A DNA stretch of 64,000 nucleotides, from positions 496,001 through 560,000 of the forward strand of contig JAIUNV010000001.1 in NCBI GenBank assembly GCA_020161435.1. Reading direction: 5' to 3'. The notes beneath the pieces were generated by a model that saw nothing but the letters and a program-made list of their open reading frames with translations, was not told the origin of the DNA and made no database searches. Numbering within the stretch: position 1 is the first letter of the stretch; every line of letters begins with the position of its first letter. Source of the stretch: Bacteroidota bacterium (GTDB taxonomy: Bacteria; Bacteroidota; Bacteroidia; Chitinophagales; Chitinophagaceae). A program made the translations under genes and the position numbers. Below, in pieces: positions 1 through 64,000 of the stretch.

Positions 1-1107
1 TATGGCCAAACCGGCACCCTGGTGTTCAACCAGGTGGGCAACAACCTTCTTGGCTGGGAAACCAGTAACAAACTGGATATCGGTCTGAACTTCGGCTTCA
101 TGAATGACCGCATTACTGCCGAACTTTCATACTACAACAACGATGTGGATGGTTTGATCCTGAACGTGCCTGCCCCACCAAGTGCCGGTATGCCAAGCTC
201 AGTGCCTACTAACGTTGGTACCATGTACAACAGGGGTATTGAAATGGCCGTAAACGCTCAGGTAATTCGTAAGAAAAACTTTAGCTGGTCTTCTTCATTC
301 AACTTCAACTTCAACGAAAACGAAGTAACCTCACTGGCACCTGGTTTGAACCGCGTATTATCAGCCACCAGTGGTTTGGAAACAGTAAACATTACAGTTC
401 CTGGCAGCCCTGTAGGCAGCTTGTTTGTTACCCGTACAGCCGGTGTTGATCCAGCAACTGGTCGTCGTATTTTCATCAACTCACAAGGCCGTCAGGTGTT
501 TTACCAGTTCCGTGCTGCCAGCGGCTTCAACTTTGAATATGCCGATGGTACACGTGCTCCAAACGTAAGCTCTGCCGATGCGGTTGTATACAAAAACACC
601 AACCCACGTTTTGTAGGTGGTTGGGATAATACTTTCAACTTCGGCAACTTCTCATTGAACACCTTGTTTACTTACCAGGCTGGCTTCTACGTGTACTGGG
701 GTACTTATGCTGGTCTTCGTGATCAGCGCTTCTGGAACAACTCAACCGACGTGCTGCGTCGTTGGCAGAAGCCTGGTGACCAAACCGATATGCCTAAGCC
801 TTACTTCGGCGACAACGTATCAAACGGTTCTTCGTTCCCATTGGATGTAAACGTGTTTAAGGGCGACTTCATCAAACTGCGTACCGCTCAATTGTCTTAC
901 AATTTGCCTCAGTCTTTACTGAGCAAAGCAAAAATCAGCAGTGCCCGTTTCTATGTATCTGGCAATAACCTGTTGATTTTGACCAAATATCCTGGTCCAG
1001 ATCCTGAAGTATCATCAAACGGTACTGGTAGCACCAACCAGGGTGTAGACCGTAACTCCGTAGGTAATGCTCGTACAATCACCCTCGGTGTAAACATTGG
1101 GTTCTAA
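1..1107 (+). CDS. SusC/RagA-family TonB-dependent receptor, C-terminal part (cut by window edge)
   Basis: This is the end of an outer-membrane TonB-dependent transporter of the SusC type, which imports oligosaccharides or peptides together with a SusD lipoprotein. The frame is open from base 1, so the signal peptide, carboxypeptidase-like domain and plug lie outside the window. What remains is about 368 residues of beta-barrel, rich in alternating aromatic/polar strands and in NNLLI and R-T-I-T-L-G-V type strand motifs. It ends in Gly-Phe, the terminal aromatic expected of a barrel assembled by BAM. The SusD gene starts 14 bases later, which supports the assignment. The substrate cannot be told from the fragment. 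Confidence 0.93.
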   Translation, partial: YGQTGTLVFNQVGNNLLGWETSNKLDIGLNFGFMNDRITAELSYYNNDVDGLILNVPAPPSAGMPSSVPTNVGTMYNRGIEMAVNAQVIRKKNFSWSSSFNFNFNENEVTSLAPGLNRVLSATSGLETVNITVPGSPVGSLFVTRTAGVDPATGRRIFINSQGRQVFYQFRAASGFNFEYADGTRAPNVSSADAVVYKNTNPRFVGGWDNTFNFGNFSLNTLFTYQAGFYVYWGTYAGLRDQRFWNNSTDVLRRWQKPGDQTDMPKPYFGDNVSNGSSFPLDVNVFKGDFIKLRTAQLSYNLPQSLLSKAKISSARFYVSGNNLLILTKYPGPDPEVSSNGTGSTNQGVDRNSVGNARTITLGVNIGF

Positions 1108-1121
1108 TTTTTAATTACAAA

Positions 1122-2588
1122 ATGATGAAGATGAAAAGGATATTATTCAACATAGCAGCAGCCACTGTTCTGTTCCAGTTGGCTTCTTGCAAAAAAGACG
1201 AGTTCCTGAACCCGGTGCCTACCAATCAGATTTCTGATCTCTCGGCATTCGACAGCGATCTCCGCATTGAAGGACAGGTTAAAGCACTCTATGCTACCAT
1301 TAAAAACGCTGGTTTGTATGGCGGCCGACTCCAGGTGTTCAACGACATCCGTGGTGTTGATTTTGTAAACGAAAGAACCAACGTGGTTACCGGCTTCGAC
1401 GTGTACAACTACGGCCCTGCCAACAGTTCTGGCAACAGCGTAGAAGCTGTATGGAGCCGTGCTTACTACGCTATTAACCTGGCCAACGTATTTCTGGCCG
1501 GTATGGATTCAAAAGGAGAATCTGTAGTAGGTGCCACCAAAGCGAATGCTTACCGTGCCGAAGCTCGTTTGGTTCGTGCCATGTGCTACCATGCCATGTT
1601 AAACCTGTATGCCCGCCCATTTTGGGATGGCAACGGTTCTAAACCCGGTTTGCCTTTGCGCTTAACACCAAACACTGGTAGCTCCAACTTCGATATGGCC
1701 CGGAATACAGTAGCAGAAGTGTACACGCAAATTTTGAATGACCTGAACTTTGCTGAAACCAACCTGCCATTGACCAATGCCAATGCTACTCAAAATGTGA
1801 TTCGTGCACACAAAAACACAGCAATCGCTTTGAAAGTAAGAGTATTGCTGGGCATGCGTCGTTATGCTGATGTAATAACAGAAGCCAACAAGCTGGTACC
1901 TGCTACCGCTCCGTTTGTAGCGCCAACTGGTGTACGTCATGCGTTGAACGCTTCATTTAATACCACATTTACCAACTACACTACAGTAGAAAGTATTCTG
2001 TCAATGCCTTTCTATAGCAACGAAGCGCCCGGCACCCAAAACCAGTTGGGTTTCTATTATCGTCACGACAGCCAGGCTGGTGGTGGTGCAGAATATTCTG
2101 TAAACCCTGCAGGTGTGTTTGCTAATGCTGGTTGGAAAGCCGGTGATGCCCGTCGTGCTCAAATCCTGACTGCTGCCAGCAAGCCTTGGTTGAACAAGTA
2201 CACCACTGCTGCACCATACACCGATTGGGCACCAGTGTTGCGCTATCCTGAAGTGTTGCTGAGCCTTGCAGAAGCCATCACCCGCTCTACCAATACTGTT
2301 GATGCAAGAGCCATTGCTTTGCTGAACGCAGTTCGTGGTCGTTCTGATGCTTCTACCGTATTTGCTGCAGGCGACTTCGCTAATGCAGATGCACTTGCCG
2401 ATGCAATTATGATTGAGCGTCGCATTGAGTTCCTCGGCGAAGGTTTAGCTGGTTTCGACAACACCCGCCTTGGTATGCCACTGCCTGCTAAGCCTGGCGT
2501 TACAGCCGTTCCTTCTACTGGTCAAAACTACATCTGGCCTATTCCTGCATCTGAATTGCAGCTGAATGCCCTGATGACAGACAACTAA
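1122..2588 (+). CDS. SusD/RagB-family nutrient-binding outer-membrane lipoprotein
   Basis: This is the surface glycan-binding partner of the SusC receptor just upstream, in the same operon (14-base gap). The 488-residue product starts with a lipoprotein signal whose lipobox L-A-S-C puts the lipid-bearing cysteine at residue 23. It has the helical SusD core (for example the A-E-A-R-L-V-R-A-M-C-Y segment) and the family C-terminus in which R-R-I-E-F-L-G-E-G is followed by the I-W-P-I-P signature. Length is normal. No glycoside hydrolase follows, and a terminator closes the transcript at once. The degradative enzymes of this locus, if any, must therefore lie upstream of the window. Confidence 0.95.
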   Translation: MMKMKRILFNIAAATVLFQLASCKKDEFLNPVPTNQISDLSAFDSDLRIEGQVKALYATIKNAGLYGGRLQVFNDIRGVDFVNERTNVVTGFDVYNYGPANSSGNSVEAVWSRAYYAINLANVFLAGMDSKGESVVGATKANAYRAEARLVRAMCYHAMLNLYARPFWDGNGSKPGLPLRLTPNTGSSNFDMARNTVAEVYTQILNDLNFAETNLPLTNANATQNVIRAHKNTAIALKVRVLLGMRRYADVITEANKLVPATAPFVAPTGVRHALNASFNTTFTNYTTVESILSMPFYSNEAPGTQNQLGFYYRHDSQAGGGAEYSVNPAGVFANAGWKAGDARRAQILTAASKPWLNKYTTAAPYTDWAPVLRYPEVLLSLAEAITRSTNTVDARAIALLNAVRGRSDASTVFAAGDFANADALADAIMIERRIEFLGEGLAGFDNTRLGMPLPAKPGVTAVPSTGQNYIWPIPASELQLNALMTDN

Positions 2589-2612
2589 TCGAGAGAAGAC
2601 GTTGTGATACCT

Positions 2613-2645
2613 AAAAAGCCACCGGGTAAAACCGGTGGCTTTTTC
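2613..2645 (+). terminator. Intrinsic terminator of the first SusC/SusD operon, probably bidirectional
   Basis: The arms GCCACCGG (2618-2625) and CCGGTGGC (2632-2639) enclose a six-base loop. They are flanked by an A-run on the left and a T-run on the right, so the hairpin can end transcription on both strands. It sits between the converging SusD gene and the minus-strand lipoprotein gene. Confidence 0.9.
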
Positions 2646-2668
2646 TATGGGGTAAACCCATCGTGTAA

Positions 2669-3808
2669 TTACCGCACAAATGAACTCACAGTGTTTACGA
2701 AAACCGAATCAGCAATGTTCACCGCTTTTACAACTCCCGTTGGATCAATGAGCATTGTAAAAGGAACTTTTTCAATATCTAATTGGCGCAGCACTTTACT
2801 GTCCCAGTATTGCAAATCGCTGAGCTGAATGGCAGGTACAGAATCTTGTCGAATGGCTTCTATCCAGGAACTTCTTTCTTTATCGATGGATAAGCCTAAA
2901 AAAACGAGGTTCTTTTTGTACAATGCCGATTGTGTTTTGCGCAGTACAATGGCTTGTTTTCTGCTGCTACTATCCCACCCGGCCCATACATACGCCAACA
3001 CCCATTTGCCCCGCAGGCTACTCAGTGCAACTTGTTTGCCGCTGCTGTCGGGCAGTTGAATTTCTGGCGCAGGTTTGTTGAGCAAATGAGTGCCTGGTGC
3101 ATTGGCTGTTACCAATCGCTGCTCCAATAATTGCAGGCCGGGGTGCTGCGGATGCTTGTCCTGTGCTGTTTTCAGCAATTGCTGCCATTGGCTGCCGGGC
3201 AAAAAACGATGCGCCATGCCCAGCGCAAAATACTGTGCAGTTGCATTGGGTTCTTTGCCAATATAGCTGCTGAACAATTGTTGCAATGCAGTATAACGTT
3301 TATCACGTTGCTGCAGTGTTGCTGTACGCAAACTATCGTTTTGCTTGCCCGGTTTATCGGCCGCTATGGCTGCTGCTTCTGCGGTTTTCCATTCGGTATA
3401 TGCTTTTTCAAAACTGTTGTATAATGCTTGTATGCTACTGCTGGCAGGCGAGCCACTAACGCTGAATTGTTCAGGCTTTTTTGCATCTGCTACAATTTCA
3501 ATATCCGGTGCATCATTGATAAACAATAAGCCCGGCCCGTTGGAAATAAACAACTGGTACACCGATTCCTGACTCATGGGTGTGTGCAATCGAAAACGAC
3601 CGAGGCTGTCTATCAGATAGGCAGAATCAACCACAATTCTTTGTGCAGCGGCGTAGGGCAATTCGGCTAATAATATTTTACCACCGGTGGCATTGCTGAA
3701 TGTGCCCTTTACCACCAAATCGGTATTGGTACTTTGCTGACAGCTGTACATACCCAGTGCCAGCAATACAGCAGCAGCGCTTTGTTTGTATGAAAATTTG
3801 AATGGCAT
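2669..3808 (-). CDS. Thioredoxin-fold (TlpA/AhpC-like) lipoprotein with DUF4369-like N-domain, lacking the CxxC motif
   Basis: The start at 3808 gives a 379-residue protein with a clean lipoprotein signal (lipobox G-M-Y-S-C, Cys23); an upstream in-frame start would overlap gatB. Residues about 30-130 resemble the DUF4369 domain that precedes many periplasmic TlpA-type thioredoxins of Bacteroidota. Residues about 245-375 are thioredoxin-like, with the W-A-G-W turn and the cis-proline region (K-V-P-F-T) kept. Where catalytic W-C-x-x-C is expected, the protein reads W-D-S-S (278-281), so it should have no disulfide redox activity. It may be a structural or binding derivative of the family. Four genes on this strand from here to 7.2 kb are not obviously one operon. 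Confidence 0.8.
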   Translation of the reverse strand: MPFKFSYKQSAAAVLLALGMYSCQQSTNTDLVVKGTFSNATGGKILLAELPYAAAQRIVVDSAYLIDSLGRFRLHTPMSQESVYQLFISNGPGLLFINDAPDIEIVADAKKPEQFSVSGSPASSSIQALYNSFEKAYTEWKTAEAAAIAADKPGKQNDSLRTATLQQRDKRYTALQQLFSSYIGKEPNATAQYFALGMAHRFLPGSQWQQLLKTAQDKHPQHPGLQLLEQRLVTANAPGTHLLNKPAPEIQLPDSSGKQVALSSLRGKWVLAYVWAGWDSSSRKQAIVLRKTQSALYKKNLVFLGLSIDKERSSWIEAIRQDSVPAIQLSDLQYWDSKVLRQLDIEKVPFTMLIDPTGVVKAVNIADSVFVNTVSSFVR

Positions 3809-3830
3809 CAATTGGTATGAGTTAAATGAA

Positions 3831-5261
3831 TCAGGCATTGAGTTTTTCTTCCAGCAGTTTGGTTACCAACTGTGGATTGGCCTTGCCTTTGGAGCGTTTT
3901 TTTACTTCGCCTACAAACAAGCCAATCAATCCTTTCTTGCCCTTCTGGTATTCTTTCACTTTATCCGGCATGGCAGCCAATGCTTCATTTACCCATGCTT
4001 CAGTGGCATCACTATCATCAGCTTGTACTATGCCAAGCTGTTGTGCCAATGCAGCCACATCTTCACCGGGTGCAGCTATCAATGCTGGTAGCAATTTGGT
4101 GGCGGCCATGCTAAAATTTACCTTTCCTTCCTGCACCAACGCAATCAAAGATTGCAAGGCGACAGCAGATAACGGAAAGGCATCTATGCTCATTTGTTGC
4201 TCGTTCAACCAACTCTTAATGGGGCCAATGAGCCAGTTGGCTGCAGGCTTGGCAGCAGTGCCAATAGCCAGCAATGCTTCAAAGTAATCCGCCAGTGCTT
4301 TTTCTTCACTCAGCACCTGTGCATCCTGCACCGATAGCTGATGCGTGGTCATCCATTGCTGCTGCAAATGTTGTGGCAATGCTGGCATAGCCTTTCGGAT
4401 GTTGTCTATTTGTTCTTGAGTAGTAGTAAACGGTGGCAAATCGGGGCAGGGGAAATAGCGGTAATCATTGGCTTCTTCTTTTTCCCGCTGCGGAAGGGTG
4501 GTATTGTTATCGGCATTGTAGCCGCGGGTTTCCTGCACTATTGTGCCGCCGTTTTGCAACAGCTGTATCTGTCGTTGCGCTTCGGCATCAATGGCCCGCT
4601 TTACATTGCGGATGCTGTTGAGGTTTTTCACTTCTACTTTGGTGCCAAGTTTTGGTTCACCTTTCAACCGCACTGAAATGTTGGCATCGCAGCGCAGGCT
4701 GCCTTCTTCCATGTTGCCATCGCATACGCCCAACCAACGTACCAATTTGCGCAGCTCGGTCAAAAAAGCAAAGGCTTCATCGCTGCTGCGGATGGCCGGA
4801 TCTGTAACGAGCTCCAACAGGGGCATACCAGCCCGGTTCAAATCGATGCAACTGTACAATGGATCTGCATCATGTATACTCTTGCCGGCGTCCTCTTCCA
4901 AATGAATGTGGTGAATGGGCACATCACTCAATTCGGTACGTACAAAACCACCTACTAAAATGGGTTCTGTGAGTTGGGTGGTTTGGTAAGCCTTCGGCAA
5001 ATCGGGGTAGAAATAATGCTTGCGGTCGAAATGGCTGACAGCAGCAATCTGGCAGTTCAAAGCCAGTCCTAGTTTGATGGCCTGCTCAACGGCTTGTTTG
5101 TTGAGCACCGGCAAAGTGCCGGGGTGTGCCAGGCTAATGGGCGACACCTGACTATTGGGCGACAAACCAAAGCTGGTGGTATCGGCGCAAAACAATTTTG
5201 TTTGGGTCAGTAGCTGAATGTGTACCTCCAGACCAACGACGATTTCGTAGGATGACGACAT
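3831..5261 (-). CDS. gatB: Aspartyl/glutamyl-tRNA(Asn/Gln) amidotransferase subunit B
   Basis: GatB is the kinase/binding subunit of the GatCAB complex. The complex converts Glu-tRNA(Gln) or Asp-tRNA(Asn) to the amidated form in organisms lacking the direct synthetase. The start at 5261 gives the standard 476 residues opening with the Y-E-I-V-V-G-L-E-V-H family start; the open frame runs 27 codons further upstream, but through the terminator of the preceding gene. The diagnostic D-L-P-K-A-Y-Q and L-R-C-D-A-N-I-S-V-R segments are present. The helical and YqeY-like tail reaches the stop. GatA and GatC are not in the window. Confidence 0.97.
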   Translation of the reverse strand: MSSSYEIVVGLEVHIQLLTQTKLFCADTTSFGLSPNSQVSPISLAHPGTLPVLNKQAVEQAIKLGLALNCQIAAVSHFDRKHYFYPDLPKAYQTTQLTEPILVGGFVRTELSDVPIHHIHLEEDAGKSIHDADPLYSCIDLNRAGMPLLELVTDPAIRSSDEAFAFLTELRKLVRWLGVCDGNMEEGSLRCDANISVRLKGEPKLGTKVEVKNLNSIRNVKRAIDAEAQRQIQLLQNGGTIVQETRGYNADNNTTLPQREKEEANDYRYFPCPDLPPFTTTQEQIDNIRKAMPALPQHLQQQWMTTHQLSVQDAQVLSEEKALADYFEALLAIGTAAKPAANWLIGPIKSWLNEQQMSIDAFPLSAVALQSLIALVQEGKVNFSMAATKLLPALIAAPGEDVAALAQQLGIVQADDSDATEAWVNEALAAMPDKVKEYQKGKKGLIGLFVGEVKKRSKGKANPQLVTKLLEEKLNA

Positions 5262-5298
5262 GCTGCAAATGTAAAGCCCTGCTGCCAGCCCTATCAAT

Positions 5299-5332
5299 AA
5301 AAAGGCCTCTGCCACAGGGGCAAAGGCCTTTT
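5299..5332 (-). terminator. Intrinsic terminator of the double-PDZ gene
   Basis: AAAAGGCC and GGCCTTTT form the outer stem, with an inner TCTGCC/GGCAAA part carrying one mismatch. It lies 18 bases beyond the stop of the PDZ gene on the minus strand and just ahead of the gatB start. Confidence 0.8.
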
Positions 5333-5350
5333 GAACCGCCAATGAAAAAA

Positions 5351-6337
5351 TTATAGCTCGGCGGTTTTAATTTTCTTAGGCACTTTCAGCGTTAGCGTTT
5401 CTGCTTTGCCATTGCGTTGCAGTTTGATGGAAATGCTTGATTTTTCTCGGCTTTCGGCCAATGCTTCACGTAGGTCATCAACCGTTTTGATAGTTTTCTC
5501 TTCTACAGCGGTGATGATATCATCCTTTTGCAGGCCGGCTTTTTGCGCATTGCTTTCCGCTTCTACACTGCTCACCTTGGCGCCATCTCCATCAGGATTG
5601 TCTTCTACATTCAAGCCATATTTGGGCCGATCATTGGGGCCAAACCAGCCAAAGCCTTCCGGCGCACCGCGGAACTCGAACCGCTGCCCGTTGCGGGGCA
5701 TGGTCATCGCTACGGGTGGTTCCATATTAAAATTGAACCCACGGAATTCATCTCCAAAATCGAAGTCACCTTCCATTGTAAACATGTCTTCGTTTTTGCC
5801 TAGGGTCACTTTTGTTTTCTTTTCCTTGCCTTCTCTTTCATACACAAGGTCTACCACGCTTTCGGGCTTGTGCTTGCGTACCGCAGCAGACAAGCTTTCG
5901 GGTGAGTTGATTTTTTCTTCATTCACCTGCAGAATCACATCGCCCACTTGGAGACCCGCTTTGGCAGCGGCACTTTCTTCTACCACTTCAATTACCTTGG
6001 CACCTTTATCGCCGGGCTCGGTACCCACGCCCAAAAAAGCTTTGGGCTCACCTTTGCGTACCATGGTTTTGGTTTTTGCATTCGGCGCCATGCTCATAGT
6101 GTTGCCGTTGATCACGATGCGTTTGTTGCCTTTGAACTCCGCGGCAGGTTTTCCATTGATGGTCACTTTGCCATCTTCTATCACTATCACGGTTTTCTCT
6201 TTGTCGTCGGGGGAGGTCACAAACACTTTTTCCTCAATCACTTTTTTCTGAGGGGCTTTGGGCGAAGCGGGTTTTGTTTGGGCCATTGCTGCGCTTACAC
6301 TAAGCAGTGCCACAGCCAGGCCAAGTATTTTTTTCAT
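5351..6337 (-). CDS. Exported protein with two PDZ domains, no protease domain
   Basis: The 328-residue product has a signal peptide (residues 1-19, A-M-A-Q cleavage region) and two PDZ domains at about 100-178 and 238-320. Both contain the A-G-L-Q-x-x-D-x-I core. Between them is a Phe/Gly/Met/Pro-rich linker. No trypsin-like domain or catalytic triad is visible, so it is not a DegP homologue. It more likely acts as a periplasmic adaptor or scaffold. It is transcribed alone, with its own terminator and a promoter embedded in an array of short repeats (6350-6401). The binding partner cannot be inferred. Confidence 0.85.
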   Translation of the reverse strand: MKKILGLAVALLSVSAAMAQTKPASPKAPQKKVIEEKVFVTSPDDKEKTVIVIEDGKVTINGKPAAEFKGNKRIVINGNTMSMAPNAKTKTMVRKGEPKAFLGVGTEPGDKGAKVIEVVEESAAAKAGLQVGDVILQVNEEKINSPESLSAAVRKHKPESVVDLVYEREGKEKKTKVTLGKNEDMFTMEGDFDFGDEFRGFNFNMEPPVAMTMPRNGQRFEFRGAPEGFGWFGPNDRPKYGLNVEDNPDGDGAKVSSVEAESNAQKAGLQKDDIITAVEEKTIKTVDDLREALAESREKSSISIKLQRNGKAETLTLKVPKKIKTAEL

Positions 6338-6349
6338 ATCTAAGAAGAT

Positions 6350-6401
6350 TTTCGTAGATCAAATATAGAGAAGAAATTATTTCTACGAAACATTTCGCAG
6401 A
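6350..6401 (-). promoter_or_regulatory. Promoter of the PDZ gene inside three TTTCGTAGA-type half-sites
   Basis: TATATTTG (6367 to 6360 on the minus strand) matches the Bacteroidota -7 consensus TAnnTTTG and lies 23 bases before the ATG. TTTCGTAGA at 6350-6358 and its exact complement TCTACGAAA at 6382-6390 flank it, centres 32 bp apart. A third copy with one mismatch, TTTCGCAGA, is at 6393-6401 and makes a tight inverted pair with the second. This looks like an operator, though the regulator is unknown. Confidence 0.5.
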
Positions 6402-6591
6402 TTTTAGAAATCTTTATGAAAACGGAGGGGCAGACAGTACATAACATCTTGAAAACGTGGAATGTGTAAACAGCGTGGATGAAAAGTGTTGGTCATTCAC
6501 AAAATATTAATATTATTGCTGCTACGAATGGCCGGGAGTTGATTGCCCCGGTTTATTTGGGAACTTAGTTTTGTGATTGCTTGTGATAACG

Positions 6592-6623
6592 ATGGCTGTC
6601 GCTTTATAGCGGCAGCCTTTTTT
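6592..6623 (+). terminator. Plus-strand intrinsic terminator without an assigned gene
   Basis: GGCTGTCGCT (6594-6603) and AGCGGCAGCC (6608-6617) pair with one G-T wobble around a TTAT loop and are followed by six T. The orientation fits a plus-strand transcript, but both flanking genes are on the minus strand. A TAGTTTTG element (6566-6573) lies just upstream, which could give a transcript of only about 45 nt. Confidence 0.5.
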
Positions 6624-6630
6624 GTGCCGC

Positions 6631-7200
6631 TTAATTTATGGCTCTCAGGCGGCTGAGGGTTTCGCGGCTGATGCCTAAAAAGCTGGACAAAAGCTTGACC
6701 GGAAAACGCTGTACATATTCGGGATGCGACTGGCTCAGCCACTCGTACCGGGCATGTGCATCCATGGTCAAAAAGGTTTCGAGGCGGAAAATATTGTATT
6801 GCAATGCCCGCTCCAACAGGGTAATGTAAAGTTGCTGCCATGCCGGAATTTTACGGGCCAGTTCGTGAAAACGGGTATAGGAAATCCGTTGAATTTCTGA
6901 TTTTTCAATCGCCTGAATGGCTTCAAAAGAAGGCTGATGGTTCATAAACGATACCAGTGCCGTACCCATTTGACCCTCTGTATTAATGTACCTGGTGGAT
7001 TCTTCGCCGCTTTCCCGGACAGTGTACATACGGATGGCACCGGATTCTACAAAGTAGAAATAATTGCAAACATGTTCCTGATGCAACAGCAGTTCTCCCT
7101 TAGCTACAGTAATGGGTACAAAGGCACCCAAAATGTAGTCGAACTCATCATCGCTGATGGAAACAATGGATTCAATATAATCACGTAATGATGCAGACAT
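6631..7200 (-). CDS. Crp/Fnr-family transcriptional regulator
   Basis: This is a 189-residue regulator with an N-terminal cyclic-nucleotide-binding-like barrel (about 20-115; G-E-L-L-L and the E-S-G-A-I-R-M strand) and a C-terminal helix-turn-helix ending F-L-G-I-S-R-E-T-L-S-R-L-R. The recognition helix S-R-E-T-L-S-R-L is typical of the Bacteroidota branch. No Cys cluster for an Fe-S centre is visible in the N-terminus, so it is not a classical Fnr. Ligand and targets are unknown. It is flanked by 118 bases to lptB and stands alone. Confidence 0.92.
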   Translation of the reverse strand: MSASLRDYIESIVSISDDEFDYILGAFVPITVAKGELLLHQEHVCNYFYFVESGAIRMYTVRESGEESTRYINTEGQMGTALVSFMNHQPSFEAIQAIEKSEIQRISYTRFHELARKIPAWQQLYITLLERALQYNIFRLETFLTMDAHARYEWLSQSHPEYVQRFPVKLLSSFLGISRETLSRLRAIN

Positions 7201-7318
7201 GTATGTGGTGTTTTTGACGAGTGCTGTGTAGTATTAAAGTACATACAAAACAGCAAGATGGATGGTGAAAAAAGATGTGTGTGGAGTGAGTAGCTGCAAT
7301 CGGAATAAATATTGTTGG

Positions 7319-8125
7319 TTAATCGGAGGCGTCGTTGGTTGTGGCTTCTTGCTTTTTCTGTGCCTGATCTCGTTCCATTTCTATAATCCAGTCTTTTCGG
7401 CGAAGCTCAAAGTTGGTGCCGAGGTAGAGGCGCCGAACCTGTTCATCATCGGCCAGTTGTGGCGCTGTGCCATGGCGGAAAATTTTACCCTCAATGAGCA
7501 AGTAAGCACGGTCGCAAATGCTGAGGGTTTCGTTTACGTTATGGTCGGTAATGAGGATGCCGATGTTGCGGTACTTGAGGCGGGCCACCACGGTTTGAAT
7601 GTCTTCCACCGCAATGGGGTCAACACCTGCAAATGGTTCGTCCAGCAAAATGAATTTGGGATCCACCGCCAATGCACGGGCTATTTCTGTACGACGGCGT
7701 TCGCCACCACTCAGGCTGTCGCCATTGTTATTTCGTACATGGCCCAGGTTAAACTCTTCCAGCAACTGCTCCATTTTGTGTTGGCGTTCGGCCTTGGTAA
7801 GCTTCGTCATTTCCAACACAGCCATGATGTTGTCTTGCACACTCAACTTTCGAAACACGCTGGCTTCCTGTGGCAGATACCCAATACCCATTTGTGCCCG
7901 CTTGTACATGGGCAGTTTGGTAATGTTGATGTCGTTGAGAAAAACTTCGCCTTCGTCGGGCCGGATGAGGCCTACCACCATGTAAAAGTTGGTGGTTTTG
8001 CCGGCACCATTGGGCCCGAGCAAGCCCACAATTTCGCCCTGCGTTACATGCACCGATACATGATCCACCACGGTTCGGCCGCTGTAGGTTTTTACCAGAT
8101 TATTGGTTTGAATGGTGAGTTGCAA
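7319..8125 (-). CDS. lptB: LPS export ABC transporter ATP-binding protein LptB
   Basis: LptB is the cytoplasmic ATPase of the LptB2FG exporter that extracts lipopolysaccharide from the inner membrane. Walker A (G-P-N-G-A-G-K-T-T), the signature L-S-G-G-E-R-R-R, Walker B ([13 protein letters not shown]) and the H-loop (I-T-D-H-N-V) are present, and the I-G-Y-L-P-Q-E region is LptB-like. I start it at a TTG (8123-8125), giving 268 residues. A TACATTTG promoter element lies at 8151-8144, so the more distal in-frame ATGs (8161, 8173) fall upstream of the promoter. The C-terminal tail is Lys/Gln/Glu-rich. It is divergent from metF. Confidence 0.92.
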
Positions 8126-8143
8126 GGCTGAAATAATTTGCAG

Positions 8144-8151
8144 CAAATGTA
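8144..8151 (-). promoter_or_regulatory. Probable -7 element of lptB
   Basis: On the minus strand this reads TACATTTG, an exact TAnnTTTG match, 18 bases before the TTG start codon at 8125. No clear -33 TTTG is present. It decides the start choice for lptB. Confidence 0.4.
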
Positions 8152-8262
8152 AGGGGCGCATGGCGGATGGCATGCAGTAAAGCGTTAAATGCAGCGTGGA
8201 GCACTACGCCGACGTTTGCACAGAATCGCTCCACTTTGCAGCATCCGTTTATTGCAATCGGC

Positions 8263-8270
8263 TACATTTG
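8263..8270 (+). promoter_or_regulatory. Probable -7 element of metF
   Basis: TACATTTG matches TAnnTTTG, 20 bases upstream of the metF ATG. TTTG at 8235-8238 could be the -33 box, but the 24-base gap is longer than usual. Confidence 0.4.
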
Positions 8271-8290
8271 CAATCCATTCACCAGCAATC

Positions 8291-9247
8291 ATGAAAGTAA
8301 CGGAACACATACAAAAGGCCGCCGGCAATACATTGGTATCGTTTGAAGTGCTGCCTCCACTCAAGGGTAAAACCATTCAAACGTTGTACGATCACCTCGA
8401 TCCATTGATGGAGTTTCAGCCACCATGGATCAATGTGACTTACCACCGTGCAGAAACCATGTTTAAGAAAAAAGCCGATGGCAGTTTTGATAAAGTGGAA
8501 GTGCGGAAACGCCCCGGTACTGTAGGCATTTGCGCAGCACTGCGCAACCACTACAATGTAGATGCAGTGCCGCACCTTATTTGCGGTGGCTTTAGCAAAC
8601 AGGAAACAGAAAACGCCCTCATCGATTTGCATTTTCTTGGCATCGACAATGTGCTGGTGCTTCGCGGTGATGCCGAAAAAAATGAACCTTCATTTGTACC
8701 GCATCCCGATGGTCACCATCATGCCACCGACCTGCTGAAGCAGGTAGTAGACCTGAACCACGGCTTGTATTTGGAAGACGATATTCAGAATGGCGGCAAA
8801 ACCAATTTTTGCATTGGCGTAGCGGGCTATCCCGAAAAACATTTTGAAGCCCCCAACCTGGAAATTGATTTGCAATACCTGAAAGAGAAAGTGGATGGTG
8901 GGGCAGATTACATCATGACACAAATGTTTTTCGACAACCAGAAGTTTTTTGAGTTTGAAAAAGCCTGTCGTGCTGCTGGTATCAATGTGCCCATTATTCC
9001 GGGTTTGAAACCGCTGACCACCAAAAAACAACTCACGGTATTGCCCCGTATTTTTCATGTAGACTTACCTACAGAACTGAGCCTGGAAGTGATGAAATGC
9101 AAAAGCGATGCGGAAGTAGAACAGGTAGGAACAGAGTGGCTCATTCAGCAATCAAAAGAGCTGAAAGCGAACGGTGTACCTGTATTACACTATTATACAT
9201 TGGGTAAGCCCAAAGTAATTTGGAATGTGGTAAAAGCGATTGTGTAA
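8291..9247 (+). CDS. metF: Methylenetetrahydrofolate reductase
   Basis: This flavoprotein reduces 5,10-methylene-THF to 5-methyl-THF, the methyl donor for methionine synthesis. The ATG at 8291 gives 318 residues starting M-K-V-T-E-H-I-Q-K and then the S-F-E-V-L-P-P strand of the TIM barrel. An open frame extends 34 codons further upstream, but through the promoter region. Conserved parts include W-I-N-V-T-Y-H, the D-N-V-L-V-L-R-G-D segment and Y-I-M-T-Q-M-F-F-D. It stands alone, divergent from lptB, and ends in its own terminator. Confidence 0.95.
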   Translation: MKVTEHIQKAAGNTLVSFEVLPPLKGKTIQTLYDHLDPLMEFQPPWINVTYHRAETMFKKKADGSFDKVEVRKRPGTVGICAALRNHYNVDAVPHLICGGFSKQETENALIDLHFLGIDNVLVLRGDAEKNEPSFVPHPDGHHHATDLLKQVVDLNHGLYLEDDIQNGGKTNFCIGVAGYPEKHFEAPNLEIDLQYLKEKVDGGADYIMTQMFFDNQKFFEFEKACRAAGINVPIIPGLKPLTTKKQLTVLPRIFHVDLPTELSLEVMKCKSDAEVEQVGTEWLIQQSKELKANGVPVLHYYTLGKPKVIWNVVKAIV

Positions 9248-9259
9248 GATTGAAAAACC

Positions 9260-9511
9260 TCAGCATTTGTGCAGCACAAATACAAATGGTTTATCCGAAG
9301 ATAACGCTTGCAAAGCCTGCCTCACTTTGGCAGGCTTTTGTATTAACCGAAACTTTTTGAGATCAGCCACTTCCACTACTTCGGCCCACTTGGCTGTTTG
9401 CTGAATGTGCCCCAACATTTGCTCAATGCAGTGCAGTTCTGCGGCTTTGGCACTTTCCGAATAAAACTCCTTGGCCAGTATTACATTGGCCACCAAAGGC
9501 TTCCGAATCAT
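9260..9511 (-). CDS. Hypothetical protein, 83 residues
   Basis: I do not recognise this ORF. The product is soluble, rich in Ala/Glu/Lys/Val and predicted helical, with no signal peptide. It starts at an ATG only two codons after a stop and ends 12 bases from the metF stop on the other strand. Its codons cover the whole metF terminator hairpin. The amino-acid composition is protein-like and it lies 52 bases downstream of the small lipoprotein gene at 9564-9686, so the two may be cotranscribed. It could still be a chance frame. Confidence 0.45.
   Translation of the reverse strand: MIRKPLVANVILAKEFYSESAKAAELHCIEQMLGHIQQTAKWAEVVEVADLKKFRLIQKPAKVRQALQALSSDKPFVFVLHKC
9312..9339 (+). terminator. 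Intrinsic terminator of metF
   Basis: AAAGCCTGCC (9312-9321) and GGCAGGCTTT (9329-9338) form a perfect ten-pair stem with a T-run, 65 bases after the metF stop. Confidence 0.8.
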
Positions 9512-9563
9512 GGGCTTTTACAAAATTCTTGATGATGCAGTTGGGCGTGCTACTGCTTACTAC

Positions 9564-9686
9564 TCAATAGCCAACCATACCACTTTTTTGGGGGCAGCCA
9601 CAGCCTTTACTACCTCTGCTACCGGCGCAGGATACAAGGCAGACCGCCAATACCAAAACCAGTAGCCAATTCATTTTGTTTTGCAT
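9564..9686 (-). CDS. Very small lipoprotein, 40 residues, Gly/Cys-rich tail
   Basis: Reading the minus strand from the ATG at 9686 gives a 40-codon frame ending in TGA. Residues 1-19 form a lipoprotein signal (W-L-L-V-L-V-L-A-V-C) with lipobox L-V-S-C, so Cys20 would be lipidated. The mature part is only about 21 residues: small residues followed by the motif K-G-C-G-C-P and ending G-M-V-G-Y. Short lipoproteins with a Cys-rich tail of this sort seem, from memory, to recur in Bacteroidota, but I cannot name the family. The function is unknown; the paired cysteines could bind metal or form a disulfide. Confidence 0.6.
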   Translation of the reverse strand: MQNKMNWLLVLVLAVCLVSCAGSRGSKGCGCPQKSGMVGY

Positions 9687-9796
9687 AGTGAAGTTTTTTT
9701 GTGAGCTGCTTTGCAATGATACGGTGCACCCTGCATTGGCTCATCAACTGTGTAGAACGTTTAAAAACCTAATTTCATTTTCCATTGTACAAAAAA

Positions 9797-10903
9797 ATGC
9801 AGCAACCGTCACACATTCTGGTAGCACCACTCGATTGGGGCCTTGGTCATGCTACCCGCTGCATACCCATCATTCATGCATTGCTGCAAGCTGGTTGCCG
9901 GGTATCGCTGGCGGCCGATGGGCCACCCGCCCGGTTATTGCAGGAAGCATTTCCACAACTAACCATGCACCGCTTACCGGGCTATGGCATTCATTTTGGC
10001 AAAGGCCATGTGCTACGCAGTTTACTACAGCAGGTACCGGCTATTGTAAAAGCCATTCGTGCTGAACATGCATGGTTGCAGCAACTGCAGGCTACACAAC
10101 ATTTTGATGCGGTCATTTCAGACAATCGGTATGGATTGTACCATGCTGCATGCCCCAGTATTTTGATAACGCATCAATTGCAACCAGCCATGCCCAAAGG
10201 CTGGGGTTGGTTGCAAGCTTTGGCAAGAAAATTCTTTTACCAGCGCATCGAAAAATTTACCGCCTGCTGGGTACCCGATGAAGCAAATACAACCGCTGCT
10301 CTCAGTGGTATCTTGGGTCATCCATGGGTAATGCCTCGCATTCCCGTGCACTATGTGGGTTGGCTCAGCCGCATGCAGGCACAGCCTGAACAAGCAAAAG
10401 CATACGAAGTGATGATGTTGCTATCGGGGCCCGAGCCGCAGCGGAGCATGTTGGAAAACCGCTTGCTGCAACAGCTGCAGCATTTTCATGGAAAGGCCAT
10501 ATTGGTGCGTGGCTTGCCCAATGCGGATGACGCGACGCATTACAACCTGCCGCATGTAACGGTGCACAATCATCTGCCCACAGCAGCATTGCAAACGGCC
10601 ATGTTGCAATCGGGCTACATCGTTTGCCGTGGCGGCTATAGTACGTTGATGGATGCTTATACACTACGTAAAAAATGTTTGCTCATTCCTACACCCGGCC
10701 AAACAGAACAGGAGTATCTGGCGCAAACCTTAGCATCGAAACATCAAGCAATTTGTTTTGCGCAAGAGGATTTCGATTTGATTGATGCCTTGCAACAAGC
10801 CGAAACTTTCAACTGGCAAGTATTGCCACAACCGCAAGCATCAGAGCGTTTGCAGGCATTTGTATCGAATTGGGTGAAGGAAACATTTTCAACCGGTCAT
10901 TGA
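9797..10903 (+). CDS. GT28/MurG-like glycosyltransferase
   Basis: The ATG at 9797 gives 368 residues beginning H-I-L-V-A-P-L-D-W-G-L-G-H-A-T-R, the N-terminal nucleotide-sugar-transferase fold of the GT28/MurG clan. The C-terminal half has the sugar-nucleotide-binding region with G-G-Y-S-T-L-M-D and P-T-P-G-Q-T-E-Q. No signal or membrane segments are seen, so it is cytoplasmic or peripheral. The acceptor is unknown. It stands alone between the small-lipoprotein locus and the EamA transporter. Confidence 0.8.
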   Translation: MQQPSHILVAPLDWGLGHATRCIPIIHALLQAGCRVSLAADGPPARLLQEAFPQLTMHRLPGYGIHFGKGHVLRSLLQQVPAIVKAIRAEHAWLQQLQATQHFDAVISDNRYGLYHAACPSILITHQLQPAMPKGWGWLQALARKFFYQRIEKFTACWVPDEANTTAALSGILGHPWVMPRIPVHYVGWLSRMQAQPEQAKAYEVMMLLSGPEPQRSMLENRLLQQLQHFHGKAILVRGLPNADDATHYNLPHVTVHNHLPTAALQTAMLQSGYIVCRGGYSTLMDAYTLRKKCLLIPTPGQTEQEYLAQTLASKHQAICFAQEDFDLIDALQQAETFNWQVLPQPQASERLQAFVSNWVKETFSTGH

Positions 10904-10914
10904 ATAGGTATGCT

Positions 10915-10976
10915 GATGGCACGGATGTAACGGATTATCGCTGCTGCTTTTTAATCAGTGCATCTGTGGCGAAAAA
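10915..10976. repeat. Degenerate REP-like dyad, copy A
   Basis: A left part (GGCACGGATGTAACGGAT, about 10918-10935) and a right part (ATCAGTGCATCTGTGGC, 10954-10970) are imperfect reverse complements, followed by an A-run. The 13-mer GTGCATCTGTGGC (10958-10970) recurs exactly at 50098-50110. Confidence 0.5.
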
Positions 10977-11051
10977 AATATAGCAGCAGCTGCACAGGTT
11001 TTTTGTTTTTCGAAATGGGTAAAGTATGTGCTGGCACAAGCTTGTGCGAAC

Positions 11052-11059
11052 TACTTTTG
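11052..11059 (+). promoter_or_regulatory. Probable -7 element of the EamA gene
   Basis: TACTTTTG matches TAnnTTTG and ends 10 bases before the ATG at 11070, so the transcript would have almost no leader. No good -33 box is seen. Confidence 0.35.
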
Positions 11060-11069
11060 CCGGCAGCAT

Positions 11070-11948
11070 ATGCAACGTACTACCAAAGCACACCTGGCGG
11101 TGATGGGCGCCAACCTCTTGTTTGGGGTAAACTACAGTATGGTAAAAATGCTGACGCCAACGCTCATGGGCTCCTTTGCCCTCAATGTGGTGCGGATTGT
11201 AGGCAGTGTACTGTTGTTTTGGGTATTGTTTTTATTCAAGCCCGTAAGAGCAGGCATTGACAAAAAAGACCTGCCCCGGTTTTTGCTCTGCGCCATTTGT
11301 GGTGTCGTTATCAATCAGATTTTATTCATCAAAGGGCTGTCGCTTACTTCCAGTATTCATGGCTCATTGCTATCACTGGGCTCCCCCATTTTTATTACTG
11401 TGGCGGCAGCGTGGTTGCTACACGAACCTTTTACCCGCAACAAGGGCATTGGTTTAACCCTTGGCATTTCTGGTGCCTGCTTGCTGGTACTGAGTCGGAC
11501 AGGGCAAAAAGAGGGCAGCCAAATGTTGTTGGGCGATATCATGATTGTCATCAACAGCATCAGCTATGCACTCTATTTTGTATGGGTGCGGCCGCTGATG
11601 GAAAAGTATCATCCCATTCAAGTAATTCGTTGGGTGTTTACACTCGGCATGTTGTTTTTGGTACCCATTGGTTTCAGCGATTTTATGCAAACCAAATTTG
11701 CAGCTATGCCCGCCACTGGATGGATGGCGATGTTTTTTGTAATTATCGGCGGAACGTTTTTACCCTATCTCTTCAATGTGTTTGGTATCAAGCATTTGGG
11801 CCCCGGCATTACGGGCAGCTACATTTATACGCAGCCATTTTTTGCCGCCATTATTGGGGTGTTGTTTTTAAACGAACACATAGGCTGGCAGCAATTGCTG
11901 GCAGGTGCCATGATTGCCAGCGGTGTATTGATTGTAAACCGGAAATAG
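11070..11948 (+). CDS. EamA/DMT-superfamily transporter
   Basis: This inner-membrane protein of 292 residues is built of two EamA repeats of about five membrane helices each. It begins in A-V-M-G-A-N-L-L-F-G-V-N-Y and contains the family P-I-F-I-T and F-L-N-E-H-I-G-W-Q-Q segments at the repeat ends. The start at 11070 keeps the first helix at the N-terminus, and a longer frame from 11028 adds only a soluble stretch. Members export amino acids or other metabolites; the substrate is not predictable. Confidence 0.9.
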   Translation: MQRTTKAHLAVMGANLLFGVNYSMVKMLTPTLMGSFALNVVRIVGSVLLFWVLFLFKPVRAGIDKKDLPRFLLCAICGVVINQILFIKGLSLTSSIHGSLLSLGSPIFITVAAAWLLHEPFTRNKGIGLTLGISGACLLVLSRTGQKEGSQMLLGDIMIVINSISYALYFVWVRPLMEKYHPIQVIRWVFTLGMLFLVPIGFSDFMQTKFAAMPATGWMAMFFVIIGGTFLPYLFNVFGIKHLGPGITGSYIYTQPFFAAIIGVLFLNEHIGWQQLLAGAMIASGVLIVNRK

Positions 11949-11978
11949 AAGTGTATGCTGTTCAAATACCAGAGTCGT

Positions 11979-12067
11979 AACCACTAAGACACAAAGCAGG
12001 CAAAAAGAGTACTAAAGAAAGGAACCATACTTTGTGACCTTTGAGAAACCATCGTGCCTTGGTGGTT
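11979..12067. repeat. Inverted degenerate repeat of the CACTAAGACACAAAG type
   Basis: AACCACTAAGACACAAAG (11979-11996) is mirrored by CTTTGTGACCTTTG (12030-12043) and TGCCTTGGTGGTT (12055-12067). The words show a 7-8 base periodicity. It lies between converging genes. Confidence 0.55.
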
Positions 12068-12098
12068 TGTAGCTCCAAAGCACCGTTTTAGCAACAAA

Positions 12099-12590
12099 TC
12101 AAAAATTCTTAGGATAATCAAACAACCAAAAACGCACTTCACTGCTCAGTGCATCTTTCCAATGGTCGCATAAAAAATGAACGCCAAACACGCTGCAGGT
12201 GGGCATATTATCAATGCGGGCCACTCCCAGTTGGTTGGCAAATTCGGTAATGCCGGGGTTGTGGCTGAAGATGGCTGTTGTTTTCCAATCATCGTTGAGC
12301 TGTGCAATCACCTGTTCAAATATCAAGGGTGGCGCATGGTACAGCGCCTGATAAGTGCTGATGTGTTGTGCATCTACTTTGTATGCCGCAGCAAAGAGTT
12401 TGGCAGTAGTAAAAGCTCTTTTGGCGGTGCTGCTTACCCAGCCATCAATGTGTACTTTTTTGCTCAGCAATCGCTCCGCCATCATGGGTGCATCTTTCAA
12501 ACCGCGGTCGTTCAATGGCCGGTCAAAGTCTTGCAGCGTGGGGCTGTCCCAGCTGCTTTTGGCATGACGAATGAGGAGGAGGGATTTCAT
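12099..12590 (-). CDS. SixA-like phosphohistidine phosphatase (histidine phosphatase family)
   Basis: This 163-residue cytoplasmic protein opens L-L-L-I-R-H-A-K-S-S-W, carrying the catalytic R-H-A motif (about residues 8-10). The second catalytic His is in F-S-H-N-P-G. The small size and the RHAKSSW form point to the SixA branch, which removes phosphate from His-phosphorylated phosphotransfer proteins in E. coli. No phosphorelay partner is nearby. It is transcribed away from the EamA gene's 3' end and appears monocistronic. Confidence 0.9.
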   Translation of the reverse strand: MKSLLLIRHAKSSWDSPTLQDFDRPLNDRGLKDAPMMAERLLSKKVHIDGWVSSTAKRAFTTAKLFAAAYKVDAQHISTYQALYHAPPLIFEQVIAQLNDDWKTTAIFSHNPGITEFANQLGVARIDNMPTCSVFGVHFLCDHWKDALSSEVRFWLFDYPKNF

Positions 12591-12592
12591 GA

Positions 12593-12892
12593 TTAATGTG
12601 CTAATTGGCTAATATGCCAATGTGCTAATGGCAAATTAACCAATAAACAGTTCAAACACAATGATGTACATTGGTAAATCCTGTCAACAAAAAAGCAGGT
12701 CTGCGCCTTGCAGCTCAAGTCTCTTGGTTCAGTAGCTGATGAAGAGATTGTCATCAGCACATCAGCTAATTAGCTAATTGTCTCATTCTTTACCACCAGC
12801 CAAAAAGAGAAGGTCTGCACCAATTTTGTACAGACCTTCTCGCACATTCATCATTAGCTAATTTTCTAATTAGCACATTGGCTCATTGTTAG
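12593..12892. repeat. Intergenic region with octamer-like degenerate tandem repeats
   Basis: Three patches (12593-12642, 12751-12790, 12850-12892) consist of loosely repeated eight-base words of the type TAGCTAAT/GCTAATTG, on both sides of the purF terminator. The rest of this roughly 300-base gap between the SixA-like gene and purF shows no gene. Confidence 0.6.
12802..12841 (-). terminator. Intrinsic terminator of the purF-family gene
   Basis: GAGAAGGTCTG (12807-12817) and CAGACCTTCTC (12831-12841) are perfect 11-base arms. The A-run at 12802-12806 gives a U-tract on the minus strand. Confidence 0.85.
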
Positions 12893-14736
12893 TATCCTCT
12901 CACATTCTTGCCTTCCATATAGTTCATGAAAGCTTTGTTGCACACTTTGTTGCCACCGGGTGTGGGGTAGTTGCCTGTAAAGTACCAGTCGCCAGTGTTG
13001 GTGGGGCAGCTTTCGTGCAGGTCTTCAATGGTTTGATATATGACTTGCACCGGTATATTGAGTCCTTGCGGTGTAATCATCTGCGCAATTTTATCGCTGA
13101 TTTCCTGCGGGGTAAATGGCGCATACACACCACGGACCACGTTTTTGCTATGCAGTTGATTAGTGCGTTGCAACTCTTTACATTCTTTGTACAGCTCGGT
13201 GAGCATGGCCCGCTGGTCCCGTTCTTTCAGTAGTTCAATAGCTGCCTGAAACGCAATGAAGTCGCCCATTTTGCTCATATCAATACCGTAGCAATCTGGA
13301 TAACGGATTTGCGGTGCTGATGACACCACAATGATCTTTTTCGGCTTCAAACGGCCCAGCATGCGAATGATGCTTTCCCGCAACGTAGTGCCCCGCACAA
13401 TGCTGTCATCTATCACTACCAGTGTATCCAGGTTGGGGCGCAAAGTGCCGTAGGTAATGTCGTACACGTGTTGCACCATGTCTTGCCGGCTCACATCTTC
13501 GGTAATGAAGGTGCGCATCTTCACGTCTTTGATGGTGAGCTTTTCCTGACGGATTTTGCGGGTAATCATTTCTGTGAGCTTCTCCTCATCAAAGTCTTTG
13601 TCCCAGCTCATGATGCGCTGCACTTTGATTTGGTTCAGGTATTCTTCCATGCCCTTTACCATACCAAAGTAGGCTACTTCTGCGGTGTTGGGGATGTAGG
13701 AAACGATGGTGTTTTTCAGGTCGTACTCAATGGCTTCGAGCACGGGCTTGCTCAGCTTGTGGCCAAGTGCAATGCGTTCCCGGTAAATCTTTTCATCATT
13801 GCCCCGGCTGAAGTAAATGCGTTCAAAGCTGCAGGCCCGACGTTCTTTCGGTTCCAGTATTTGCTCTATGCTGTAGTTGCCGTGATCGTCGATGATGATG
13901 GCGTTGCCAGGCATCAGTTCAAGTACTTCATTTTCGCCCACATTGAAAGTGGTGCGGATGGCGGCCCGTTCGCTGGCGGCTACAATAAAGTCTTCGTGAA
14001 TGTAATAGTAGCTGGGGCGAATGCCATTGGCATCACGCATCACAAAGCTGTGTCCGTTGCCAATAATGCCGCCAATATGATAACCACCATCAAACAGTGA
14101 AGCAGACTTTTGCAACACGGCTTTGATGTCAGGTTTTTCGTTTTCTTTTTCGTCTTCTTTCACTAAAAAATGATGGATGACTTCCATCATAGCGGCGAGG
14201 TCGCTTTGCTTCTGAAATTCACCCGGATCAATGTTCACCAAATCGAAGAGTTCTTCGGTGTTGACCAGGTTGAAGTTGCCGGCCAGTGCCAGGTTGCGGG
14301 AAGGACGAATGTCTTTTTTGATAAAAGGATGGCAAAATGCCACATCATTTTTACCCTGCGTACCATAGCGCAGGTGGCCCAGCAGCAACTCGCCCAAAAA
14401 CGGCAGGTGGCCCTTAGCCAAACCGGGATGTTTCAGCATGTCGGGCTGGTACTTTTCCAGCTCGGCTACTTCGGCCCCCACTTTGGCAAAAATGTCGGCA
14501 ATGGGCTGGTTGGCAATGCTGCGCATCCGGTGCATAAAGGGGTAGCCCGGTTCGGCATTGAGTTTTACGGATGCAAAACCGGCGCCATCTTGCCCACGGT
14601 TGTGTTGTTTTTCCATCAGCAGGTACAGCTTGTTGATGCCGTACATAACCGTTCCGTATTTCTGTAAGAAATGGGAAAATGGCTTCCGTAAACGAATAAA
14701 GGCCAGGCCACATTCGTGTTTGATAGCGTCGCTCAT
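12889..14736 (-). CDS. purF: Amidophosphoribosyltransferase (PurF family, long Bacteroidota form)
   Basis: This enzyme class makes 5-phosphoribosylamine from PRPP and glutamine, the first step of purine synthesis. The N-terminal Ntn glutaminase domain has its cysteine at residue 9 (K-H-E-C-G), and H-N-R-G-Q-D-G-A-G lies near residue 45. The phosphoribosyltransferase domain has the PRPP loop V-V-I-D-D-S-I-V-R-G-T-T (about 440-451). At 615 residues it is about 110 longer than E. coli PurF, with inserts in both domains, resembling the long form I recall from Bacteroides. Some genomes carry a shorter PurF as well, so the role could be paralogous. Cys9 would have to be exposed by trimming residues 2-8. 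Confidence 0.85.
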   Translation of the reverse strand: MSDAIKHECGLAFIRLRKPFSHFLQKYGTVMYGINKLYLLMEKQHNRGQDGAGFASVKLNAEPGYPFMHRMRSIANQPIADIFAKVGAEVAELEKYQPDMLKHPGLAKGHLPFLGELLLGHLRYGTQGKNDVAFCHPFIKKDIRPSRNLALAGNFNLVNTEELFDLVNIDPGEFQKQSDLAAMMEVIHHFLVKEDEKENEKPDIKAVLQKSASLFDGGYHIGGIIGNGHSFVMRDANGIRPSYYYIHEDFIVAASERAAIRTTFNVGENEVLELMPGNAIIIDDHGNYSIEQILEPKERRACSFERIYFSRGNDEKIYRERIALGHKLSKPVLEAIEYDLKNTIVSYIPNTAEVAYFGMVKGMEEYLNQIKVQRIMSWDKDFDEEKLTEMITRKIRQEKLTIKDVKMRTFITEDVSRQDMVQHVYDITYGTLRPNLDTLVVIDDSIVRGTTLRESIIRMLGRLKPKKIIVVSSAPQIRYPDCYGIDMSKMGDFIAFQAAIELLKERDQRAMLTELYKECKELQRTNQLHSKNVVRGVYAPFTPQEISDKIAQMITPQGLNIPVQVIYQTIEDLHESCPTNTGDWYFTGNYPTPGGNKVCNKAFMNYMEGKNVRGY

Positions 14737-14902
14737 GAGTAAAAAGAAAGAGGCGCAAAGGTAACAACCGCCACCCGCAATTCCTCTTTAAATATTGTCA
14801 GCCTGGGAGGCTGTTGCTACTTGCAGCGGGTATTGTAGCTAAGCCATTCACACTCATTTAAATCAGCAACATCAATACCTTGCAAAAGGGAAGGGCTTTT
14901 AG

Positions 14903-15208
14903 CTACATGCCTGCAATGTAAGAGCCGCAGAGCAACGCCAGACCAATGTTTATTATGGTTTGTAGTACCATCCAGCGCAGCTCTTTTTTGGGCATGGTTT
15001 TGTGCATTTTGTATACACCAATGCCTGTTTCTATAATGATGGCAATGCTGGCAATACTAATAACCAATGGAATAAAAAACAGTTTTGTATCTCCTTCGAG
15101 CCGACGGATGGCCGAGTACAATATATAGGAGATCACCGTAACAACACTTACAGTACTACGAATGAGCTGCGTTTTTTGAGTGGTATTGAGTTGTTGAGTA
15201 TTATTCAT
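14903..15208 (-). CDS. Small membrane protein with three predicted helices, unknown function
   Basis: The ATG at 15208 gives 101 residues: a Gln/Thr-rich N-terminus, then hydrophobic segments at about 16-34, 43-66 and 79-100, with a charged loop (Y-K-M-H-K-T-M-P-K-K-E) between the second and third. I recognise no family. It starts 17 bases after the stop of the A+T-rich lipoprotein gene on the same strand, so the two probably form one transcript. Size and topology are those seen in small immunity-type or accessory membrane proteins, but that is only an analogy. Confidence 0.7.
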   Translation of the reverse strand: MNNTQQLNTTQKTQLIRSTVSVVTVISYILYSAIRRLEGDTKLFFIPLVISIASIAIIIETGIGVYKMHKTMPKKELRWMVLQTIINIGLALLCGSYIAGM

Positions 15209-15225
15209 ATTAAATAACTTGACCT

Positions 15226-15885
15226 TTAAAAACCTGCACTGGTAACACAATCAGTAAAATCCCAAATCATCCAAGCGATACCGACCCAACTTAAATATCT
15301 TTTTCCTACAATTTTTAAAATTTGTATTGCTTGCTTTGCTGTCAATAGAGCTTTGGTCTGAATAATGATGTCTTTGATTCCTGAAATTCCTAGTGCGAAA
15401 CCTATACAGCTTTGAACTACATCAGCAATATTTATACCATTTCCACTTGAAGCACTACTTGTGGGAATAACATCAGGTGAAAAGATCATTGATAGTTGAG
15501 TCTTCTGACCATCATCAAAATTAAGAATCATTTGTTTGTCATCATAGCTTAATTCATTCCAATCATTTGTATTCACAAGTTGGCTCAACATTTGTGAATA
15601 GATTTCGTTGCCATTTAATTGTAAAGGAAGTACAACTTCTTGAATGATCGAGTCAATCACTTCTTGGGAAGGCTGATTTGTCAAGTTATTCAAACGCAAA
15701 TCACCATTTTTAGAAGATTCGAAATTAATACTTTGATTAAGACTTTGTTTTATTGACTTGATTTTCTTGAAATCAAGGCCAAGAGTTTCAATTTTTAATT
15801 CTTGCTCATTTATGACAGTTTTATTACAAGACGAAAGTGATACAAAAGTGATAGCAAATAGCAGTATGAGGGTTGTGCTTTTCAT
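15226..15885 (-). CDS. A+T-rich lipoprotein with a hydrophobic two-cysteine C-terminal domain, unknown function
   Basis: This 219-residue protein starts with a lipoprotein signal (lipobox L-S-S-C, Cys20). The middle part is polar, Asn/Gln/Ser-rich and probably helical. After a small-residue linker (S-S-A-S-S-G-N-G, about 143-150) comes a hydrophobic domain (about 153-219) bracketed by Cys160 and Cys213, with F-A-L-G-I-S-G-I near its start and R-Y-L-S-W-V-G-I-A-W-M-I-W-D-F-T-D-C near its end. I recognise no family. The domain has the look of a membrane-active or membrane-inserting module. Codon use is visibly more A+T-rich than in neighbouring genes, suggesting transfer. Confidence 0.75.
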   Translation of the reverse strand: MKSTTLILLFAITFVSLSSCNKTVINEQELKIETLGLDFKKIKSIKQSLNQSINFESSKNGDLRLNNLTNQPSQEVIDSIIQEVVLPLQLNGNEIYSQMLSQLVNTNDWNELSYDDKQMILNFDDGQKTQLSMIFSPDVIPTSSASSGNGINIADVVQSCIGFALGISGIKDIIIQTKALLTAKQAIQILKIVGKRYLSWVGIAWMIWDFTDCVTSAGF

Positions 15886-15931
15886 AAAGATTTCTTTTGA
15901 CTTAGGTTAAATTAGATTCATTCTGTCCTGC

Positions 15932-15967
15932 ATTTAAAGCAGGTGTTTCAAAAAGTCTGCTTTAAAT
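15932..15967. repeat. Perfect inverted repeat with 11-base arms
   Basis: ATTTAAAGCAG (15932-15942) is complemented by CTGCTTTAAAT (15957-15967) around a 14-base loop, 47 bases upstream of the lipoprotein start. It could be an operator or an RNA hairpin. No T-run follows, so terminator function is doubtful. Confidence 0.6.
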
Positions 15968-16113
15968 CCCTTAGCAAACAAAGGGGTTTCCATTGTAGAA
16001 AATACGGGCCAAGTATTTTCAGGGCTGTATGTGTACTAACCACCCTCAACATGTAAGCATGCCACAGCACAAATATGAAGAGGTGCTTTGTAAAATTTGT
16101 AGGTTGCAGCCAA

Positions 16114-16167
16114 CTTGTCTGGAGGATGTCTCCTGTTTAGGGTACTTTGTCAGGAGGATATCTCCTG
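16114..16167. repeat. Tandem pair of 22-base repeats upstream of the XRE gene
   Basis: The unit YTTGTCWGGAGGATRTCTCCTG occurs at 16114-16135 and 16146-16167. Spacing is 32 bp start to start, about three helical turns. Each unit contains its own GGAG/CTCC inverted core. This looks like a pair of protein-binding sites. Confidence 0.6.
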
Positions 16168-16202
16168 AAATTCAACGGAAATAGGTGGATGGCTGTTTGG
16201 AA

Positions 16203-16218
16203 TTTGACAAATGTCAAA
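16203..16218. promoter_or_regulatory. Palindromic operator-like site upstream of the XRE gene
   Basis: TTTGACA (16203-16209) and TGTCAAA (16212-16218) are perfect arms separated by AA. Length and symmetry suit a dimeric helix-turn-helix regulator such as the XRE protein encoded 113 bases downstream. Confidence 0.5.
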
Positions 16219-16330
16219 AAATGTGATTGTCTGCGCTATTTTGTTGGTGGTAATAGTACCCCCCCCCCCTATTTTTACAGTAGGGCATTTAATGCTATGT
16301 ATTATTTGATGTACCCACACACCTTGAACC

Positions 16331-16558
16331 ATGTACAATAAGAAAGAAGTAGAGAAAGCCATTGGCCATACCATGAAGCGCATTCGCTTGGAACATCAAT
16401 TGAAACGGGATTTTGTGGCTACGCAAATGGGTATTTCCATGGCACTATATGCCAAGCTCGAACAAGGTGATGTATCCATCAAATATTCACACGTAATCCT
16501 TTTTTGCCATACAGTTGGCGTCGATTGTCAATATTTTCAACATCGTTTGGTTACCTGA
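16331..16558 (+). CDS. XRE-family helix-turn-helix transcriptional regulator
   Basis: This 75-residue protein is almost entirely one Cro/C1-type HTH domain: I-R-L-E-H-Q-L-K-R-D-F-V-A-T-Q-M-G-I-S, then the recognition helix region S-M-A-L-Y-A-K-L-E-Q-G and D-V-S-I-K-Y-S-H-V-I. The C-terminus (C-H-T-V-G-V-D-C-Q-Y-F) has two cysteines. It is divergent from the lipoprotein/membrane-protein pair. The intervening palindrome and tandem repeats suggest it regulates itself and possibly that pair. Confidence 0.88.
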   Translation: MYNKKEVEKAIGHTMKRIRLEHQLKRDFVATQMGISMALYAKLEQGDVSIKYSHVILFCHTVGVDCQYFQHRLVT

Positions 16559-16614
16559 AAAAAAGCAGTTGACTGTTTCAATATTTACTTCACCGGCAGT
16601 TTGATATTAACGCA

Positions 16615-16652
16615 CAAACGCCATAGTACAATCTCTTGTACAACGGCGTTTG
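16615..16652. repeat. Long imperfect hairpin between the XRE and FMN-reductase genes
   Basis: CAAACGCC/GGCGTTTG (16615-16622, 16645-16652) encloses a second stem GTACAA/TTGTAC (16626-16631, 16636-16641) with a TCTC loop. It lies between converging genes. It has no clear T-run on either side, so it may be a weak terminator or a structured 3' end. Confidence 0.45.
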
Positions 16653-16672
16653 AATGATTATCGGGGCTGCAT

Positions 16673-17230
16673 TTATGCCAGCTCATGCTCTGGCTTTACC
16701 GATTCGGCGAGCCACAACAGTTCCTTGGCAAATACATCTACGGATTTGCTAAATGCCTCGTCGAGCAGGTTGCCTTCGGCGTCAAATTTCTTGTCTACAC
16801 CGGGTACCACCAGCATGTAAGGACTGAGCACACCAAACAATGCCGCCACCAGCAGTTGCATGCCTTGTGTGGCACGCATGCCACCCATACCACCGGGCGA
16901 TGCGGTAACAATGCCAAAAGTTTTGCGGCTCTGCTTCGGAAAATGATCGAGCAGGTTTTTCATGGCCGGCGTATAGCTGCCGTTGTATTCGGGGCTTACC
17001 AATAAAAAAGCATCGGCGGCAAACATGCGTTCGGCCAATGGTTTGTAGGTGTCAGGCGTGGCCTCAACCGAGGTAAACACATTGTCGAGCAGAGGAAGGT
17101 TCCACTCCCGAACATCAATAATATTCACCGTATGGCTGGAGTGCTGCTCCAAATATTTTTTCAGAAACAATGCCACCCGGTAAGTTACACTTTGCTGGCG
17201 GGGGCTGCCTGCGATAATCTCTATGTTCAT
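16673..17230 (-). CDS. NADPH-dependent FMN reductase family protein
   Basis: This 185-residue flavodoxin-fold enzyme starts I-E-I-I-A-G-S-P-R-Q-Q-S, the phosphate-binding loop for FMN. It contains the family motif S-P-E-Y-N-G-S-Y-T-P (about residues 78-87) and the G-G-M-G-G-M-R-A segment. Members reduce FMN, quinones or azo compounds with NAD(P)H and often answer to electrophile stress. It is the last gene of a tight minus-strand series after a pirin and OsmC (9-base gap to osmC), which supports a redox detoxification role. Confidence 0.9.
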   Translation of the reverse strand: MNIEIIAGSPRQQSVTYRVALFLKKYLEQHSSHTVNIIDVREWNLPLLDNVFTSVEATPDTYKPLAERMFAADAFLLVSPEYNGSYTPAMKNLLDHFPKQSRKTFGIVTASPGGMGGMRATQGMQLLVAALFGVLSPYMLVVPGVDKKFDAEGNLLDEAFSKSVDVFAKELLWLAESVKPEHELA

Positions 17231-17239
17231 GGTTGTTGT

Positions 17240-17638
17240 TTACTTGCTTGTTGTAATAACGGATGAAATACTGATTGGGTTCAGTAGCGTTTTGTGCACG
17301 GGGCATTTATCGCCAATCATTTTCAGCCGTTCTCTTTGTTCTTCGGTTAGATCACCGGTCAGCTGCATTTCCTTGTGCAGAGTGGTACCTGTTTCAGTAC
17401 GTTCTACCGTTACTGTTACATCAATGGTTTCCACCGGCCATTGTTTTCTGTCGGCATACATACGCATGGTAATGCTGGCGCAGGTAGCCAATGCGCTGGC
17501 CAGCAATTCATCGGGCGTGGGGCCGGTATTGCTGCCACCCAAATCTTCGGGTTCATCTGCCTGCCAGGTAATGCCGCGGTGATTGTGCAGCTTTGTTTGA
17601 TAGTGAGCGGTGGCAATATGTGCGGTGGCTTTGTTCAT
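17240..17638 (-). CDS. OsmC/Ohr-family peroxiredoxin-like protein
   Basis: This 132-residue protein carries both family cysteines: Cys53 in A-L-A-T-C-A-S-I-T-M-R-M and Cys112 in G-D-K-C-P-V-H-K-T-L. The G-G-S-N-T-G-P-T-P-D-E-L-L-A-S-A segment precedes the first one. Enzymes of this family reduce organic hydroperoxides through the Cys pair. The form with C-P-V-H is nearer the YhfA/OsmC branch than Ohr. It is packed 3 bases after the pirin stop and 9 bases before the FMN reductase start. Confidence 0.92.
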   Translation of the reverse strand: MNKATAHIATAHYQTKLHNHRGITWQADEPEDLGGSNTGPTPDELLASALATCASITMRMYADRKQWPVETIDVTVTVERTETGTTLHKEMQLTGDLTEEQRERLKMIGDKCPVHKTLLNPISISSVITTSK

Positions 17639-17641
17639 GCA

Positions 17642-18352
17642 TTAATGATTGATGGGCACTTCAATAATCAAAAAACGACACTCTTCGGTGCAGTGGATGT
17701 CAATAGTATCGGTGTCCCAAATACCGATGCCATCTCTGTGCTGCAAGGCTACACCGTTTACAGTTAATGCATTGTCGATATTGAAAACAAAAACAGCTTT
17801 GTTGGTGGGATTGAAATGGTAATCCAGTTTTTTTCCTGATTCGAAATAGCCGAGGCTCAGTTTTGCATTCTGGTTGATCCAGCAATGCTCGGTGCCTTCT
17901 TCGTTGCTGACGATTACCTGCAATTTGTTTTTCCTTTTTTCTTCCGGAAAATACCGGCGCTGATACCGCGGATTGATGTTTTGCAATTTGGGCTCAATCC
18001 AGATTTGTAAAAAGTTCACTTCGTCTTCGCCTACGTTGTATTCTTCGTGGCGGAGGCCGCTGCCGGCACTCATAATTTGTACCCAGTCTTTGTGCACCAC
18101 TTCGTTATAACCCAGCGTGTCTTTGTGGTTCATGCTGCCCGCCAGCATTACAGAAATGATTTCCATGTTTTGGTGCGGATGCAACCCAAAACCTTTGCCG
18201 GCTTCCACAAAGTCGTCATTAAATACTTTCAGCAATCCAAAACCGTTACGGTTGGGGTTGGCATAGCTGCTAAAGCTAAACGTGAAATTGCTGACGAGCC
18301 AGCCAATGTTTTTAACGCCTCTTTCGCCGGCTTTGAAGTGAATGTGTTGCAT
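17642..18352 (-). CDS. Pirin family protein (first of three)
   Basis: This is a bicupin of 236 residues. The N-terminal cupin keeps the pirin metal ligands His58, His60 (L-H-P-H-Q-N-M-E), His102 and Glu104 (L-R-H-E-E-Y). Pirins bind Fe and some oxidise quercetin or respond to redox state. It heads a probable three-gene operon with osmC and the FMN reductase. A TACTTTTT near-match to the -7 box lies just before its ATG. Confidence 0.92.
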   Translation of the reverse strand: MQHIHFKAGERGVKNIGWLVSNFTFSFSSYANPNRNGFGLLKVFNDDFVEAGKGFGLHPHQNMEIISVMLAGSMNHKDTLGYNEVVHKDWVQIMSAGSGLRHEEYNVGEDEVNFLQIWIEPKLQNINPRYQRRYFPEEKRKNKLQVIVSNEEGTEHCWINQNAKLSLGYFESGKKLDYHFNPTNKAVFVFNIDNALTVNGVALQHRDGIGIWDTDTIDIHCTEECRFLIIEVPINH

Positions 18353-18367
18353 ACAAAAAGTAAAGAA

Positions 18368-18397
18368 GCAACACCGCTACAAGTGCAGCGGTGTTGC
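18368..18397 (-). terminator. Hairpin, probable terminator of yceI
   Basis: GCAACACCGCT (18368-18378) and AGCGGTGTTGC (18387-18397) are perfect 11-base arms just past the yceI stop on the minus strand. The following T-run is interrupted (TTCTTTACTTTTT). Confidence 0.65.
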
Positions 18398-18411
18398 GAT
18401 GGAAAAATCAA

Positions 18412-18936
18412 TTACTGCTTGGTAAACTGTACAGCCAGCAACAACTTCACATCGTTGCTTACTACTACGCCACCGGCTTCGGTTACCGCATCCCAGCTCA
18501 GGTTGAAGTCTTTGCGCTGAATGGTACCGCTTACATCAAAACCTACTTTGGTTTGACCATAGAAGTCTACCATGGTGCCGCCTATTTCTGCTTTCAGTGT
18601 TACAGGCTTGGTTACATCACGAATGGTGAGGTTGCCATGTACCAGCAATTCGTCGTCGCCGGTTTTTTCTACGCTGGTAGATACAAATGTCATTTTTGGA
18701 AACTGCTCAGCGTTGAAGAAGTCATCACTCTTCAGGTGACCATCACGCTGTTCGTTGTTGGTGCTGATGCTGTTGATGTCTGCTTCAAAGCTGATGCTGG
18801 CATCGCTGAAGTCGGCTGCTTCTGCAGTTACAGTAGCATCAAAGGTTTTGAATTCACCTGTTACATTGCTGATCATCAGGTGCTTTACACGAAACTTGAT
18901 TTCGCTGTGCATGGGGTCAATTTTGTACGTGGCCAT
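18412..18936 (-). CDS. YceI-family lipid-binding protein
   Basis: The 174-residue product is a single YceI lipocalin-like barrel: Y-K-I-D-P-M-H-S-E-I-K-F start, F-D-A-T-V near residue 33, the D-G-H-L-K-S-D-D-F-F-N-A motif (about 65-76), and a C-terminal L-L-L-A-V-Q-F strand. There is no signal peptide, unlike the E. coli periplasmic protein, so it would be cytoplasmic. YceI proteins bind isoprenoid or quinone-like lipids. Its position among pirins and OsmC fits a quinone-related stress function. Confidence 0.92.
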   Translation of the reverse strand: MATYKIDPMHSEIKFRVKHLMISNVTGEFKTFDATVTAEAADFSDASISFEADINSISTNNEQRDGHLKSDDFFNAEQFPKMTFVSTSVEKTGDDELLVHGNLTIRDVTKPVTLKAEIGGTMVDFYGQTKVGFDVSGTIQRKDFNLSWDAVTEAGGVVVSNDVKLLLAVQFTKQ

Positions 18937-19015
18937 GGTTTGATTTTTTTAAAGTTTGATTTGAAAAGTTTATTGTTTTTGGTTTGCTGTTTTTTGTTTG
19001 TCGTTTGTAGCTCTT

Positions 19016-19113
19016 GTATTTACTATCAACTATCAACTACCAACTACCAACCATCATCTATCAACTCTTTTTCTGTATTTACTATCATCTAACATCTGTC
19101 ATCTATCATCTAA
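19016..19113. repeat. Degenerate heptamer tandem repeat
   Basis: Successive words such as TATCAAC, TACCAAC, CATCATC and TATCATC occur in a 7-base frame. A short T-rich break divides them into two blocks. It fills the gap between yceI and the second pirin and reaches the pirin's stop codon. Confidence 0.65.
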
Positions 19114-19979
19114 TTCAACACGCCAAACTTCCCGCTGTTGAACTCTGCAATGGCATCCATAATTTCTTGCTTGGTATTCATCACAAAAGGACCATAAGCA
19201 CTGATGGGTTCACGAATGGGTTCGCCACTCAATACCAGCAGGTGTGCGTCGTTGTTGCTTTCAATGTGCACATCGGTATTGTGGTTGCTAAACACAATCA
19301 TATCACCGGTGCGGGCCTGTTGCTCATCATTTACCAGCAGGTTGCCTTTCATTACTACAATGCCTAGTGTATCACCATCGGGCAATGAAAAATGCCAATC
19401 AGCACCAGCTTGCAGTTGTGCATCGTACATGTTGATGCGGGTAAATGTTTTGGCAGGGCCTTTCACGCCGTTTAACTCACCGGCGATGATGCGGATGGAG
19501 CCTTTGCCATCGGGTAGTTCGTAGCGGCCCATTTGTGCATCCAGCAAATCCTGATACGCAGGCGGAGTGAGCTTGTGTGCAGCAGGCAGGTTTACCCACA
19601 ACTGCGCCATGTGAAACTCGCCACCTTTTTCGCTGAATTCCTGTGCATGAAATTCTTTGTGCAGAATGCCGCTGCCGGCAGTCATCCACTGTACATCGCC
19701 GGGGCCAATGGTACCCTTGCCGCCACTGCTGTCTTCGTGGCTTACCATGCCACTCCATGCAATGGAAACGGTTTCAAATCCTTTGTGTGGATGCACATCT
19801 ACACCACGGGGATGTTGGGTAGGCAATACCTGCCAAGGCTCGTTGTAATCAAGCATTAAAAATGGGCTGAGGTCTTGCCACAGCGATTGACCGATAAAAT
19901 TGCGCACCTTAAAACCATCGCCCACCATGTGTGCTGGTGCCGCTTGTGTTATTTGTTTGATGCGTTTATAGTTGTTCAT
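19110..19979 (-). CDS. Pirin family protein (second of three)
   Basis: This is a 289-residue bicupin, the longest of the three and the most canonical pirin. Ligands are His63, His65 (D-V-H-P-H-K-G-F-E-T), His107 and Glu109 (L-H-K-E-F). The conserved L-M-L-D-Y-N-E-P region near residue 41 and the P-I-R-E-P-I segment near the C-terminus are also typical. It is not a recent duplicate of its neighbours: sequence and length differ clearly. Heptamer repeats lie on both sides of the gene. Confidence 0.93.
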   Translation of the reverse strand: MNNYKRIKQITQAAPAHMVGDGFKVRNFIGQSLWQDLSPFLMLDYNEPWQVLPTQHPRGVDVHPHKGFETVSIAWSGMVSHEDSSGGKGTIGPGDVQWMTAGSGILHKEFHAQEFSEKGGEFHMAQLWVNLPAAHKLTPPAYQDLLDAQMGRYELPDGKGSIRIIAGELNGVKGPAKTFTRINMYDAQLQAGADWHFSLPDGDTLGIVVMKGNLLVNDEQQARTGDMIVFSNHNTDVHIESNNDAHLLVLSGEPIREPISAYGPFVMNTKQEIMDAIAEFNSGKFGVLN

Positions 19980-20048
19980 TGTGAATCCTTTTTTAGGCTG
20001 AAGGCCAAAGACAAAAAGCTTAAGACTATCAGCGGTTTCAAATCAGAT

Positions 20049-20103
20049 ATCGTACATCAGACATCATTCTTCGTACCTCGTACTTCCCAGTTCGTACCTC
20101 GTC
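20049..20103. repeat. Degenerate heptamer tandem repeat (CTTCGTA type)
   Basis: The words CATCAGA, CATCATT, CTTCGTA, CCTCGTA, CTTCCCA, GTTCGTA and CCTCGTC follow each other in a 7-base frame, ending at the stop of the third pirin. The same CTTCGTA/CTCGTACTTC words recur at about 32.0 kb. Confidence 0.65.
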
Positions 20104-20104
20104 A

Positions 20105-20836
20105 TTACCTCATCGGTACTTCCATCAGCAATAGCTGTGCGTTACTGTCGGCGGTAATGCTGAGAGTGTCGGTTCCTTCGATGCCCAAACCATCGCGGTG
20201 GTTGAGTGCTTGTCCGTTGATGGTTACATCGCCTTCAATCACAAAAGCATACACACCGTTACCGCTCTTTTTGAGAATATAGTTGGTGCTGAATCCGGCA
20301 TCGAGTAAGCCCATGTGAAACCATGCATCCTGATGAATCCATACGCCTTCGTCATCAGCGTTGGGGCTCAGTACCTGCAACAGGTTGTTCTGCATTTTAG
20401 TTACGTCCATGTGTTGCTGGTCGTAGCGGGGTTGCACATTGCGTTGTTTGGGAAACACCCATATCTGAAAGAACCGTACATCTTTGTCGCGGTTGGCGTT
20501 CATTTCGCTGTGGCTGATGCCCGTGCCGGCACTCATCACTTGTATGTCGCCTTGTTGTATCACGGTTTCGTTGCCCATGCTGTCGCGGTGTTTCAAATCG
20601 CCAAACGTGGGTATGGAAATGATTTCCATGTTGTCGTGAGGGTGGGTGCCAAAGCCCATGCCGGCTGCCACCGTATCATCGTTGAGTACCCGCAGGGCAC
20701 CAAAATGAATGCGGCTGGGGTCGTGATAACCCGCAAAGCTGAACGTATGAAAGCTATTGAGCCAGCCATGGTTGGCGTGGCCACGGGTACCTGCCTTGTG
20801 CAGGGTGAGGCGTTGGGTGCTGGATGTGGTATTCAT
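20105..20836 (-). CDS. Pirin family protein (third, YhhW-like)
   Basis: This 243-residue bicupin resembles the quercetinase-type YhhW: S-F-H-T-F-S-F-A-G-Y-H-D-P near the start, ligands His65, His67 (T-H-P-H-D-N-M-E), His109 and Glu111 (S-H-S-E-M-N). It follows the MarR gene on the same strand. The gap holds TGTACATACA, the core found at the other MarR sites in this window. It may be the primary target of that regulator. Confidence 0.93.
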   Translation of the reverse strand: MNTTSSTQRLTLHKAGTRGHANHGWLNSFHTFSFAGYHDPSRIHFGALRVLNDDTVAAGMGFGTHPHDNMEIISIPTFGDLKHRDSMGNETVIQQGDIQVMSAGTGISHSEMNANRDKDVRFFQIWVFPKQRNVQPRYDQQHMDVTKMQNNLLQVLSPNADDEGVWIHQDAWFHMGLLDAGFSTNYILKKSGNGVYAFVIEGDVTINGQALNHRDGLGIEGTDTLSITADSNAQLLLMEVPMR

Positions 20837-20913
20837 AAAAACTCCTTTTTTACACTGTTGTACAAACTACAAATACTTACCGGGGAAGTTGATTATTCGT
20901 AGCTGTTATAATT

Positions 20914-20930
20914 ACATGTACATACATATA
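20914..20930 (-). promoter_or_regulatory. MarR-type operator candidate upstream of the third pirin
   Basis: ATGTACATACAT (20916-20927) contains TGTACATACA and lies 80-91 bases before the pirin ATG. A related TTGTACAA palindrome lies closer, at 20858-20865. Confidence 0.5.
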
Positions 20931-20952
20931 ATGTTCCAAAAAAAATGACCTG

Positions 20953-21405
20953 TCAGTCTTGCAGCATTTGTGCCAGCAACTGGTTCAGTTGGGCGGCTTC
21001 ATCTTCTGTCAGGTTGGCAATGTGCTGGTGCTCAGCTTCCATGGCCTGGGTGGCGGCATCCAGTAAATTGATTCCGGCAGGCGTAATCTGAATCAGCGTT
21101 TCGCGGCGGTCTTCCGGTGAGGGAAAACGCTTTACCAGTTTCTTTATCTCCAGCCGGTCGGCTATGCGGGGCACGTTGGAATTGCGTTCTATCAACCGTA
21201 CTGCAATATCTTTTACACACAATGGTGTAGGATGGCTACCTTTCAAAATACGCAGCACATTGTATTGTTCGCCGGTGAGGGCATAGTTCTTCAGCAGCTG
21301 ATTGATGTTGGTTTTCACCTGGTACGCTGCATACATAATATGTATCAAAGCCTTGTGGCGCTGGTCTTTAAATTTAGATGACTTTATCGCTTCTTCCAGT
21401 GTCAT
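20953..21405 (-). CDS. MarR-family transcriptional regulator
   Basis: The ATG at 21405 gives 150 residues. The winged helix runs from Y-A-L-T-G-E-Q-Y-N-V-L-R-I-L through the recognition region L-I-E-R-N-S-N-V-P-R-I-A-D-R-L and the wing S-P-E-D-R-R-E-T-L-I-Q-I-T-P-A-G. No cysteine-based sensor is obvious. It is placed at the head of the pirin/YceI/OsmC/FMN-reductase region and has an almost leaderless promoter overlapped by a perfect palindrome, so autorepression is likely. The likely regulon is the adjacent cluster. Confidence 0.92.
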   Translation of the reverse strand: MTLEEAIKSSKFKDQRHKALIHIMYAAYQVKTNINQLLKNYALTGEQYNVLRILKGSHPTPLCVKDIAVRLIERNSNVPRIADRLEIKKLVKRFPSPEDRRETLIQITPAGINLLDAATQAMEAEHQHIANLTEDEAAQLNQLLAQMLQD

Positions 21406-21409
21406 AGCG

Positions 21410-21440
21410 CAAATGTATGTATATACATGCAATATTCAAA
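21410..21440 (-). promoter_or_regulatory. MarR gene promoter with overlapping palindromic operator
   Basis: On the minus strand TTTG (21440-21437), a 19-base spacer and TACATTTG (21417-21410) make an exact Bacteroidota promoter ending 5 bases before the ATG. The perfect palindrome ATGTATATACAT (21417-21428) fills the spacer next to the -7 box. Confidence 0.7.
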
Positions 21441-21493
21441 ATCAAAAAAATAACCAACGATTAAGTTGGCTATTTTTTCACGGTTTTACCTCG

Positions 21494-22870
21494 TTATTTA
21501 TTTCTGGATGCACTGGCGTCTAACCATGGTTTCAGGGTTTCGCAGTTGCCAAACTTCGGATCTACGTATATGTAGTACGTGCTGATTTTGTTGGCAAACC
21601 ATTCGCTCAGGATGTTTTGCTTTTTTTCTTCGAGGGCACGGGCTGCTATTTTGTTGTAGTCTTCTTTCAGGTTTTCGCGGTGGGGCTCGGTTCGGGTACG
21701 CAGGTAAATGAAGCGAACGCCTTTTTTGCCCTGCTCGGTGGTAAATACTTCGGGCTGACTGTATTGGCCGGGTTTCATGTTTTTGAGCAGCGGAATCATG
21801 GTTTTATCGAGCTGGTCAATGGTCACCATGGAGGTTTGTTCGCGGCTCATTTCCCATCCGCCGCTAAACTTATTGTCTTCGTCGTTGCTGTATTTATTTA
21901 CGGCTTCGCCGAAGCTAAGTGTACCGGCAATGAGCATGCTGCGGGCACTATCGAGGCGGCTTTTGGCTTCATCCAGTTCGTCTTGGGTTACTGGCGGAAT
22001 CATAAGGATGTGGCGTACCACAGCGTCGTCGCCATTGCGGCTAACGCATTGAATAATGTGCAAACCAAACTTCGACTTCACTACGTTTGATATTTGGCCT
22101 TCTTTCAACTTAAAAGCAGTAGACAAAAACACGGGATCCCACATGCCTTTGTCGGCACGGCTGAGGGCGTACTGTCCGCCATTGTCTTTGCTGCCGGGGT
22201 CTTCGCTGTAGAGCTTGGCCATTTGATCGAAGCGGCGGCTGCCGCTTTCAATTTGCTTTTTAATATCGTTGAGCTGCTTGGCGGTGTAGCTTTCAATGTC
22301 GCGGCTGGCCTTGGGGTAAATCACAATTTTGCCTACTTCCAGTTCGCTTTCGTAAAAGGGCAGGCTGTCTTTGGGAATGCTTTCGAAATAGTCTTTTACT
22401 TCAACGGGAGTAATGCGAACGGTTTCCAGAATTTTGCCCCGCCTTTTATTGGCCAGTTCCTTTTCTTTAAAAGGCTTGCGAAAGTCTTCTTTGATTTGGT
22501 AAATGGTGCGGCCGGCAATTTCTTCCAGTGCTTCGCGGCCACCGTAAGCCTGCATAAAACCACGGATTTGGTTTTCAATCAGCGATTCTACTTCGGCATC
22601 ATCTACGGTTACGGAGTCTTTTTCTGCCTGCAATACCAGTGCTTTTTTTACCAGTTCAGCTTCCAGCAACAAGCAGTCGGGGTTGGGGGGTACTTCGCCA
22701 CCTTGCCGCCTGATGTCTTCAACAGCGTTGGCAATATCGCTTTGCAAAATGATGCGGTCGCCCACCTTGCCAATGATGCGATCGGCCACTACTTTTTTGG
22801 TTTGGGCCAGTGCCTGCTGCGCTGTGCCTGCTGCCAATATGGCCAATACAAACAGAAATCCTTTTTTCAT
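21494..22870 (-). CDS. surA: SurA-like periplasmic peptidyl-prolyl isomerase/chaperone
   Basis: This 458-residue protein has a signal peptide (residues 1-22), an N-terminal chaperone segment (D-R-I-I-G-K-V-G-D-R-I-I-L-Q-S-D-I near 30-46) and two parvulin domains. The first lies at about 175-275 with F-D-Q-M-A-K-L-Y-S-E-D-P-G-S. The second lies at about 285-385 with V-R-H-I-L-M and F-G-E-A-V-N-K-Y-S-N-D. It helps outer-membrane proteins fold in the periplasm. SurA is a confident family call; specific partners are not shown. It stands alone between the MarR and purH genes. Confidence 0.92.
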   Translation of the reverse strand: MKKGFLFVLAILAAGTAQQALAQTKKVVADRIIGKVGDRIILQSDIANAVEDIRRQGGEVPPNPDCLLLEAELVKKALVLQAEKDSVTVDDAEVESLIENQIRGFMQAYGGREALEEIAGRTIYQIKEDFRKPFKEKELANKRRGKILETVRITPVEVKDYFESIPKDSLPFYESELEVGKIVIYPKASRDIESYTAKQLNDIKKQIESGSRRFDQMAKLYSEDPGSKDNGGQYALSRADKGMWDPVFLSTAFKLKEGQISNVVKSKFGLHIIQCVSRNGDDAVVRHILMIPPVTQDELDEAKSRLDSARSMLIAGTLSFGEAVNKYSNDEDNKFSGGWEMSREQTSMVTIDQLDKTMIPLLKNMKPGQYSQPEVFTTEQGKKGVRFIYLRTRTEPHRENLKEDYNKIAARALEEKKQNILSEWFANKISTYYIYVDPKFGNCETLKPWLDASASRNK

Positions 22871-22970
22871 ATTCTAAAAACGTAATGCTGTAAAAATAGG
22901 TGAAGGCAGTGGTGGTGGGTGGTGTGGCCGCTTTTTTAACAAGATGCCAAAGTGTTGGTTGTATGAAAAA

Positions 22971-23030
22971 AGTTGACGAGCGTTGATACAATCTGTTAAC
23001 CAGTCAACTCGTCAACCTTCCAACTCATTG
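22971..23030. repeat. Octamer-like degenerate repeat forming a dyad
   Basis: AGTTGACGAG near the left end is complemented by CTCGTCAAC to its right, and the right part repeats AACTCGTC, AACCTTCC and AACTCATT in an 8-base frame. It lies between surA and the purH stop codon. The GTTGACGAG word recurs at about 63.6 kb. Confidence 0.6.
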
Positions 23031-23031
23031 T

Positions 23032-24537
23032 TTAATGCCTGAAATGACGCATGCCTGTCATTACCATGGCAAGGCCGTTTTGCTGGCAGTATTCAATACT
23101 GTCTTTATCGCGGATGCTGCCGCCGGGCTGTATAAAAGCTTCAATGCCTTCGGCGTGGGCAATTTTCACACAATCATCGAAGGGGAAGAAAGCATCGCTG
23201 GCCAGCACGGCACCTTTCAGGTCGAAGTTGAACTGACGGGCTTTTTCGATGCTGTGGCGCAGCGCATCGATGCGGCTGGTTTGGCCACAACCTTTGCCTA
23301 CCAACTGGCGATCTTTAATGAGGGCAATGGCATTGCTCTTGAGGTGCTTGCACACCAGGTTGGCAAAAGCCAGCTCGGCTTTTTCGGCTTCGGTGCAGGT
23401 GCGGCCGCCTACTTCGTTCCACTCGGTGTAGTTGCCAATGTCGTTGTTTTGGCTGAGTACCCCATTCAGCAGGCTGCGGTATTGGGTAGTGCCGGCTGGC
23501 TGGGCTTTCAGCTCAAGTAATATGCGGTTCTTTTTGCTTTTCAATACGGCCAGTGCGTCTTCGTTGTACGCTGGTGCTATGAGCACTTCAAAGAAAATTT
23601 CGTTGATGGCATTGGCGGTGTCGAGGTCTACGGTGCCATTGGTAACGAGCACACCACCAAAAGCACTTTCAGGGTCGCCGGCGAGGGCTGCATCCCAGGC
23701 GGCTTTTACCGTGGGGCGCTGGCTTACGCCGCATACATTGGTATGCTTGATGATGGCAAAAGTAGTATCGCTACCGGCCTCAAATTCACTAATGAGCTGC
23801 ATGGCAGCATCTACATCTACCAGGTTGTTGTAGCTCAGTTCCTTGCCATTTACCTGCTCAAATAACTCTGCCAGGTTGCCCTCGAAAGTGGCAGACTGGT
23901 GCGGATTTTCGCCGTAGCGCAATGTTTTTTTGCTGCCCACTTCCGGCGTGGTGCTCAGGAAATAATCGGCAATGGCGATGTCGTAGCGTTTTACCACTTC
24001 AAAAGCTTTGGCGGCAAACATCCGACGCTGCTCCAGCGTAGTGGTACCGTTTTGTGCCAACAGTATGTCATCCAAAACAGCGTAGTCATCTTTGCTGCTC
24101 AGCACCACCAGGTCGCTGAAGTTTTTGGCTGCAGCACGAATCATGCTGGGGCCGCCAATATCGATCTTTTCGATGATGGCCGACTCTTCGCTGGTATTGG
24201 CCACGGTTTCTTCAAAAGGATAGAGGTCAACGATGACGAGATCAATTTCGGGGATGTTGTACTGCGCCATTTCCTGCACATGCACGGCATCGGCCCGCTT
24301 GCCGAGGATGCCGCCAAATACCACGGGGTGCAAGGTTTTTACACGGCCACCGAGTATGCTGGGGTAGCTGGTGAGGTTTTCTACCGGCACCACGGGTATG
24401 CCCAGTTTTTCGATAAAGCTTTGGGTGCCGCCGGTACTGTAGAGGGTAATGCCCTGCTGGTGAAGGGTGGGCACAAGGGTTTCCAGTCCGTCTTTGTAAA
24501 AAACGGAGATCAAAGCACTTTTAATTGGCTTGTTCAT
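23032..24537 (-). CDS. purH: Bifunctional AICAR formyltransferase/IMP cyclohydrolase
   Basis: PurH performs the last two steps of IMP synthesis. The 501-residue protein has the N-terminal MGS-like cyclohydrolase domain (S-V-F-Y-K-D-G-L near residue 11, Y-S-T-G-G-T-Q near 34, G-G-R-V-K-T-L-H-P). The C-terminal formyltransferase domain has L-R-Y-G-E-N-P-H-Q, the catalytic K-H-T-N-V-C-G and A-S-D-A-F-F-P-F-D-D. Length is normal. It is 48 bases downstream of comEC on the same strand. Confidence 0.97.
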   Translation of the reverse strand: MNKPIKSALISVFYKDGLETLVPTLHQQGITLYSTGGTQSFIEKLGIPVVPVENLTSYPSILGGRVKTLHPVVFGGILGKRADAVHVQEMAQYNIPEIDLVIVDLYPFEETVANTSEESAIIEKIDIGGPSMIRAAAKNFSDLVVLSSKDDYAVLDDILLAQNGTTTLEQRRMFAAKAFEVVKRYDIAIADYFLSTTPEVGSKKTLRYGENPHQSATFEGNLAELFEQVNGKELSYNNLVDVDAAMQLISEFEAGSDTTFAIIKHTNVCGVSQRPTVKAAWDAALAGDPESAFGGVLVTNGTVDLDTANAINEIFFEVLIAPAYNEDALAVLKSKKNRILLELKAQPAGTTQYRSLLNGVLSQNNDIGNYTEWNEVGGRTCTEAEKAELAFANLVCKHLKSNAIALIKDRQLVGKGCGQTSRIDALRHSIEKARQFNFDLKGAVLASDAFFPFDDCVKIAHAEGIEAFIQPGGSIRDKDSIEYCQQNGLAMVMTGMRHFRH

Positions 24538-24585
24538 GATTGGCTGATTGTTATGCGATTGCGCTGTGATAATTTGATGCAGGTG

Positions 24586-26685
24586 CTACAAGCGGGCCTG
24601 CTCCACAACAAAAGCCCCATTGATGGCCACGCTATGGAGGCGCAAATGTAGGCTATCGGCTGCGCTTTTCCACCGGGCAATGCGGTAGGTACTGTTGCTG
24701 CCATCGAGCACAATTTGCCGGCAGCGGATAAGGGGCAAAATTTTGGCCGGATTGCCGGGTACATTGCCACTCACAATCAGCAAGTCTGTTTCATGAATGG
24801 CCGATTGCTTGTAATTGAGCTGCTGCCGCAATATGCTGATGCGCAGGCCATTGGCCACAAACGACATATTGCTGCTATCGGTCAGCAGGCGGTATTGCCA
24901 CGGTTGAAACTGGTAGCGAATGCGGGTGGGCAAGAGGTGAAAGTTTTGCAGAAAACCCGGTTGGGTGAGGGCAGTGTCGCCAACGAAAATGGAGCGGTTG
25001 CCTTGCACAATATCGATGCCGCTGTACTGCGGTATGTTGTAAATGATGAGTTGCTGTTGGGTGGCGGTTTGCCATTTTTGTGCAGCTAGTAAAAGCATGT
25101 ACAACGCCAGCGAAGTGGCAGCTGCCAGCAAACCCTTACTGCTTTTGAGCAGCCACCAGGTACCAATGCCCGCAATAATGCAGCAAAGCAACACCGCCAT
25201 GGGTATGGATATTTGCACTTGCTGAATGGTGGTAAAAGGCAATTGGCTCACCCAAATGATGCAGGCATTTAATCCAGCAATACCCCAGCCGGCCAGTTGA
25301 CCTACAAAGCCAGCAGCCAAAGGCCACCAACTTAGCGCCAACAGTACGAGCAGTGCATACAACACCGCACCACTCAACGGCACGGCCACCAAATTGGCGA
25401 GTAAGAAGTAGACCGGAAATTGATGGAAATGATAAATGCCGAGTGGCAGGGTAAGGATTTGCGCCGCGATGGTTACGGCCATCATTTGCCAAATGTGCAG
25501 GAGTATTTTGTTGCCGGGGTTGTACCATGCCAAAATGGGCTTGTAAAAAATGGCGATGCTCAGCACAGCGGCAAAACTGAGTTGAAAACCCACATTCCAC
25601 AGGGCGAAGGGGTCATAGAGAAGGAGGGCGATAGCAGCGGCACTCAGCATATTGATAGCGTTAGAACCCCGCTGCCAAAAGTCGCCGAGGGCCACCATGC
25701 TAAACATAACCGCGGCCCTGGTAATGGATGGTGCGGCACCGGTAAGTAAAGTAAACAACCACATGCTGCCAAGGGTAAGCAACAGGCGAAGGAATCGCAT
25801 TCGTTGTGTTTGCCCGAGAGGCTTGAGCAAAAACAACAGCAGTGTATAAATCATGCCGAGGTGCATGCCACTGATGGCAATGATGTGTACCACACCTGTG
25901 TTGGCATATTGCTCCACCAGGGTTTTGTCGAGGTCGCCGCGGTAGCCAATGAGCAAGGCTTGCGCCACACCATTTTCAATGGGATTAGGAATGTAACGGA
26001 CTATGGATTGCAGCACCCATTGCCGCATGGAAAAAAGTGATGATTGGAAAGCGTTGCCTTTGTTGCCCGGTAAAATGGTGTATTGATCGGCCTTTAGAAA
26101 AACCTGATAAAAAACGCCTTGCCGGGCAGCATAGGTTTGATAGTTGAACCCACCGGGATTGCCTGCATTTTTAATGGGCTGCAATGGCCGGTTGAAAACA
26201 ATTTGCTGGCCATATTGCAGCTGCGAAGCAATACTGTCTTTGGCGAGGTACAGCAGCACTTCTCCTTTCACTAGCTGCAATTTTCCATTGGGTAGCAACA
26301 ATGAAATGCTGGCATTGGCTTTCACCGATTTTTCTTTGGGTACGGCAGGCTCTACGAGTGTGGCTACTACCGTTTGGCCTGTGGTATAATGATTGCCGGC
26401 AAAGGCGGGTTGTTTCCAGATGGCATGCAACTGCACACACAATGCACCCGTAGCCATCACGCCCAATAGCAAACCAATGGAAGAAGGAAGCGGACGCTTG
26501 TGCAGTAAGATATTCCACAGTAAACAGAAGACTATACAACCAGTCAAACTGTACTGCCAGTAATAATTTGTTTCGAGCAAAGTATTGCCCAAAATAATAC
26601 CGGCAATGAGTGGCAGGCAAATGCGCAGCAGTGGTGCCGACCGCCAAACGGGAATGAAGTATTTTCTGAATGCAACTACAGCCAT
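24586..26685 (-). CDS. comEC: ComEC/Rec2-family competence membrane protein
   Basis: ComEC forms the inner-membrane channel for single-stranded DNA in natural transformation. The 699-residue protein has early membrane helices, a soluble DUF4131-like OB region (about 100-200), then the multi-helix competence domain with I-A-I-S-G-M-H-L-G-M-I and A-A-P-S-I-T-R-A-A-V-M. After the membrane core there is only about 160 soluble residues and no HxHxDH metallo-beta-lactamase domain. That shorter form is what I recall for Bacteroidota. Whether the strain is competent cannot be judged from this one gene. Confidence 0.93.
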   Translation of the reverse strand: MAVVAFRKYFIPVWRSAPLLRICLPLIAGIILGNTLLETNYYWQYSLTGCIVFCLLWNILLHKRPLPSSIGLLLGVMATGALCVQLHAIWKQPAFAGNHYTTGQTVVATLVEPAVPKEKSVKANASISLLLPNGKLQLVKGEVLLYLAKDSIASQLQYGQQIVFNRPLQPIKNAGNPGGFNYQTYAARQGVFYQVFLKADQYTILPGNKGNAFQSSLFSMRQWVLQSIVRYIPNPIENGVAQALLIGYRGDLDKTLVEQYANTGVVHIIAISGMHLGMIYTLLLFLLKPLGQTQRMRFLRLLLTLGSMWLFTLLTGAAPSITRAAVMFSMVALGDFWQRGSNAINMLSAAAIALLLYDPFALWNVGFQLSFAAVLSIAIFYKPILAWYNPGNKILLHIWQMMAVTIAAQILTLPLGIYHFHQFPVYFLLANLVAVPLSGAVLYALLVLLALSWWPLAAGFVGQLAGWGIAGLNACIIWVSQLPFTTIQQVQISIPMAVLLCCIIAGIGTWWLLKSSKGLLAAATSLALYMLLLAAQKWQTATQQQLIIYNIPQYSGIDIVQGNRSIFVGDTALTQPGFLQNFHLLPTRIRYQFQPWQYRLLTDSSNMSFVANGLRISILRQQLNYKQSAIHETDLLIVSGNVPGNPAKILPLIRCRQIVLDGSNSTYRIARWKSAADSLHLRLHSVAINGAFVVEQARL

Positions 26686-26799
26686 GGGGAAAACAGGTAT
26701 AGCTATTTTAGTAACGATTCAGGAGTTATGCAAGCGTAGAAATACGCAAATTGATAGAATGCAGCAGAATGTTTATTTTCATTTCTCAATCCATTGCAT

Positions 26800-27303
26800 A
26801 TGCAGAAGTTCATTTCCTTGTTGGGTATTTTTGGTGTTGTGTTGTTGCTGGCTGCTTGCGGCAGTACCAGCCATATTTACATTGTACGGCATGGAGAAAA
26901 AGTGTCACCTAGTGGGGATGTGGCCCTGAGTGGTGCCGGTTTGGAACGGGCAGAAGCCTTGAAGGACAGCCTGAAGAATAAGAAGATTGCACAGGTGTAC
27001 AGCACCAACTACAGGCGTACACAACAAACCGCAGCGCCTACTGCCATGCAGTTTGGTAAAGACATTGTTACTTACAATAACGGAGATAGCTTGCTGCAAG
27101 CGATAGTAAAACAACCCAAGGGCAATGTGCTCATCACCGGTCATAGCAACACCGTGCCGCAAATGATTCGTACTGTAGGACTCACACTTTCGTTTGAAGG
27201 AAATATACCGGACAATCAGTATGACAACCTGTTCATCATTACCGTAAAAAAAGGAAAGCAACCAACGCTGCAAGCCATGAAGTATGGACTACGGAGTGAG
27301 TGA
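26800..27303 (+). CDS. Histidine-phosphatase-family lipoprotein
   Basis: The ATG at 26800 gives 167 residues. Residues 1-20 form a lipoprotein signal (lipobox L-A-A-C, Cys20). The mature domain starts with the catalytic motif I-V-R-H-G-E-K (28-34). Y-S-T-N-Y-R-R-T-Q-Q-T-A-A-P follows, and the second His is in I-T-G-H-S-N-T-V. It is a small phosphoglycerate-mutase-fold phosphatase anchored in the cell envelope; the substrate is unknown. It stands alone and converges on the following gene. Confidence 0.88.
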   Translation: MQKFISLLGIFGVVLLLAACGSTSHIYIVRHGEKVSPSGDVALSGAGLERAEALKDSLKNKKIAQVYSTNYRRTQQTAAPTAMQFGKDIVTYNNGDSLLQAIVKQPKGNVLITGHSNTVPQMIRTVGLTLSFEGNIPDNQYDNLFIITVKKGKQPTLQAMKYGLRSE

Positions 27304-27317
27304 CAATTTGTTGCGTT

Positions 27318-28592
27318 TTACTGAGGACCAACAGCCACGACATTAAATATAAAATTGGGCGTATTGGCAGAAAGTCGTGGATTGAAGATGTATAATGTAC
27401 ACCCTGCAGATGTAACGTTGGCAATGCTTAACACCAGTTCTGCCCAACCTCCACCACTTGTAAAGTTGGCGATGTAAGCAGCAACAGGGGGAGCTGAAAA
27501 ACTTTCGCTCCAGGATACATTTTGACTATATTTACTGTTGCCCGAAATGGTACTCGGATTTACAGTTACGCTACTTACCACATGTTTCAATTGAGTACCT
27601 GTATTGTTACGGATGATGCCCTTGCCATTTTGTACAGTTAGGTTGCCAAATATGTCTACCTTATTATCGAAGAGTGCAGGTGCATAGGCACCAACAATAA
27701 ACTTGTATGTAGTAGCTTCCTGCGCGTACCCTGTTCCATCGCCACCAGCGCCAACAACAACTGCAGCTTCTGCCAATGGGTTGAGCAGTAATCTGGGTAC
27801 CGGACCAAGTGTAGCATTTTTTCTCACCCGTATGTATGCATATTCTCTGAGACTGTTGATGCCAATATTCAAAGAAAGTCTGGGCTCACCCAATGAGAAA
27901 TAAGATGAATCGAATATGGTTATTGCGTGGCCGTCATCAATATCCAGGGGTATGTCCAGTTCGCCGGGGTGGTAAATGGTAACCCTACTTTTAGGAAGCC
28001 GGTTATTGATACCAATGTTACCGTTTTGCCCAATAGTCATGCGTTGCACACTATTCGTATAAAAGTCGAGTCCATACTGGCCACTGCCGGTATTTCTTTT
28101 ACTGCCAATTCCTTCGCCACTCAAGTTGCCAAAACGAAGGGCGTTTTCTATGGTACCTGTATTGTTGTTGCCTTGGTCGATGGCTATCCCATTTTGTACA
28201 CTCAGCATTTGCTGTGGGCTACCTGTACCAATTCCCACATTGCCATTTTGATTGATGACCATGGCGGTACTTTGGTTGCCGCCATCGGGGCGTACCCGAA
28301 ATTCGAACTGATTGTTCACCCGGTGCATAAGCATGTAAAACGATGATCCGGCATTGGGGTACACCCAGGTGCTGCCATTCCAATAGGCATTGGCAGCAAA
28401 GGTGACGGTGCCATTATTGTCTGCACCAATGTAGCCTCGTGGTTGTCCTGCATCATTTTCCAAAATGGCTTTTATCCAACCGGTGCTGCGGATATGCAGC
28501 CGGGCTTCGGGGGTAGTGGTACCAAGGCCAACATTTTGGGCAGACAACCAGGTGCTGAAAAGGAAAAAAACGCAAAGTAGGAGTAGTTTCAT
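27318..28592 (-). CDS. Secreted protein with G-N-V-G-I-G-T-type repeats, tail-fibre-like
   Basis: The ATG at 28592 gives 424 residues with a signal peptide (to about residue 19, L-S-A-Q). The chain is rich in Asn, Gly, Ser and Thr. It contains recurrent motifs of the form N-V-G-(I/L)-G-T-x-x-P (near the mature N-terminus and around residue 120) and G-N-I-G-I-N. Such motifs are common in Bacteroidota surface proteins and phage tail-fibre-like proteins, often before a C-terminal chaperone or sorting domain. I see no peptidase S74 motif or type IX sorting signal at its C-terminus. Function is unknown, probably cell-surface. Confidence 0.7.
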   Translation of the reverse strand: MKLLLLCVFFLFSTWLSAQNVGLGTTTPEARLHIRSTGWIKAILENDAGQPRGYIGADNNGTVTFAANAYWNGSTWVYPNAGSSFYMLMHRVNNQFEFRVRPDGGNQSTAMVINQNGNVGIGTGSPQQMLSVQNGIAIDQGNNNTGTIENALRFGNLSGEGIGSKRNTGSGQYGLDFYTNSVQRMTIGQNGNIGINNRLPKSRVTIYHPGELDIPLDIDDGHAITIFDSSYFSLGEPRLSLNIGINSLREYAYIRVRKNATLGPVPRLLLNPLAEAAVVVGAGGDGTGYAQEATTYKFIVGAYAPALFDNKVDIFGNLTVQNGKGIIRNNTGTQLKHVVSSVTVNPSTISGNSKYSQNVSWSESFSAPPVAAYIANFTSGGGWAELVLSIANVTSAGCTLYIFNPRLSANTPNFIFNVVAVGPQ

Positions 28593-28633
28593 GCTGTAGG
28601 GATAAGGTAACAGGAAGATACTCTTTTCGCAGA

Positions 28634-28665
28634 AAAAAAGCGTCATCGGGATGGATGACGCTTTT
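28634..28665 (-). terminator. Intrinsic terminator of the carB-like gene
   Basis: AAAAGCGTCATC and GATGACGCTTTT are perfect arms around GGGATG, with A- and T-runs on both sides. It lies 20 bases beyond the stop on the minus strand. Confidence 0.88.
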
Positions 28666-28684
28666 GGTTATATGCCGTAAATAT

Positions 28685-29893
28685 TTACTTACTCAAATTC
28701 ATGCTCCGCTCTTTGTACAGCTTGCGGAAATAAGGATCCCGCAGGTCTTTTACAAATCGGATGGCTTCGCCCGTGCTCTTCATTTCGGGGCCGAGCTCTT
28801 TGTTCACTCCGGGAAATTTGTTGAAGCTGAACACAGGTTCTTTGATGGCAAAACCATCGAGCTTTTTCTCGAATGTGAAGTCGGTGAGTTTCTTTTCGCC
28901 CAGCATTACTTTGGTGGCAATGTTGAGGTACGGAATGCCATAGGCTTTGGCAATGAACGGCGTGGTACGGCTGGCACGGGGGTTGGCTTCAATTACATAC
29001 ACAGTACCGTCTTTAATAGCAAACTGAATGTTGATGAGGCCGCGGATGTCCAGTGCACGGGCAATTTTTTCAGAGTAGTATTCCAGCGTGGTTACTTCCA
29101 GTGGTGTCAGGTTGAAGGCGGGCAACACAGCATTGCTATCGCCGCTGTGAATACCGGCTGGTTCAATGTGCTCCATGACGCCCATTACGTGGAAGTTTTC
29201 GCCATCGAAAATGGCATCTACTTCTGCTTCCTGACAGCGGTCGAGGAAATGGTCGATGAGGATTTTGTTGCCGGGAATATGTTTCAGCAGGCTGATGACT
29301 GCTTTTTCTACTTCGTCGTCGTTGATCACAATGCGCATCCGTTGGCCACCCAACACGTAGCTGGGGCGCACCAATACGGGGTAGCCTACCCGGTTGGCCA
29401 CTTCAATGGCTTCGTCTACATCGTAAGCGGTGCCATACTGTGGGTAAGGAATGTCGAGGTCGCGGAGCAGATCGCTGAAGCGGCCACGGTCTTCGGCAAT
29501 GTCCATGCTGTCGAAGCTGGTGCCAATGATTTTTACGCCTTTTTCTACCAGCTTTTTGGCCAGTTTGAGGGCGGTTTGGCCACCCAGCTGTACAATCACG
29601 CCTTCGGGTTGCTCCAGTTCAATAATTTCCCAGAGGTGCTCCCAAAACACGGGCTCGAAGTACAGTTTATCGGCAATATCGAAATCGGTAGAAACGGTTT
29701 CGGGGTTACAGTTCACCATAATGGCTTCATAACCACACTCTTTAATGGCCATGAGGCCATGTACGCAACAGTAATCGAACTCAATGCCCTGACCAATGCG
29801 GTTGGGGCCGCTGCCTAATACAATTATCTTTTTTCTGTTGCTCGGGATGCTCTCGTTGTGCAAGAGACCTGTGTTGCCTGTAACTGTGCTCAT
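28685..29893 (-). CDS. carB: Carbamoyl-phosphate synthase large chain, C-terminal synthetase half only
   Basis: The 402-residue product aligns by motif with the second half of CarB: I-I-V-L-G-S-G-P-N-R-I-G-Q-G-I-E-F-D-Y-C-C-V-H near the start, N-C-N-P-E-T-V-S-T-D, V-L-V-R-P-S-Y-V-L-G-G, and the ATP-grasp end V-I-E-A-N-P-R-A-S-R-T. It has its own start (ATG 29893) and a short unrelated N-terminal leader. The carboxyphosphate half and the allosteric MGS domain are absent and not encoded nearby. The gene is intact in itself, flanked by its own terminator, so it looks like a split carB rather than debris. Confidence 0.88.
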   Translation of the reverse strand: MSTVTGNTGLLHNESIPSNRKKIIVLGSGPNRIGQGIEFDYCCVHGLMAIKECGYEAIMVNCNPETVSTDFDIADKLYFEPVFWEHLWEIIELEQPEGVIVQLGGQTALKLAKKLVEKGVKIIGTSFDSMDIAEDRGRFSDLLRDLDIPYPQYGTAYDVDEAIEVANRVGYPVLVRPSYVLGGQRMRIVINDDEVEKAVISLLKHIPGNKILIDHFLDRCQEAEVDAIFDGENFHVMGVMEHIEPAGIHSGDSNAVLPAFNLTPLEVTTLEYYSEKIARALDIRGLINIQFAIKDGTVYVIEANPRASRTTPFIAKAYGIPYLNIATKVMLGEKKLTDFTFEKKLDGFAIKEPVFSFNKFPGVNKELGPEMKSTGEAIRFVKDLRDPYFRKLYKERSMNLSK

Positions 29894-29971
29894 TGTTGAA
29901 GAATTGCGCAAAAGTAAGGTTGCCTGCCAAAACAGGCGGTGAAGATTTTCCGAACCTGCGCCATGTCATCG

Positions 29972-29999
29972 TTTGCGGGGGCTGGTACTGGTAATTTTG
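29972..29999 (+). promoter_or_regulatory. Promoter of the 59-residue ORF
   Basis: TTTG (29972-29975), 16 bases, then TAATTTTG (29992-29999), an exact -7 match, 18 bases before the ATG at 30018. The spacer is somewhat short. Confidence 0.4.
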
Positions 30000-30017
30000 C
30001 TGCAAATACACGGCACT

Positions 30018-30197
30018 ATGCGCCTCGAAGATGTGAAAGAAAGACTGGTACACCTGAAGCAACTCAGCTGCGACGACGACACACAAAAAGCCCTCAAAGC
30101 CATGCTTGATGCCCTGGAGCTGGAAAGCGACTGGACAGAAGCTGAGCTACAGGAAGTGGCAGCTCAACTGGATGAGCTGGCCGGTGAAATGGCCTGA
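30018..30197 (+). CDS. Hypothetical acidic helical protein, 59 residues
   Basis: The ATG at 30018 gives a soluble, strongly acidic, Leu/Glu/Asp/Ala-rich chain with heptad-like spacing, likely a helical hairpin or coiled coil. The centre has L-S-C-D-D-D-T-Q-K-A-L-K. I recognise no family. A good promoter element upstream and a hairpin with a T-run downstream (30335-30365) support it as a real, monocistronic gene. Confidence 0.6.
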   Translation: MRLEDVKERLVHLKQLSCDDDTQKALKAMLDALELESDWTEAELQEVAAQLDELAGEMA

Positions 30198-30597
30198 TCT
30201 GAATGGTATGGATAATACAAGCAGCTGCCTGAAAGTGCATGGAGCAAGTACTATGCCAGCTGCTAACCCGAACGTGGTATTGGCTTGCTGCCAGCGCTTA
30301 CTCATTTTCCCTGATTAAATTTTACTAATTGCTTACCCGCAGCATAGCTGGGTTAATTTTTTTTTGCAGTGGAGCATACGCTAAATGCCTCATCTGCATA
30401 CGTATTTCTACGTATTTTTCTGGAAATCACCATTTTGTAACCACGATAAGTATGTGGTAACAGTATTTTACCCCTACATTAGCAAACAGCTGATAGTAAC
30501 TGATGCCTGTAGGGCAGATGTACACAAGGCTTGTATAGCTGATGCATACCAACAATAGCATGAGCTATCGCTTACCTTTTTTATAATAAAACGCAAT
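30198..30597. other. Gene-free gap before the barrel protein
   Basis: This 400-base A+T-rich gap contains a bulged hairpin with a nine-base T-run (ACCC..AGC/GCTGGGT, 30335-30353, T-run to 30365), probably the terminator of the 59-residue ORF. It also holds a near-exact ten-base direct repeat (CGTATTTCTA 30401-30410, CGTATTTTTC 30411-30420). Nothing else is convincing. Confidence 0.5.
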
Positions 30598-31191
30598 ATG
30601 ATGAAACAAGTAGTACTTGCCATTTGCCTGCTTATAGGTGTACAAGTATTTGCACAGGTACAATTTGGTGTAAAAGCCGGGGGCAATATTGCTACCACAA
30701 AGGATCTGATTGCTTTTCCGAAAAATCGGGTGGGTTGGTATGGTGGTTTGACAATGGAATTACCAATTAATCGGTATTTCTTTTTTCAATCAGAAATGCT
30801 TTTTTCATCGAAAGGGTATAAAGTAGACCAGCAACTTGGAGCCGATAAAACTAGTATTCGGTTTAATTATATCAATATTCCTTTATTAATTGGGTATCGT
30901 TTCGAGAAGAACAGCTCAATACTGTTGGGTACAGAACTGGGTTATTTAGCAGGTGCTCGATTGCTTATGGGTAAAGAAAATAATCTGGATGTAGGAAAGC
31001 ATTATCCTGCCAAGTTTGATATTGCTGCAAGTATAGGATTGCAACATCAGTTCTTAAAAAACTTATATGTGGAAGTTAGGTACAATTATGGTTTCAATAT
31101 GCTGTATTCTGTTGATGCTATCGGGCAACGACATTCAGATTCAAGAGGTGCAAACAGGGTTTTTCAAGTAGGGTTGAACTATTTGTTATAG
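30598..31191 (+). CDS. Outer-membrane beta-barrel protein (porin-like, PF13568 type)
   Basis: This 197-residue protein has a signal peptide (to F-A-Q, about residue 20) and then V-Q-F-G-V-K-A-G-G-N-I-A. Amphipathic strands follow, and it ends in V-F-Q-V-G-L-N-Y-L-L. The pattern is the small eight-stranded OMP barrel common in Bacteroidota. There are two adjacent ATGs at the start. Base composition is more A+T-rich than the flanking genes. The role is unknown; such proteins are often envelope or adhesion factors. Confidence 0.85.
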   Translation: MMKQVVLAICLLIGVQVFAQVQFGVKAGGNIATTKDLIAFPKNRVGWYGGLTMELPINRYFFFQSEMLFSSKGYKVDQQLGADKTSIRFNYINIPLLIGYRFEKNSSILLGTELGYLAGARLLMGKENNLDVGKHYPAKFDIAASIGLQHQFLKNLYVEVRYNYGFNMLYSVDAIGQRHSDSRGANRVFQVGLNYLL

Positions 31192-31227
31192 GTTAAGACA
31201 ATCTCAGGGTTGGGATACTTCAAAAGA

Positions 31228-31971
31228 TTAAGCCTTTAAATACGGATGGCTGATATCATGATAAAATAAAAACGTCCATCCGTCTGCGCTGCCTTTATCC
31301 CACCATTGCTGGCGCAGCTCCATGCATTTTTTGCCATCGTGGTCGTATTTGGCTACAAAGCGGCTCAGCATTTGCTTGTGCTGCGGCGCATCATCGCCCC
31401 CAAAAAAGATGAGGCCTTCGGCGGTTTCTATCCAAAACACCTGGTGGTAGGGACTGTGAGCACCCGTTACCTGATAGTGAATGTAATTGTCGATGCTGCC
31501 TTCATCGTCGTGCAGCCAAAACACCCGAGGGTGCCGGTCAAACACTTCAAATTCATCAGTAATAAAAGAAGGATAACCGGTGGCTTCGGCAAAATCGTAT
31601 TCGCGGCGCTGTACAAAATACGTGGCGTTGGGAAAAGCCAGATGCGCATTGCCTAAGCGGTCTTTATAGCTTACGCCACCTGCATGGTCTTTGTGTAAAT
31701 GGCTCATCAATACCTTGGTTACATCGGCCGGTTGTATGCCGTTGGCTTTGAGGTTGCGGTGTATCTGCAACTCACCCTGCTGGCTAAAACCAAGACCGGT
31801 ATCAATCAGCAGCACATCTCTTTCCGTTACAATGCAAAAGGGTTGTACCTCTACCAGTAAGCTGCCTGTAGCCCGTTGTTGCAGGTCATCTTCGGCGTGG
31901 TTGAAAGGATGAAAAATCTTGTCCTTTCCAATGGTGAATGAGCCTTCTGATAATGGAATAATTGTAGCCAT
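31228..31971 (-). CDS. MBL-fold metallo-hydrolase
   Basis: This 247-residue cytoplasmic metallo-beta-lactamase-fold enzyme has the metal motif H-L-H-K-D-H-A-G (about residues 90-97) and later ligands in V-T-G-A-H-S-P and F-G-G-D-D-A. No signal peptide is seen, and the overall layout resembles the lactonase/glyoxalase-II-like clan. The substrate is not predictable. It stands between converging and codirectional genes with heptamer repeats at its 5' side. Confidence 0.9.
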   Translation of the reverse strand: MATIIPLSEGSFTIGKDKIFHPFNHAEDDLQQRATGSLLVEVQPFCIVTERDVLLIDTGLGFSQQGELQIHRNLKANGIQPADVTKVLMSHLHKDHAGGVSYKDRLGNAHLAFPNATYFVQRREYDFAEATGYPSFITDEFEVFDRHPRVFWLHDDEGSIDNYIHYQVTGAHSPYHQVFWIETAEGLIFFGGDDAPQHKQMLSRFVAKYDHDGKKCMELRQQWWDKGSADGWTFLFYHDISHPYLKA

Positions 31972-32046
31972 AGTTGATGGTTGCTGGTTGGTCGTTGATG
32001 GAAAATCCTACTTCGTACTTCTACCCTCGTACTTCTTACTTCGCTC
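31971..32046. repeat. Two adjacent heptamer-type degenerate repeats
   Basis: A GTTGATG/GTTGCTG/GTTGGTC block is followed by CTTCGTA, CTTCTAC, CCTCGTA, CTTCTTA and CTTCGCT in a 7-base frame. It ends at the rodA stop. The second block shares words with the repeat at 20049-20103. Confidence 0.6.
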
Positions 32047-33408
32047 TTACCGCAGCACTACCTGCCGGTCGGCATCGAGGCGAACGAAGATGAAAATGAG
32101 AATGGTAAAGGTCATGAGCGAAGAGCCGCCATGGCTGATGAGGGGCAGTGGAATGCCAATCACCGGAGCCAGCCCAATGGTCATGCAAATGTTGACCACC
32201 ACATGAAAAAATAATATCGCTGCAACGCAGTAGCCATACACCCGGCTAAACGTGCTGCGCTGTCGTTCGGCCATGTTGATGATAATCATGAGCAAACTGA
32301 AATACAATAAGGCCACGAGGCTGGAGCCCCAAAAGCCAAAGCTTTCGCCCAAGGCGGTAAAAATAAAATCGGTGTGTTGTTCTGGCACAAATTCGCCTTG
32401 CGTTACGGCCCCTTTTAAAAATCCTTTCCCGGCCAGGCCACCGCTGCCAATGGCAATTTTGCTCTGTTTTACGTTGTAGTTTTCTTCTTTCTTACCGTCT
32501 TTATTAATCTTTCCCTGCTTGGCTTTTTCCTTCATCAGTGCTTCCAGCTTGGCAGGGTCTTTGGGCACATAATCTTTACCAAACATGCTCATAATGCGTT
32601 CTACCTGATAAGGCTGCATGATGTTTTCGAACAAGAAAGGCACCGCAAATTTTTGAATGCCCACACTCAGCAAATACACACCGGCTATGATGAGCAGCAA
32701 CGATTTATTACGGCGAATGCGACGACGCAAAAGCCATAAGGTAACCACTACCAAACCGGTCAGAATGTAAAACAGGGTGTTGGGTTCAATCAAAATAGAA
32801 GCCACTACCAACACCGCTGCAGAAACACCTACCACCAGATAAGCGGCAGGCAAGCCTTCGCGGTAAAGTGGAATGAAAAATGCGAAGTACACCAATGCAA
32901 GGCCCGTTTCATTTTGTAAAATGGAAAAAATGGCCGGTGTAAGTGCCAGTGCAATGGCAATGGCATGACTTTGCCAGCGGCGAAAGTCGGTTTCCATGCG
33001 GCTGAGATACTTTGCTAATGCAAGGCTCACAAATATTTTACAGGTTTCTGCAGGTTGCAGGTTCATGAAGCCCAAGGGTATCCAGCTGTGTGAGCCATTT
33101 ACTTCTTTGCCCACCACAAAAGTGGCCAGTAGTAGCAGTATACCCAATGCATACGAGAGGTTGGCGGTGGCCGTAAAAAACTTACTATCCGTAAGTAAAA
33201 TAAGGATGCCCAATACCAAACAAATCACCAGAAACAAAAGCTGGCGGCTGTAGTTGGTTTTCAATCCGGTGATGGCTTGCAGAATGTTTACATCGGGGCG
33301 GTACTCCACCGAAAAAATGGCGGTGAGGCCAATGAATACCAGCAGCAGGTACATCACGGGCAATAACCAGTTGATGCCTTTAGAAATGATGCGGGTTGGT
33401 TGCGACAT
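32047..33408 (-). CDS. rodA: Rod-shape-determining SEDS glycosyltransferase RodA
   Basis: RodA polymerises peptidoglycan glycan strands in the elongasome with its partner PBP2. The 453-residue protein has about ten membrane helices and the SEDS signature near the C-terminus (G-I-P-L-P-L-I-S-H-G-G-S-S). It carries a longer charged loop (about residues 270-310, Lys/Glu-rich) between late helices. It is the last gene of the mreBCD-mrdA-rodA series, 11 bases after mrdA. Confidence 0.95.
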   Translation of the reverse strand: MSQPTRIISKGINWLLPVMYLLLVFIGLTAIFSVEYRPDVNILQAITGLKTNYSRQLLFLVICLVLGILILLTDSKFFTATANLSYALGILLLLATFVVGKEVNGSHSWIPLGFMNLQPAETCKIFVSLALAKYLSRMETDFRRWQSHAIAIALALTPAIFSILQNETGLALVYFAFFIPLYREGLPAAYLVVGVSAAVLVVASILIEPNTLFYILTGLVVVTLWLLRRRIRRNKSLLLIIAGVYLLSVGIQKFAVPFLFENIMQPYQVERIMSMFGKDYVPKDPAKLEALMKEKAKQGKINKDGKKEENYNVKQSKIAIGSGGLAGKGFLKGAVTQGEFVPEQHTDFIFTALGESFGFWGSSLVALLYFSLLMIIINMAERQRSTFSRVYGYCVAAILFFHVVVNICMTIGLAPVIGIPLPLISHGGSSLMTFTILIFIFVRLDADRQVVLR

Positions 33409-33419
33409 GCTGGAAAATA

Positions 33420-35522
33420 TTAGGCCTGCTGTGAAAATGATTTGCGTTTGCGGTGTTCATCGGTAGGAGCCAACAGGCCAACGGTTTTGCCGTTTGTATT
33501 AGCAGGTTGCTTGGGTTTGGCCGGTGGTGTATCGGGGGTAGCAGTTTCCTGTTCGCTATCAATGCCGGTTTCTTCTTTTATGCTGTTGAGCAATTGGCGG
33601 CGGGCCCGTTCTTCGTCCTTGGCCAGCTTTATGCTGTCCCGTTTGCGAATTTCATCGGCAATACGGGCAGGCGTAATCTTCATGCTGCTGTAGCGCTGTA
33701 TCCATTCTTTGCGTTTGTCGCTGATGGTATCGTGCAGGTATTTTTCCAGCATCAGGCTTACTACCGGTGCAGCAATGGTGGCACCAAAGCCGCCATTTTC
33801 TACAATACAGGCAATGGCAATCTGTGGATTTTCCCGTGGGGCAAAGGCGGCAAAAAACGAGTGGTCTTTTTGTTTTTTACCCTTGTAATAGTTTTCTACT
33901 GTACCGGTTTTGCCACAAATATTAATGCCGGGTACTGCCAGCCGCCAGCCGGTACCGCCGGGTTTCATTACGGCTTCCATGCCGGCATGCACTGCTTCAA
34001 ACATGCTGTCGGGTATGTGTACGGGTTCTATTTTTTTCTGATAGGCTTCTAGCAAGCCAAACTGATCGCCGCCTTCAATGCTGTCTATCATGTGCGGGGT
34101 ATAGTACCAGCCTTTGTTGGCAATCATGGCAATGGCGTTGGTAAGTTGCAGCACGGTACTGTTTACTTCGCCCTGGCCAATGGAGTTAGAAACGGTGTTG
34201 CAGCTGTGCCAGTTGTTGCCAAATATTTTGCGGTAGTATTTCGACGTAGGAATATTGCCGCCTCTTTCTGAAGGAAGATCTACACCCAGCTTGTGGCCGA
34301 GGCCAAACTTGTACATGTACTGATCCCACACAGCAATGCCGCTATCCACGCCGCCATATCGGGGTTGGTCGAGTATTTTGCGGTACACGTCGGCAAAATA
34401 ACTGTTGCAACTGGTGGCAATGGCATGCTCCAGGTCGGGGGCATGGCCGGCACCGTGGCATTTGGGCTTACCCGTACCACATTCATAATAACCGCCGCGG
34501 CAGGGGTAGCCGCTGCGTTGCGTAATCACACCTTCCTGCATGCCCACAATGGCTTGCAGGGTTTTAAAAGTAGACCCCGGTGAATATTCACCCGTAATGG
34601 CCCGGTTGTACAACGGCAGCCGGGGGTCGGTGTAGAGCTCAGAAAAATGCTTGCGGCGCTGGTTGCCCGTGAGCAATGTGGGGCTGTAAGATGGGGCACT
34701 CACCATGGCCAGAATACCGCCAGTTCTGGGGTCAATGGCTACTACGCTGCCTATCTTTCCCTGCATCAGTTTTTCGCCCAGCTCTTGCAGTTCTATATCC
34801 AGCGAAGAGTACAGCGTACTACCGGCAACGGCCGCTGTATCGTATTTACCACCTTCATACGGTTGGGTGGGGCGGTTCTTGTTGTCTTTGTTCCAGTATT
34901 GAATACCCCGCTGGCCCATCAGTACTTTTTCGTAGGTGCGTTCCAGCCCGGTCATGCCGGCGTAGTCGCCCTGGCGGTAGCCTTCGCTGCCATAGCGTTC
35001 CAAAAACTTGGGGTCTACTTCGGCCAGGTAGCCAAATACGTGAGCCGCTGCATCGTAAGGATATTTACGCACCGGGCGTTCTACCAGGTCAAATGCCGGC
35101 TGAAACAGGGCCAGTTTTTCTGCTATCTGGGCATGCGTTTTTTCATCGAGCAGGCCTTCGAACACGCTGGGTTGGTAGCGGCCGTTTTTTACTATGCTGT
35201 TGATGACCCGCTTCTTAAACTCTTCTTCCGAAATATTGAGGATGTTGCAGAGTGCCGCCGTATCGCAGCCCTGTTTGAGTTGGGCAGGTATCAGCACCAA
35301 ATCAAACAGCGTAGTGTTATCGAGAATCACATGCTTTTTCCGGTCGATGATGAGGCCCCGGCTGGGGTATACCACCTTGCGGTAAATGGCCTGATTATCG
35401 GCCATAAGTTTATAGTCCTCGTTGAGGATTTGCAGGTTGAACAACTGCAGAATAATCACAAGGAAAGTGGCGGCGAAAATGATCTGGATGATGCGGCTCC
35501 TGATCGAATGGAAATCATTCAT
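33420..35522 (-). CDS. mrdA: Penicillin-binding protein 2 (elongasome transpeptidase)
   Basis: PBP2 is the class B transpeptidase that cross-links peptidoglycan with RodA. The 700-residue protein has an N-terminal membrane anchor (about 12-30) and a PBP dimer domain. The transpeptidase motifs are S-P-G-S-T-F-K near residue 315, S-C-N-S near 370 and C-G-K-T-G-T-V near 538. A Lys/Arg/Pro-rich cytoplasm-like tail of about 70 residues follows the catalytic domain. Position between mreD and rodA confirms the role. Confidence 0.96.
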   Translation of the reverse strand: MNDFHSIRSRIIQIIFAATFLVIILQLFNLQILNEDYKLMADNQAIYRKVVYPSRGLIIDRKKHVILDNTTLFDLVLIPAQLKQGCDTAALCNILNISEEEFKKRVINSIVKNGRYQPSVFEGLLDEKTHAQIAEKLALFQPAFDLVERPVRKYPYDAAAHVFGYLAEVDPKFLERYGSEGYRQGDYAGMTGLERTYEKVLMGQRGIQYWNKDNKNRPTQPYEGGKYDTAAVAGSTLYSSLDIELQELGEKLMQGKIGSVVAIDPRTGGILAMVSAPSYSPTLLTGNQRRKHFSELYTDPRLPLYNRAITGEYSPGSTFKTLQAIVGMQEGVITQRSGYPCRGGYYECGTGKPKCHGAGHAPDLEHAIATSCNSYFADVYRKILDQPRYGGVDSGIAVWDQYMYKFGLGHKLGVDLPSERGGNIPTSKYYRKIFGNNWHSCNTVSNSIGQGEVNSTVLQLTNAIAMIANKGWYYTPHMIDSIEGGDQFGLLEAYQKKIEPVHIPDSMFEAVHAGMEAVMKPGGTGWRLAVPGINICGKTGTVENYYKGKKQKDHSFFAAFAPRENPQIAIACIVENGGFGATIAAPVVSLMLEKYLHDTISDKRKEWIQRYSSMKITPARIADEIRKRDSIKLAKDEERARRQLLNSIKEETGIDSEQETATPDTPPAKPKQPANTNGKTVGLLAPTDEHRKRKSFSQQA

Positions 35523-35612
35523 GTATACGTACTCCTGACAACTTTCGACGAAGGTAACAGCACATTACACCGCCACGTACCAACAGGCTGTAAAAATTTT
35601 CCGCATAACCAA

Positions 35613-36146
35613 TCAGCTGTTACTTCTCCGCTTTTTAATGGGGCGAAACAGCAGCTCGGCAATGAGGATGAGCAATAAACTAGCCAGTGTGGTAAAGAAT
35701 ACTTTTCCGATGAAATACAGGAAGCTGCCAAAACTCATCCACTCCAGCAGTACCAGCCAGCTGTGGTGAAAGAGGGTTAGCATCACTACAAATAAAATGT
35801 AAGTGGTAAGGCCCATGCTGCGTACACTGGGGCTGCTGCCGGTTTTGAGTTCTTTGGTTTCGCCGGGCAGCAATAGTTTAAGCAAAGGCGTACGCAAGTA
35901 GGCCAGCCACAAGCAGGCCGAGGCATGCAAGCCGGGAGTTTTGGTAAATAAATCGAGGGCAAAGCCGGTGATAAAACCGATAATCAGCATGCCAGAGCGG
36001 CTCACATTGAAGGGTAGCCAAATGAGGTACAAAAAGTACAGGTAAGGGGTTACAAACCGGTGAAGTGCGGGCATGTGGTTTAGCACCAGTGCCTGCACCA
36101 GTATAAAAAATGTAAAGCGGATGATTTGTTTAACCGGTTCGCTCAT
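35613..36146 (-). CDS. mreD: Rod shape-determining protein MreD
   Basis: This 177-residue inner-membrane protein has five or six predicted helices and starts F-T-F-F-I-L-V-Q-A-L-V-L-N, a usual MreD opening. Sequence conservation in MreD is low, so the call relies on topology, length and its place between mreC (20-base gap) and mrdA (90-base gap). MreD links MreB/MreC to the wall-synthesis enzymes. Confidence 0.92.
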   Translation of the reverse strand: MSEPVKQIIRFTFFILVQALVLNHMPALHRFVTPYLYFLYLIWLPFNVSRSGMLIIGFITGFALDLFTKTPGLHASACLWLAYLRTPLLKLLLPGETKELKTGSSPSVRSMGLTTYILFVVMLTLFHHSWLVLLEWMSFGSFLYFIGKVFFTTLASLLLILIAELLFRPIKKRRSNS

Positions 36147-36166
36147 GTTGCGGGCCTTGTGGCGGG

Positions 36167-37024
36167 TTATTGTTGCTGTTGTTTGTTGATGCGTTGTTCA
36201 ATGTCTCGCTGCTCTTTCAGAAAAAGATTTTCAATCACATCTACATAATCAACGCTATAAAAATTATTGCCGGGTTTTACCTGCAGTTTGTAGTTGTTGC
36301 CATCGGTTTCCTTTTCCACTTTGGCTATCGTGCCTACCATAAGGCCGGCAGGGTAGTTGAGCGAAATATTGCTGGTGAGTACAGTATCGCCCACTTTCAG
36401 GGCCGTACTTTTTGGTATGCCTTTCAGTTGCAACAGGCCAGGGTTTTTGCCATCCCATTCCAGCAGGCCTGTGTTGCGTCCGTTTTTCAGCATTACGCTG
36501 GTGATGCTTTTGCGGTGCAGCAGGCTGCGTACAATGGCCATGTTGTCGCTTACGTCGGTTACCACGCCCACAATACCGCCGGCACTTACCACGGCCATTT
36601 CTGGTGCTATGCCTTGCAGGCGGCCCCTTTCAATGGTAATGAAGTTGTTTTGACTGGCCACCGAGTTGTTGATGACAGCGGCGGTACGCCACAGATATTT
36701 TCTGATTACCCGGCTCGAGTCAACCATGGCGGTATCCAACCGCAGGGTGGCACTCGTATCAATACTGGTAAAGTTTTCGGCCAGCAAATTGCGCAGCCGG
36801 TTGTTTTCTTCTGCCAGGCGTTTGTTATTGTCGGCCAGGCTAAAGTAGGCCGCAATATTGCTGTAGCGTTTGTTGATGCTGCCGGTGGCATCATAAGCCC
36901 ACTCCATGTATTTGGCCTGGTGGCTTTTGTTGTAGCTCACCAGCAAGGCAATACTGATAACCTGCAACAACAGGAACAGCAAGAATACCTGCAAGCGGCG
37001 GAGAAGAAGAAAAAAGTTACGCAT
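36167..37024 (-). CDS. mreC: Rod shape-determining protein MreC
   Basis: This 285-residue protein has one N-terminal membrane helix (about 10-30), a coiled-coil stretch (about 60-90, N-K-R-L-A-E-E-N-N-R-L-R-N-L) and the two beta domains. Landmarks are V-S-A-G-G-I-V-G-V-V, S-L-L-H-R-K-S-I-T-S-V-M, and the Y-P-A-G-L-M-V-G-T-I segment. MreC is the periplasmic scaffold that activates PBP2. A long inverted repeat separates it from mreB. Confidence 0.95.
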   Translation of the reverse strand: MRNFFLLLRRLQVFLLFLLLQVISIALLVSYNKSHQAKYMEWAYDATGSINKRYSNIAAYFSLADNNKRLAEENNRLRNLLAENFTSIDTSATLRLDTAMVDSSRVIRKYLWRTAAVINNSVASQNNFITIERGRLQGIAPEMAVVSAGGIVGVVTDVSDNMAIVRSLLHRKSITSVMLKNGRNTGLLEWDGKNPGLLQLKGIPKSTALKVGDTVLTSNISLNYPAGLMVGTIAKVEKETDGNNYKLQVKPGNNFYSVDYVDVIENLFLKEQRDIEQRINKQQQQ

Positions 37025-37043
37025 GGAGTGTTATGCCAAAATA

Positions 37044-37104
37044 AAAAATTCCAAATTCCCAAACGGCGGTTGTGCAAGGCTGTTCACTGGAATTTGGAAT
37101 TTTT
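37044..37104 (-). repeat. Perfect 16-base inverted repeat between mreB and mreC
   Basis: AAAAATTCCAAATTCC (37044-37059) and GGAATTTGGAATTTTT (37089-37104) are exact complements around a 29-base loop, with T-runs at both outer ends. In the mreB-mreC transcript it can act as a partial terminator or mRNA processing/stability hairpin, lowering mreC expression relative to mreB. Confidence 0.75.
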
Positions 37105-37117
37105 GCTATGCTGCTTT

Positions 37118-38143
37118 TTATCGCATAATAAAAGGATACTTATCGTAGTGCTTAAGGGCAAGGCCGGTACCGCGTACCACACTCTTCAGCGGGTCTTCGG
37201 CAACATGTACGGGCAGTTTTATTTTGTTGCTCAGGCGCTTGTCGAGGCCACGCAGCATGGCACCACCACCGGTAAGGTAGAGGCCACGGCGATAGATGTC
37301 GGCAGCCAACTCAGGCGGGGTGGTTTCAAGGGCTTTCAAAATGGCTTCTTCAATTTTGAAGATGCTCTTATCCAGCGCCTCGGCTATTTCGGTATAGCTT
37401 ACCATAATCTGCTTGGGAATGCCCGTTACCAGGTCACGACCATTTACAGGAATATCATCGGGCGGGCTGTCGAGGTCTTTCATGGCAGCACCAATCTGAA
37501 TTTTAATTTGCTCGGCTGTACGCTCACCAATCAGCAGGCTGTGGTAGCGGCGCAGGGCTTCCATAATGTCGTACGTAAATTCATCGCCGGCAATACGAAT
37601 GCTTTGGTCGCATACAATACCTGCGAGGGCTATTACGGTGATGCCGGTAGTACCGCCACCAATGTCGATAATCATGTTGCCCACGGGCTCTTCCACATCA
37701 ATACCAATACCTAAGGCAGCGGCCATGGGTTCGTGAATGAGGTACACTTCTTTGGCACCGGCTTGCTCGGCGCTGTCACGAACGGCACGTTTTTCTACTT
37801 CGGTAATGCTGCTGGGAATGCAAATCATCATGCGCCAGCTGGGCGGAAACAACGGTTTTTTGGGATAGATTTTCTTGATCATTTCCCGAATCATGAGTTC
37901 AGCAGCGTTGAAGTCGGCAATTACACCATCTTTCAGCGGACGTACGGTACGGATGCTTTCATGCGTCTTTTCGTGCATGAGCAACGCTTTTTTGCCTACG
38001 GCCAGTACTTCTTTCGGATTGTTTCTATTAAGGGCAACGATGCTGGGTTCATTCACCACTACCTCATCGTTGTGGATGATGAGGGTGTTGGCGGTGCCCA
38101 GATCCATTGCAATTTCTTGCGTAAAAAAGTTGAAAATTCCCAT
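37118..38143 (-). CDS. mreB: Rod shape-determining actin homologue MreB
   Basis: MreB forms membrane-associated filaments that steer cell elongation. The 341-residue protein opens M-G-I-F-N-F-F, a membrane-binding amphipathic start, and then D-L-G-T-A-N-T-L-I (phosphate 1). D-I-G-G-G-T-T (phosphate 2) and L-T-G-G-G-A-M-L-R-G (adenosine motif) follow. It heads the elongasome series. An unusually good Shine-Dalgarno GAGGAG (minus strand, 38153-38148) lies just before the ATG, where most genes in this window lack one. Confidence 0.97.
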   Translation of the reverse strand: MGIFNFFTQEIAMDLGTANTLIIHNDEVVVNEPSIVALNRNNPKEVLAVGKKALLMHEKTHESIRTVRPLKDGVIADFNAAELMIREMIKKIYPKKPLFPPSWRMMICIPSSITEVEKRAVRDSAEQAGAKEVYLIHEPMAAALGIGIDVEEPVGNMIIDIGGGTTGITVIALAGIVCDQSIRIAGDEFTYDIMEALRRYHSLLIGERTAEQIKIQIGAAMKDLDSPPDDIPVNGRDLVTGIPKQIMVSYTEIAEALDKSIFKIEEAILKALETTPPELAADIYRRGLYLTGGGAMLRGLDKRLSNKIKLPVHVAEDPLKSVVRGTGLALKHYDKYPFIMR

Positions 38144-38179
38144 GATGCTCCTCTGGAATCGAAATATTTAGAATGTTGG

Positions 38180-38211
38180 CAAAATTGCAGGAATAATGCG
38201 GATTAAACAAA
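38180..38211 (-). promoter_or_regulatory. Promoter of the mreB operon
   Basis: On the minus strand TTTG (38211-38208), a 20-base spacer and CAATTTTG (38187-38180; one mismatch to TAnnTTTG) lie 36 bases before the mreB ATG. Confidence 0.5.
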
Positions 38212-38454
38212 GTAGACTATTGCCTGCCCCGGGCTGGTGTGGACAATATCCATGCCGAAGTACAGCAGCGGTATTTTGAGGCCCTTTCTTTTTTCTTTTT
38301 AACGCTTGTATCGCCCCCGGCCCTTGCAACCATGTTTTTCACTGCCATAGTGCTGGTTTTTCATGCCAGCCTTCCGCAACTGTCCGGCACCATCCGGCGC
38401 TTTATATTGAATTTCAGAAGCTTCGCTTTCTTAATAAAATTTATTTAACACTTC

Positions 38455-38486
38455 TTGTAAAAAATTAAAAAGTGCTGCTATCTTTA
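38455..38486 (+). promoter_or_regulatory. Promoter of the ROK regulator gene
   Basis: TTG (38455-38457), a 21-base spacer and TATCTTTA (38479-38486; one mismatch) precede the ATG at 38516. Confidence 0.4.
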
Positions 38487-38515
38487 TTTTCTCATTGCGA
38501 GATTACCTGCCTGCC

Positions 38516-39757
38516 ATGCTTGAAAAGAAAGAGATATACAAACGCTCTATTGAGAAGTTTTTATACTTCAACAAAGAGATGTCCTGCGCTGACATGTGTG
38601 TGCAGCTCGACAAAAGCTTGCCGTTGGTAACCAAACTTGTAAATGAACTGATAGAAGAAGGCTTGGTAGTGGAAGCCGGTTTTGCGCAAAGCACCGGTGG
38701 CCGCCGTGCTCAAATGTTTCGCCTGCGTACCGATTTGATTTATGTAGTAGCGGTGGCCATGGACCAGCACGTAACCCGCATGGCTATTTTGGATGCCTCC
38801 AACCAGCTGATAGTACCCGAGGTAAAAGTGGAAATTCATTTGGCAGAAAATGCCAATGCACTGCAGGAGCTGACGCATCACTTACAGGCATTTGTGCAAT
38901 CGTCAAATTTGCCGTTGGAAAAAATTGCCGGTATTGGTATTGGTATGCCGGGCTTTGTAGATGTGCACGAAGGTCGCAACCATTCTTTTTTGCCAGCTGG
39001 CAAGCAAAGTATTGTAGCTACCCTGCAGGCAGCCATTGGTTTGCCGGTAGTAATAGATAACGACTCCAGCCTGATTGCTCTTGCAGAGCAACGTTTCGGC
39101 GAAGCAAAAGATCAGCAGAATGCCATGGTGATAAACGTGAGCTGGGGTGTAGGATTGGGCTTGATTTTGAATGGTAAACTGTTTCGGGGCGATAACGGAT
39201 TTGCAGGAGAGTTTAGCCATATACCCATGTTCACCAACAACAAGTTGTGCAGCTGTGGCAAAATGGGCTGTTTAGAAACAGAAGCTTCGATGGAAGTGAT
39301 TGTAAACAAAGCATTGCAGGGCATTGCTAATGGTAGCCTTACCAGCATTAAAAACTTGAGCAAAGACCATTTGGAAGAAGCCTGTAATGCAGTGCTGCAG
39401 GCTGCTGGCAAAGGCGATCGTTTTGCGGTTGCTCTGGTAAGCGAAGTAGCGTATAATATTGGCCGTGGTGTGGCTATTCTCATACACCTGCTCAACCCTG
39501 GGCTGGTGGTACTAAGTGGCCGTGGAAGTATAGCTGGTAAGCTTTGGCTGGCACCCATACAACAAGCCATTAATGAAAACAGTATTCCCAAGCTGGCCGA
39601 AAACACAGTTATCAAAGTATCGGCACTGGGAAAAGAAGCACCCTTAATTGGCCCTGCCGCTTTGGTAATGGATCATTATGAAGAGCTGCAAAAAATAACT
39701 GCGAAAAAAACAGTAAAAATTGCCAAGACAGTATCAAAAAAAGTAGAGACAATTTAA
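38516..39757 (+). CDS. ROK-family transcriptional repressor / sugar kinase-like protein
   Basis: The ATG at 38516 gives 413 residues. An N-terminal winged helix (about 15-65, with L-P-L-V-T-K-L-V-N-E-L-I-E-E-G) is followed by the ROK ATPase-like fold. That fold has G-I-G-I-G-M-P-G-F-V, the N-D-S-S-L-I-A-L-A-E stretch, and the zinc motif C-S-C-G-K-M-G-C-L-E near residue 245-253. The HTH plus ROK arrangement is that of NagC/XylR-type sugar-responsive repressors. It sits immediately upstream of susC (37-base gap) on the same strand and probably senses a sugar derived from the substrate of this locus. The C-terminus is Lys-rich. Confidence 0.9.
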   Translation: MLEKKEIYKRSIEKFLYFNKEMSCADMCVQLDKSLPLVTKLVNELIEEGLVVEAGFAQSTGGRRAQMFRLRTDLIYVVAVAMDQHVTRMAILDASNQLIVPEVKVEIHLAENANALQELTHHLQAFVQSSNLPLEKIAGIGIGMPGFVDVHEGRNHSFLPAGKQSIVATLQAAIGLPVVIDNDSSLIALAEQRFGEAKDQQNAMVINVSWGVGLGLILNGKLFRGDNGFAGEFSHIPMFTNNKLCSCGKMGCLETEASMEVIVNKALQGIANGSLTSIKNLSKDHLEEACNAVLQAAGKGDRFAVALVSEVAYNIGRGVAILIHLLNPGLVVLSGRGSIAGKLWLAPIQQAINENSIPKLAENTVIKVSALGKEAPLIGPAALVMDHYEELQKITAKKTVKIAKTVSKKVETI

Positions 39758-39794
39758 ATAACCCCGATTTGCTGAACAACCAAAATGAAAAATT

Positions 39795-42700
39795 ATGAGA
39801 ATGAAACCTCAGGCGTTATTATTTAGCCTGCTATTAGTGATGTGCTCCGCCATAGGGCTGGCGCAGCAAAAGCGAACCGTAAGCGGTTCGGTAAAAGATA
39901 CAGATGGCCATGCAGTTGCACAGGCTTCTTATCTCATTAAAGGAACCAACGTGGGCGGTGTAACCGATGCCAACGGCCGGTTTTCTATTGCAGTGGATGG
40001 CAGCAATGCCGTACTGGTTTTTAGTTTTGTAGGTTTTACTACCGAAGAAGTAGCGGTGGGTACACAAACTACATTGACAGTGACGTTACAGCGCATTGAT
40101 GCATCACTTAGCGATGTAGTGGTAACGGCCCTTGGTGTAAAACGCCAGAAAAAATCTTTGGGCTACGCTGTGCAGCAGGTGAAAGGTTCTACGCTGCTGG
40201 ATGCCCGTGAACCCAACCTTACCAACGCTTTGAGTGGTGTGGTAGCTGGTTTGCAGGTTATCCGTTCCAGCAATGGCCCTGCCGGTTCTTCTAAAATTAT
40301 TTTGCGTGGCAACAACTCGTTGACGGGTAGCAACCAACCACTGATTGTAGTGGATGGGGTACCTGTAGACAACTTTACCGGCGCCAGCAACAATGACTAC
40401 TGGAACCCTTCATTGGACATGGGTAACGGTTTGGCCGACCTTAACGCTGATGATATCGAGAGCATTTCTGTGCTGAAAGGGCCATCAGCTGCGGCTTTGT
40501 ATGGTACCCGTGCCGGTAATGGCGTTATTCTTATTTCTACCAAAACCGGTAAAAAGCAAGCTGGTTTGGGTATTACGCTTTCCTCTACATTGGGCTTCGA
40601 AAGCATTTTTACCAACCCCAAATTGCAGAAGGAATTTGGCCAAGGTTCGAATGGCATTTATGACCCGATTGGCGGTGCTAACTGGGGTCCCAAAATTGCT
40701 GGTCAGCAAGTAACCAACTGGGCCGGCGAAAAAGAAAACCTCCGCTCTTTTGATAACCTCAGCAATTTCTATCAGCAGGGTATTACACAAAACCACAACC
40801 TGTCTTTTCAGCAGCAGTACAAGTCTACTTCGGTGTATACTTCTTTCAACCGTTTTGAAGACCGCAGCATGATACCCGGTGCTAAGCTGACCCGTACTAA
40901 CATTACTGGCAGAAGCGTTAGCAAGTTTGGTAAAGATGATAAATGGACTATTGATACCAAAGTACAATATTCACAAGCAGATGCCCGCAACCGCCCTATG
41001 GGTGGCAACAACTGGAACAACGCCTCTTCCATGTTGTACTCTTTCCCCAACACGGTTGACATTACCCGCTTTAAGGCTGGTAGCGATCAGTTTGGCAACA
41101 TGATTTGGTATAACACTACCGGCAATCAGCTCAACCCTTACTGGGCAAAAAGCAACAACCTGAATAGCGACATCCGTGATCGTTTCATTATGACGGCTTC
41201 TTTGAAGTACAACATTACTGATTGGATGGATGTAGAACTGAAAGGTGGCTCTGATATGTACACCAACAACGGCGAAGCGAAAACTTACTCTGGTAGCCCT
41301 TTAACAACTACTGGTCGCTACAGTCTTGGTAAGTCTACCTTCAACGAAACCAACTATAGTGCTATGCTCAGTGCCCGCAAAAACAATTTGTTTGGCAAGT
41401 TGGGTGGTAATGCCAGCGTAGGTGGCAACCTGATGAAGCAAAAAGCTTCTGGCCTCAGCAGTAATGCCGGCGAATTGGAAGTGCCCAATTTGTTTAGCAT
41501 CAACAACAGCAGAGGAACACCCGGTTTCTCTCAAAGCTTTAGCGAACGTCGCATCAATTCAGTTTACGGTACTGTTGGTGTAAACTGGGATAGTTATGTA
41601 TTTCTGGATGCCACTTTCAGAAACGACTGGTCTTCTACTTTAAGCAAAGCCAACCGTTCTTTCTTCTATCCTTCAGTTAGCTTGTCGTATGTGTTTACCG
41701 ACATGTTTGATAAGATGGGTGTTGATTTGCCCAAATGGCTTTCTTATGGTAAGCTGCGTGGTTCTTATGCTGCTGTGGGTAATGACTTGTCGCCTTATCA
41801 ACTGTACAACGTGTACAGCATTGGCCGCGACCCCAATGGCAACACCACTGCCAGCCGCAATTCAATTTTGTTTGATGCCAACGTGAAAAACGAACTGATC
41901 AAATCTGTTGAAGCAGGTGCAGAACTTCGTTTCTTCGGCGGAAGATTTGGTGTCGATTTCAGCTACTATAAATCAAATGCTACCAACCAGTTGATTAACC
42001 TGCCTATGGACCCAACCAGTGGTTACAGTGCTCGTAAAATCAACGCTGGTGATATTCAGAACAAGGGTTTTGAAATTATGGTGGATGGTCAATTGTTGCA
42101 AAACAAAAACGGTTTCAACTGGAACATCAGTGCCAACTTTAGCCGCAACCGCAACCTTGTGAAGGACATTTACAGTGCAGGCAACGTAACCCAGTACCGC
42201 TTAGGTGGTTTTGACGACGTAGGTATCCTCGCTGTTCAAAATGCTTTGTATGGCGAAATCTACGGTAGCAAATTCTTGCGTGTAGAAGACAAAGGAAGCG
42301 CCAATTACGGTCAGCTCATTTTGAGCAGCACTGGTTTGCCTCAGCGTGGTGCACAAAACGTTCGTTTGGGCAACCAGCAAGCTACCGGCCTCATGGGTAT
42401 TACCAACACATTTGGCTACAAAGGTTTGACTTTTGCCTTCCTGGTGGATGCCCGTTTTGGTGGTCAGATTTTCTCTGCCACACATGTATACCTGCAAGGC
42501 AATGGCTCTAGCAGTGTAACTGTGAAAGACGGCGACCGCAAAGACTTTGTAGTAGCTGGTGTAGTGCCTGATGGCAGCGGCGGTTACAAAGCCAATACCG
42601 TTTCAACAACGCCTCAGCTCTACTGGCAAGCCATTTCACAAACCGGCAATCTCGGTATTTCTGAAGCCAACTTGTACGATGCTACCAACATTCGTTTGCG

Positions 42701-42926
42701 TAACGTTCAGCTGAGTTATGATATTCCAAAATCATTCCTGGGCAAAAACTTTATTCAAAGAGCTAAAGTGGGTGTGTCTTGCAACAACGTGTGGATGATT
42801 AAGAGCCACATGAATGGCCTCGATCCTGAATCTGTGTTTGCAACGGGTACCAATGCTACTGGTTTCGAAAACGCCAGTCCTCCCACCAACCGCACTTTCT
42901 TAATCAACCTCAGCCTCAGTTTCTAA
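39795..42926 (+). CDS. SusC/RagA-family TonB-dependent receptor of the GH92 locus
   Basis: This complete 1043-residue outer-membrane importer has a signal peptide (to L-A-Q, about residue 24). A carboxypeptidase-regulatory-like domain follows (about 28-105, V-S-G-S-V-K-D-T-D-G-H). Next are the SusC TonB-box region (D-V-V-V-T-A-L-G-V-K-R), the plug with L-I-V-V-D-G-V-P and S-V-L-K-G-P-S-A-A-A-L-Y-G, and the barrel ending in L-S-L-S-F. With SusD it forms the lidded pair that imports glycans. The adjacent GH92 enzyme points to mannose-containing oligosaccharides. Confidence 0.96.
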   Translation: MRMKPQALLFSLLLVMCSAIGLAQQKRTVSGSVKDTDGHAVAQASYLIKGTNVGGVTDANGRFSIAVDGSNAVLVFSFVGFTTEEVAVGTQTTLTVTLQRIDASLSDVVVTALGVKRQKKSLGYAVQQVKGSTLLDAREPNLTNALSGVVAGLQVIRSSNGPAGSSKIILRGNNSLTGSNQPLIVVDGVPVDNFTGASNNDYWNPSLDMGNGLADLNADDIESISVLKGPSAAALYGTRAGNGVILISTKTGKKQAGLGITLSSTLGFESIFTNPKLQKEFGQGSNGIYDPIGGANWGPKIAGQQVTNWAGEKENLRSFDNLSNFYQQGITQNHNLSFQQQYKSTSVYTSFNRFEDRSMIPGAKLTRTNITGRSVSKFGKDDKWTIDTKVQYSQADARNRPMGGNNWNNASSMLYSFPNTVDITRFKAGSDQFGNMIWYNTTGNQLNPYWAKSNNLNSDIRDRFIMTASLKYNITDWMDVELKGGSDMYTNNGEAKTYSGSPLTTTGRYSLGKSTFNETNYSAMLSARKNNLFGKLGGNASVGGNLMKQKASGLSSNAGELEVPNLFSINNSRGTPGFSQSFSERRINSVYGTVGVNWDSYVFLDATFRNDWSSTLSKANRSFFYPSVSLSYVFTDMFDKMGVDLPKWLSYGKLRGSYAAVGNDLSPYQLYNVYSIGRDPNGNTTASRNSILFDANVKNELIKSVEAGAELRFFGGRFGVDFSYYKSNATNQLINLPMDPTSGYSARKINAGDIQNKGFEIMVDGQLLQNKNGFNWNISANFSRNRNLVKDIYSAGNVTQYRLGGFDDVGILAVQNALYGEIYGSKFLRVEDKGSANYGQLILSSTGLPQRGAQNVRLGNQQATGLMGITNTFGYKGLTFAFLVDARFGGQIFSATHVYLQGNGSSSVTVKDGDRKDFVVAGVVPDGSGGYKANTVSTTPQLYWQAISQTGNLGISEANLYDATNIRLRNVQLSYDIPKSFLGKNFIQRAKVGVSCNNVWMIKSHMNGLDPESVFATGTNATGFENASPPTNRTFLINLSLSF

Positions 42927-42948
42927 CCGCTATCAAAACAGAAAACAC

Positions 42949-44856
42949 ATGAAAAGACCATTATATAAAGCAGGATTATTGGCGGCTACCATTGCGGTGT
43001 TTGCCTCCTGTAAAAAGTTTGATGACATCAACATCGACCCGCAAGCAGCCAATGCCGATCAGGTGCAGGTGGAATACTTCATCAACAACTCCATGATTGG
43101 TGCACAAATGGATCCGCATATTGCCGAACGTGTATTTGTGCTGTACTGGAAAACAGCCGGTCACCAGCAGGCATCTGGCGGTATCTCCTCCGGTGCTGCC
43201 AACGATGGCTGGAGCAGTGATTACTACAGCTACATATCTGGCTGGCTCAACTCTATCAACACCGGTATTCAGGTGGCGCAAGAAAAAATAGCAGCCGGTA
43301 ATGTAAAACCATATACCAACAATCTGTTGCAGGTTGCCCGTATTTGGCGTGCCTATCTCATGAGTGAGCTTAGCGACAACTTCGGTCCTATTCCTATCAA
43401 CGGTTTCCAAGGTGTAAACCCAGAGTTTGCTGATGTAAAAACAGTGTACTACTATTTGCTGAGCGAACTGTCTGATGCCAGTACCAAGTTGGATGTGAAC
43501 ATTTCTAATCCATCTAATTTGGCAAAGCAAGACCCAGCGTATGGATACAACTACAATTTGTGGAAGCGCTATGCCAACTCCATGCGGTTGCGTTTGGCCA
43601 TGCGCCTGAGCGAAGTAGATGCTGCTAAAGCAAAGGCTGAATTTGAAGCTGCTGCAACTGGTATTTTGATTACCGATGCTGCTCAAATGTTTCAGGTGCA
43701 GGAAAAACCAGGTTGGGATGCCCTTACTGGTGTGATGAGCCGCGAATGGAATGCCCAAATGCTGCCTGTTGCTCTCGATAACATCATGTTTGGTTTGGGT
43801 GGTGTAAAATCTGCCGATCAGGTTGGTGCTGCCATGCAGGCTTCTATCAAGCCAGCTGGTTATGTAGGTAAAAAATTCGATCAACACTTATCGCAAAAAA
43901 CCAACAACCCACGTGCCGGTTTCTGGTACGATGGATTGCCCAACAGCATCGATCCACGTGCCTACAAGGCTTTTGTGATTCCCGGAGATTTCAACAACCC
44001 TGCTTTTTGTGCCTATCCTTCATGGGATAATTCATCTAAAACAACTGTACGGAAATTGTTGGCTTCGCCATCAAACGCTGCAGATATTGATGTAGATGCA
44101 ACGTATACCTGGAACTCTTACAATGCCGGCGACTGGGGTACTATTGGTGCCCGCAACCAGGTAAGAGGTTGGGCAGGTTCATATCCTCGTTTGGCATTGC
44201 AGTTCCGCAACAGCACCAGCAAGCGTGTATTCTTCGCACCATGGGAAACCTACTTCCTGCTGGCCGAAGCTGCTGAGCGTGGCTGGACAGTACCTATGAG
44301 TGCTAAAGTGGCCTACGAAGCAGGTATCGCTTCAAGCTTTGCTTACTGGGGTGTGAGCAACCATCTGGCTGCTTACCTCGCCTCTAACGATTACAATGCA
44401 TTGGGTACTTCTGTAAACTATGATCACATTACTGAGCCAGGCGCATCACGTACCATGAGTTATGTAGATGGTTATACCAATACAGCTGGTACTGCAACCA
44501 TTGCTTATCCCAGCAATACATTGTACAAAAATGGTGCTGTAAGAAACGATCGCCTTACGAAGATCATTACCCAGAAGTTTATTGCGCAAACACCATGGTT
44601 GCCATTGGAAGCATGGAACGACCACCGTCGTTTGGGCTTGCCTTTCATTGAAAACCCATGTATTGAGAACCCGCTGGTAACCATGCCTGCACTCAATAGC
44701 GGCAACTACATGACAAGCAACGTGAAGTTCTTCCCGCAGCGCCTCATCTATCCTTCTGGATTGAAGAACAGCAATGCCAATGGTTACACTCAGGCACTGC
44801 AGTTCCTGGGCGGCGCCGACGATGTGTTTACTTCATTGTGGTGGGCTAAGAAATAA
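42949..44856 (+). CDS. SusD-like (SusD/RagB, PF12771-type) binding lipoprotein
   Basis: This 635-residue lipoprotein has lipobox F-A-S-C (Cys21), then F-D-D-I-N-I-D-P-Q, typical for the second SusD-like family. The helical core includes Y-I-S-G-W-L-N-S-I-N and A-R-I-W-R-A-Y-L-M-S-E-L-S-D-N-F-G-P-I-P. The C-terminus has the Q-K-F-I-A-Q and W-N-D-H-R-R-L-G-L-P segments. It is about 100 residues longer than many members. It follows SusC by 22 bases and should cap that receptor, presenting glycans at the cell surface. Confidence 0.94.
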   Translation: MKRPLYKAGLLAATIAVFASCKKFDDINIDPQAANADQVQVEYFINNSMIGAQMDPHIAERVFVLYWKTAGHQQASGGISSGAANDGWSSDYYSYISGWLNSINTGIQVAQEKIAAGNVKPYTNNLLQVARIWRAYLMSELSDNFGPIPINGFQGVNPEFADVKTVYYYLLSELSDASTKLDVNISNPSNLAKQDPAYGYNYNLWKRYANSMRLRLAMRLSEVDAAKAKAEFEAAATGILITDAAQMFQVQEKPGWDALTGVMSREWNAQMLPVALDNIMFGLGGVKSADQVGAAMQASIKPAGYVGKKFDQHLSQKTNNPRAGFWYDGLPNSIDPRAYKAFVIPGDFNNPAFCAYPSWDNSSKTTVRKLLASPSNAADIDVDATYTWNSYNAGDWGTIGARNQVRGWAGSYPRLALQFRNSTSKRVFFAPWETYFLLAEAAERGWTVPMSAKVAYEAGIASSFAYWGVSNHLAAYLASNDYNALGTSVNYDHITEPGASRTMSYVDGYTNTAGTATIAYPSNTLYKNGAVRNDRLTKIITQKFIAQTPWLPLEAWNDHRRLGLPFIENPCIENPLVTMPALNSGNYMTSNVKFFPQRLIYPSGLKNSNANGYTQALQFLGGADDVFTSLWWAKK

Positions 44857-44882
44857 CACTGTTCAGCGTTAGTGATATTGAC

Positions 44883-44916
44883 AAAATAAGCCTGCCATTT
44901 GGCGGGCTTATTTTTT
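44883..44916 (+). terminator. Intrinsic terminator after SusD
   Basis: AAAATAAGCC(TGCC) and (GGCG)GGCTTATTTT form a long stem around ATTT with a T-run, 27 bases beyond the stop. It separates the susCD transcript from the GH92 gene. Confidence 0.88.
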
Positions 44917-44964
44917 GACTAAGACATAAAGATTTTTTTGCACTCATTTTTAGATTACAAAGCC

Positions 44965-47895
44965 ATGAAGAGATTGAATTTAACCATGCTGGTTTGGATG
45001 TGTTGTTGGGCAATGGCATGGGCACAGCCGGTGAATTATGCCAAAATGGTAAACCCGTTTATTGGAACCGGTGGCCACGGCCATACTTATCCCGGTGCCA
45101 GCGTACCGTTTGGTATGATGCAGCTCAGCCCCGATACCCGATTGGAAGGATGGGATGGTTGTGGTGGTTATCATTACAGCGATTCGTTGATGTACGGTTT
45201 TTCGCATACACACCTCAGCGGTACCGGTGTGGCCGATTATTGCGATCTGTTGCTCATGCCTTTTACTGGTGCTGTGCAGTGGAAAAACAAAGACTACGCT
45301 TCTCCATTCCGGCATGCTACAGAAAAAGCCAATGCCGGTTATTACGAAGTGCAGTTAGACAAGCATAATATTCATGCAGCGGTTACTACCAGCGTTCGTT
45401 CGGGCATGCATCAATACCGTTTTCCGGCAGGTACTGCCACAGGCAAAGTGCTGATTGATTTGCAACACCGCGACGAAGTGTTGGAGTCTTCATTAGAAAT
45501 CGTAAATGCGTATGAGTTACGGGGCATGCGCCGCAGCAAATCATGGGCTGCCGACCAGCATGTGTATTTCTACATCCGGTTCGAAAAACCAATTGCTTCG
45601 TATGGCATTGCCAACGATGATGTAGAACAAGCTGGTAAAAAAACAATGACAGGCAAAAACGTGAAAGCATGGTTATCGTTTGCATTGAATGGTGCCGAAA
45701 CATTACGCCTGAAAGTGGGTATTTCTGGTGTAAGCATGGCCAATGCCAAACTCAACCTCGATACAGAAATCAAAGACTGGAATTTCAACGCCCTGCGGGC
45801 AAAAGCCGAAGCTGCCTGGAATAAAGAGTTGGGAAAAATTGCCGTGAAAGGTGGTACGAAAGATCAGCAAACCATTTTCTATACTGCCTTGTACCACACC
45901 ATGCTGGCGCCGAATGTTTACACCGATGTAAACGGAGACTACAGGGGCACCGATTTGAAAGTGCATAAAGCCACGAACTTTACGAATTACTCCGTTTTCT
46001 CTTTGTGGGATACGCACCGGGCTTTGCATCCCTTACTCAGCATCATCGACCGCAAACGCACATTGGATTTTGTACAAACATTTTTGAAACAACACCAACA
46101 TGGCGGCATGCTGCCAGTGTGGGAGCTGAGTGGCAACGAAACCTTTTGCATGATTGGCTACCACTCTGTACCGGTGATTGTAGATGCGTACAACAAAGGC
46201 ATTAAAGGTTTTGATACACAACTGGCCTTACAAGCAATGACTGCTTATGCCGGTAGCAATCGCTTTGGTTTGGATGCCTACCGCAAGCATGGTTTTATTG
46301 GTAATGAAAAAGATCATGAGAGTGCTTCTAAAACGGTAGAATATGCTTACGATGATTGGTGCATTGCCGAATTTGCCAAAAGCATTGGCAACAAAGAAGT
46401 GTACAACGAATACTACCAACGGGCCCACTACTACCGCAATCTTTTTGACCCGACTTCCAAGCACATTCGGGGTAAAATGCAGGGCCTGTGGTACAATCCG
46501 TTTAAGCCCGGCGAAGTCAACAATTTCTTTACCGAAGGCAACTCCTGGCATTATTCTTTTTCTGCGCAGCAAGACATTAGCGGCCTTATTAAACTGCATG
46601 GCGGTGATGCCGAATTCTTGAAGCAACTCAACCTGATGTTTACCACCACCGAACCCATGAGTGGTCGTGATCAGGCCGATGTAACGGGTCTCATTGGCCA
46701 GTATGCACATGGCAACGAACCGAGCCATCACATTGCGTATTTGTTCAACTATGCAGGACAGGCCTGGCGTACACAAGAATTGATTCATCGCATTTGTACA
46801 GAATTCTACACCAACCAACCCGATGGATTGATTGGCAACGAAGACTGCGGTCAAATGAGTGCATGGTTTGTAATGAGTGCTATGGGTTTCTATCAGGTTA
46901 CACCGGGTAGCAATCAGTATGCATTGGGTACGCCATTGTTCGATGAAGTAAAAGTGTCGTTGGAAAACGGAAAGCAATTTGTGATAAAAGCGAATGGCAG
47001 AACTACCAATAACTTTTATGTACAATCAGCAAAGTTGAATGGCAAGTCATACAGTCCCACATTCATTCGTCACAGCGATATTGCCAATGGTGGGGTGTTG
47101 GAAATGCAAATGAGCAGCCAGCCCAACCTGCAGCGTGGTGTGGCCATGCAAGATCGCCCGGCTACGCAGCTGAACGATGATGCGTTTGTAACTGTGCCTT
47201 CATTGGCTAACAACAGCAACAAATTTGCCGGCAGTACGCAGGTAGAATTTCAACCCGTAGCCAATGACGTTACTATTTACTACCGCATACGAAAAGCGGG
47301 TGAGCAAGGCGGCACCTATCAGCTTTACAAACAACCGTTTACCCTTACCGAAACCGTGGATGTTGATTTTTATGCGCAAAAGAATCAGGTAAAAAGCCGT
47401 GAAGTATCACAGCAGTTTTACCGCATTCCTGCCGATAAGGACATTACTGTTTTGAGCAAGGTAAATACCATGTATTCTGGTGGTGGTAATGGTATGCTCA
47501 TTGATGGCATACTCGGTACAGAGCATTGGCGTGGCGGCGAGTGGCAGAGTTACTTCGACAGCAACTTTGAAGCCATTGTTGATTTACGTCAATCCAAGAA
47601 CGTGAGTTTTGTGGGCGTACATGTGTTGCAAGATGTAAGCCCGTGGATTGTGTATCCTAAAGAAGTGCAGTTTGCCTACAGCAACGATGGCCAAAATTGG
47701 CAACCACTCACTACTGTAGCCAATAAAATTGATGCGACTGTAAAAGGCCCTGAAGTACAAACGCTGGGTGCCAATGTAACAGCTAATGCACGTTATGTAA
47801 AAGTAACTGTAGTAAACGGCGGCCTGCTGCCTGCCTGGCACGAAAGCGCCGGTAAACCTTCGCACCTGTTTATTGATGAAGTGATTGTGAAATAA
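44965..47895 (+). CDS. GH92-family alpha-mannosidase with C-terminal accessory domains
   Basis: GH92 enzymes are calcium-dependent exo-alpha-mannosidases acting on N-glycans and yeast mannan. The ATG at 44965 gives 976 residues with a signal peptide (to A-W-A-Q, about 20). Family landmarks are V-N-P-F-I-G-T-G-G-H-G-H-T-Y-P-G-A near the N-terminus, L-S-G-N-E-T-F-C-M-I-G-Y-H-S near 387 and I-G-N-E-D-C-G-Q-M-S-A-W near 623. After the usual end (about 735) comes a beta-sandwich like the chitobiase C-terminal domain. A discoidin-type F5/8C module follows (about 840-976), possibly for carbohydrate binding. No lipobox, so secreted or periplasmic. Confidence 0.95.
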   Translation: MKRLNLTMLVWMCCWAMAWAQPVNYAKMVNPFIGTGGHGHTYPGASVPFGMMQLSPDTRLEGWDGCGGYHYSDSLMYGFSHTHLSGTGVADYCDLLLMPFTGAVQWKNKDYASPFRHATEKANAGYYEVQLDKHNIHAAVTTSVRSGMHQYRFPAGTATGKVLIDLQHRDEVLESSLEIVNAYELRGMRRSKSWAADQHVYFYIRFEKPIASYGIANDDVEQAGKKTMTGKNVKAWLSFALNGAETLRLKVGISGVSMANAKLNLDTEIKDWNFNALRAKAEAAWNKELGKIAVKGGTKDQQTIFYTALYHTMLAPNVYTDVNGDYRGTDLKVHKATNFTNYSVFSLWDTHRALHPLLSIIDRKRTLDFVQTFLKQHQHGGMLPVWELSGNETFCMIGYHSVPVIVDAYNKGIKGFDTQLALQAMTAYAGSNRFGLDAYRKHGFIGNEKDHESASKTVEYAYDDWCIAEFAKSIGNKEVYNEYYQRAHYYRNLFDPTSKHIRGKMQGLWYNPFKPGEVNNFFTEGNSWHYSFSAQQDISGLIKLHGGDAEFLKQLNLMFTTTEPMSGRDQADVTGLIGQYAHGNEPSHHIAYLFNYAGQAWRTQELIHRICTEFYTNQPDGLIGNEDCGQMSAWFVMSAMGFYQVTPGSNQYALGTPLFDEVKVSLENGKQFVIKANGRTTNNFYVQSAKLNGKSYSPTFIRHSDIANGGVLEMQMSSQPNLQRGVAMQDRPATQLNDDAFVTVPSLANNSNKFAGSTQVEFQPVANDVTIYYRIRKAGEQGGTYQLYKQPFTLTETVDVDFYAQKNQVKSREVSQQFYRIPADKDITVLSKVNTMYSGGGNGMLIDGILGTEHWRGGEWQSYFDSNFEAIVDLRQSKNVSFVGVHVLQDVSPWIVYPKEVQFAYSNDGQNWQPLTTVANKIDATVKGPEVQTLGANVTANARYVKVTVVNGGLLPAWHESAGKPSHLFIDEVIVK

Positions 47896-47910
47896 TGTGC
47901 TGCCTGAGCG

Positions 47911-47944
47911 AAAGGCCTGTTGACATTGTCAGCGGGCCTTTTTT
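47911..47944 (+). terminator. Intrinsic terminator after the GH92 gene
   Basis: AAAGGCC/GGCCTTT with an inner TGAC/GTCA stem and a T-run, 16 bases beyond the stop. Confidence 0.85.
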
Positions 47945-48028
47945 GATGTTAAAAGCTTTTGCTGAAATCAGGCAACCATTACATTGCAACTTCTGGTAAT
48001 AGATTTACGAATGCTGAAATTAGATTTC

Positions 48029-48880
48029 ATGAAAAAACTGTGGGTGCTTTATGTAGGTATGATGATGACGGTTGCAGGAATGGCCCAGCAATTGTCGGTT
48101 GCTACTTTTAATATCCGTTTGGATGTAGCCAGCGACAGCCCGAACCACTGGAAAAACAGAAAAGAAAAAGTGGTGTCGCAGGTGTTGTTTCACCAGTGGG
48201 ATGTGTTGGGAGTGCAGGAAGCGTTGCCCAATCAGGTAGCCGATTTAAAAGCCTTGCTGCCAACGTATGGCTTTACCGGTGTAGGCCGCGAAGACGGCGA
48301 TAACAAAGGAGAATTTTCCGGCATCTTTTACAAAAAAGAAAAACTGGAACTATTGGCTTCCGAAACATTTTGGTTGAGCCTGACACCCACCGTGCCCGGT
48401 AGCAAAAGCTGGGATGCTGCCATTACCCGCATCGTTACCTGGGCTAAATTCAAGCACAAAAAGTCGGGTAAAATTTTCTATCATTTCAATACGCATTTCG
48501 ATCACATAGGGCAGGAAGCCCGCCGGCAGAGTGCACACATGCTGTTGCAAAAAGTAAACAGCATTGCTGGCAATACAGCAGCCATCATCACCGGCGATTT
48601 TAATGCACAACCGAAAGATGAACCCATTCGCATCATCGTGGATGAAACCAATCCGTTGCACCTTACCGATGCGAAAGCCCTCAGCAAAAATGGCCATTAC
48701 GGACCAGTGGGCACCTTCAATGGTTTTGGGCCAAAAGAAAAAGATGAGGCACCTATCGACTACATATTTATGAAAGGCAAATGGCAGGTATTGCAACACG
48801 CCACCATTTCACAAACATGGGGTGGCCGTTTTGCTTCCGATCATTTTGCGGTAATGGCTGTTGTAATGTTGGGTAAGTAA
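48029..48880 (+). CDS. Secreted endonuclease/exonuclease/phosphatase-family protein
   Basis: The ATG at 48029 gives 283 residues with a signal peptide (to M-A-Q, about 18); in-frame ATGs further upstream only add residues before it. The EEP fold motifs are clear: F-N-I-R-L-D near 26, G-V-Q-E-A near 60, the N-T-H-F-D-H segment, G-D-F-N-A-Q-P near 188, P-I-D-Y-I-F and S-D-H-F-A-V near 270. Secreted members without DNA-binding parts often hydrolyse phosphodiesters or phosphomonoesters other than DNA. Placement just after a GH92 gene suggests action on phosphorylated mannans or glycans, which is an inference. Confidence 0.9.
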   Translation: MKKLWVLYVGMMMTVAGMAQQLSVATFNIRLDVASDSPNHWKNRKEKVVSQVLFHQWDVLGVQEALPNQVADLKALLPTYGFTGVGREDGDNKGEFSGIFYKKEKLELLASETFWLSLTPTVPGSKSWDAAITRIVTWAKFKHKKSGKIFYHFNTHFDHIGQEARRQSAHMLLQKVNSIAGNTAAIITGDFNAQPKDEPIRIIVDETNPLHLTDAKALSKNGHYGPVGTFNGFGPKEKDEAPIDYIFMKGKWQVLQHATISQTWGGRFASDHFAVMAVVMLGK

Positions 48881-48910
48881 CAGCGGAGATTTTCGAACAA
48901 CAAATAACAA

Positions 48911-49621
48911 ATGACAAATCAGGATTTTACATTGGAAGAATGGCTCCGCAAACACCAGGCGCAGTTTTATCCGTTGGTACCATTTGATGCAGCCGCCGAC
49001 CGCTTGCTGGCTATGGATTTTACCGAAGCCAATGCTGCCCTTACTGCTGATGTGCTCAACAATACCTCAGCGTTTAGTGCCTATGTAACCGCACAGTTGC
49101 AAGCCGCAGGTGCCCGCTATGGCTATGGTGGCTATAATGAGCACCGAACCGTCTACAGCCGGTCGCCACACTTTAGCGATGCTGCTGGTGGTGAGCCACG
49201 CCGCCTGCACCTGGGCATGGATATTTGGGGGCCAGCCGGTACACCTGTGTATGCGCCGGTGAGTGGCATGGTGCACAGCTATGCGTACAACAACAATCCC
49301 AGCGATTATGGTGCCACAATCATCCTAAGTCACCAGCTGGATGGACGACAGTTTTATACGTTGTACGGCCACCTGAGCCTGGCCGATTTAACCCTTGCTA
49401 AAGAAGGGAATTACATAGTGGCCGGCCAATTGCTGGCGCATTTTGGCGAACCCCATGAAAATGGCAACTGGCCACCGCACCTGCATTTTCAGGTGATAGA
49501 AGATATTGGTTTGAATGAAGGTGATTACCCCGGCGTTTGCCGCTACAGCGAAAAAGAATTTTACCTGCGTAACTGCCCCAACCCCGATGCCATTATACAA
49601 TGGCAACAATGGCTGGGCTAA
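48911..49621 (+). CDS. M23-family peptidase (LytM-type), no signal peptide
   Basis: This 236-residue protein contains the LytM fold with the zinc motifs H-L-G-M-D-I-W (near residue 100) and P-P-H-L-H-F-Q (near 189). Y-G-H-L-S lies between them. No signal peptide or membrane anchor is seen at the N-terminus, which is odd for a peptidoglycan endopeptidase. It may leave the cell by another route or have a cytoplasmic target. It follows the EEP gene by 30 bases and may be read from the same promoter. Confidence 0.88.
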   Translation: MTNQDFTLEEWLRKHQAQFYPLVPFDAAADRLLAMDFTEANAALTADVLNNTSAFSAYVTAQLQAAGARYGYGGYNEHRTVYSRSPHFSDAAGGEPRRLHLGMDIWGPAGTPVYAPVSGMVHSYAYNNNPSDYGATIILSHQLDGRQFYTLYGHLSLADLTLAKEGNYIVAGQLLAHFGEPHENGNWPPHLHFQVIEDIGLNEGDYPGVCRYSEKEFYLRNCPNPDAIIQWQQWLG

Positions 49622-49623
49622 AA

Positions 49624-49654
49624 TTGGAGGCAATTGCCCAAAACATTAGGTTTG
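49624..49654 (+). promoter_or_regulatory. Promoter of the His-rich membrane protein gene
   Basis: TTG (49624-49626), a 20-base spacer and TAGGTTTG (49647-49654, exact TAnnTTTG) end 24 bases before the ATG at 49679. Confidence 0.6.
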
Positions 49655-49678
49655 CACAAATTTTAAAGCATTCGCATT

Positions 49679-49993
49679 ATGGCACACGAAGGACATACTT
49701 CTACTGGCTTTGGCAAAAACACCAACGGATTGGGTCTTTTCATTGTAGCTGCAGTACTGGTTTCATTTGTACTGGTAGCCTGGGGTTTATGGAACAAAGG
49801 CGCCGCAGAAGACAATTGGTACCGTTTTGAGCACAAAGAAGCTGCTGCCCATGGCGAACATGGCGCTGCCGCCGAAGGTCATGGTGCCGCTCCTGAAGCT
49901 GCGCATACCGCCGCGGCTACCGATAGCACAGCACATACCGATGCCACAGACAGCACTACACATGCTGCTGATACTACGCATGCTGCACATTAA
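49679..49993 (+). CDS. Small membrane protein with His/Ala-rich C-terminal tail
   Basis: This 104-residue protein has one hydrophobic segment (about 19-41, L-F-I-V-A-A-V-L-V-S-F-V-L-V-A-W). A tail of about 50 residues follows, built almost only of Ala, His, Glu, Thr, Asp and Gly, with nine His in spaced A-H/G-H/T-H pairs. Two more His lie in the N-terminal M-A-H-E-G-H. I recognise no family. The tail could bind divalent metal or act as a flexible acidic linker. It has its own promoter and terminator. Confidence 0.75.
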   Translation: MAHEGHTSTGFGKNTNGLGLFIVAAVLVSFVLVAWGLWNKGAAEDNWYRFEHKEAAAHGEHGAAAEGHGAAPEAAHTAAATDSTAHTDATDSTTHAADTTHAAH

Positions 49994-50015
49994 TTGAACC
50001 TCTTTGGTTGATAAA

Positions 50016-50056
50016 AACAGCGTCTGCTTCTTATTGGAGCAGACGCTGTTGCTTTT
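50016..50056 (+). terminator. Intrinsic terminator of the His-rich protein gene
   Basis: Perfect 13-base arms AACAGCGTCTGCT (50016-50028) and AGCAGACGCTGTT (50038-50050) are followed by GCTTTT. Confidence 0.85.
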
Positions 50057-50095
50057 GTAGACATGCCCACGGAATAGTATTGATGCAAAAAAAGA

Positions 50096-50136
50096 CTGTG
50101 CATCTGTGGCTAATCTTTTTCGCCACGAATGCACAG
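50096..50136. repeat. REP-like dyad, copy B
   Basis: CTGTGCATCTGTGGC (50096-50110) and GCCACGAATGCACAG (50122-50136) pair at 13 of 15 positions. The 13-mer GTGCATCTGTGGC is shared exactly with the element at 10958-10970. It lies between converging genes. Confidence 0.6.
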
Positions 50137-50150
50137 ATTTAAATAAGTGA

Positions 50151-51170
50151 TTATCGCTTTTCTACCTTGTTGTAAAAGCCACCGAAGTTGGCCAGCTTCA
50201 CGCCATCTTCCTGGTAAAATTCACCGGGAAATCCGAGTTCAATTTTGCTGATGGCGTCCAAACGTTGCAGGTGTTCTTTGCTCAGCTGTAAGCCTATCAC
50301 ACCAAGGTTATCCTGCATTTGGCTCAGCTTGGTAGCACCCACAATGGGTATGGAAGAAAAACCTTGCTGCATGGTCCATGCCAGTGCTACCTGACCCGGA
50401 GTGGTGCCTGTTTCTTCAGCTATTGCCATCACTTCTTTGGTTATGGTAACGGCTTGTTCGTTTAGGCGTTTGCTGCTTTCTTTAATACGGCCAGGGTCGT
50501 TGCGTAAATACTTGCCCGTTAAGGCACCGCCGGCCAGTGGCGCCCAAGGTGTTACGGTAAGGCCAAAGTGCTTGGCCATGGGTATCAGGTCACGTTCGGG
50601 GGTGCGTTGCAGCAGGCTGTATTCTACCTGCAGGGCCACAAACTGACTCCAGCCCATCAGCTCTGCCATGGTTTGGCCTTTGGCCACCATCCATGCCGGT
50701 GTATCGCTGATGGCGATGTAGTTCACTTTTCCCTGACGCACTAAATCATCGAGGCCACGCAGCACTTCATCCATGGGGGTGAGGGCATCCCAAATGTGGA
50801 GGTACAGTACATCAATAAAATCGGTGTTGAGGCGCTTGAGGCTTTGCTCTACACTGCGCATCATGTTCTTGCGGTTGTTGCCACTGGCATTGGGGTTGGT
50901 CTGGTTGTCGTACAGGCTGTACTTGGTGGCCACTACCCAATAGTCGCGGTCACGTTGGTTGATAAACGCTCCCACAATTTCTTCACTCATACCATCCTGA
51001 TAACGGTTGGCCGTATCCAAAAAATTGCCACCGGCATTGCCAAATGCTTCCATAATGCCGAAGCTGGCTTTTTGATCTACACCCCAGGGTGTGGCGGTGC
51101 CAAAACCCATGGTGCCGAGGCAGAGTTCACTTACTTTGAGGCCACTGCGGCCAAGGAGTTTGTATTGCAT
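50151..51170 (-). CDS. Aldo/keto reductase family oxidoreductase
   Basis: This 339-residue NADPH-dependent TIM-barrel reductase starts Y-K-L-L-G-R-S-G-L-K-V-S. The catalytic Asp and Tyr lie in F-L-D-T-A-N-R-Y, the Lys in V-A-T-K-Y and the His in V-L-Y-L-H-I-W-D. The cofactor region has S-I-P-I-V-G-A-T-K. Such enzymes reduce carbonyls, quinones or methylglyoxal. A MarR gene lies directly upstream on the same strand, and both carry the same 15-base palindrome in their upstream regions, so regulation by that MarR is likely. Confidence 0.93.
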   Translation of the reverse strand: MQYKLLGRSGLKVSELCLGTMGFGTATPWGVDQKASFGIMEAFGNAGGNFLDTANRYQDGMSEEIVGAFINQRDRDYWVVATKYSLYDNQTNPNASGNNRKNMMRSVEQSLKRLNTDFIDVLYLHIWDALTPMDEVLRGLDDLVRQGKVNYIAISDTPAWMVAKGQTMAELMGWSQFVALQVEYSLLQRTPERDLIPMAKHFGLTVTPWAPLAGGALTGKYLRNDPGRIKESSKRLNEQAVTITKEVMAIAEETGTTPGQVALAWTMQQGFSSIPIVGATKLSQMQDNLGVIGLQLSKEHLQRLDAISKIELGFPGEFYQEDGVKLANFGGFYNKVEKR

Positions 51171-51236
51171 TGTCTTGTTTTAAACGAGTTCTTTTATACA
51201 GGCTGCTATCCGGATGTAACTGTTAATCAGTAGCCT

Positions 51237-51252
51237 ATTTGTACATACAAAT
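51237..51252 (-). promoter_or_regulatory. MarR operator candidate upstream of the aldo/keto reductase gene
   Basis: ATTTGTACATACAAAT is palindromic apart from the central CA. It lies 67-82 bases before the ATG, and its first 15 bases recur exactly upstream of the MarR gene. The TTTG in it can serve as the -33 box, but the matching -7 is weak. Confidence 0.6.
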
Positions 51253-51268
51253 GGTAGCGTAAAAAAGA

Positions 51269-51697
51269 TCACACCTTTAGTTTGTCGGTCATTTGGCAAA
51301 TGCTGCTCACCAAAGCAGTGCTTTCACGGTCGCCCAATTGTGCAGCATAGCGTTCATGAAAATCTTGTCCGCAGGCCTTCAATGCCGGCAGCATGTCCTT
51401 GCCTTTGGGCGTAGGATATACATTGGTGATTTTGCCTTCTGTAGTACGTACCACCAGCTTTTTTTCTTCCAGCTTTTCTATCAGGCGGGTAATGGTGCTG
51501 GGGGTGAGCTGCAATTGCTCTACCAAAAAACTGGGTTGCACACCCGGCTCTTCTATCGCAATCATCAGCAGGTAGCCATGGCTGGGGCTGAGGCCAACAG
51601 GTGCCCAGCATTCGGTGGCCAGTTTTTCCACTTTGCGGCTGAGGGCACTGCTGGCAAAATACAGGCACTGGCTATATCGGCTATCGCATGCTTTCAT
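51269..51697 (-). CDS. MarR-family transcriptional regulator (second)
   Basis: This 142-residue winged-helix regulator has helix P-S-F-L-V-E-Q-L-Q-L-T-P-S-T-I-T-R-L-I-E-K-L, wing T-T-E-G-K-I-T-N-V-Y-P-T and a C-terminal dimer helix. Cys4 and Cys11 are in the N-terminal helix, and further cysteines lie at about 30, 108 and 136. A thiol-based redox or electrophile switch is therefore possible, as in OhrR/MgrA-like proteins. It is upstream of the aldo/keto reductase gene and shares its operator-like site. Confidence 0.9.
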   Translation of the reverse strand: MKACDSRYSQCLYFASSALSRKVEKLATECWAPVGLSPSHGYLLMIAIEEPGVQPSFLVEQLQLTPSTITRLIEKLEEKKLVVRTTEGKITNVYPTPKGKDMLPALKACGQDFHERYAAQLGDRESTALVSSICQMTDKLKV

Positions 51698-51717
51698 GTA
51701 AAAAATTTGCTGCTTTG

Positions 51718-51750
51718 CAAAGGTAAAGCCTATTCATTTGTACATACAAA
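51718..51750 (-). promoter_or_regulatory. MarR gene promoter with overlapping operator
   Basis: On the minus strand TTTG (51750-51747), a 21-base spacer and TACCTTTG (51725-51718, exact) form the promoter. The site ATTTGTACATACAAA (51736-51750) covers the -33 box, so binding would block transcription. Confidence 0.65.
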
Positions 51751-51811
51751 CATTGGGATAAATATTTAGCACACCCTATTTGCCGAATGCTCACATTTGT
51801 AATTCCAAGTC

Positions 51812-52846
51812 ATGAGCAATCCGAATTTGAATACCGATAGCAACAACCAGAATGCCGCAGAACGGGAGTTTGAAAACGCCATCCGGCCGGCAGCCATTGC
51901 GGAGTTTAGCGGCCAGCCACAGCTGATTGAAAACCTGGTGATTTTCATTAAAGCAGCTAAAATCCGCGGCGAGGCATTGGACCATGTGCTGTTTCATGGA
52001 CCTCCCGGATTGGGTAAAACCACCCTCAGCCGCATTGTGGCCAATGAGTTGGGTGTAAGCATTAAAGAAACCAGCGGCCCGGTAATTGAAAAGCCCGGCG
52101 ATTTGGCGGGTTTGCTCACCAGTCTGGAGCCCAACGATGTGTTGTTCATCGACGAAATTCATCGGCTGAGTACCGTGGTGGAGGAGTATCTCTACGCGGC
52201 CATGGAAGACTTTCGCATCGACATCATGATTGACAGCGGCCCCAGTGCCCGCAGCATCCAAATCAACCTCAATCCTTTTACGCTGATTGGGGCTACCACC
52301 CGCAGTGGTTTGCTAACGGCGCCATTGCTCAGCCGCTTTGGTATCAAAAGCCGGTTGGAGTATTACAACCACGATACGCTGCGCAAAATCATTTTACGGG
52401 CAGCGGGCATTTTACAAGTAGAAATCAGCGAAGATGCAGCTGGCGAAATCAGCCGCCGCAGCCGCGGTACACCCCGCATTGCCAATGGATTGCTGCGCCG
52501 GGTGCGAGATTTTGCACAGGTGCTCAACGATGGGCAAATAGACATCGGCATTACCCAGCATGCTCTCAAGGCACTGAATGTTGATGAGCATGGCCTCGAT
52601 GAAATGGACAACCGCATTTTGCTCACCATCATCGATAAGTTTAAGGGCGGTCCCGTGGGCATCAACACCATTGCTACAGCGGTGGGTGAAGAAAGCGGCA
52701 CCCTAGAAGAAGTGTACGAACCCTTTTTGATACAGGAAGGCTTTTTGCAACGTACCCCCCGCGGCCGCGAAGTAACGGCCAAGGCTTACAGCCACTTGGG
52801 CAGAAAACGACCCGGCAGTGCCGCCAGTGGATTTTTGTTTGAGTAA
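51812..52846 (+). CDS. ruvB: Holliday junction branch-migration ATPase RuvB
   Basis: RuvB is the AAA+ motor that, with RuvA, moves Holliday junctions during recombination repair. The 344-residue protein has Walker [10 protein letters not shown], Walker B F-I-D-E-I-H-R-L, sensor G-A-T-T-R-S-G-L-L and arginine-finger region S-R-F-G-I. The C-terminal winged helix ends in R-T-P-R-G-R-E. Length and order are standard. RuvA and RuvC are not in the window. Confidence 0.97.
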
Positions 52847-52849
52847 CGC

Positions 52850-53197
52850 TTACAGGTTTATGCCGCCCAACTGTCGGTAATCTTCCCGTACCGGGGTGAA
52901 AATATCTACCAACACACAGTCGGTGATGGCTTCACCGCCATGCTCGGTGCCACCGGGGATATGGCAAAATTGCGTGGCATCCAGCACCTGTGTTTCTCCG
53001 GCAATGGTCATGACAAACTGCCCGCTGATAACGAACGACATTTGTGCATGCGGGTGCTGGTGCAGGGGCACTTTGTTGCCCGCCTCCACCGTAATCCAGT
53101 TGATGGTTTGCCCTTCGGTATGAATGAGCTTGCTGAAAAATCCGGGGGCTATTTCTTTGGTGTCGATGTTGCTGAAAGCATGGAAATGTTGGGGCAT
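52850..53197 (-). CDS. Single-domain cupin protein
   Basis: The ATG at 53197 gives 115 residues forming one cupin barrel. Metal ligands are in V-P-L-H-Q-H-P-H-A-Q (about 45-54, with a Gln replacing the usual Glu spacing) and the second motif P-G-G-T-E-H-G-G. Small cupins of this type bind a metal and a small ligand; no specific function is inferable. It converges on ruvB with a three-base gap between stops. Confidence 0.85.
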   Translation of the reverse strand: MPQHFHAFSNIDTKEIAPGFFSKLIHTEGQTINWITVEAGNKVPLHQHPHAQMSFVISGQFVMTIAGETQVLDATQFCHIPGGTEHGGEAITDCVLVDIFTPVREDYRQLGGINL

Positions 53198-53207
53198 GAT
53201 TCGCAAG

Positions 53208-53250
53208 TTTAATAGTTCACGAGTTTACGAGTTCACAAGTTGTATCGGCA
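53208..53250. repeat. Octamer-type degenerate tandem repeat
   Basis: TAGTTCAC, GAGTTTAC, GAGTTCAC and AAGTTGTA follow in an 8-base frame between the cupin gene start and the ABC ATPase stop. The words recur at about 63.58 kb. Confidence 0.6.
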
Positions 53251-53254
53251 ACAC

Positions 53255-53875
53255 TTACTTAAAATCCGCCATGCTGATGCGTTGCTGGCAAAAGGAAATT
53301 TCCTGTTCGTCGTTGCTGGCAATGAGTACCAGTTTATCGTGGGTGTATTGCTGCATCCATTGGTGGTACATCTCAATGCCCTTGGTGTCGAGGTTGCTGG
53401 TGGGCTCATCGAGCAGCAATACGGGGGCGGCACTCAATATGCTTTGCGCCAGTTTTACCCGCTGTTTCATACCGCTGCTGAAGGCCCGTATTTGTTTTTG
53501 CGTAGCAGCTTCCAGCCCCATGAGGGCAATGATGCTCTTGGCATCGAGGCCGGGCAGCCAGGGTTTGAAGCTGCCATGAAACTGCAGCATTTCCAGCAGG
53601 GTGAGTTCTTCAATAAGTTCGAGGTAAGGGGTGCAAAAACTCAGCAGCGGATATTGTTTTTCATCCGGCACAGGCTGGCCATTGTGTTGCCAGCTAATGC
53701 TGCCTTCGCTTTTTTCTACAGCGCCGCCTATTACCTGTAGCAATGTGCTTTTTCCCGAGCCATTGGCGCCTGTAATGGCTACGGGTGCATTACTCTGCAG
53801 CACGGCATTCACCTTCCTGAAAATCCAGTGGTGGTTGAAGCGTTTGCCCACTTGTTGAAGCGTAATCTGCATCAT
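53255..53875 (-). CDS. ABC transporter ATP-binding protein, solitary
   Basis: This 206-residue ATPase domain has Walker A G-A-N-G-S-G-K-S-T (36-44), signature F-S-S-G-M-K-Q-R and Walker B V-L-L-L-D-E-P-T-S-N-L-D. The compact form with S-S-G-M-K-Q-R resembles CcmA-like or YhbG-like exporters' ATPases. No permease gene is adjacent, so its partner must be encoded elsewhere. The codon after the first ATG is also ATG. Confidence 0.88.
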   Translation of the reverse strand: MMQITLQQVGKRFNHHWIFRKVNAVLQSNAPVAITGANGSGKSTLLQVIGGAVEKSEGSISWQHNGQPVPDEKQYPLLSFCTPYLELIEELTLLEMLQFHGSFKPWLPGLDAKSIIALMGLEAATQKQIRAFSSGMKQRVKLAQSILSAAPVLLLDEPTSNLDTKGIEMYHQWMQQYTHDKLVLIASNDEQEISFCQQRISMADFK

Positions 53876-53883
53876 GGTTGTTG

Positions 53884-53910
53884 CAAAAAAATCCTCCGCG
53901 AAGGAGGATT
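53884..53910 (-). terminator. Intrinsic terminator of lpxA
   Basis: AATCCTCC (53890-53897) and GGAGGATT (53903-53910) flank a five-base loop. Seven T follow on the minus strand. It lies between the lpxA stop and the ABC ATPase start. Confidence 0.85.
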
Positions 53911-53917
53911 CAAAAAG

Positions 53918-54712
53918 TTATTCGTCGAGGGCACCCTTGGTAAACCGCTTAATGATACCGCGGCCACTTTCGCGGATGAAGGTGACGATTTCGTCCCGTT
54001 CATCGTTGATGGGCAGTTCTTCTTCAATGTACTCGAGGGCCTGCGTGGTGTTCATGCCCTTGTTGTAAATGCAACGGTACACGTCGAGAATCTGGTTGAT
54101 TTGCTGGTTGCTGAAACCGCGGCGTTTGAGGCCTACGGAATTTACCCCGGCATAGCTGAGCGGTGTACGACCGGCTTTGATATACGGCGGCACATCTTTA
54201 CCCACCAACGAACCACCAGACACAAATGCATGCTGGCCAATTTTTACAAACTGGTGAATGGCGCTCACCCCACCTACTACGGCCCAATCGCCCATGGTTA
54301 CGTGGCCGGCCATTTGGGTGTTGTTGCTCATAATGCAATTGTTGCCAATAATGCAATCGTGGGCAATATGGCTGTAGGCCATAATGAGGCAGTTGTTGCC
54401 CACCTGTGTTTTGCCCCGGTCGCTGGTACCACGGTTGATGGTGACAAACTCACGGATGGTGCAATTGTCGCCCACTTCTACGGTGGTTTTTTCACCCATA
54501 AACTTCAGGTCTTGTGGAGTAGCGGCAATAACCGCACCGGGAAAAATGCGACAATTTTTGCCAATGTGGGCACCTTCCATTATGGTGACGTTGCTACCAA
54601 TCCAGGTGCCTTCTCCAATGCTGACGTTGCCGTGGATTACGGTAAATGGGTCCACTTTTACGTTGTCGGCCAGGCGGGCATCGGGGTGGATGTATGCGAG
54701 AGGGTGAATCAT
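53918..54712 (-). CDS. lpxA: UDP-N-acetylglucosamine acyltransferase
   Basis: LpxA performs the first step of lipid A synthesis, O-acylating UDP-GlcNAc. The ATG at 54712 gives 264 residues starting I-H-P-L-A-Y-I-H-P; the open frame runs further upstream but across the promoter. The left-handed beta-helix is seen as repeated hexapeptides (I-G-E-G-T-W, I-G-N-N-C-I, V-G-G-V-S-A). The catalytic His lies in I-A-H-D-C-I-I-G-N and the helical tail follows. It is downstream of lpxC/fabZ on the same strand but has its own promoter. Confidence 0.96.
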   Translation of the reverse strand: MIHPLAYIHPDARLADNVKVDPFTVIHGNVSIGEGTWIGSNVTIMEGAHIGKNCRIFPGAVIAATPQDLKFMGEKTTVEVGDNCTIREFVTINRGTSDRGKTQVGNNCLIMAYSHIAHDCIIGNNCIMSNNTQMAGHVTMGDWAVVGGVSAIHQFVKIGQHAFVSGGSLVGKDVPPYIKAGRTPLSYAGVNSVGLKRRGFSNQQINQILDVYRCIYNKGMNTTQALEYIEEELPINDERDEIVTFIRESGRGIIKRFTKGALDE

Positions 54713-54764
54713 ATTGATGAGTTGGCTACGGTAGTTTTGGCACCGTTGGCCGTTTAAAAACAGG

Positions 54765-54793
54765 CAAAAATAGGGCGGTTGGCCGTTTTGCAA
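54765..54793 (-). promoter_or_regulatory. Promoter of lpxA
   Basis: On the minus strand TTG (54793-54791), an 18-base spacer and TATTTTTG (54772-54765, exact TAnnTTTG). The lpxA ATG is 53 bases downstream. Confidence 0.5.
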
Positions 54794-54839
54794 GGGTTTA
54801 ACTGCTCAAGGTCACCGTTTTAGCGTTTTCTACACAAGC

Positions 54840-56243
54840 TTACCGCTTCACCAGTTGGGCTACCATGTCGGCCTCGGTACACACTTTATTGCCCACAATT
54901 ACTGTTCCTCTCATTACACAAATGCCGCGGCGGATGGGCTCTATCAACTCCAGTTTCATGAGCATGGTATCGCCGGGCTTTACCATGGCTTTGAACTTAC
55001 AGTTATCTATTTTCAAAAAATAGGTATTGTATTCGCCGGGAGGCATAGCGTTAATACATAAGATGCCACCGGTTTGTGCCAGTGCTTCAATTTGCAATAC
55101 ACCTGGCATTACCGGGTTGTTGGGAAAATGACCCTGGAAAAACCACTCGTTGTAAGTCACGTTTTTCACCCCGACGATTTCGGTGCTGGTCAGCTCAATG
55201 ACTTTATCAATCAGGAGGAACGGGAAACGATGTGGCAGTGTTTTTTCGATGGCAGCCAAATCGTACACCGGCGGCAACGTAGGGTCGTAGCTCGGCATGT
55301 CTTTGGCATGCTTGTTCTTTTTGATGTATTGTTTTACCAGCTTGGCAAATTCCACATTGGCGGCATGGCCGGGGCGATGCGCAATGATGTGCGTTTTTAC
55401 GGGATAGCCAATCAGGGCCAGGTCGCCCACCACGTCCAGCAGTTTGTGCCGGGCCGGTTCGTTGGGAAAACGCAGCTTCAGGTTGTTGAGGTAGCCTTCG
55501 CCTTGTATTTCAATATTGTCTTTTTTGAAGGCAGCTTTCAGTTTCACTTTCGCTTCTTCGGTTATTGGCTTATCTACCACCACAATGGCGTTGTTGATGT
55601 CGCCGCCTTTTACCAGGTTGTGGTCGAGCAGCATTTCCAACTCATGCAAAAACACAAATGTGCGGCAAGGCGCAATGGTGTTTTTGAAATCGCTGAGGTG
55701 CTTGAGCTGGGCATGTTGCGTGCCCAATACGGGGCTATTAAAATCGATAAGTGTAGTCACTTTGTATTCTGCAGAAGGCAGGGCGGTAATTTCTACGCGG
55801 CGGGCTTCATCGCAATACTGAATGTTTTCGCTGATGGTGTACCACTGTTTGGCGGCTTCTTGTTCTTCTACGCCTACTTCTTCAATGGCTTCAATAAAAG
55901 GCATGCTGCTGCCATCCATGATGGGAATTTCAGGACCGTTGATTTCGATGTGGCAGTTGTCTACACCAAGGCCAACCAATGCTGCCAGCACATGCTCCAC
56001 AGTACTTACCCGGGCACCGTTTTCTTCGAGGGTGGTGCCGCGGCTGGTGTCAACTACCAGGTCGCAGTCGGCTTTAATGGTGGGTTGGCTGGGCAGGTCG
56101 ATGCGCTGAAAAACGAAGCCATAGCCGGGTTTGGCCGGTTTCAGGTTCATGTTTACATAGGCACCGGTGTGCAGGCCGGTACCTTCTACGCTTACCACGC
56201 CACTCAAAGTATGTTGCTTATCCGGGTTGAACGTGCTACTCAT
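54840..56243 (-). CDS. lpxC/fabZ: Bifunctional UDP-3-O-acyl-GlcNAc deacetylase / 3-hydroxyacyl-ACP dehydratase (LpxC-FabZ fusion)
   Basis: This is a natural fusion typical of Bacteroidota. The ATG at 56243 gives 467 residues. LpxC occupies about 1-300: G-V-V-S-V-E-G-T-G-L-H-T-G, zinc-binding S-T-V-E-H-V-L-A-A-L, P-I-M-D-G-S-S-M-P-F and the H-K-L-L-D-V-V-G-D motif. FabZ follows from about 325: L-P-H-R-F-P-F-L-L-I-D-K-V and the catalytic G-H-F-P-N-N-P-V-M-P-G-V. It couples the committed step of lipid A synthesis with fatty-acid elongation. LpxD, often adjacent, is not next to it here. Confidence 0.96.
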   Translation of the reverse strand: MSSTFNPDKQHTLSGVVSVEGTGLHTGAYVNMNLKPAKPGYGFVFQRIDLPSQPTIKADCDLVVDTSRGTTLEENGARVSTVEHVLAALVGLGVDNCHIEINGPEIPIMDGSSMPFIEAIEEVGVEEQEAAKQWYTISENIQYCDEARRVEITALPSAEYKVTTLIDFNSPVLGTQHAQLKHLSDFKNTIAPCRTFVFLHELEMLLDHNLVKGGDINNAIVVVDKPITEEAKVKLKAAFKKDNIEIQGEGYLNNLKLRFPNEPARHKLLDVVGDLALIGYPVKTHIIAHRPGHAANVEFAKLVKQYIKKNKHAKDMPSYDPTLPPVYDLAAIEKTLPHRFPFLLIDKVIELTSTEIVGVKNVTYNEWFFQGHFPNNPVMPGVLQIEALAQTGGILCINAMPPGEYNTYFLKIDNCKFKAMVKPGDTMLMKLELIEPIRRGICVMRGTVIVGNKVCTEADMVAQLVKR

Positions 56244-56273
56244 GTACAGGTTAATGTTGGTCAGAAATTGCGG

Positions 56274-56281
56274 CAAATATA
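56274..56281 (-). promoter_or_regulatory. Probable -7 element of lpxC/fabZ
   Basis: On the minus strand TATATTTG, an exact TAnnTTTG match, 30 bases before the ATG. The -33 region is weak. Confidence 0.45.
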
Positions 56282-56359
56282 ACCATTGCGGCCGGAGCAG
56301 CCATTGGTGGCTGTATGCTGGCTGCAAAAGCAATTGGCTAATGACTATTTCGGAAAATG

Positions 56360-58900
56360 CTACGCAGGATTATTAGCGTCTGCTGAAGAGGCCGTGTTTT
56401 CGTTGAGTGTTCCATTTTTGCGCAGCCAATCTATCACCAACCGGGCCTGATTGTAGCTCACATTATTGCCGAGAATTTGTCGTACCTCGGCTGCTTGCGT
56501 GGTGCCGGTTTCCTGTTGCACTTCGGCAATTTGCTGAAACAATGCTTCGGTTATGAGTACAGCTTTATCGATACTGCCATCCAATACATACGGTATCAAA
56601 TGCCCTTCGATGGTGCCTGGCTGCAAACCACGGGCAGCGGCTATTTCGGCCACACTCATGCCTTGCTGCAACAGTTGCAGGCTTTGTGCCTGCGTAGGAA
56701 TTTTTGGTGCTGCGGTGTCCGTTTTTTCTTTGCGCTGGCGCTTGGGCGTTTTGTCGGAGATGTGGCTGGTCAGGTCATGGGCTTCGCAATAGGCTACAAT
56801 GAGTGCCAGAAAATCGGCTCCGTATTGTTCCACTTTTTGCTTGCCAAAACCAGAGATGAGCAAAAGCTCTTTTTCGTTTTGGGGTAAATAAGTCACCAGT
56901 TCGATCAGCGTACTCATGTTGGCTACCATGTAGGCAGGTTTGCCTTCATCGGCACAAATCTGGTCACGTAGTTGTTTTACCTGTTGAAACAGCTGCGGAT
57001 GCGGCACATCAGCATAAGCATGTTGTCGCTTGGTGACGGTGTACGCCTGCCCAATCACTTCTTTAATGTTGATGGTAGACTTGGCCCTTAGCAACGCATG
57101 TGTATCGTAGCCTTTGTGGCAGGCCTGCATGTACAGCTGCCATTGGGTAGCGGCCTTCAGTGCTTCGGCCAAGGCGGCTTCAAATTCTTCTGCCAGCTCT
57201 TTGCTGTCTGTTACAGCAGGTTGCTCCCGTATGCCTTTGATAATGCCTTCGAGCTGTGCCCCAAACCAATCAGCTGCTTTTTGAATGCGGTCTTGCAGGG
57301 GTACATGTGTTTCAAAACTTTCTGCATAACCCTGTGTGAGTTGTGCCAGTTGTTGTTGAAACTTATTCGATGTTTCTGCCAGCTGTTGTATTTGTGCCTG
57401 CCAGTTTTTTATCCAGCTGTCCGCTGCTTCGCCATAAGCACCTGCATGGTTGTTGATGACCGAAGCCAAAGCTGCAGCTGCTTTTTGCAAGGGCATTGCA
57501 TCGATGGCCCGTTGCAACAGTTGCAATTGAAAACGGTTTCGGCTGGCTGCAAATGCTTGTTGCAATTGTAGCGCAGTTCCTGCTGTGGAAGCGTATTGCT
57601 GCACCCGTCCATCCACTTTTACGGCTTGTGGCGGTACAGGTGTACGCAGCACCATGCCTTCCAACGTTTTGCAGCGACTGAGGGCTACATATACCTGCCC
57701 GGCCGAAAATGATTTGGCTGCATCAATAATGGCATGCTCAAACGTAAGACCCTGACTTTTGTGAATGGTGACAGCCCAGGCCAATCGCAGGGGATATTGG
57801 GTAAAAGAGCCAATCTCTTTTTCCTCTACTTGCTGCAAAGTTTTGTTGAGGCTATACTGTACATTGCGCCACACTTCCCGTTGTACGCTAATGGGTTTGT
57901 CGTCGCCTTTGCAATGCACTTCTATGCGTTCATTATCCAATGTAGTTACAATGCCAATCTTGCCATTGAAATAGCGTTTATTCACGGTGTCATTTTTCAG
58001 AAACATAACCTGTGCTCCTTTTTTGAGCTGTAAGGTTTGCTCCGCCGGAAAATTCTTTTCCGAAAATTCACCGTCTACATTGGCCTCGTAGTTATGCAAT
58101 GAACCTGGCAATGCTTCCAGCGCTTGATTGTTGATGCTGTCGGCTGTGGCGTTATGCGTAGTCAGTGTGATGTAATCTTTATCGACGGGTATGCGGAAAT
58201 GCGGTTCGTAGCGGCTGTTGAGGAGCTGCAAACCGTCTTCTGTCAATTGATTATTCCGCACTTCATTGAGCAGCTGAATAAAATGCGCATCGCTTTGGCG
58301 GTAAATATGCTGCAGTTCTATGTACACCGGCATGTGCTGGCGTATCACTTCGCTGTTGAAGAAGAAAGGGCCGTCATAAAAGTCTTGCAGTATTTGCCAG
58401 TCTTGATCGGGCACTACAGGTGGCAGCTGAAACATGTCGCCAATGAACAGCATTTGTACCCCACCAAACGGTTGCTCATTGTGGCGGATGTGCCGCAAAA
58501 TGGTATCTATGGCATCGAGTGTATCGGCCCGCACCATGCTTATTTCATCAATAATGAGCAGGTCGATACTGCGCATCAACTCCCGTTTGTCGCGGCCATA
58601 TCGCAGCCTTGCCAACAGACTGTGTTTGTTGTTGGATTCGTCGCTGTTGTTTTTGTTGCCTGCTGGTATAAACGGACCAAACGGCAATTGAAAAAAAGAG
58701 TGAATGGTGGTGCCGCCGGCATTGATGGCGGCTACACCAGTGGGTGCCAGCACGGCATGCTGCTTAGGGCAATCTTGCCGCAGTGTTCGCAAAAATGTGG
58801 TTTTGCCCGTACCTGCTTTACCCGTTAGAAAAACGGATTCGCTGGTATAGTACACATAATCTTTGGCCAGTTGTAAATGCGTGTTGGTGTGTTCTTGCAT
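56360..58900 (-). CDS. PIF1/RecD-like superfamily 1 helicase with HRDC and C-terminal HTH domains
   Basis: This 846-residue helicase starts with Walker A L-T-G-K-A-G-T-G-K-T-T (near 25-35), then A-P-T-G-V-A-A-I-N-A-G-G-T-T-I-H-S-F-F (motif Ia). Walker B is L-L-I-I-D-E-I-S-M, motif III G-D-M-F-Q-L-P-P-V, and late motifs include V-T-I-H-K-S-Q-G-L-T and Y-V-A-L-S-R-C. After a long middle region come an HRDC-like domain (about 640-720, ending I-S-G-F-G-K-Q-K-V-E-Q-Y-G) and a helix-turn-helix tail (about 735-835, G-M-S-V-A-E-I-A-A-A-R-G-L). The tails probably guide it to particular DNA structures. Confidence 0.9.
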   Translation of the reverse strand: MQEHTNTHLQLAKDYVYYTSESVFLTGKAGTGKTTFLRTLRQDCPKQHAVLAPTGVAAINAGGTTIHSFFQLPFGPFIPAGNKNNSDESNNKHSLLARLRYGRDKRELMRSIDLLIIDEISMVRADTLDAIDTILRHIRHNEQPFGGVQMLFIGDMFQLPPVVPDQDWQILQDFYDGPFFFNSEVIRQHMPVYIELQHIYRQSDAHFIQLLNEVRNNQLTEDGLQLLNSRYEPHFRIPVDKDYITLTTHNATADSINNQALEALPGSLHNYEANVDGEFSEKNFPAEQTLQLKKGAQVMFLKNDTVNKRYFNGKIGIVTTLDNERIEVHCKGDDKPISVQREVWRNVQYSLNKTLQQVEEKEIGSFTQYPLRLAWAVTIHKSQGLTFEHAIIDAAKSFSAGQVYVALSRCKTLEGMVLRTPVPPQAVKVDGRVQQYASTAGTALQLQQAFAASRNRFQLQLLQRAIDAMPLQKAAAALASVINNHAGAYGEAADSWIKNWQAQIQQLAETSNKFQQQLAQLTQGYAESFETHVPLQDRIQKAADWFGAQLEGIIKGIREQPAVTDSKELAEEFEAALAEALKAATQWQLYMQACHKGYDTHALLRAKSTINIKEVIGQAYTVTKRQHAYADVPHPQLFQQVKQLRDQICADEGKPAYMVANMSTLIELVTYLPQNEKELLLISGFGKQKVEQYGADFLALIVAYCEAHDLTSHISDKTPKRQRKEKTDTAAPKIPTQAQSLQLLQQGMSVAEIAAARGLQPGTIEGHLIPYVLDGSIDKAVLITEALFQQIAEVQQETGTTQAAEVRQILGNNVSYNQARLVIDWLRKNGTLNENTASSADANNPA

Positions 58901-58922
58901 AAATATAAGTACGTGTTATTGG

Positions 58923-59750
58923 TTAGGCATCGATAAATAAATCGGGGTAGAAGTTGGTATTGCCCGGTACATGTGCATAGCCGCTCAAATCTGTAATGCC
59001 ATGCGATTGCAATACTTCTTCATCTATAAAGAAATTGCCCGTGCATTTGTCGGAGGGCTGCTGCAAAATGTACCATGCAGCATCGGCCACAATTTGCGGG
59101 GTGCGGCTCATGTTCATCAGCATTTCACCACCCAGCAAATTATTGACAGCCGCTGTTGCAATAGTGGTTTTTGGCCACAAAGTATTGGCAGCAATGCGGT
59201 ATTGCTTGAGCTCAGCACTCAGGCCAAAAGCAATCATGCTCATGTTGTATTTACTCATGGTGTACGACAGGTGCTTGGCAAACCATTTGGCATCCATATT
59301 AATTGGTGGACTCAAATTGAGGATATGTGCATTGGTGCTTTTCTTGAGAAAAGGAATGGCCGCCTGACACAAAAAGAAAGTGCCACGTACATTGATGTTA
59401 TGCATCAAATCGTAACGTTTGGGTTCTGTTTTTTCGGTAGGCAGCAGGTTGATAGCACTGGCATTGTTAATGAGGATGTCAATACCGCCAAAATGCTCGG
59501 CCGCTATTGCAATGGCTTGCTGGCTGGCCGCTTCATCGCGGATGTCGAGTTGAATGGGCAGGGCTTTGCCACCGGCTTGTTCTATTTCTTCAGCAGCGCT
59601 GTAGATAGTGCCGCCCAGTCTGGGGTCCTCGGTTACGCTTTTAGAAGCCACCACAATATTGGCGCCATCCGCAGCCAGTTTGAGGGCAATGGCCTTACCA
59701 ATGCCACGGCTGGCACCGGTGATAAACACAGTTTTATTTTGAAACAACAT
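58923..59750 (-). CDS. Short-chain dehydrogenase/reductase (HSDL2-like)
   Basis: The ATG at 59750 gives 275 residues with the Rossmann motif T-G-A-S-R-G-I-G-K-A near the start, I-N-N-A-S-A-I near residue 93 and the active-site pair S-Y-T-M-S-K-Y. The long segment after the active site and the C-terminal I-T-D-L-S-G-Y resemble the hydroxysteroid-dehydrogenase-like 2 group. The substrate is unknown. It lies 22 bases from the helicase start and is divergent from the toxin-antitoxin pair. Confidence 0.9.
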   Translation of the reverse strand: MLFQNKTVFITGASRGIGKAIALKLAADGANIVVASKSVTEDPRLGGTIYSAAEEIEQAGGKALPIQLDIRDEAASQQAIAIAAEHFGGIDILINNASAINLLPTEKTEPKRYDLMHNINVRGTFFLCQAAIPFLKKSTNAHILNLSPPINMDAKWFAKHLSYTMSKYNMSMIAFGLSAELKQYRIAANTLWPKTTIATAAVNNLLGGEMLMNMSRTPQIVADAAWYILQQPSDKCTGNFFIDEEVLQSHGITDLSGYAHVPGNTNFYPDLFIDA

Positions 59751-59850
59751 GGCAAACAAGTTTTAAAAGATGCTAAGGAAGGAATAAAAAAGGAAGTAAA
59801 GGAGATGAAAGTATGGAAAATTGTCGTAAATTAGTGCGACAAATGACAGG

Positions 59851-60285
59851 ATGAAGAAAAAGCCCATTCAATACGGTCAAAAAAAGGCGCAGGCCATCAG
59901 CAACCTCATGCAAGAGCCCGAGGTGCTGTATCAGGTAAGTACCGATGTTTTTTCACCGGTTGCTTATGATAAGCTCCAGCATGTGTTGCAGTTTACGCAG
60001 GCAGAGTGGGCGGCTATTTTGCACATCAGCGATCGTACCCTGCAGCGATACCTCAAAGATGGCAAGCCGTTTACCGGTTTTCAGGCTGAGTTGCTGCATC
60101 AGCTCAAGCGCCTCACAGAAACGGGCCTGCAAATTTTTGACAGCACAGCATCTTTTACAGATTGGCTGCGCAAAACCAAGCAGGTGCTGGGTCAGGAGTT
60201 GAGTTTTCAATCTTTACAAACCATCACGGGCATTGGCTTGCTGCAGCAAGAGCTGGGCCGTATGGCCTACGGCGTATACATATGA
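59851..60285 (+). CDS. Antitoxin of the Xre/MbcA/ParS family
   Basis: This 144-residue protein has an N-terminal Xre-like helical region (F-T-Q-A-E-W-A-A-I-L-H-I-S-D-R-T-L-Q-R-Y, about 49-68). The C-terminal DUF2384/MbcA-ParS-Xre toxin-binding domain is at about 80-140 and ends G-R-M-A-Y-G-V-Y-I. Its stop overlaps the start of the RES-domain gene in ATGA, which indicates translational coupling. It should neutralise the toxin and repress the operon. Confidence 0.93.
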   Translation: MKKKPIQYGQKKAQAISNLMQEPEVLYQVSTDVFSPVAYDKLQHVLQFTQAEWAAILHISDRTLQRYLKDGKPFTGFQAELLHQLKRLTETGLQIFDSTASFTDWLRKTKQVLGQELSFQSLQTITGIGLLQQELGRMAYGVYI

Positions 60286-60743
60286 TGCTTGTTCACCGTA
60301 TTGGTCACGTTGCTTTTATTGATGATACCGAAGGTATTGGTGCCAAAAAATTTGGGGGCCGCTGGAATCCTGTCGGGATAGCCTGTTTGTATTGTAGCGA
60401 ACATTTGTCGCTGGCCGTGCTGGAAAAATTTGTGCATGCACAGGGCCGCAACGATATGCTGCAATTGGCCACCAGAAGTTTTGTTATTCCTGCTGCTGCT
60501 CAATTGTACAAAGTGGATACAGCCCGTTTGACCAAGGGGTGGGAAAATGATTTTACGTACACGCAATGGTTGGGCCAGCAAATACTGGAAGACACTGCCT
60601 ATGCAGGGTTCATTGTACCATCGGTGATAGTGCCGGGCGAACACAATGTGGTACTCAATCCGCTATCACCGCTTTTTAAGAAAGTGGAACCTCAGCCATC
60701 GGCATTGTTTGCCATGGATAGCCGGTTGCTGGCGCATGTGTAA
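60282..60743 (+). CDS. RES-domain NAD+-degrading toxin
   Basis: This 153-residue protein is a single RES domain: V-H-R-I-G-H, G-A-K-K-F-G-G-R-W-N-P-V-G, L-Y-C-S-E-H-L-S-L-A-V-L-E and the D-T-A-Y-A-G-F-I-V-P-S segment. RES toxins hydrolyse or phosphorylyse NAD+ when freed from the Xre antitoxin. The adjacent second ATG (60285) is an alternative start. Both genes look intact, so the module is presumably functional. Confidence 0.93.
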   Translation: MMLVHRIGHVAFIDDTEGIGAKKFGGRWNPVGIACLYCSEHLSLAVLEKFVHAQGRNDMLQLATRSFVIPAAAQLYKVDTARLTKGWENDFTYTQWLGQQILEDTAYAGFIVPSVIVPGEHNVVLNPLSPLFKKVEPQPSALFAMDSRLLAHV

Positions 60744-60756
60744 TGATTACTGCAAA

Positions 60757-60788
60757 AGAAAAGCGATGCTTGAAGGGCATCGCTTTTT
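60757..60788 (+). terminator. Bidirectional terminator between the toxin and flotillin genes
   Basis: AAAAGCGATGC (60759-60769) and GCATCGCTTTT (60777-60787) are perfect arms with A- and T-runs, between converging genes. Confidence 0.88.
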
Positions 60789-60791
60789 CAT

Positions 60792-62306
60792 TTAGTTTTC
60801 TTCAATGATTTGTTTGCTGTCAGTAGGTGGTTCTTTGGGGGCATCACCTTTCAGATACGTGGGCAGGTTGAGGCCGGCCATGTTGAACAGGTCGTTGAGT
60901 GGTGGCACGGTTTTCATCATACCCGATACAAAATTAGCCGTGGATGACTGACCGTTTTCGCTGCTGTTGCCACTGTCCCAAACCGTTATTTTATCAATCT
61001 TAATGTTCTTCACGGCTTCTACCTGTGTTTTTACCAGTTCAGGCAGTTTTTCAATGAGCAACAACTGGAAGGCTTTTGTAGGATCGCCACCGGCGGCTTG
61101 CACCACCTGGTTGTAACCATCGGCCTGCTTGGTCAAAATTTCCAGCAAACCTTTTGCCTCGGCTTCCATTTTGGCAAAAATGGCATCGGCTTCGCCTTTC
61201 GCTTTTTCACGAATGCGTTCGGCTTCGGCTTGTGCTTCTATAATGGCACGTTGCTTGGCAATTTCTGCAGGAATAACAATGTTGGCAATTTGCGTAGATC
61301 GTTCTCTTTCCGAACGGGCCAATTCTGCTTTTTGTTCAGCCAGGTATGCTTCTTCCAAAGCCTTGGCTTGCTGTACTTTTTCGGCAGTGATGGCAATGCG
61401 CAAAGACTCCGCTTCTTTTTCGCGGCGCAATGCTTCGGAGTTGGCGATGGCTATCTTGGCTTCGTTTTCACCTTTGATGGCAACAGCGTTTGCTTCCGAA
61501 GTTTTTACCCGGGTATCTCTGGCCGCTTCGGCTTTACCAATGGCTTCATCTTTTACTGCAGAAGCAATACTGATTTCTTTATCCTTTTGGGTGATGGCAA
61601 TTTTTACATCACGGTCACGATGCGTTTCTGCTATCTGTGTATCTCTTTCACGGTCGGCCATAGCTTTACCGGTTTCGCCAATCTTCTCTTGTTCGGCCAC
61701 GCTGATTTTTGCTTCGTTGATGGCTTTGGCTGCAGCTTCTTTACCCAAGGCTTCAATGTAGCCCGATTCGTCTTTGATATCGGTTACGTTTACGTTGATC
61801 AGTTTCAAGCCAATTTTCTTGAGTTCGGTATCAACGTTTTTAGAAATGTTGTCGAGAAACTTGTCGCGGTCGCTGTTGATTTCTTCAATGGTCATGGTAG
61901 CAATCACCAGGCGCAACTGACCAAACAAAATATCTTTCGACAGCTCCTGAATTTGCTCAGGACTGAGGCCCAGCAAGCGTTCTGCGGCATTGTTCATGCT
62001 ATCGGGCTCGGTAGAAATAGCAATGGTAAAACGACAAGGCACATCCACCCGGATGTTTTGCCGGCTGAGTGCATTGGTCAAATTGGCTTCAATAGAAATG
62101 GGTTTCAGATCGAGGTAGGCATAGTCTTGAATGACAGGCCAAATGAAAGCGCCGCCACCGTGTATACACTTGGCAGAGCTGCCGCCGGTGCGGCCATATA
62201 CCACGAGAATTTTATCACTCGGGCAACGTTTGTAACGGGAGATAATGGCAGAGATGGTGATGAATGCAACTACTACGAGTATTGCAATCATGTAAACTGG
62301 TGTCAT
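60792..62306 (-). CDS. Flotillin-family (SPFH) membrane scaffold protein
   Basis: This 504-residue protein has an N-terminal membrane helix (about 5-25) and an SPFH/band-7 domain (about 30-200, V-D-V-P-C-R-F-T-I-A-I-S and L-S-K-D-I-L-F-G-Q-L-R). A long charged Ala/Glu coiled coil follows (about 205-420, many E-A-E and R-E-K repeats), then a Gly/Pro-containing tail. Flotillins organise lipid domains and membrane fluidity. The NfeD-like gene 13 bases upstream is the usual partner. Confidence 0.94.
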   Translation of the reverse strand: MTPVYMIAILVVVAFITISAIISRYKRCPSDKILVVYGRTGGSSAKCIHGGGAFIWPVIQDYAYLDLKPISIEANLTNALSRQNIRVDVPCRFTIAISTEPDSMNNAAERLLGLSPEQIQELSKDILFGQLRLVIATMTIEEINSDRDKFLDNISKNVDTELKKIGLKLINVNVTDIKDESGYIEALGKEAAAKAINEAKISVAEQEKIGETGKAMADRERDTQIAETHRDRDVKIAITQKDKEISIASAVKDEAIGKAEAARDTRVKTSEANAVAIKGENEAKIAIANSEALRREKEAESLRIAITAEKVQQAKALEEAYLAEQKAELARSERERSTQIANIVIPAEIAKQRAIIEAQAEAERIREKAKGEADAIFAKMEAEAKGLLEILTKQADGYNQVVQAAGGDPTKAFQLLLIEKLPELVKTQVEAVKNIKIDKITVWDSGNSSENGQSSTANFVSGMMKTVPPLNDLFNMAGLNLPTYLKGDAPKEPPTDSKQIIEEN

Positions 62307-62319
62307 AGGTATGTGCGGT

Positions 62320-62883
62320 TTATAATTTCGTAACTACAAGCAGGTTATCGCCCATGATATCGGTGACTTTAACCATGGCGCCGGTGTCAATTTTTTCGCC
62401 CTGCGTAATGGCGTCGAGTTCGTGTACCGAACCATTGACGCTGATTTGTACTTTTCCCTTGCCCATGTTTTGTGCAGGAATGCTGAGGTATACTTCGCCG
62501 GTTTTACCCAGCACTTTTTGGATGTTGAACGAATTGTCTTCGGCCAGTTTTTGTACCTGCCGAATGATGACGAAAAACAGCAAAACAAACACAATGCCCA
62601 CGGCTGCCGCTACTGCCACCAGCAAAGATTTGTTGCTAAAGCTTTGATAACCCGTTACGCCCATCCAGCCAAAGCCCAACAAAAAGTTGGTGAGGTTTCG
62701 CAGACTGAAGAGTTGAAATGGCGCATCGCCACCATCGAGGCTGCCGTCAAAATCGGCAGAAAGGCCATCGCTGGCATCGGTGCCGGTAAACGTCATGATG
62801 GTTTGCACCAAAAAGACAAGGCTGGCTAAAATAGCCACTACCCAAAATACTTTGAGCATCAGCTCCATGTTGCTAAAATCCAT
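62320..62883 (-). CDS. NfeD-like membrane protein, flotillin partner
   Basis: This 187-residue protein (start 62883) has membrane helices near 8-30, 64-85 and 88-115 and a C-terminal OB-fold domain (about 125-187, G-K-T-G-E-V-Y-L-S-I-P and G-A-M-V-K-V-T-D-I-M-G-D). There is no ClpP-like protease domain, so it is the short NfeD form that pairs with flotillin. An exact TATATTTG -7 element (62896-62889) ends 5 bases before the ATG, so the mRNA may be leaderless. The first gene of the pair. Confidence 0.88.
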   Translation of the reverse strand: MDFSNMELMLKVFWVVAILASLVFLVQTIMTFTGTDASDGLSADFDGSLDGGDAPFQLFSLRNLTNFLLGFGWMGVTGYQSFSNKSLLVAVAAAVGIVFVLLFFVIIRQVQKLAEDNSFNIQKVLGKTGEVYLSIPAQNMGKGKVQISVNGSVHELDAITQGEKIDTGAMVKVTDIMGDNLLVVTKL

Positions 62884-62888
62884 AGAAC

Positions 62889-62896
62889 CAAATATA
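62889..62896 (-). promoter_or_regulatory. -7 element of the NfeD/flotillin operon
   Basis: On the minus strand TATATTTG, exact TAnnTTTG, 5 bases before the ATG at 62883. No clear -33 box. Confidence 0.45.
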
Positions 62897-62966
62897 CACA
62901 AAATAGCCGTTTGGCAGAAAGGAGTTGCGTAGCATAACTCCGTTTACGATAATGTAATAGAGACAA

Positions 62967-63539
62967 CTATTTTGCCAGAAATGCAGCAACTTGGTGCGCC
63001 GCTTGCTGGCGGGCATCAGCCAACACATCGTTTACAATCACGGTATCAAACTTGTGACGAAAACTCATTTCGTATTCGGCTTTGCTGAGGCGGGTATGCA
63101 GGCTTTCCGGTGTTTCCGTGCCGCGGCTTTCGAGGCGCTGCCGCAGCGCATCTACCGAAGGTGCCTGAATGAACATACTGAAACACAGACCGGGATATTG
63201 CTGTTGCACATGAATGGCGCCTTTTACATCAATATCGAGCACCGGTGTTTTGCCTTCACTCCATATGCGGGTCATTTCCGATTTAAGGGTGCCGTAGTAT
63301 TTGCCTTCGTACACCATTTCCCATTCCAGAAATTCGTTGGCCTGTATTTTTTGTTTGAAGTCGGCTTCGCTGATGAAGTAGTAGTCTTTGCCATGCACTT
63401 CTGCACCACGGGGCTGACGGGTAGCCGCACTAATGCTAAAGGTGAGCGTTGGAAACTGCTCCAAAAGGTACTGCGTAATGCTGGTTTTGCCCGCACCACT
63501 GGGTGCTGTAATGATGATGATTTTTCCCTGACTACTCAT
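62967..63539 (-). CDS. gmk: Guanylate kinase
   Basis: Gmk phosphorylates GMP to GDP. The 190-residue protein has the P-loop I-T-A-P-S-G-A-G-K-T-S near the start, S-A-A-T-R-Q-P-R (GMP binding), the D-Y-Y-F-I-S segment and V-L-D-I-D-V-K-G-A. Length is normal. An exact TATATTTG -7 element (63554-63547) lies 7 bases before the ATG. Confidence 0.97.
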   Translation of the reverse strand: MSSQGKIIIITAPSGAGKTSITQYLLEQFPTLTFSISAATRQPRGAEVHGKDYYFISEADFKQKIQANEFLEWEMVYEGKYYGTLKSEMTRIWSEGKTPVLDIDVKGAIHVQQQYPGLCFSMFIQAPSVDALRQRLESRGTETPESLHTRLSKAEYEMSFRHKFDTVIVNDVLADARQQAAHQVAAFLAK

Positions 63540-63546
63540 GATGGCG

Positions 63547-63554
63547 CAAATATA
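63547..63554 (-). promoter_or_regulatory. -7 element of gmk
   Basis: On the minus strand TATATTTG, exact match, 7 bases before the ATG, which suggests an almost leaderless transcript. Confidence 0.45.
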
Positions 63555-63572
63555 GCGGGGGAGCAGGTTTGG

Positions 63573-63692
63573 AGTTGACGAGTTTACAAGTTCACGTGTT
63601 CACAAGTTCCATTGTTCTAGAGTTTACCAATTTAAAATCGGCACTGAGTATACACACTCGTCAACCGATCAACTTCTCAACCAGTCAACTAT
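63573..63692. repeat. Octamer-type degenerate repeats arranged as a dyad
   Basis: A left block with GTTGACGA, GTTTACAA, GTTCACGT and GTTCACAA words and a right block with CTCGTCAA, CCGATCAA, CTTCTCAA and CCAGTCAA words are partly reverse-complementary (GTTGACGAGT versus ACTCGTCAAC). They fill the gap between gmk and the esterase gene. Confidence 0.6.
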
Positions 63693-63696
63693 CCCA

Positions 63697-64000
63697 TCAA
63701 AACTTATTCCCCAAAAAATACGGCAATGCAGCCCGCCAGGTGGGCCAGTCGTGTTTCCATTCGGGGCCCCAAATGTTGAGGTCGTAGGTAATGCCTTTGT
63801 TGTACAGCACATCGGCAAACTCACGGGCTGCCCAAGGTGCTTCGTACGGGCCTTCGCCGCTGAAAAGATGGATGTGGTGGCTCTTGCGAATCTGATCGAA
63901 ATACCAGGGATCGTTGAGGTTGGGTAGGTAATGGGCCGGGCTATTGAAGTACACCTGCTCGTCGTAGTAGCCGTCGGTGTATTCCATCAGGTTGTACACG
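63697..64000 (-). CDS. Esterase-like alpha/beta hydrolase, C-terminal part (cut by window edge)
   Basis: About 100 C-terminal residues of a protein with D-G-Y-Y-D-E, S-P-A-H-Y-L-P, the S-H-H-I-H-L-F-S-G-E-G-P-Y-E strand and G-P-E-W-K-H-D-W-P-T-W-R. The last motif carries the catalytic His of the PF00756 esterase family (K-H-D-W-x-x-W). The nucleophile region lies outside the window. No signal peptide or partner gene can be judged. Confidence 0.75.
   Translation of the reverse strand, partial: VYNLMEYTDGYYDEQVYFNSPAHYLPNLNDPWYFDQIRKSHHIHLFSGEGPYEAPWAAREFADVLYNKGITYDLNIWGPEWKHDWPTWRAALPYFLGNKF

Follow-up and report, generated by a model that had tools for sequence, protein, structure and literature searches.

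Several described systems pair a toxin acting on the bacterial envelope with a small protein that protects the producer. In Bacteroidota, BcpT is a surface lipoprotein that is cut to free its C-terminal toxin, and a small immunity gene lies just downstream (PMC9308784). The CDI ionophores are helical bundles accompanied by hydrophobic immunity proteins of 72-100 aa (PMC11630599), and the circular and leaderless bacteriocins adopt a saposin-like fold and permeabilise the cytoplasmic membrane (PMC6072434, PMC6131525). Toxin-with-immunity pairs are already known, and there is a real chance that the pair considered here, referred to as LP-MP, represents a new bacteriocin class. The pair was recognised in the window, which denotes the entire stretch of 64,000 nucleotides that was analysed, and consists of a lipoprotein (LP) followed by a small membrane protein (MP). 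The genome is of the Chitinophagaceae type within Bacteroidota, the family being deduced from relatives such as Sediminibacterium and Niabella. The first-pass annotation had read the pair as a bacteriocin-like or antagonism protein with an immunity partner. The interpretation as an antagonism toxin with a cognate immunity protein, to which a probability of about 0.62 is assigned, is an inference, though one well supported by the comparisons described below.

The LP-MP genes and the divergent regulator

The LP gene, encoding a putative toxin carrier together with a putative toxin domain, occupies 15226..15885 on the minus strand as an open reading frame of 219 aa with homologues elsewhere in Bacteroidota. 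Direct reading of the sequence identifies a signal peptide with a lipobox (LSSC, Cys20; 15826..15885, minus strand), a SpII lipoprotein signal as in the BcpT family, and most LP relatives also contain a lipobox-like site. A Ser/Gly linker (residues ~141-153; 15427..15465, minus strand) is devoid of Arg and Lys and falls in a region of low model confidence, and the stretch PTSSASSGNG precedes the hydrophobic C-terminal region. This region, termed domain D (residues 150-219; 15229..15438, minus strand), is supported by the profile A8 and by modelling, and contains Cys160 and Cys213. The first-pass annotation had described precisely such a hydrophobic end set off by a Ser/Gly linker and bracketed by these two cysteines, with RYLSWVG at residues 196-202, and the translation agrees with it on each point.

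The MP gene, a putative immunity gene of 101 aa, lies at 14903..15208 on the minus strand with its ATG at 15208, and the spacing of 17 bases noted earlier between the LP stop and the MP start corresponds to 15209-15225. MP has no lipobox, carries 10 Lys/Arg against 4 Asp/Glu, and appears from its sequence to be a multi-segment membrane protein, for which hydropathy alone predicts two to three hydrophobic segments, two of them clear in a simple scan. The earlier expectation of a small membrane protein downstream of LP is thus borne out, whereas its description as a three-helix protein fits some relatives rather than the MP of the window. The composition of the pair also differs from its surroundings, as had been remarked, with a GC content of 0.327 for LP and 0.408 for MP against 0.477 for the window, LP being the lowest among 55 non-overlapping window ORFs (median 0.486).

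Divergent from LP, as previously annotated, is a gene for an XRE/Cro-type regulator of 75 aa (16331..16558, plus strand; HTH_3 PF01381, E 6.1e-5). The intergenic gap between LP and XRE contains two dyads read from the sequence, namely a perfect one, TCAGGAG-GATAT-CTCCTGA (16150..16168), which is a candidate XRE operator, and an imperfect one, TCTGGAG-GATGT-CTCCTGT (16118..16136), whose centre lies 32 bp from that of the former. The 15-bp dyad core GGAGGATRTCTCCTG occurs in the 4.19-Mb genome only at these two dyads (the other copy at 16121), and its chance expectation in the window, with up to two mismatches allowed, is 0.02. The two dyads are probably operators of XRE, through which the regulator would repress LP-MP.

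Searches of LP, MP and D against Pfam, NCBIfam, PADLOC, PHROGs and PDB sequences gave no usable match, including none for LP and MP among the PADLOC anti-phage defence models, and plasmids, phages and viral contigs searched with the window query likewise gave none. A weak similarity of MP to Cation_efflux (E 0.005, below the cut-off) was taken as a hydrophobic chance match. The full-length LP model was of low quality (pLDDT 55), with meaningless Foldseek matches. The model of D alone comprises four helices (4-16, 19-26, 34-48 and 50-67 in D numbering) at moderate confidence (pLDDT 68, pTM 0.52); its Foldseek search returned no match better than E 7, and its best VIA-align score (Z 5.6, SopB N-domain) is within the range for helical models without relatives. 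The open-access literature searched, which was limited, contained no description of the D/LP-MP family, and a search for fulvocin gave nothing useful.

Recurrence of domain D and of its membrane partners

Homologues of LP in other Bacteroidota share 30-36% identity with it. Among 99 relatives searched with LP, a single clear homologue emerged, from a congener (34% identity), and the membrane gene beside it is homologous to MP; a profile search of genome contigs returned eight loci. An MP homologue stands beside LP in five other genomes; beyond that congener, adjacent LP and family-A MP genes are found in G157, LEAD1, Sediminibacterium RGIG5603 and Amniculibacterium (Flavobacteriaceae). The joint occurrence of the two genes in other genomes, whose absence had been named as a refutation in the first-pass annotation, was found, and their recurrence together at ~30-36% identity argues that the pairing is beyond chance. 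Two matches of the first whole-protein search, L003 and L004, proved unrelated.

Profiles of D, starting with A3 and followed by A8, which was built from 22 sequences, identified 38 distinct members in Bacteroidota among the loci fetched. None of them matches Pfam, NCBIfam or PDB, in keeping with the first-pass statement that neither family was recognisable, and the match to a housekeeping family that had been named as its refutation did not appear. Exactly two cysteines, spaced 51-58 residues, are present in 22/22 aligned domains, and in most of these A-x-G is kept after the first cysteine and G-x-A...F-x-x-C before the second. The domains are hydrophobic (GRAVY 0.44-1.25), with a net charge from -3 to +5, which makes them less cationic than many bacteriocins. 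In most members D forms the protein end or stops within 9 residues of it. Four members (L021, L028, L078 and L082) share an extra C-terminal tail, possibly a further module, and the tail of L081 is different and unrelated, which means that the protein does not end with D in every member; the fragment L043 extends 35 residues past D. The shared tail covers ~65-130 residues with an FF..DQ.K..II.YL-like motif and is located in L021 at L021:2107-2334.

The proteins carrying D fall into at least five BLAST clusters without match to one another, obtained with composition correction, as uncorrected searches merged nearly all MPs and carriers. Wholly unrelated carriers were considered, but a faint P-L...G helix motif is common to several of them, and the apparently different N-termini may therefore reflect deep divergence. 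The distribution of D is patchy, with 19/394 genomes in the family, 6/92 in f44 and 2/194 in the order of G617. In L046:1030-2720 the D lipoprotein gene is split by a transposase gene, and in L040:1474-1707 D is encoded by a short ORF (77 aa) that includes hardly any carrier and represents a truncated gene or else D standing alone, here too with a 71-aa membrane ORF coming next.

The neighbourhood of D was evaluated by a crude partner rule, in which an ORF of 45-200 aa within 150 nt downstream was assessed by Kyte-Doolittle hydropathy without a gene caller, and which was applied identically to 169 control genes, that is, other genes in the window and in the fetched loci. An ORF with at least two predicted transmembrane segments follows 27/38 D genes compared with 10/169 controls (Fisher P 4e-17); with at least one segment, the counts are 32/38 and 30/169 (Fisher P 1e-14). 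The presence of a partner did not enter the selection, since D members were gathered by the D sequence alone. Of the ten control matches, three come from the sister lipoprotein family described below, while L007 and L010 are MPs of the present family that stand alone; a smaller first control had given 27/38 for D genes and 2/50 for controls, and LP itself was among these two. The window gene at 30598-31191, flagged as preceding a transmembrane ORF, has an antisense ORF and a product that resembles an outer-membrane barrel, and has no part in the system. No membrane partner was detected by the rule for 6/38 D genes, three of which are broken or fragments, the others (L021, L079 and L081) being apparently intact. 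The first-pass annotation had proposed to check whether D recurs with different N-termini and always with a small membrane protein; it recurs with very different N-termini, perhaps by deep divergence, and nearly always with such a protein.

The MPs beside D range from 54 to 189 aa and are highly diverse in sequence, without a common motif. All six loci whose MPs belong to family A fall to the same side of a D-tree branch with support 96/94, and 0/500 label shuffles of the tree were as clustered, an association rather than a tested specificity, given that the tree has few columns and that vertical inheritance can produce the same pattern. MP homologues without a D gene within the fetched 3.2 kb were found in five genomes (G218, G134, G004, G227, and the window genome on contig C4), as expected for orphan immunity genes, although an MP standing alone in several genomes could also have an independent function. 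L008 encodes two MPs, its own from family A and another from family B (39.6% to L080), as if immunity genes had accumulated there.

A variable site and the competing explanations

MP, LP and XRE lie in a variable block of 1.84 kb (14797..16637), delimited by BLASTN against L083, between purF and a reductase gene. In the close relative G008, the flanks continue at 96-97% identity and purF is 97% identical at the DNA level, yet LP is absent: the similarity breaks off exactly at 14796 and starts again at 16638, with two other A+T-rich ORFs in the interval. G002 has the same kind of insert, and the ORFs of both (L083:167-1394 and L085:92-924; ~193-195 aa) have signal peptides and the look of outer-membrane barrels. 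In one congener, G003 (L087), the site is empty, with purF and the reductase gene ~114 bp apart, and in G005 it holds an unrelated 238-aa lipoprotein with a Cys/Gly-rich hydrophobic end and an 89-aa membrane protein. This lipoprotein has a second copy elsewhere in G005 and one in G006, each with a membrane ORF next to it. Such polymorphism indicates that small sets of genes for secreted proteins or lipoproteins are exchanged at the purF-reductase site, and the position of XRE inside the block that its gene moves with LP and MP. The second lipoprotein family (238-244 aa; L092:1501-2508, L094:477-1490, L093:1095-2103), Cys/Gly-rich and hydrophobic at its C-terminus, is followed by membrane ORFs of 88-122 aa and matches neither Pfam nor NCBIfam. 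In a congener, a 75-aa membrane ORF stands alone next to purF (L090, 225-532 bases after position 3380) and is unrelated by BLAST to the MPs of D loci.

On these observations, the following course of events may be envisaged. LP would leave the cytoplasm through Sec, receive its lipid at Cys20 and travel to the outer membrane on the common lipoprotein pathway (Lol), which needs no dedicated exporter; no dedicated transporter gene lies beside LP. In the periplasm, D would be oxidised and would fold compactly into four helices held together by a disulfide between Cys160 and Cys213, and would then be shown on the surface or freed through proteolysis within the flexible linker. The displayed or freed domain would reach sensitive relatives and permeabilise their cytoplasmic membrane, and MP in the producer inner membrane would block the cognate D. 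Support for the antagonism reading comes from the recurrence of D as the C-terminal part of secreted lipoproteins that have diverged strongly, the excess of membrane ORFs after D genes, the family-A MPs tracking one D clade, the MP-only copies and the extra MP in L008, the patchy occurrence, the polymorphism of the site, which is empty in one genome and holds a different lipoprotein-membrane protein pair in another, and the length, hydrophobicity and helices of D, which resemble those of membrane-active bacteriocins; BcpT and the CDI ionophores are precedents. Against it are the moderate model of D without a clear match to a solved fold, the three apparently intact D genes without a membrane partner, the members in which D is not terminal, the net charge of D, which is less cationic than that of many bacteriocins, and the MPs that stand alone in several genomes.

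The main rival is a self-acting defence or toxin-antitoxin module, in which D would depolarise the membrane of its own cell upon infection, with MP as the antitoxin and XRE as the regulator, a suicide or phage-exclusion device. The dedicated divergent XRE with its two unique dyads, the gene order of toxin then partner, the patchy spread and the proximity of some D loci to Fic/Doc- or nucleotidyltransferase-like genes would all suit such a module, but toxin-antitoxin or abortive-infection modules are not usually built on an exported lipoprotein whose carrier is long, neither PADLOC and PHROGs nor plasmids, phages and viral contigs gave a match, and the orphan MPs better fit immunity against outsiders, which together render this explanation unlikely. 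Still less probable is a role of MP as an export, maturation or anchoring helper of LP, assisting the release of D or the membrane passage of LP; the tight downstream linkage and the tracking of D clades by MP types are equally expected from a helper, but the extreme diversity of MPs, their occurrence without any D gene, and L021, which has D and the tail with no MP found, speak against it. That the pair is an ordinary envelope lipoprotein with a membrane partner in a stress or housekeeping role is similarly improbable, for although lipoproteins are abundant in Bacteroidota and D has no visible catalytic motif and no family match either way, D is present in <5% of family genomes, is absent at the same site in close relatives, and diverges fast (30-36% in the closest set) within an A+T-rich block.

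Returning to antagonism, the broader proposal is that LP-MP exemplifies an undescribed, phylum-wide group of Bacteroidota bacteriocins in which fast-diverging lipid-anchored carriers deliver a disulfide-stapled D along the common lipoprotein pathway and are each paired with a small membrane immunity protein of their own, and the odds of this appear evenly balanced. Under that proposal, the second, unrelated lipoprotein-membrane protein pair at the purF-reductase site would pursue the strategy in parallel, as another branch. If true, the proposal would add a compact class of weapons in a phylum of soil, freshwater and gut in which few small bacteriocins are known, would account for unannotated pairs of lipoproteins and small membrane proteins, and would offer, in the orphan immunity genes, part of the explanation of which relatives resist. 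As the system consists of two short genes, it is directly testable.

Comparison with described systems

The length, hydrophobicity and predicted helices of D resemble those of membrane-active bacteriocins; D has no match among bacteriocin models (Pfam, NCBIfam) or solved bacteriocins (PDB sequences). A ~50-70-residue hydrophobic helical domain, predicted in D, and a small hydrophobic immunity protein, putatively MP, are shared with bacteriocins of the AS-48 and lacticin Q type, which differ in having neither cysteines nor a lipoprotein carrier (PMC6131525, PMC6072434). The circular bacteriocins also need a DUF95 protein and an ABC transporter (PMC6131525, PMC6072434), which were not found in the LP cluster, where the neighbours are purF, the reductase gene and XRE; a disulfide-closed helical D would, if confirmed, be a linear counterpart to them. 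The glycine-zipper bacteriocin Cdz is comparable in being a Gram-negative system of hydrophobic envelope-acting peptides, an activity that is putative for D, with a small transmembrane immunity protein, but it comprises two peptides, uses type I secretion and involves no lipoprotein (PMC5380434).

The CDI ionophores similarly combine a hydrophobic C-terminal domain, a helical bundle to which the predicted helices of D may be compared, with a variable preceding part, and CdiI proteins, which are ~30% identical within groups, are small hydrophobic membrane proteins like MP (PMC11630599); the size, hydrophobicity and clade-matching of MP would fit such a polymorphic, cognate immunity protein. CdiA, however, delivers the ionophore toxins, which follow a VENN motif and have five helices (PMC11630599), whereas D has four predicted helices, two cysteines and a lipoprotein carrier, and no CdiA/CdiB two-partner secretion genes lie beside the 219-aa LP. 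BcpT/BcpI of Phocaeicola resembles LP-MP in its SpII lipoprotein with a variable N-part and a C-terminal toxin part, putative in LP, and in the small gene immediately downstream (PMC9308784). BcpT differs from LP in its 499 aa, its LTR cleavage sites and its 300-aa toxin part, and BcpI is itself a lipoprotein, in contrast to the multi-pass MP (PMC9308784); no sequence link between BcpT and LP is shown. In the BcpT family a C11 protease releases the toxic C-terminal fragment, and the linker of LP contains neither Arg nor Lys. LP-MP may accordingly be likened to the circular and leaderless bacteriocins, to the CDI ionophores and to BcpT, while being assigned here to none of them.
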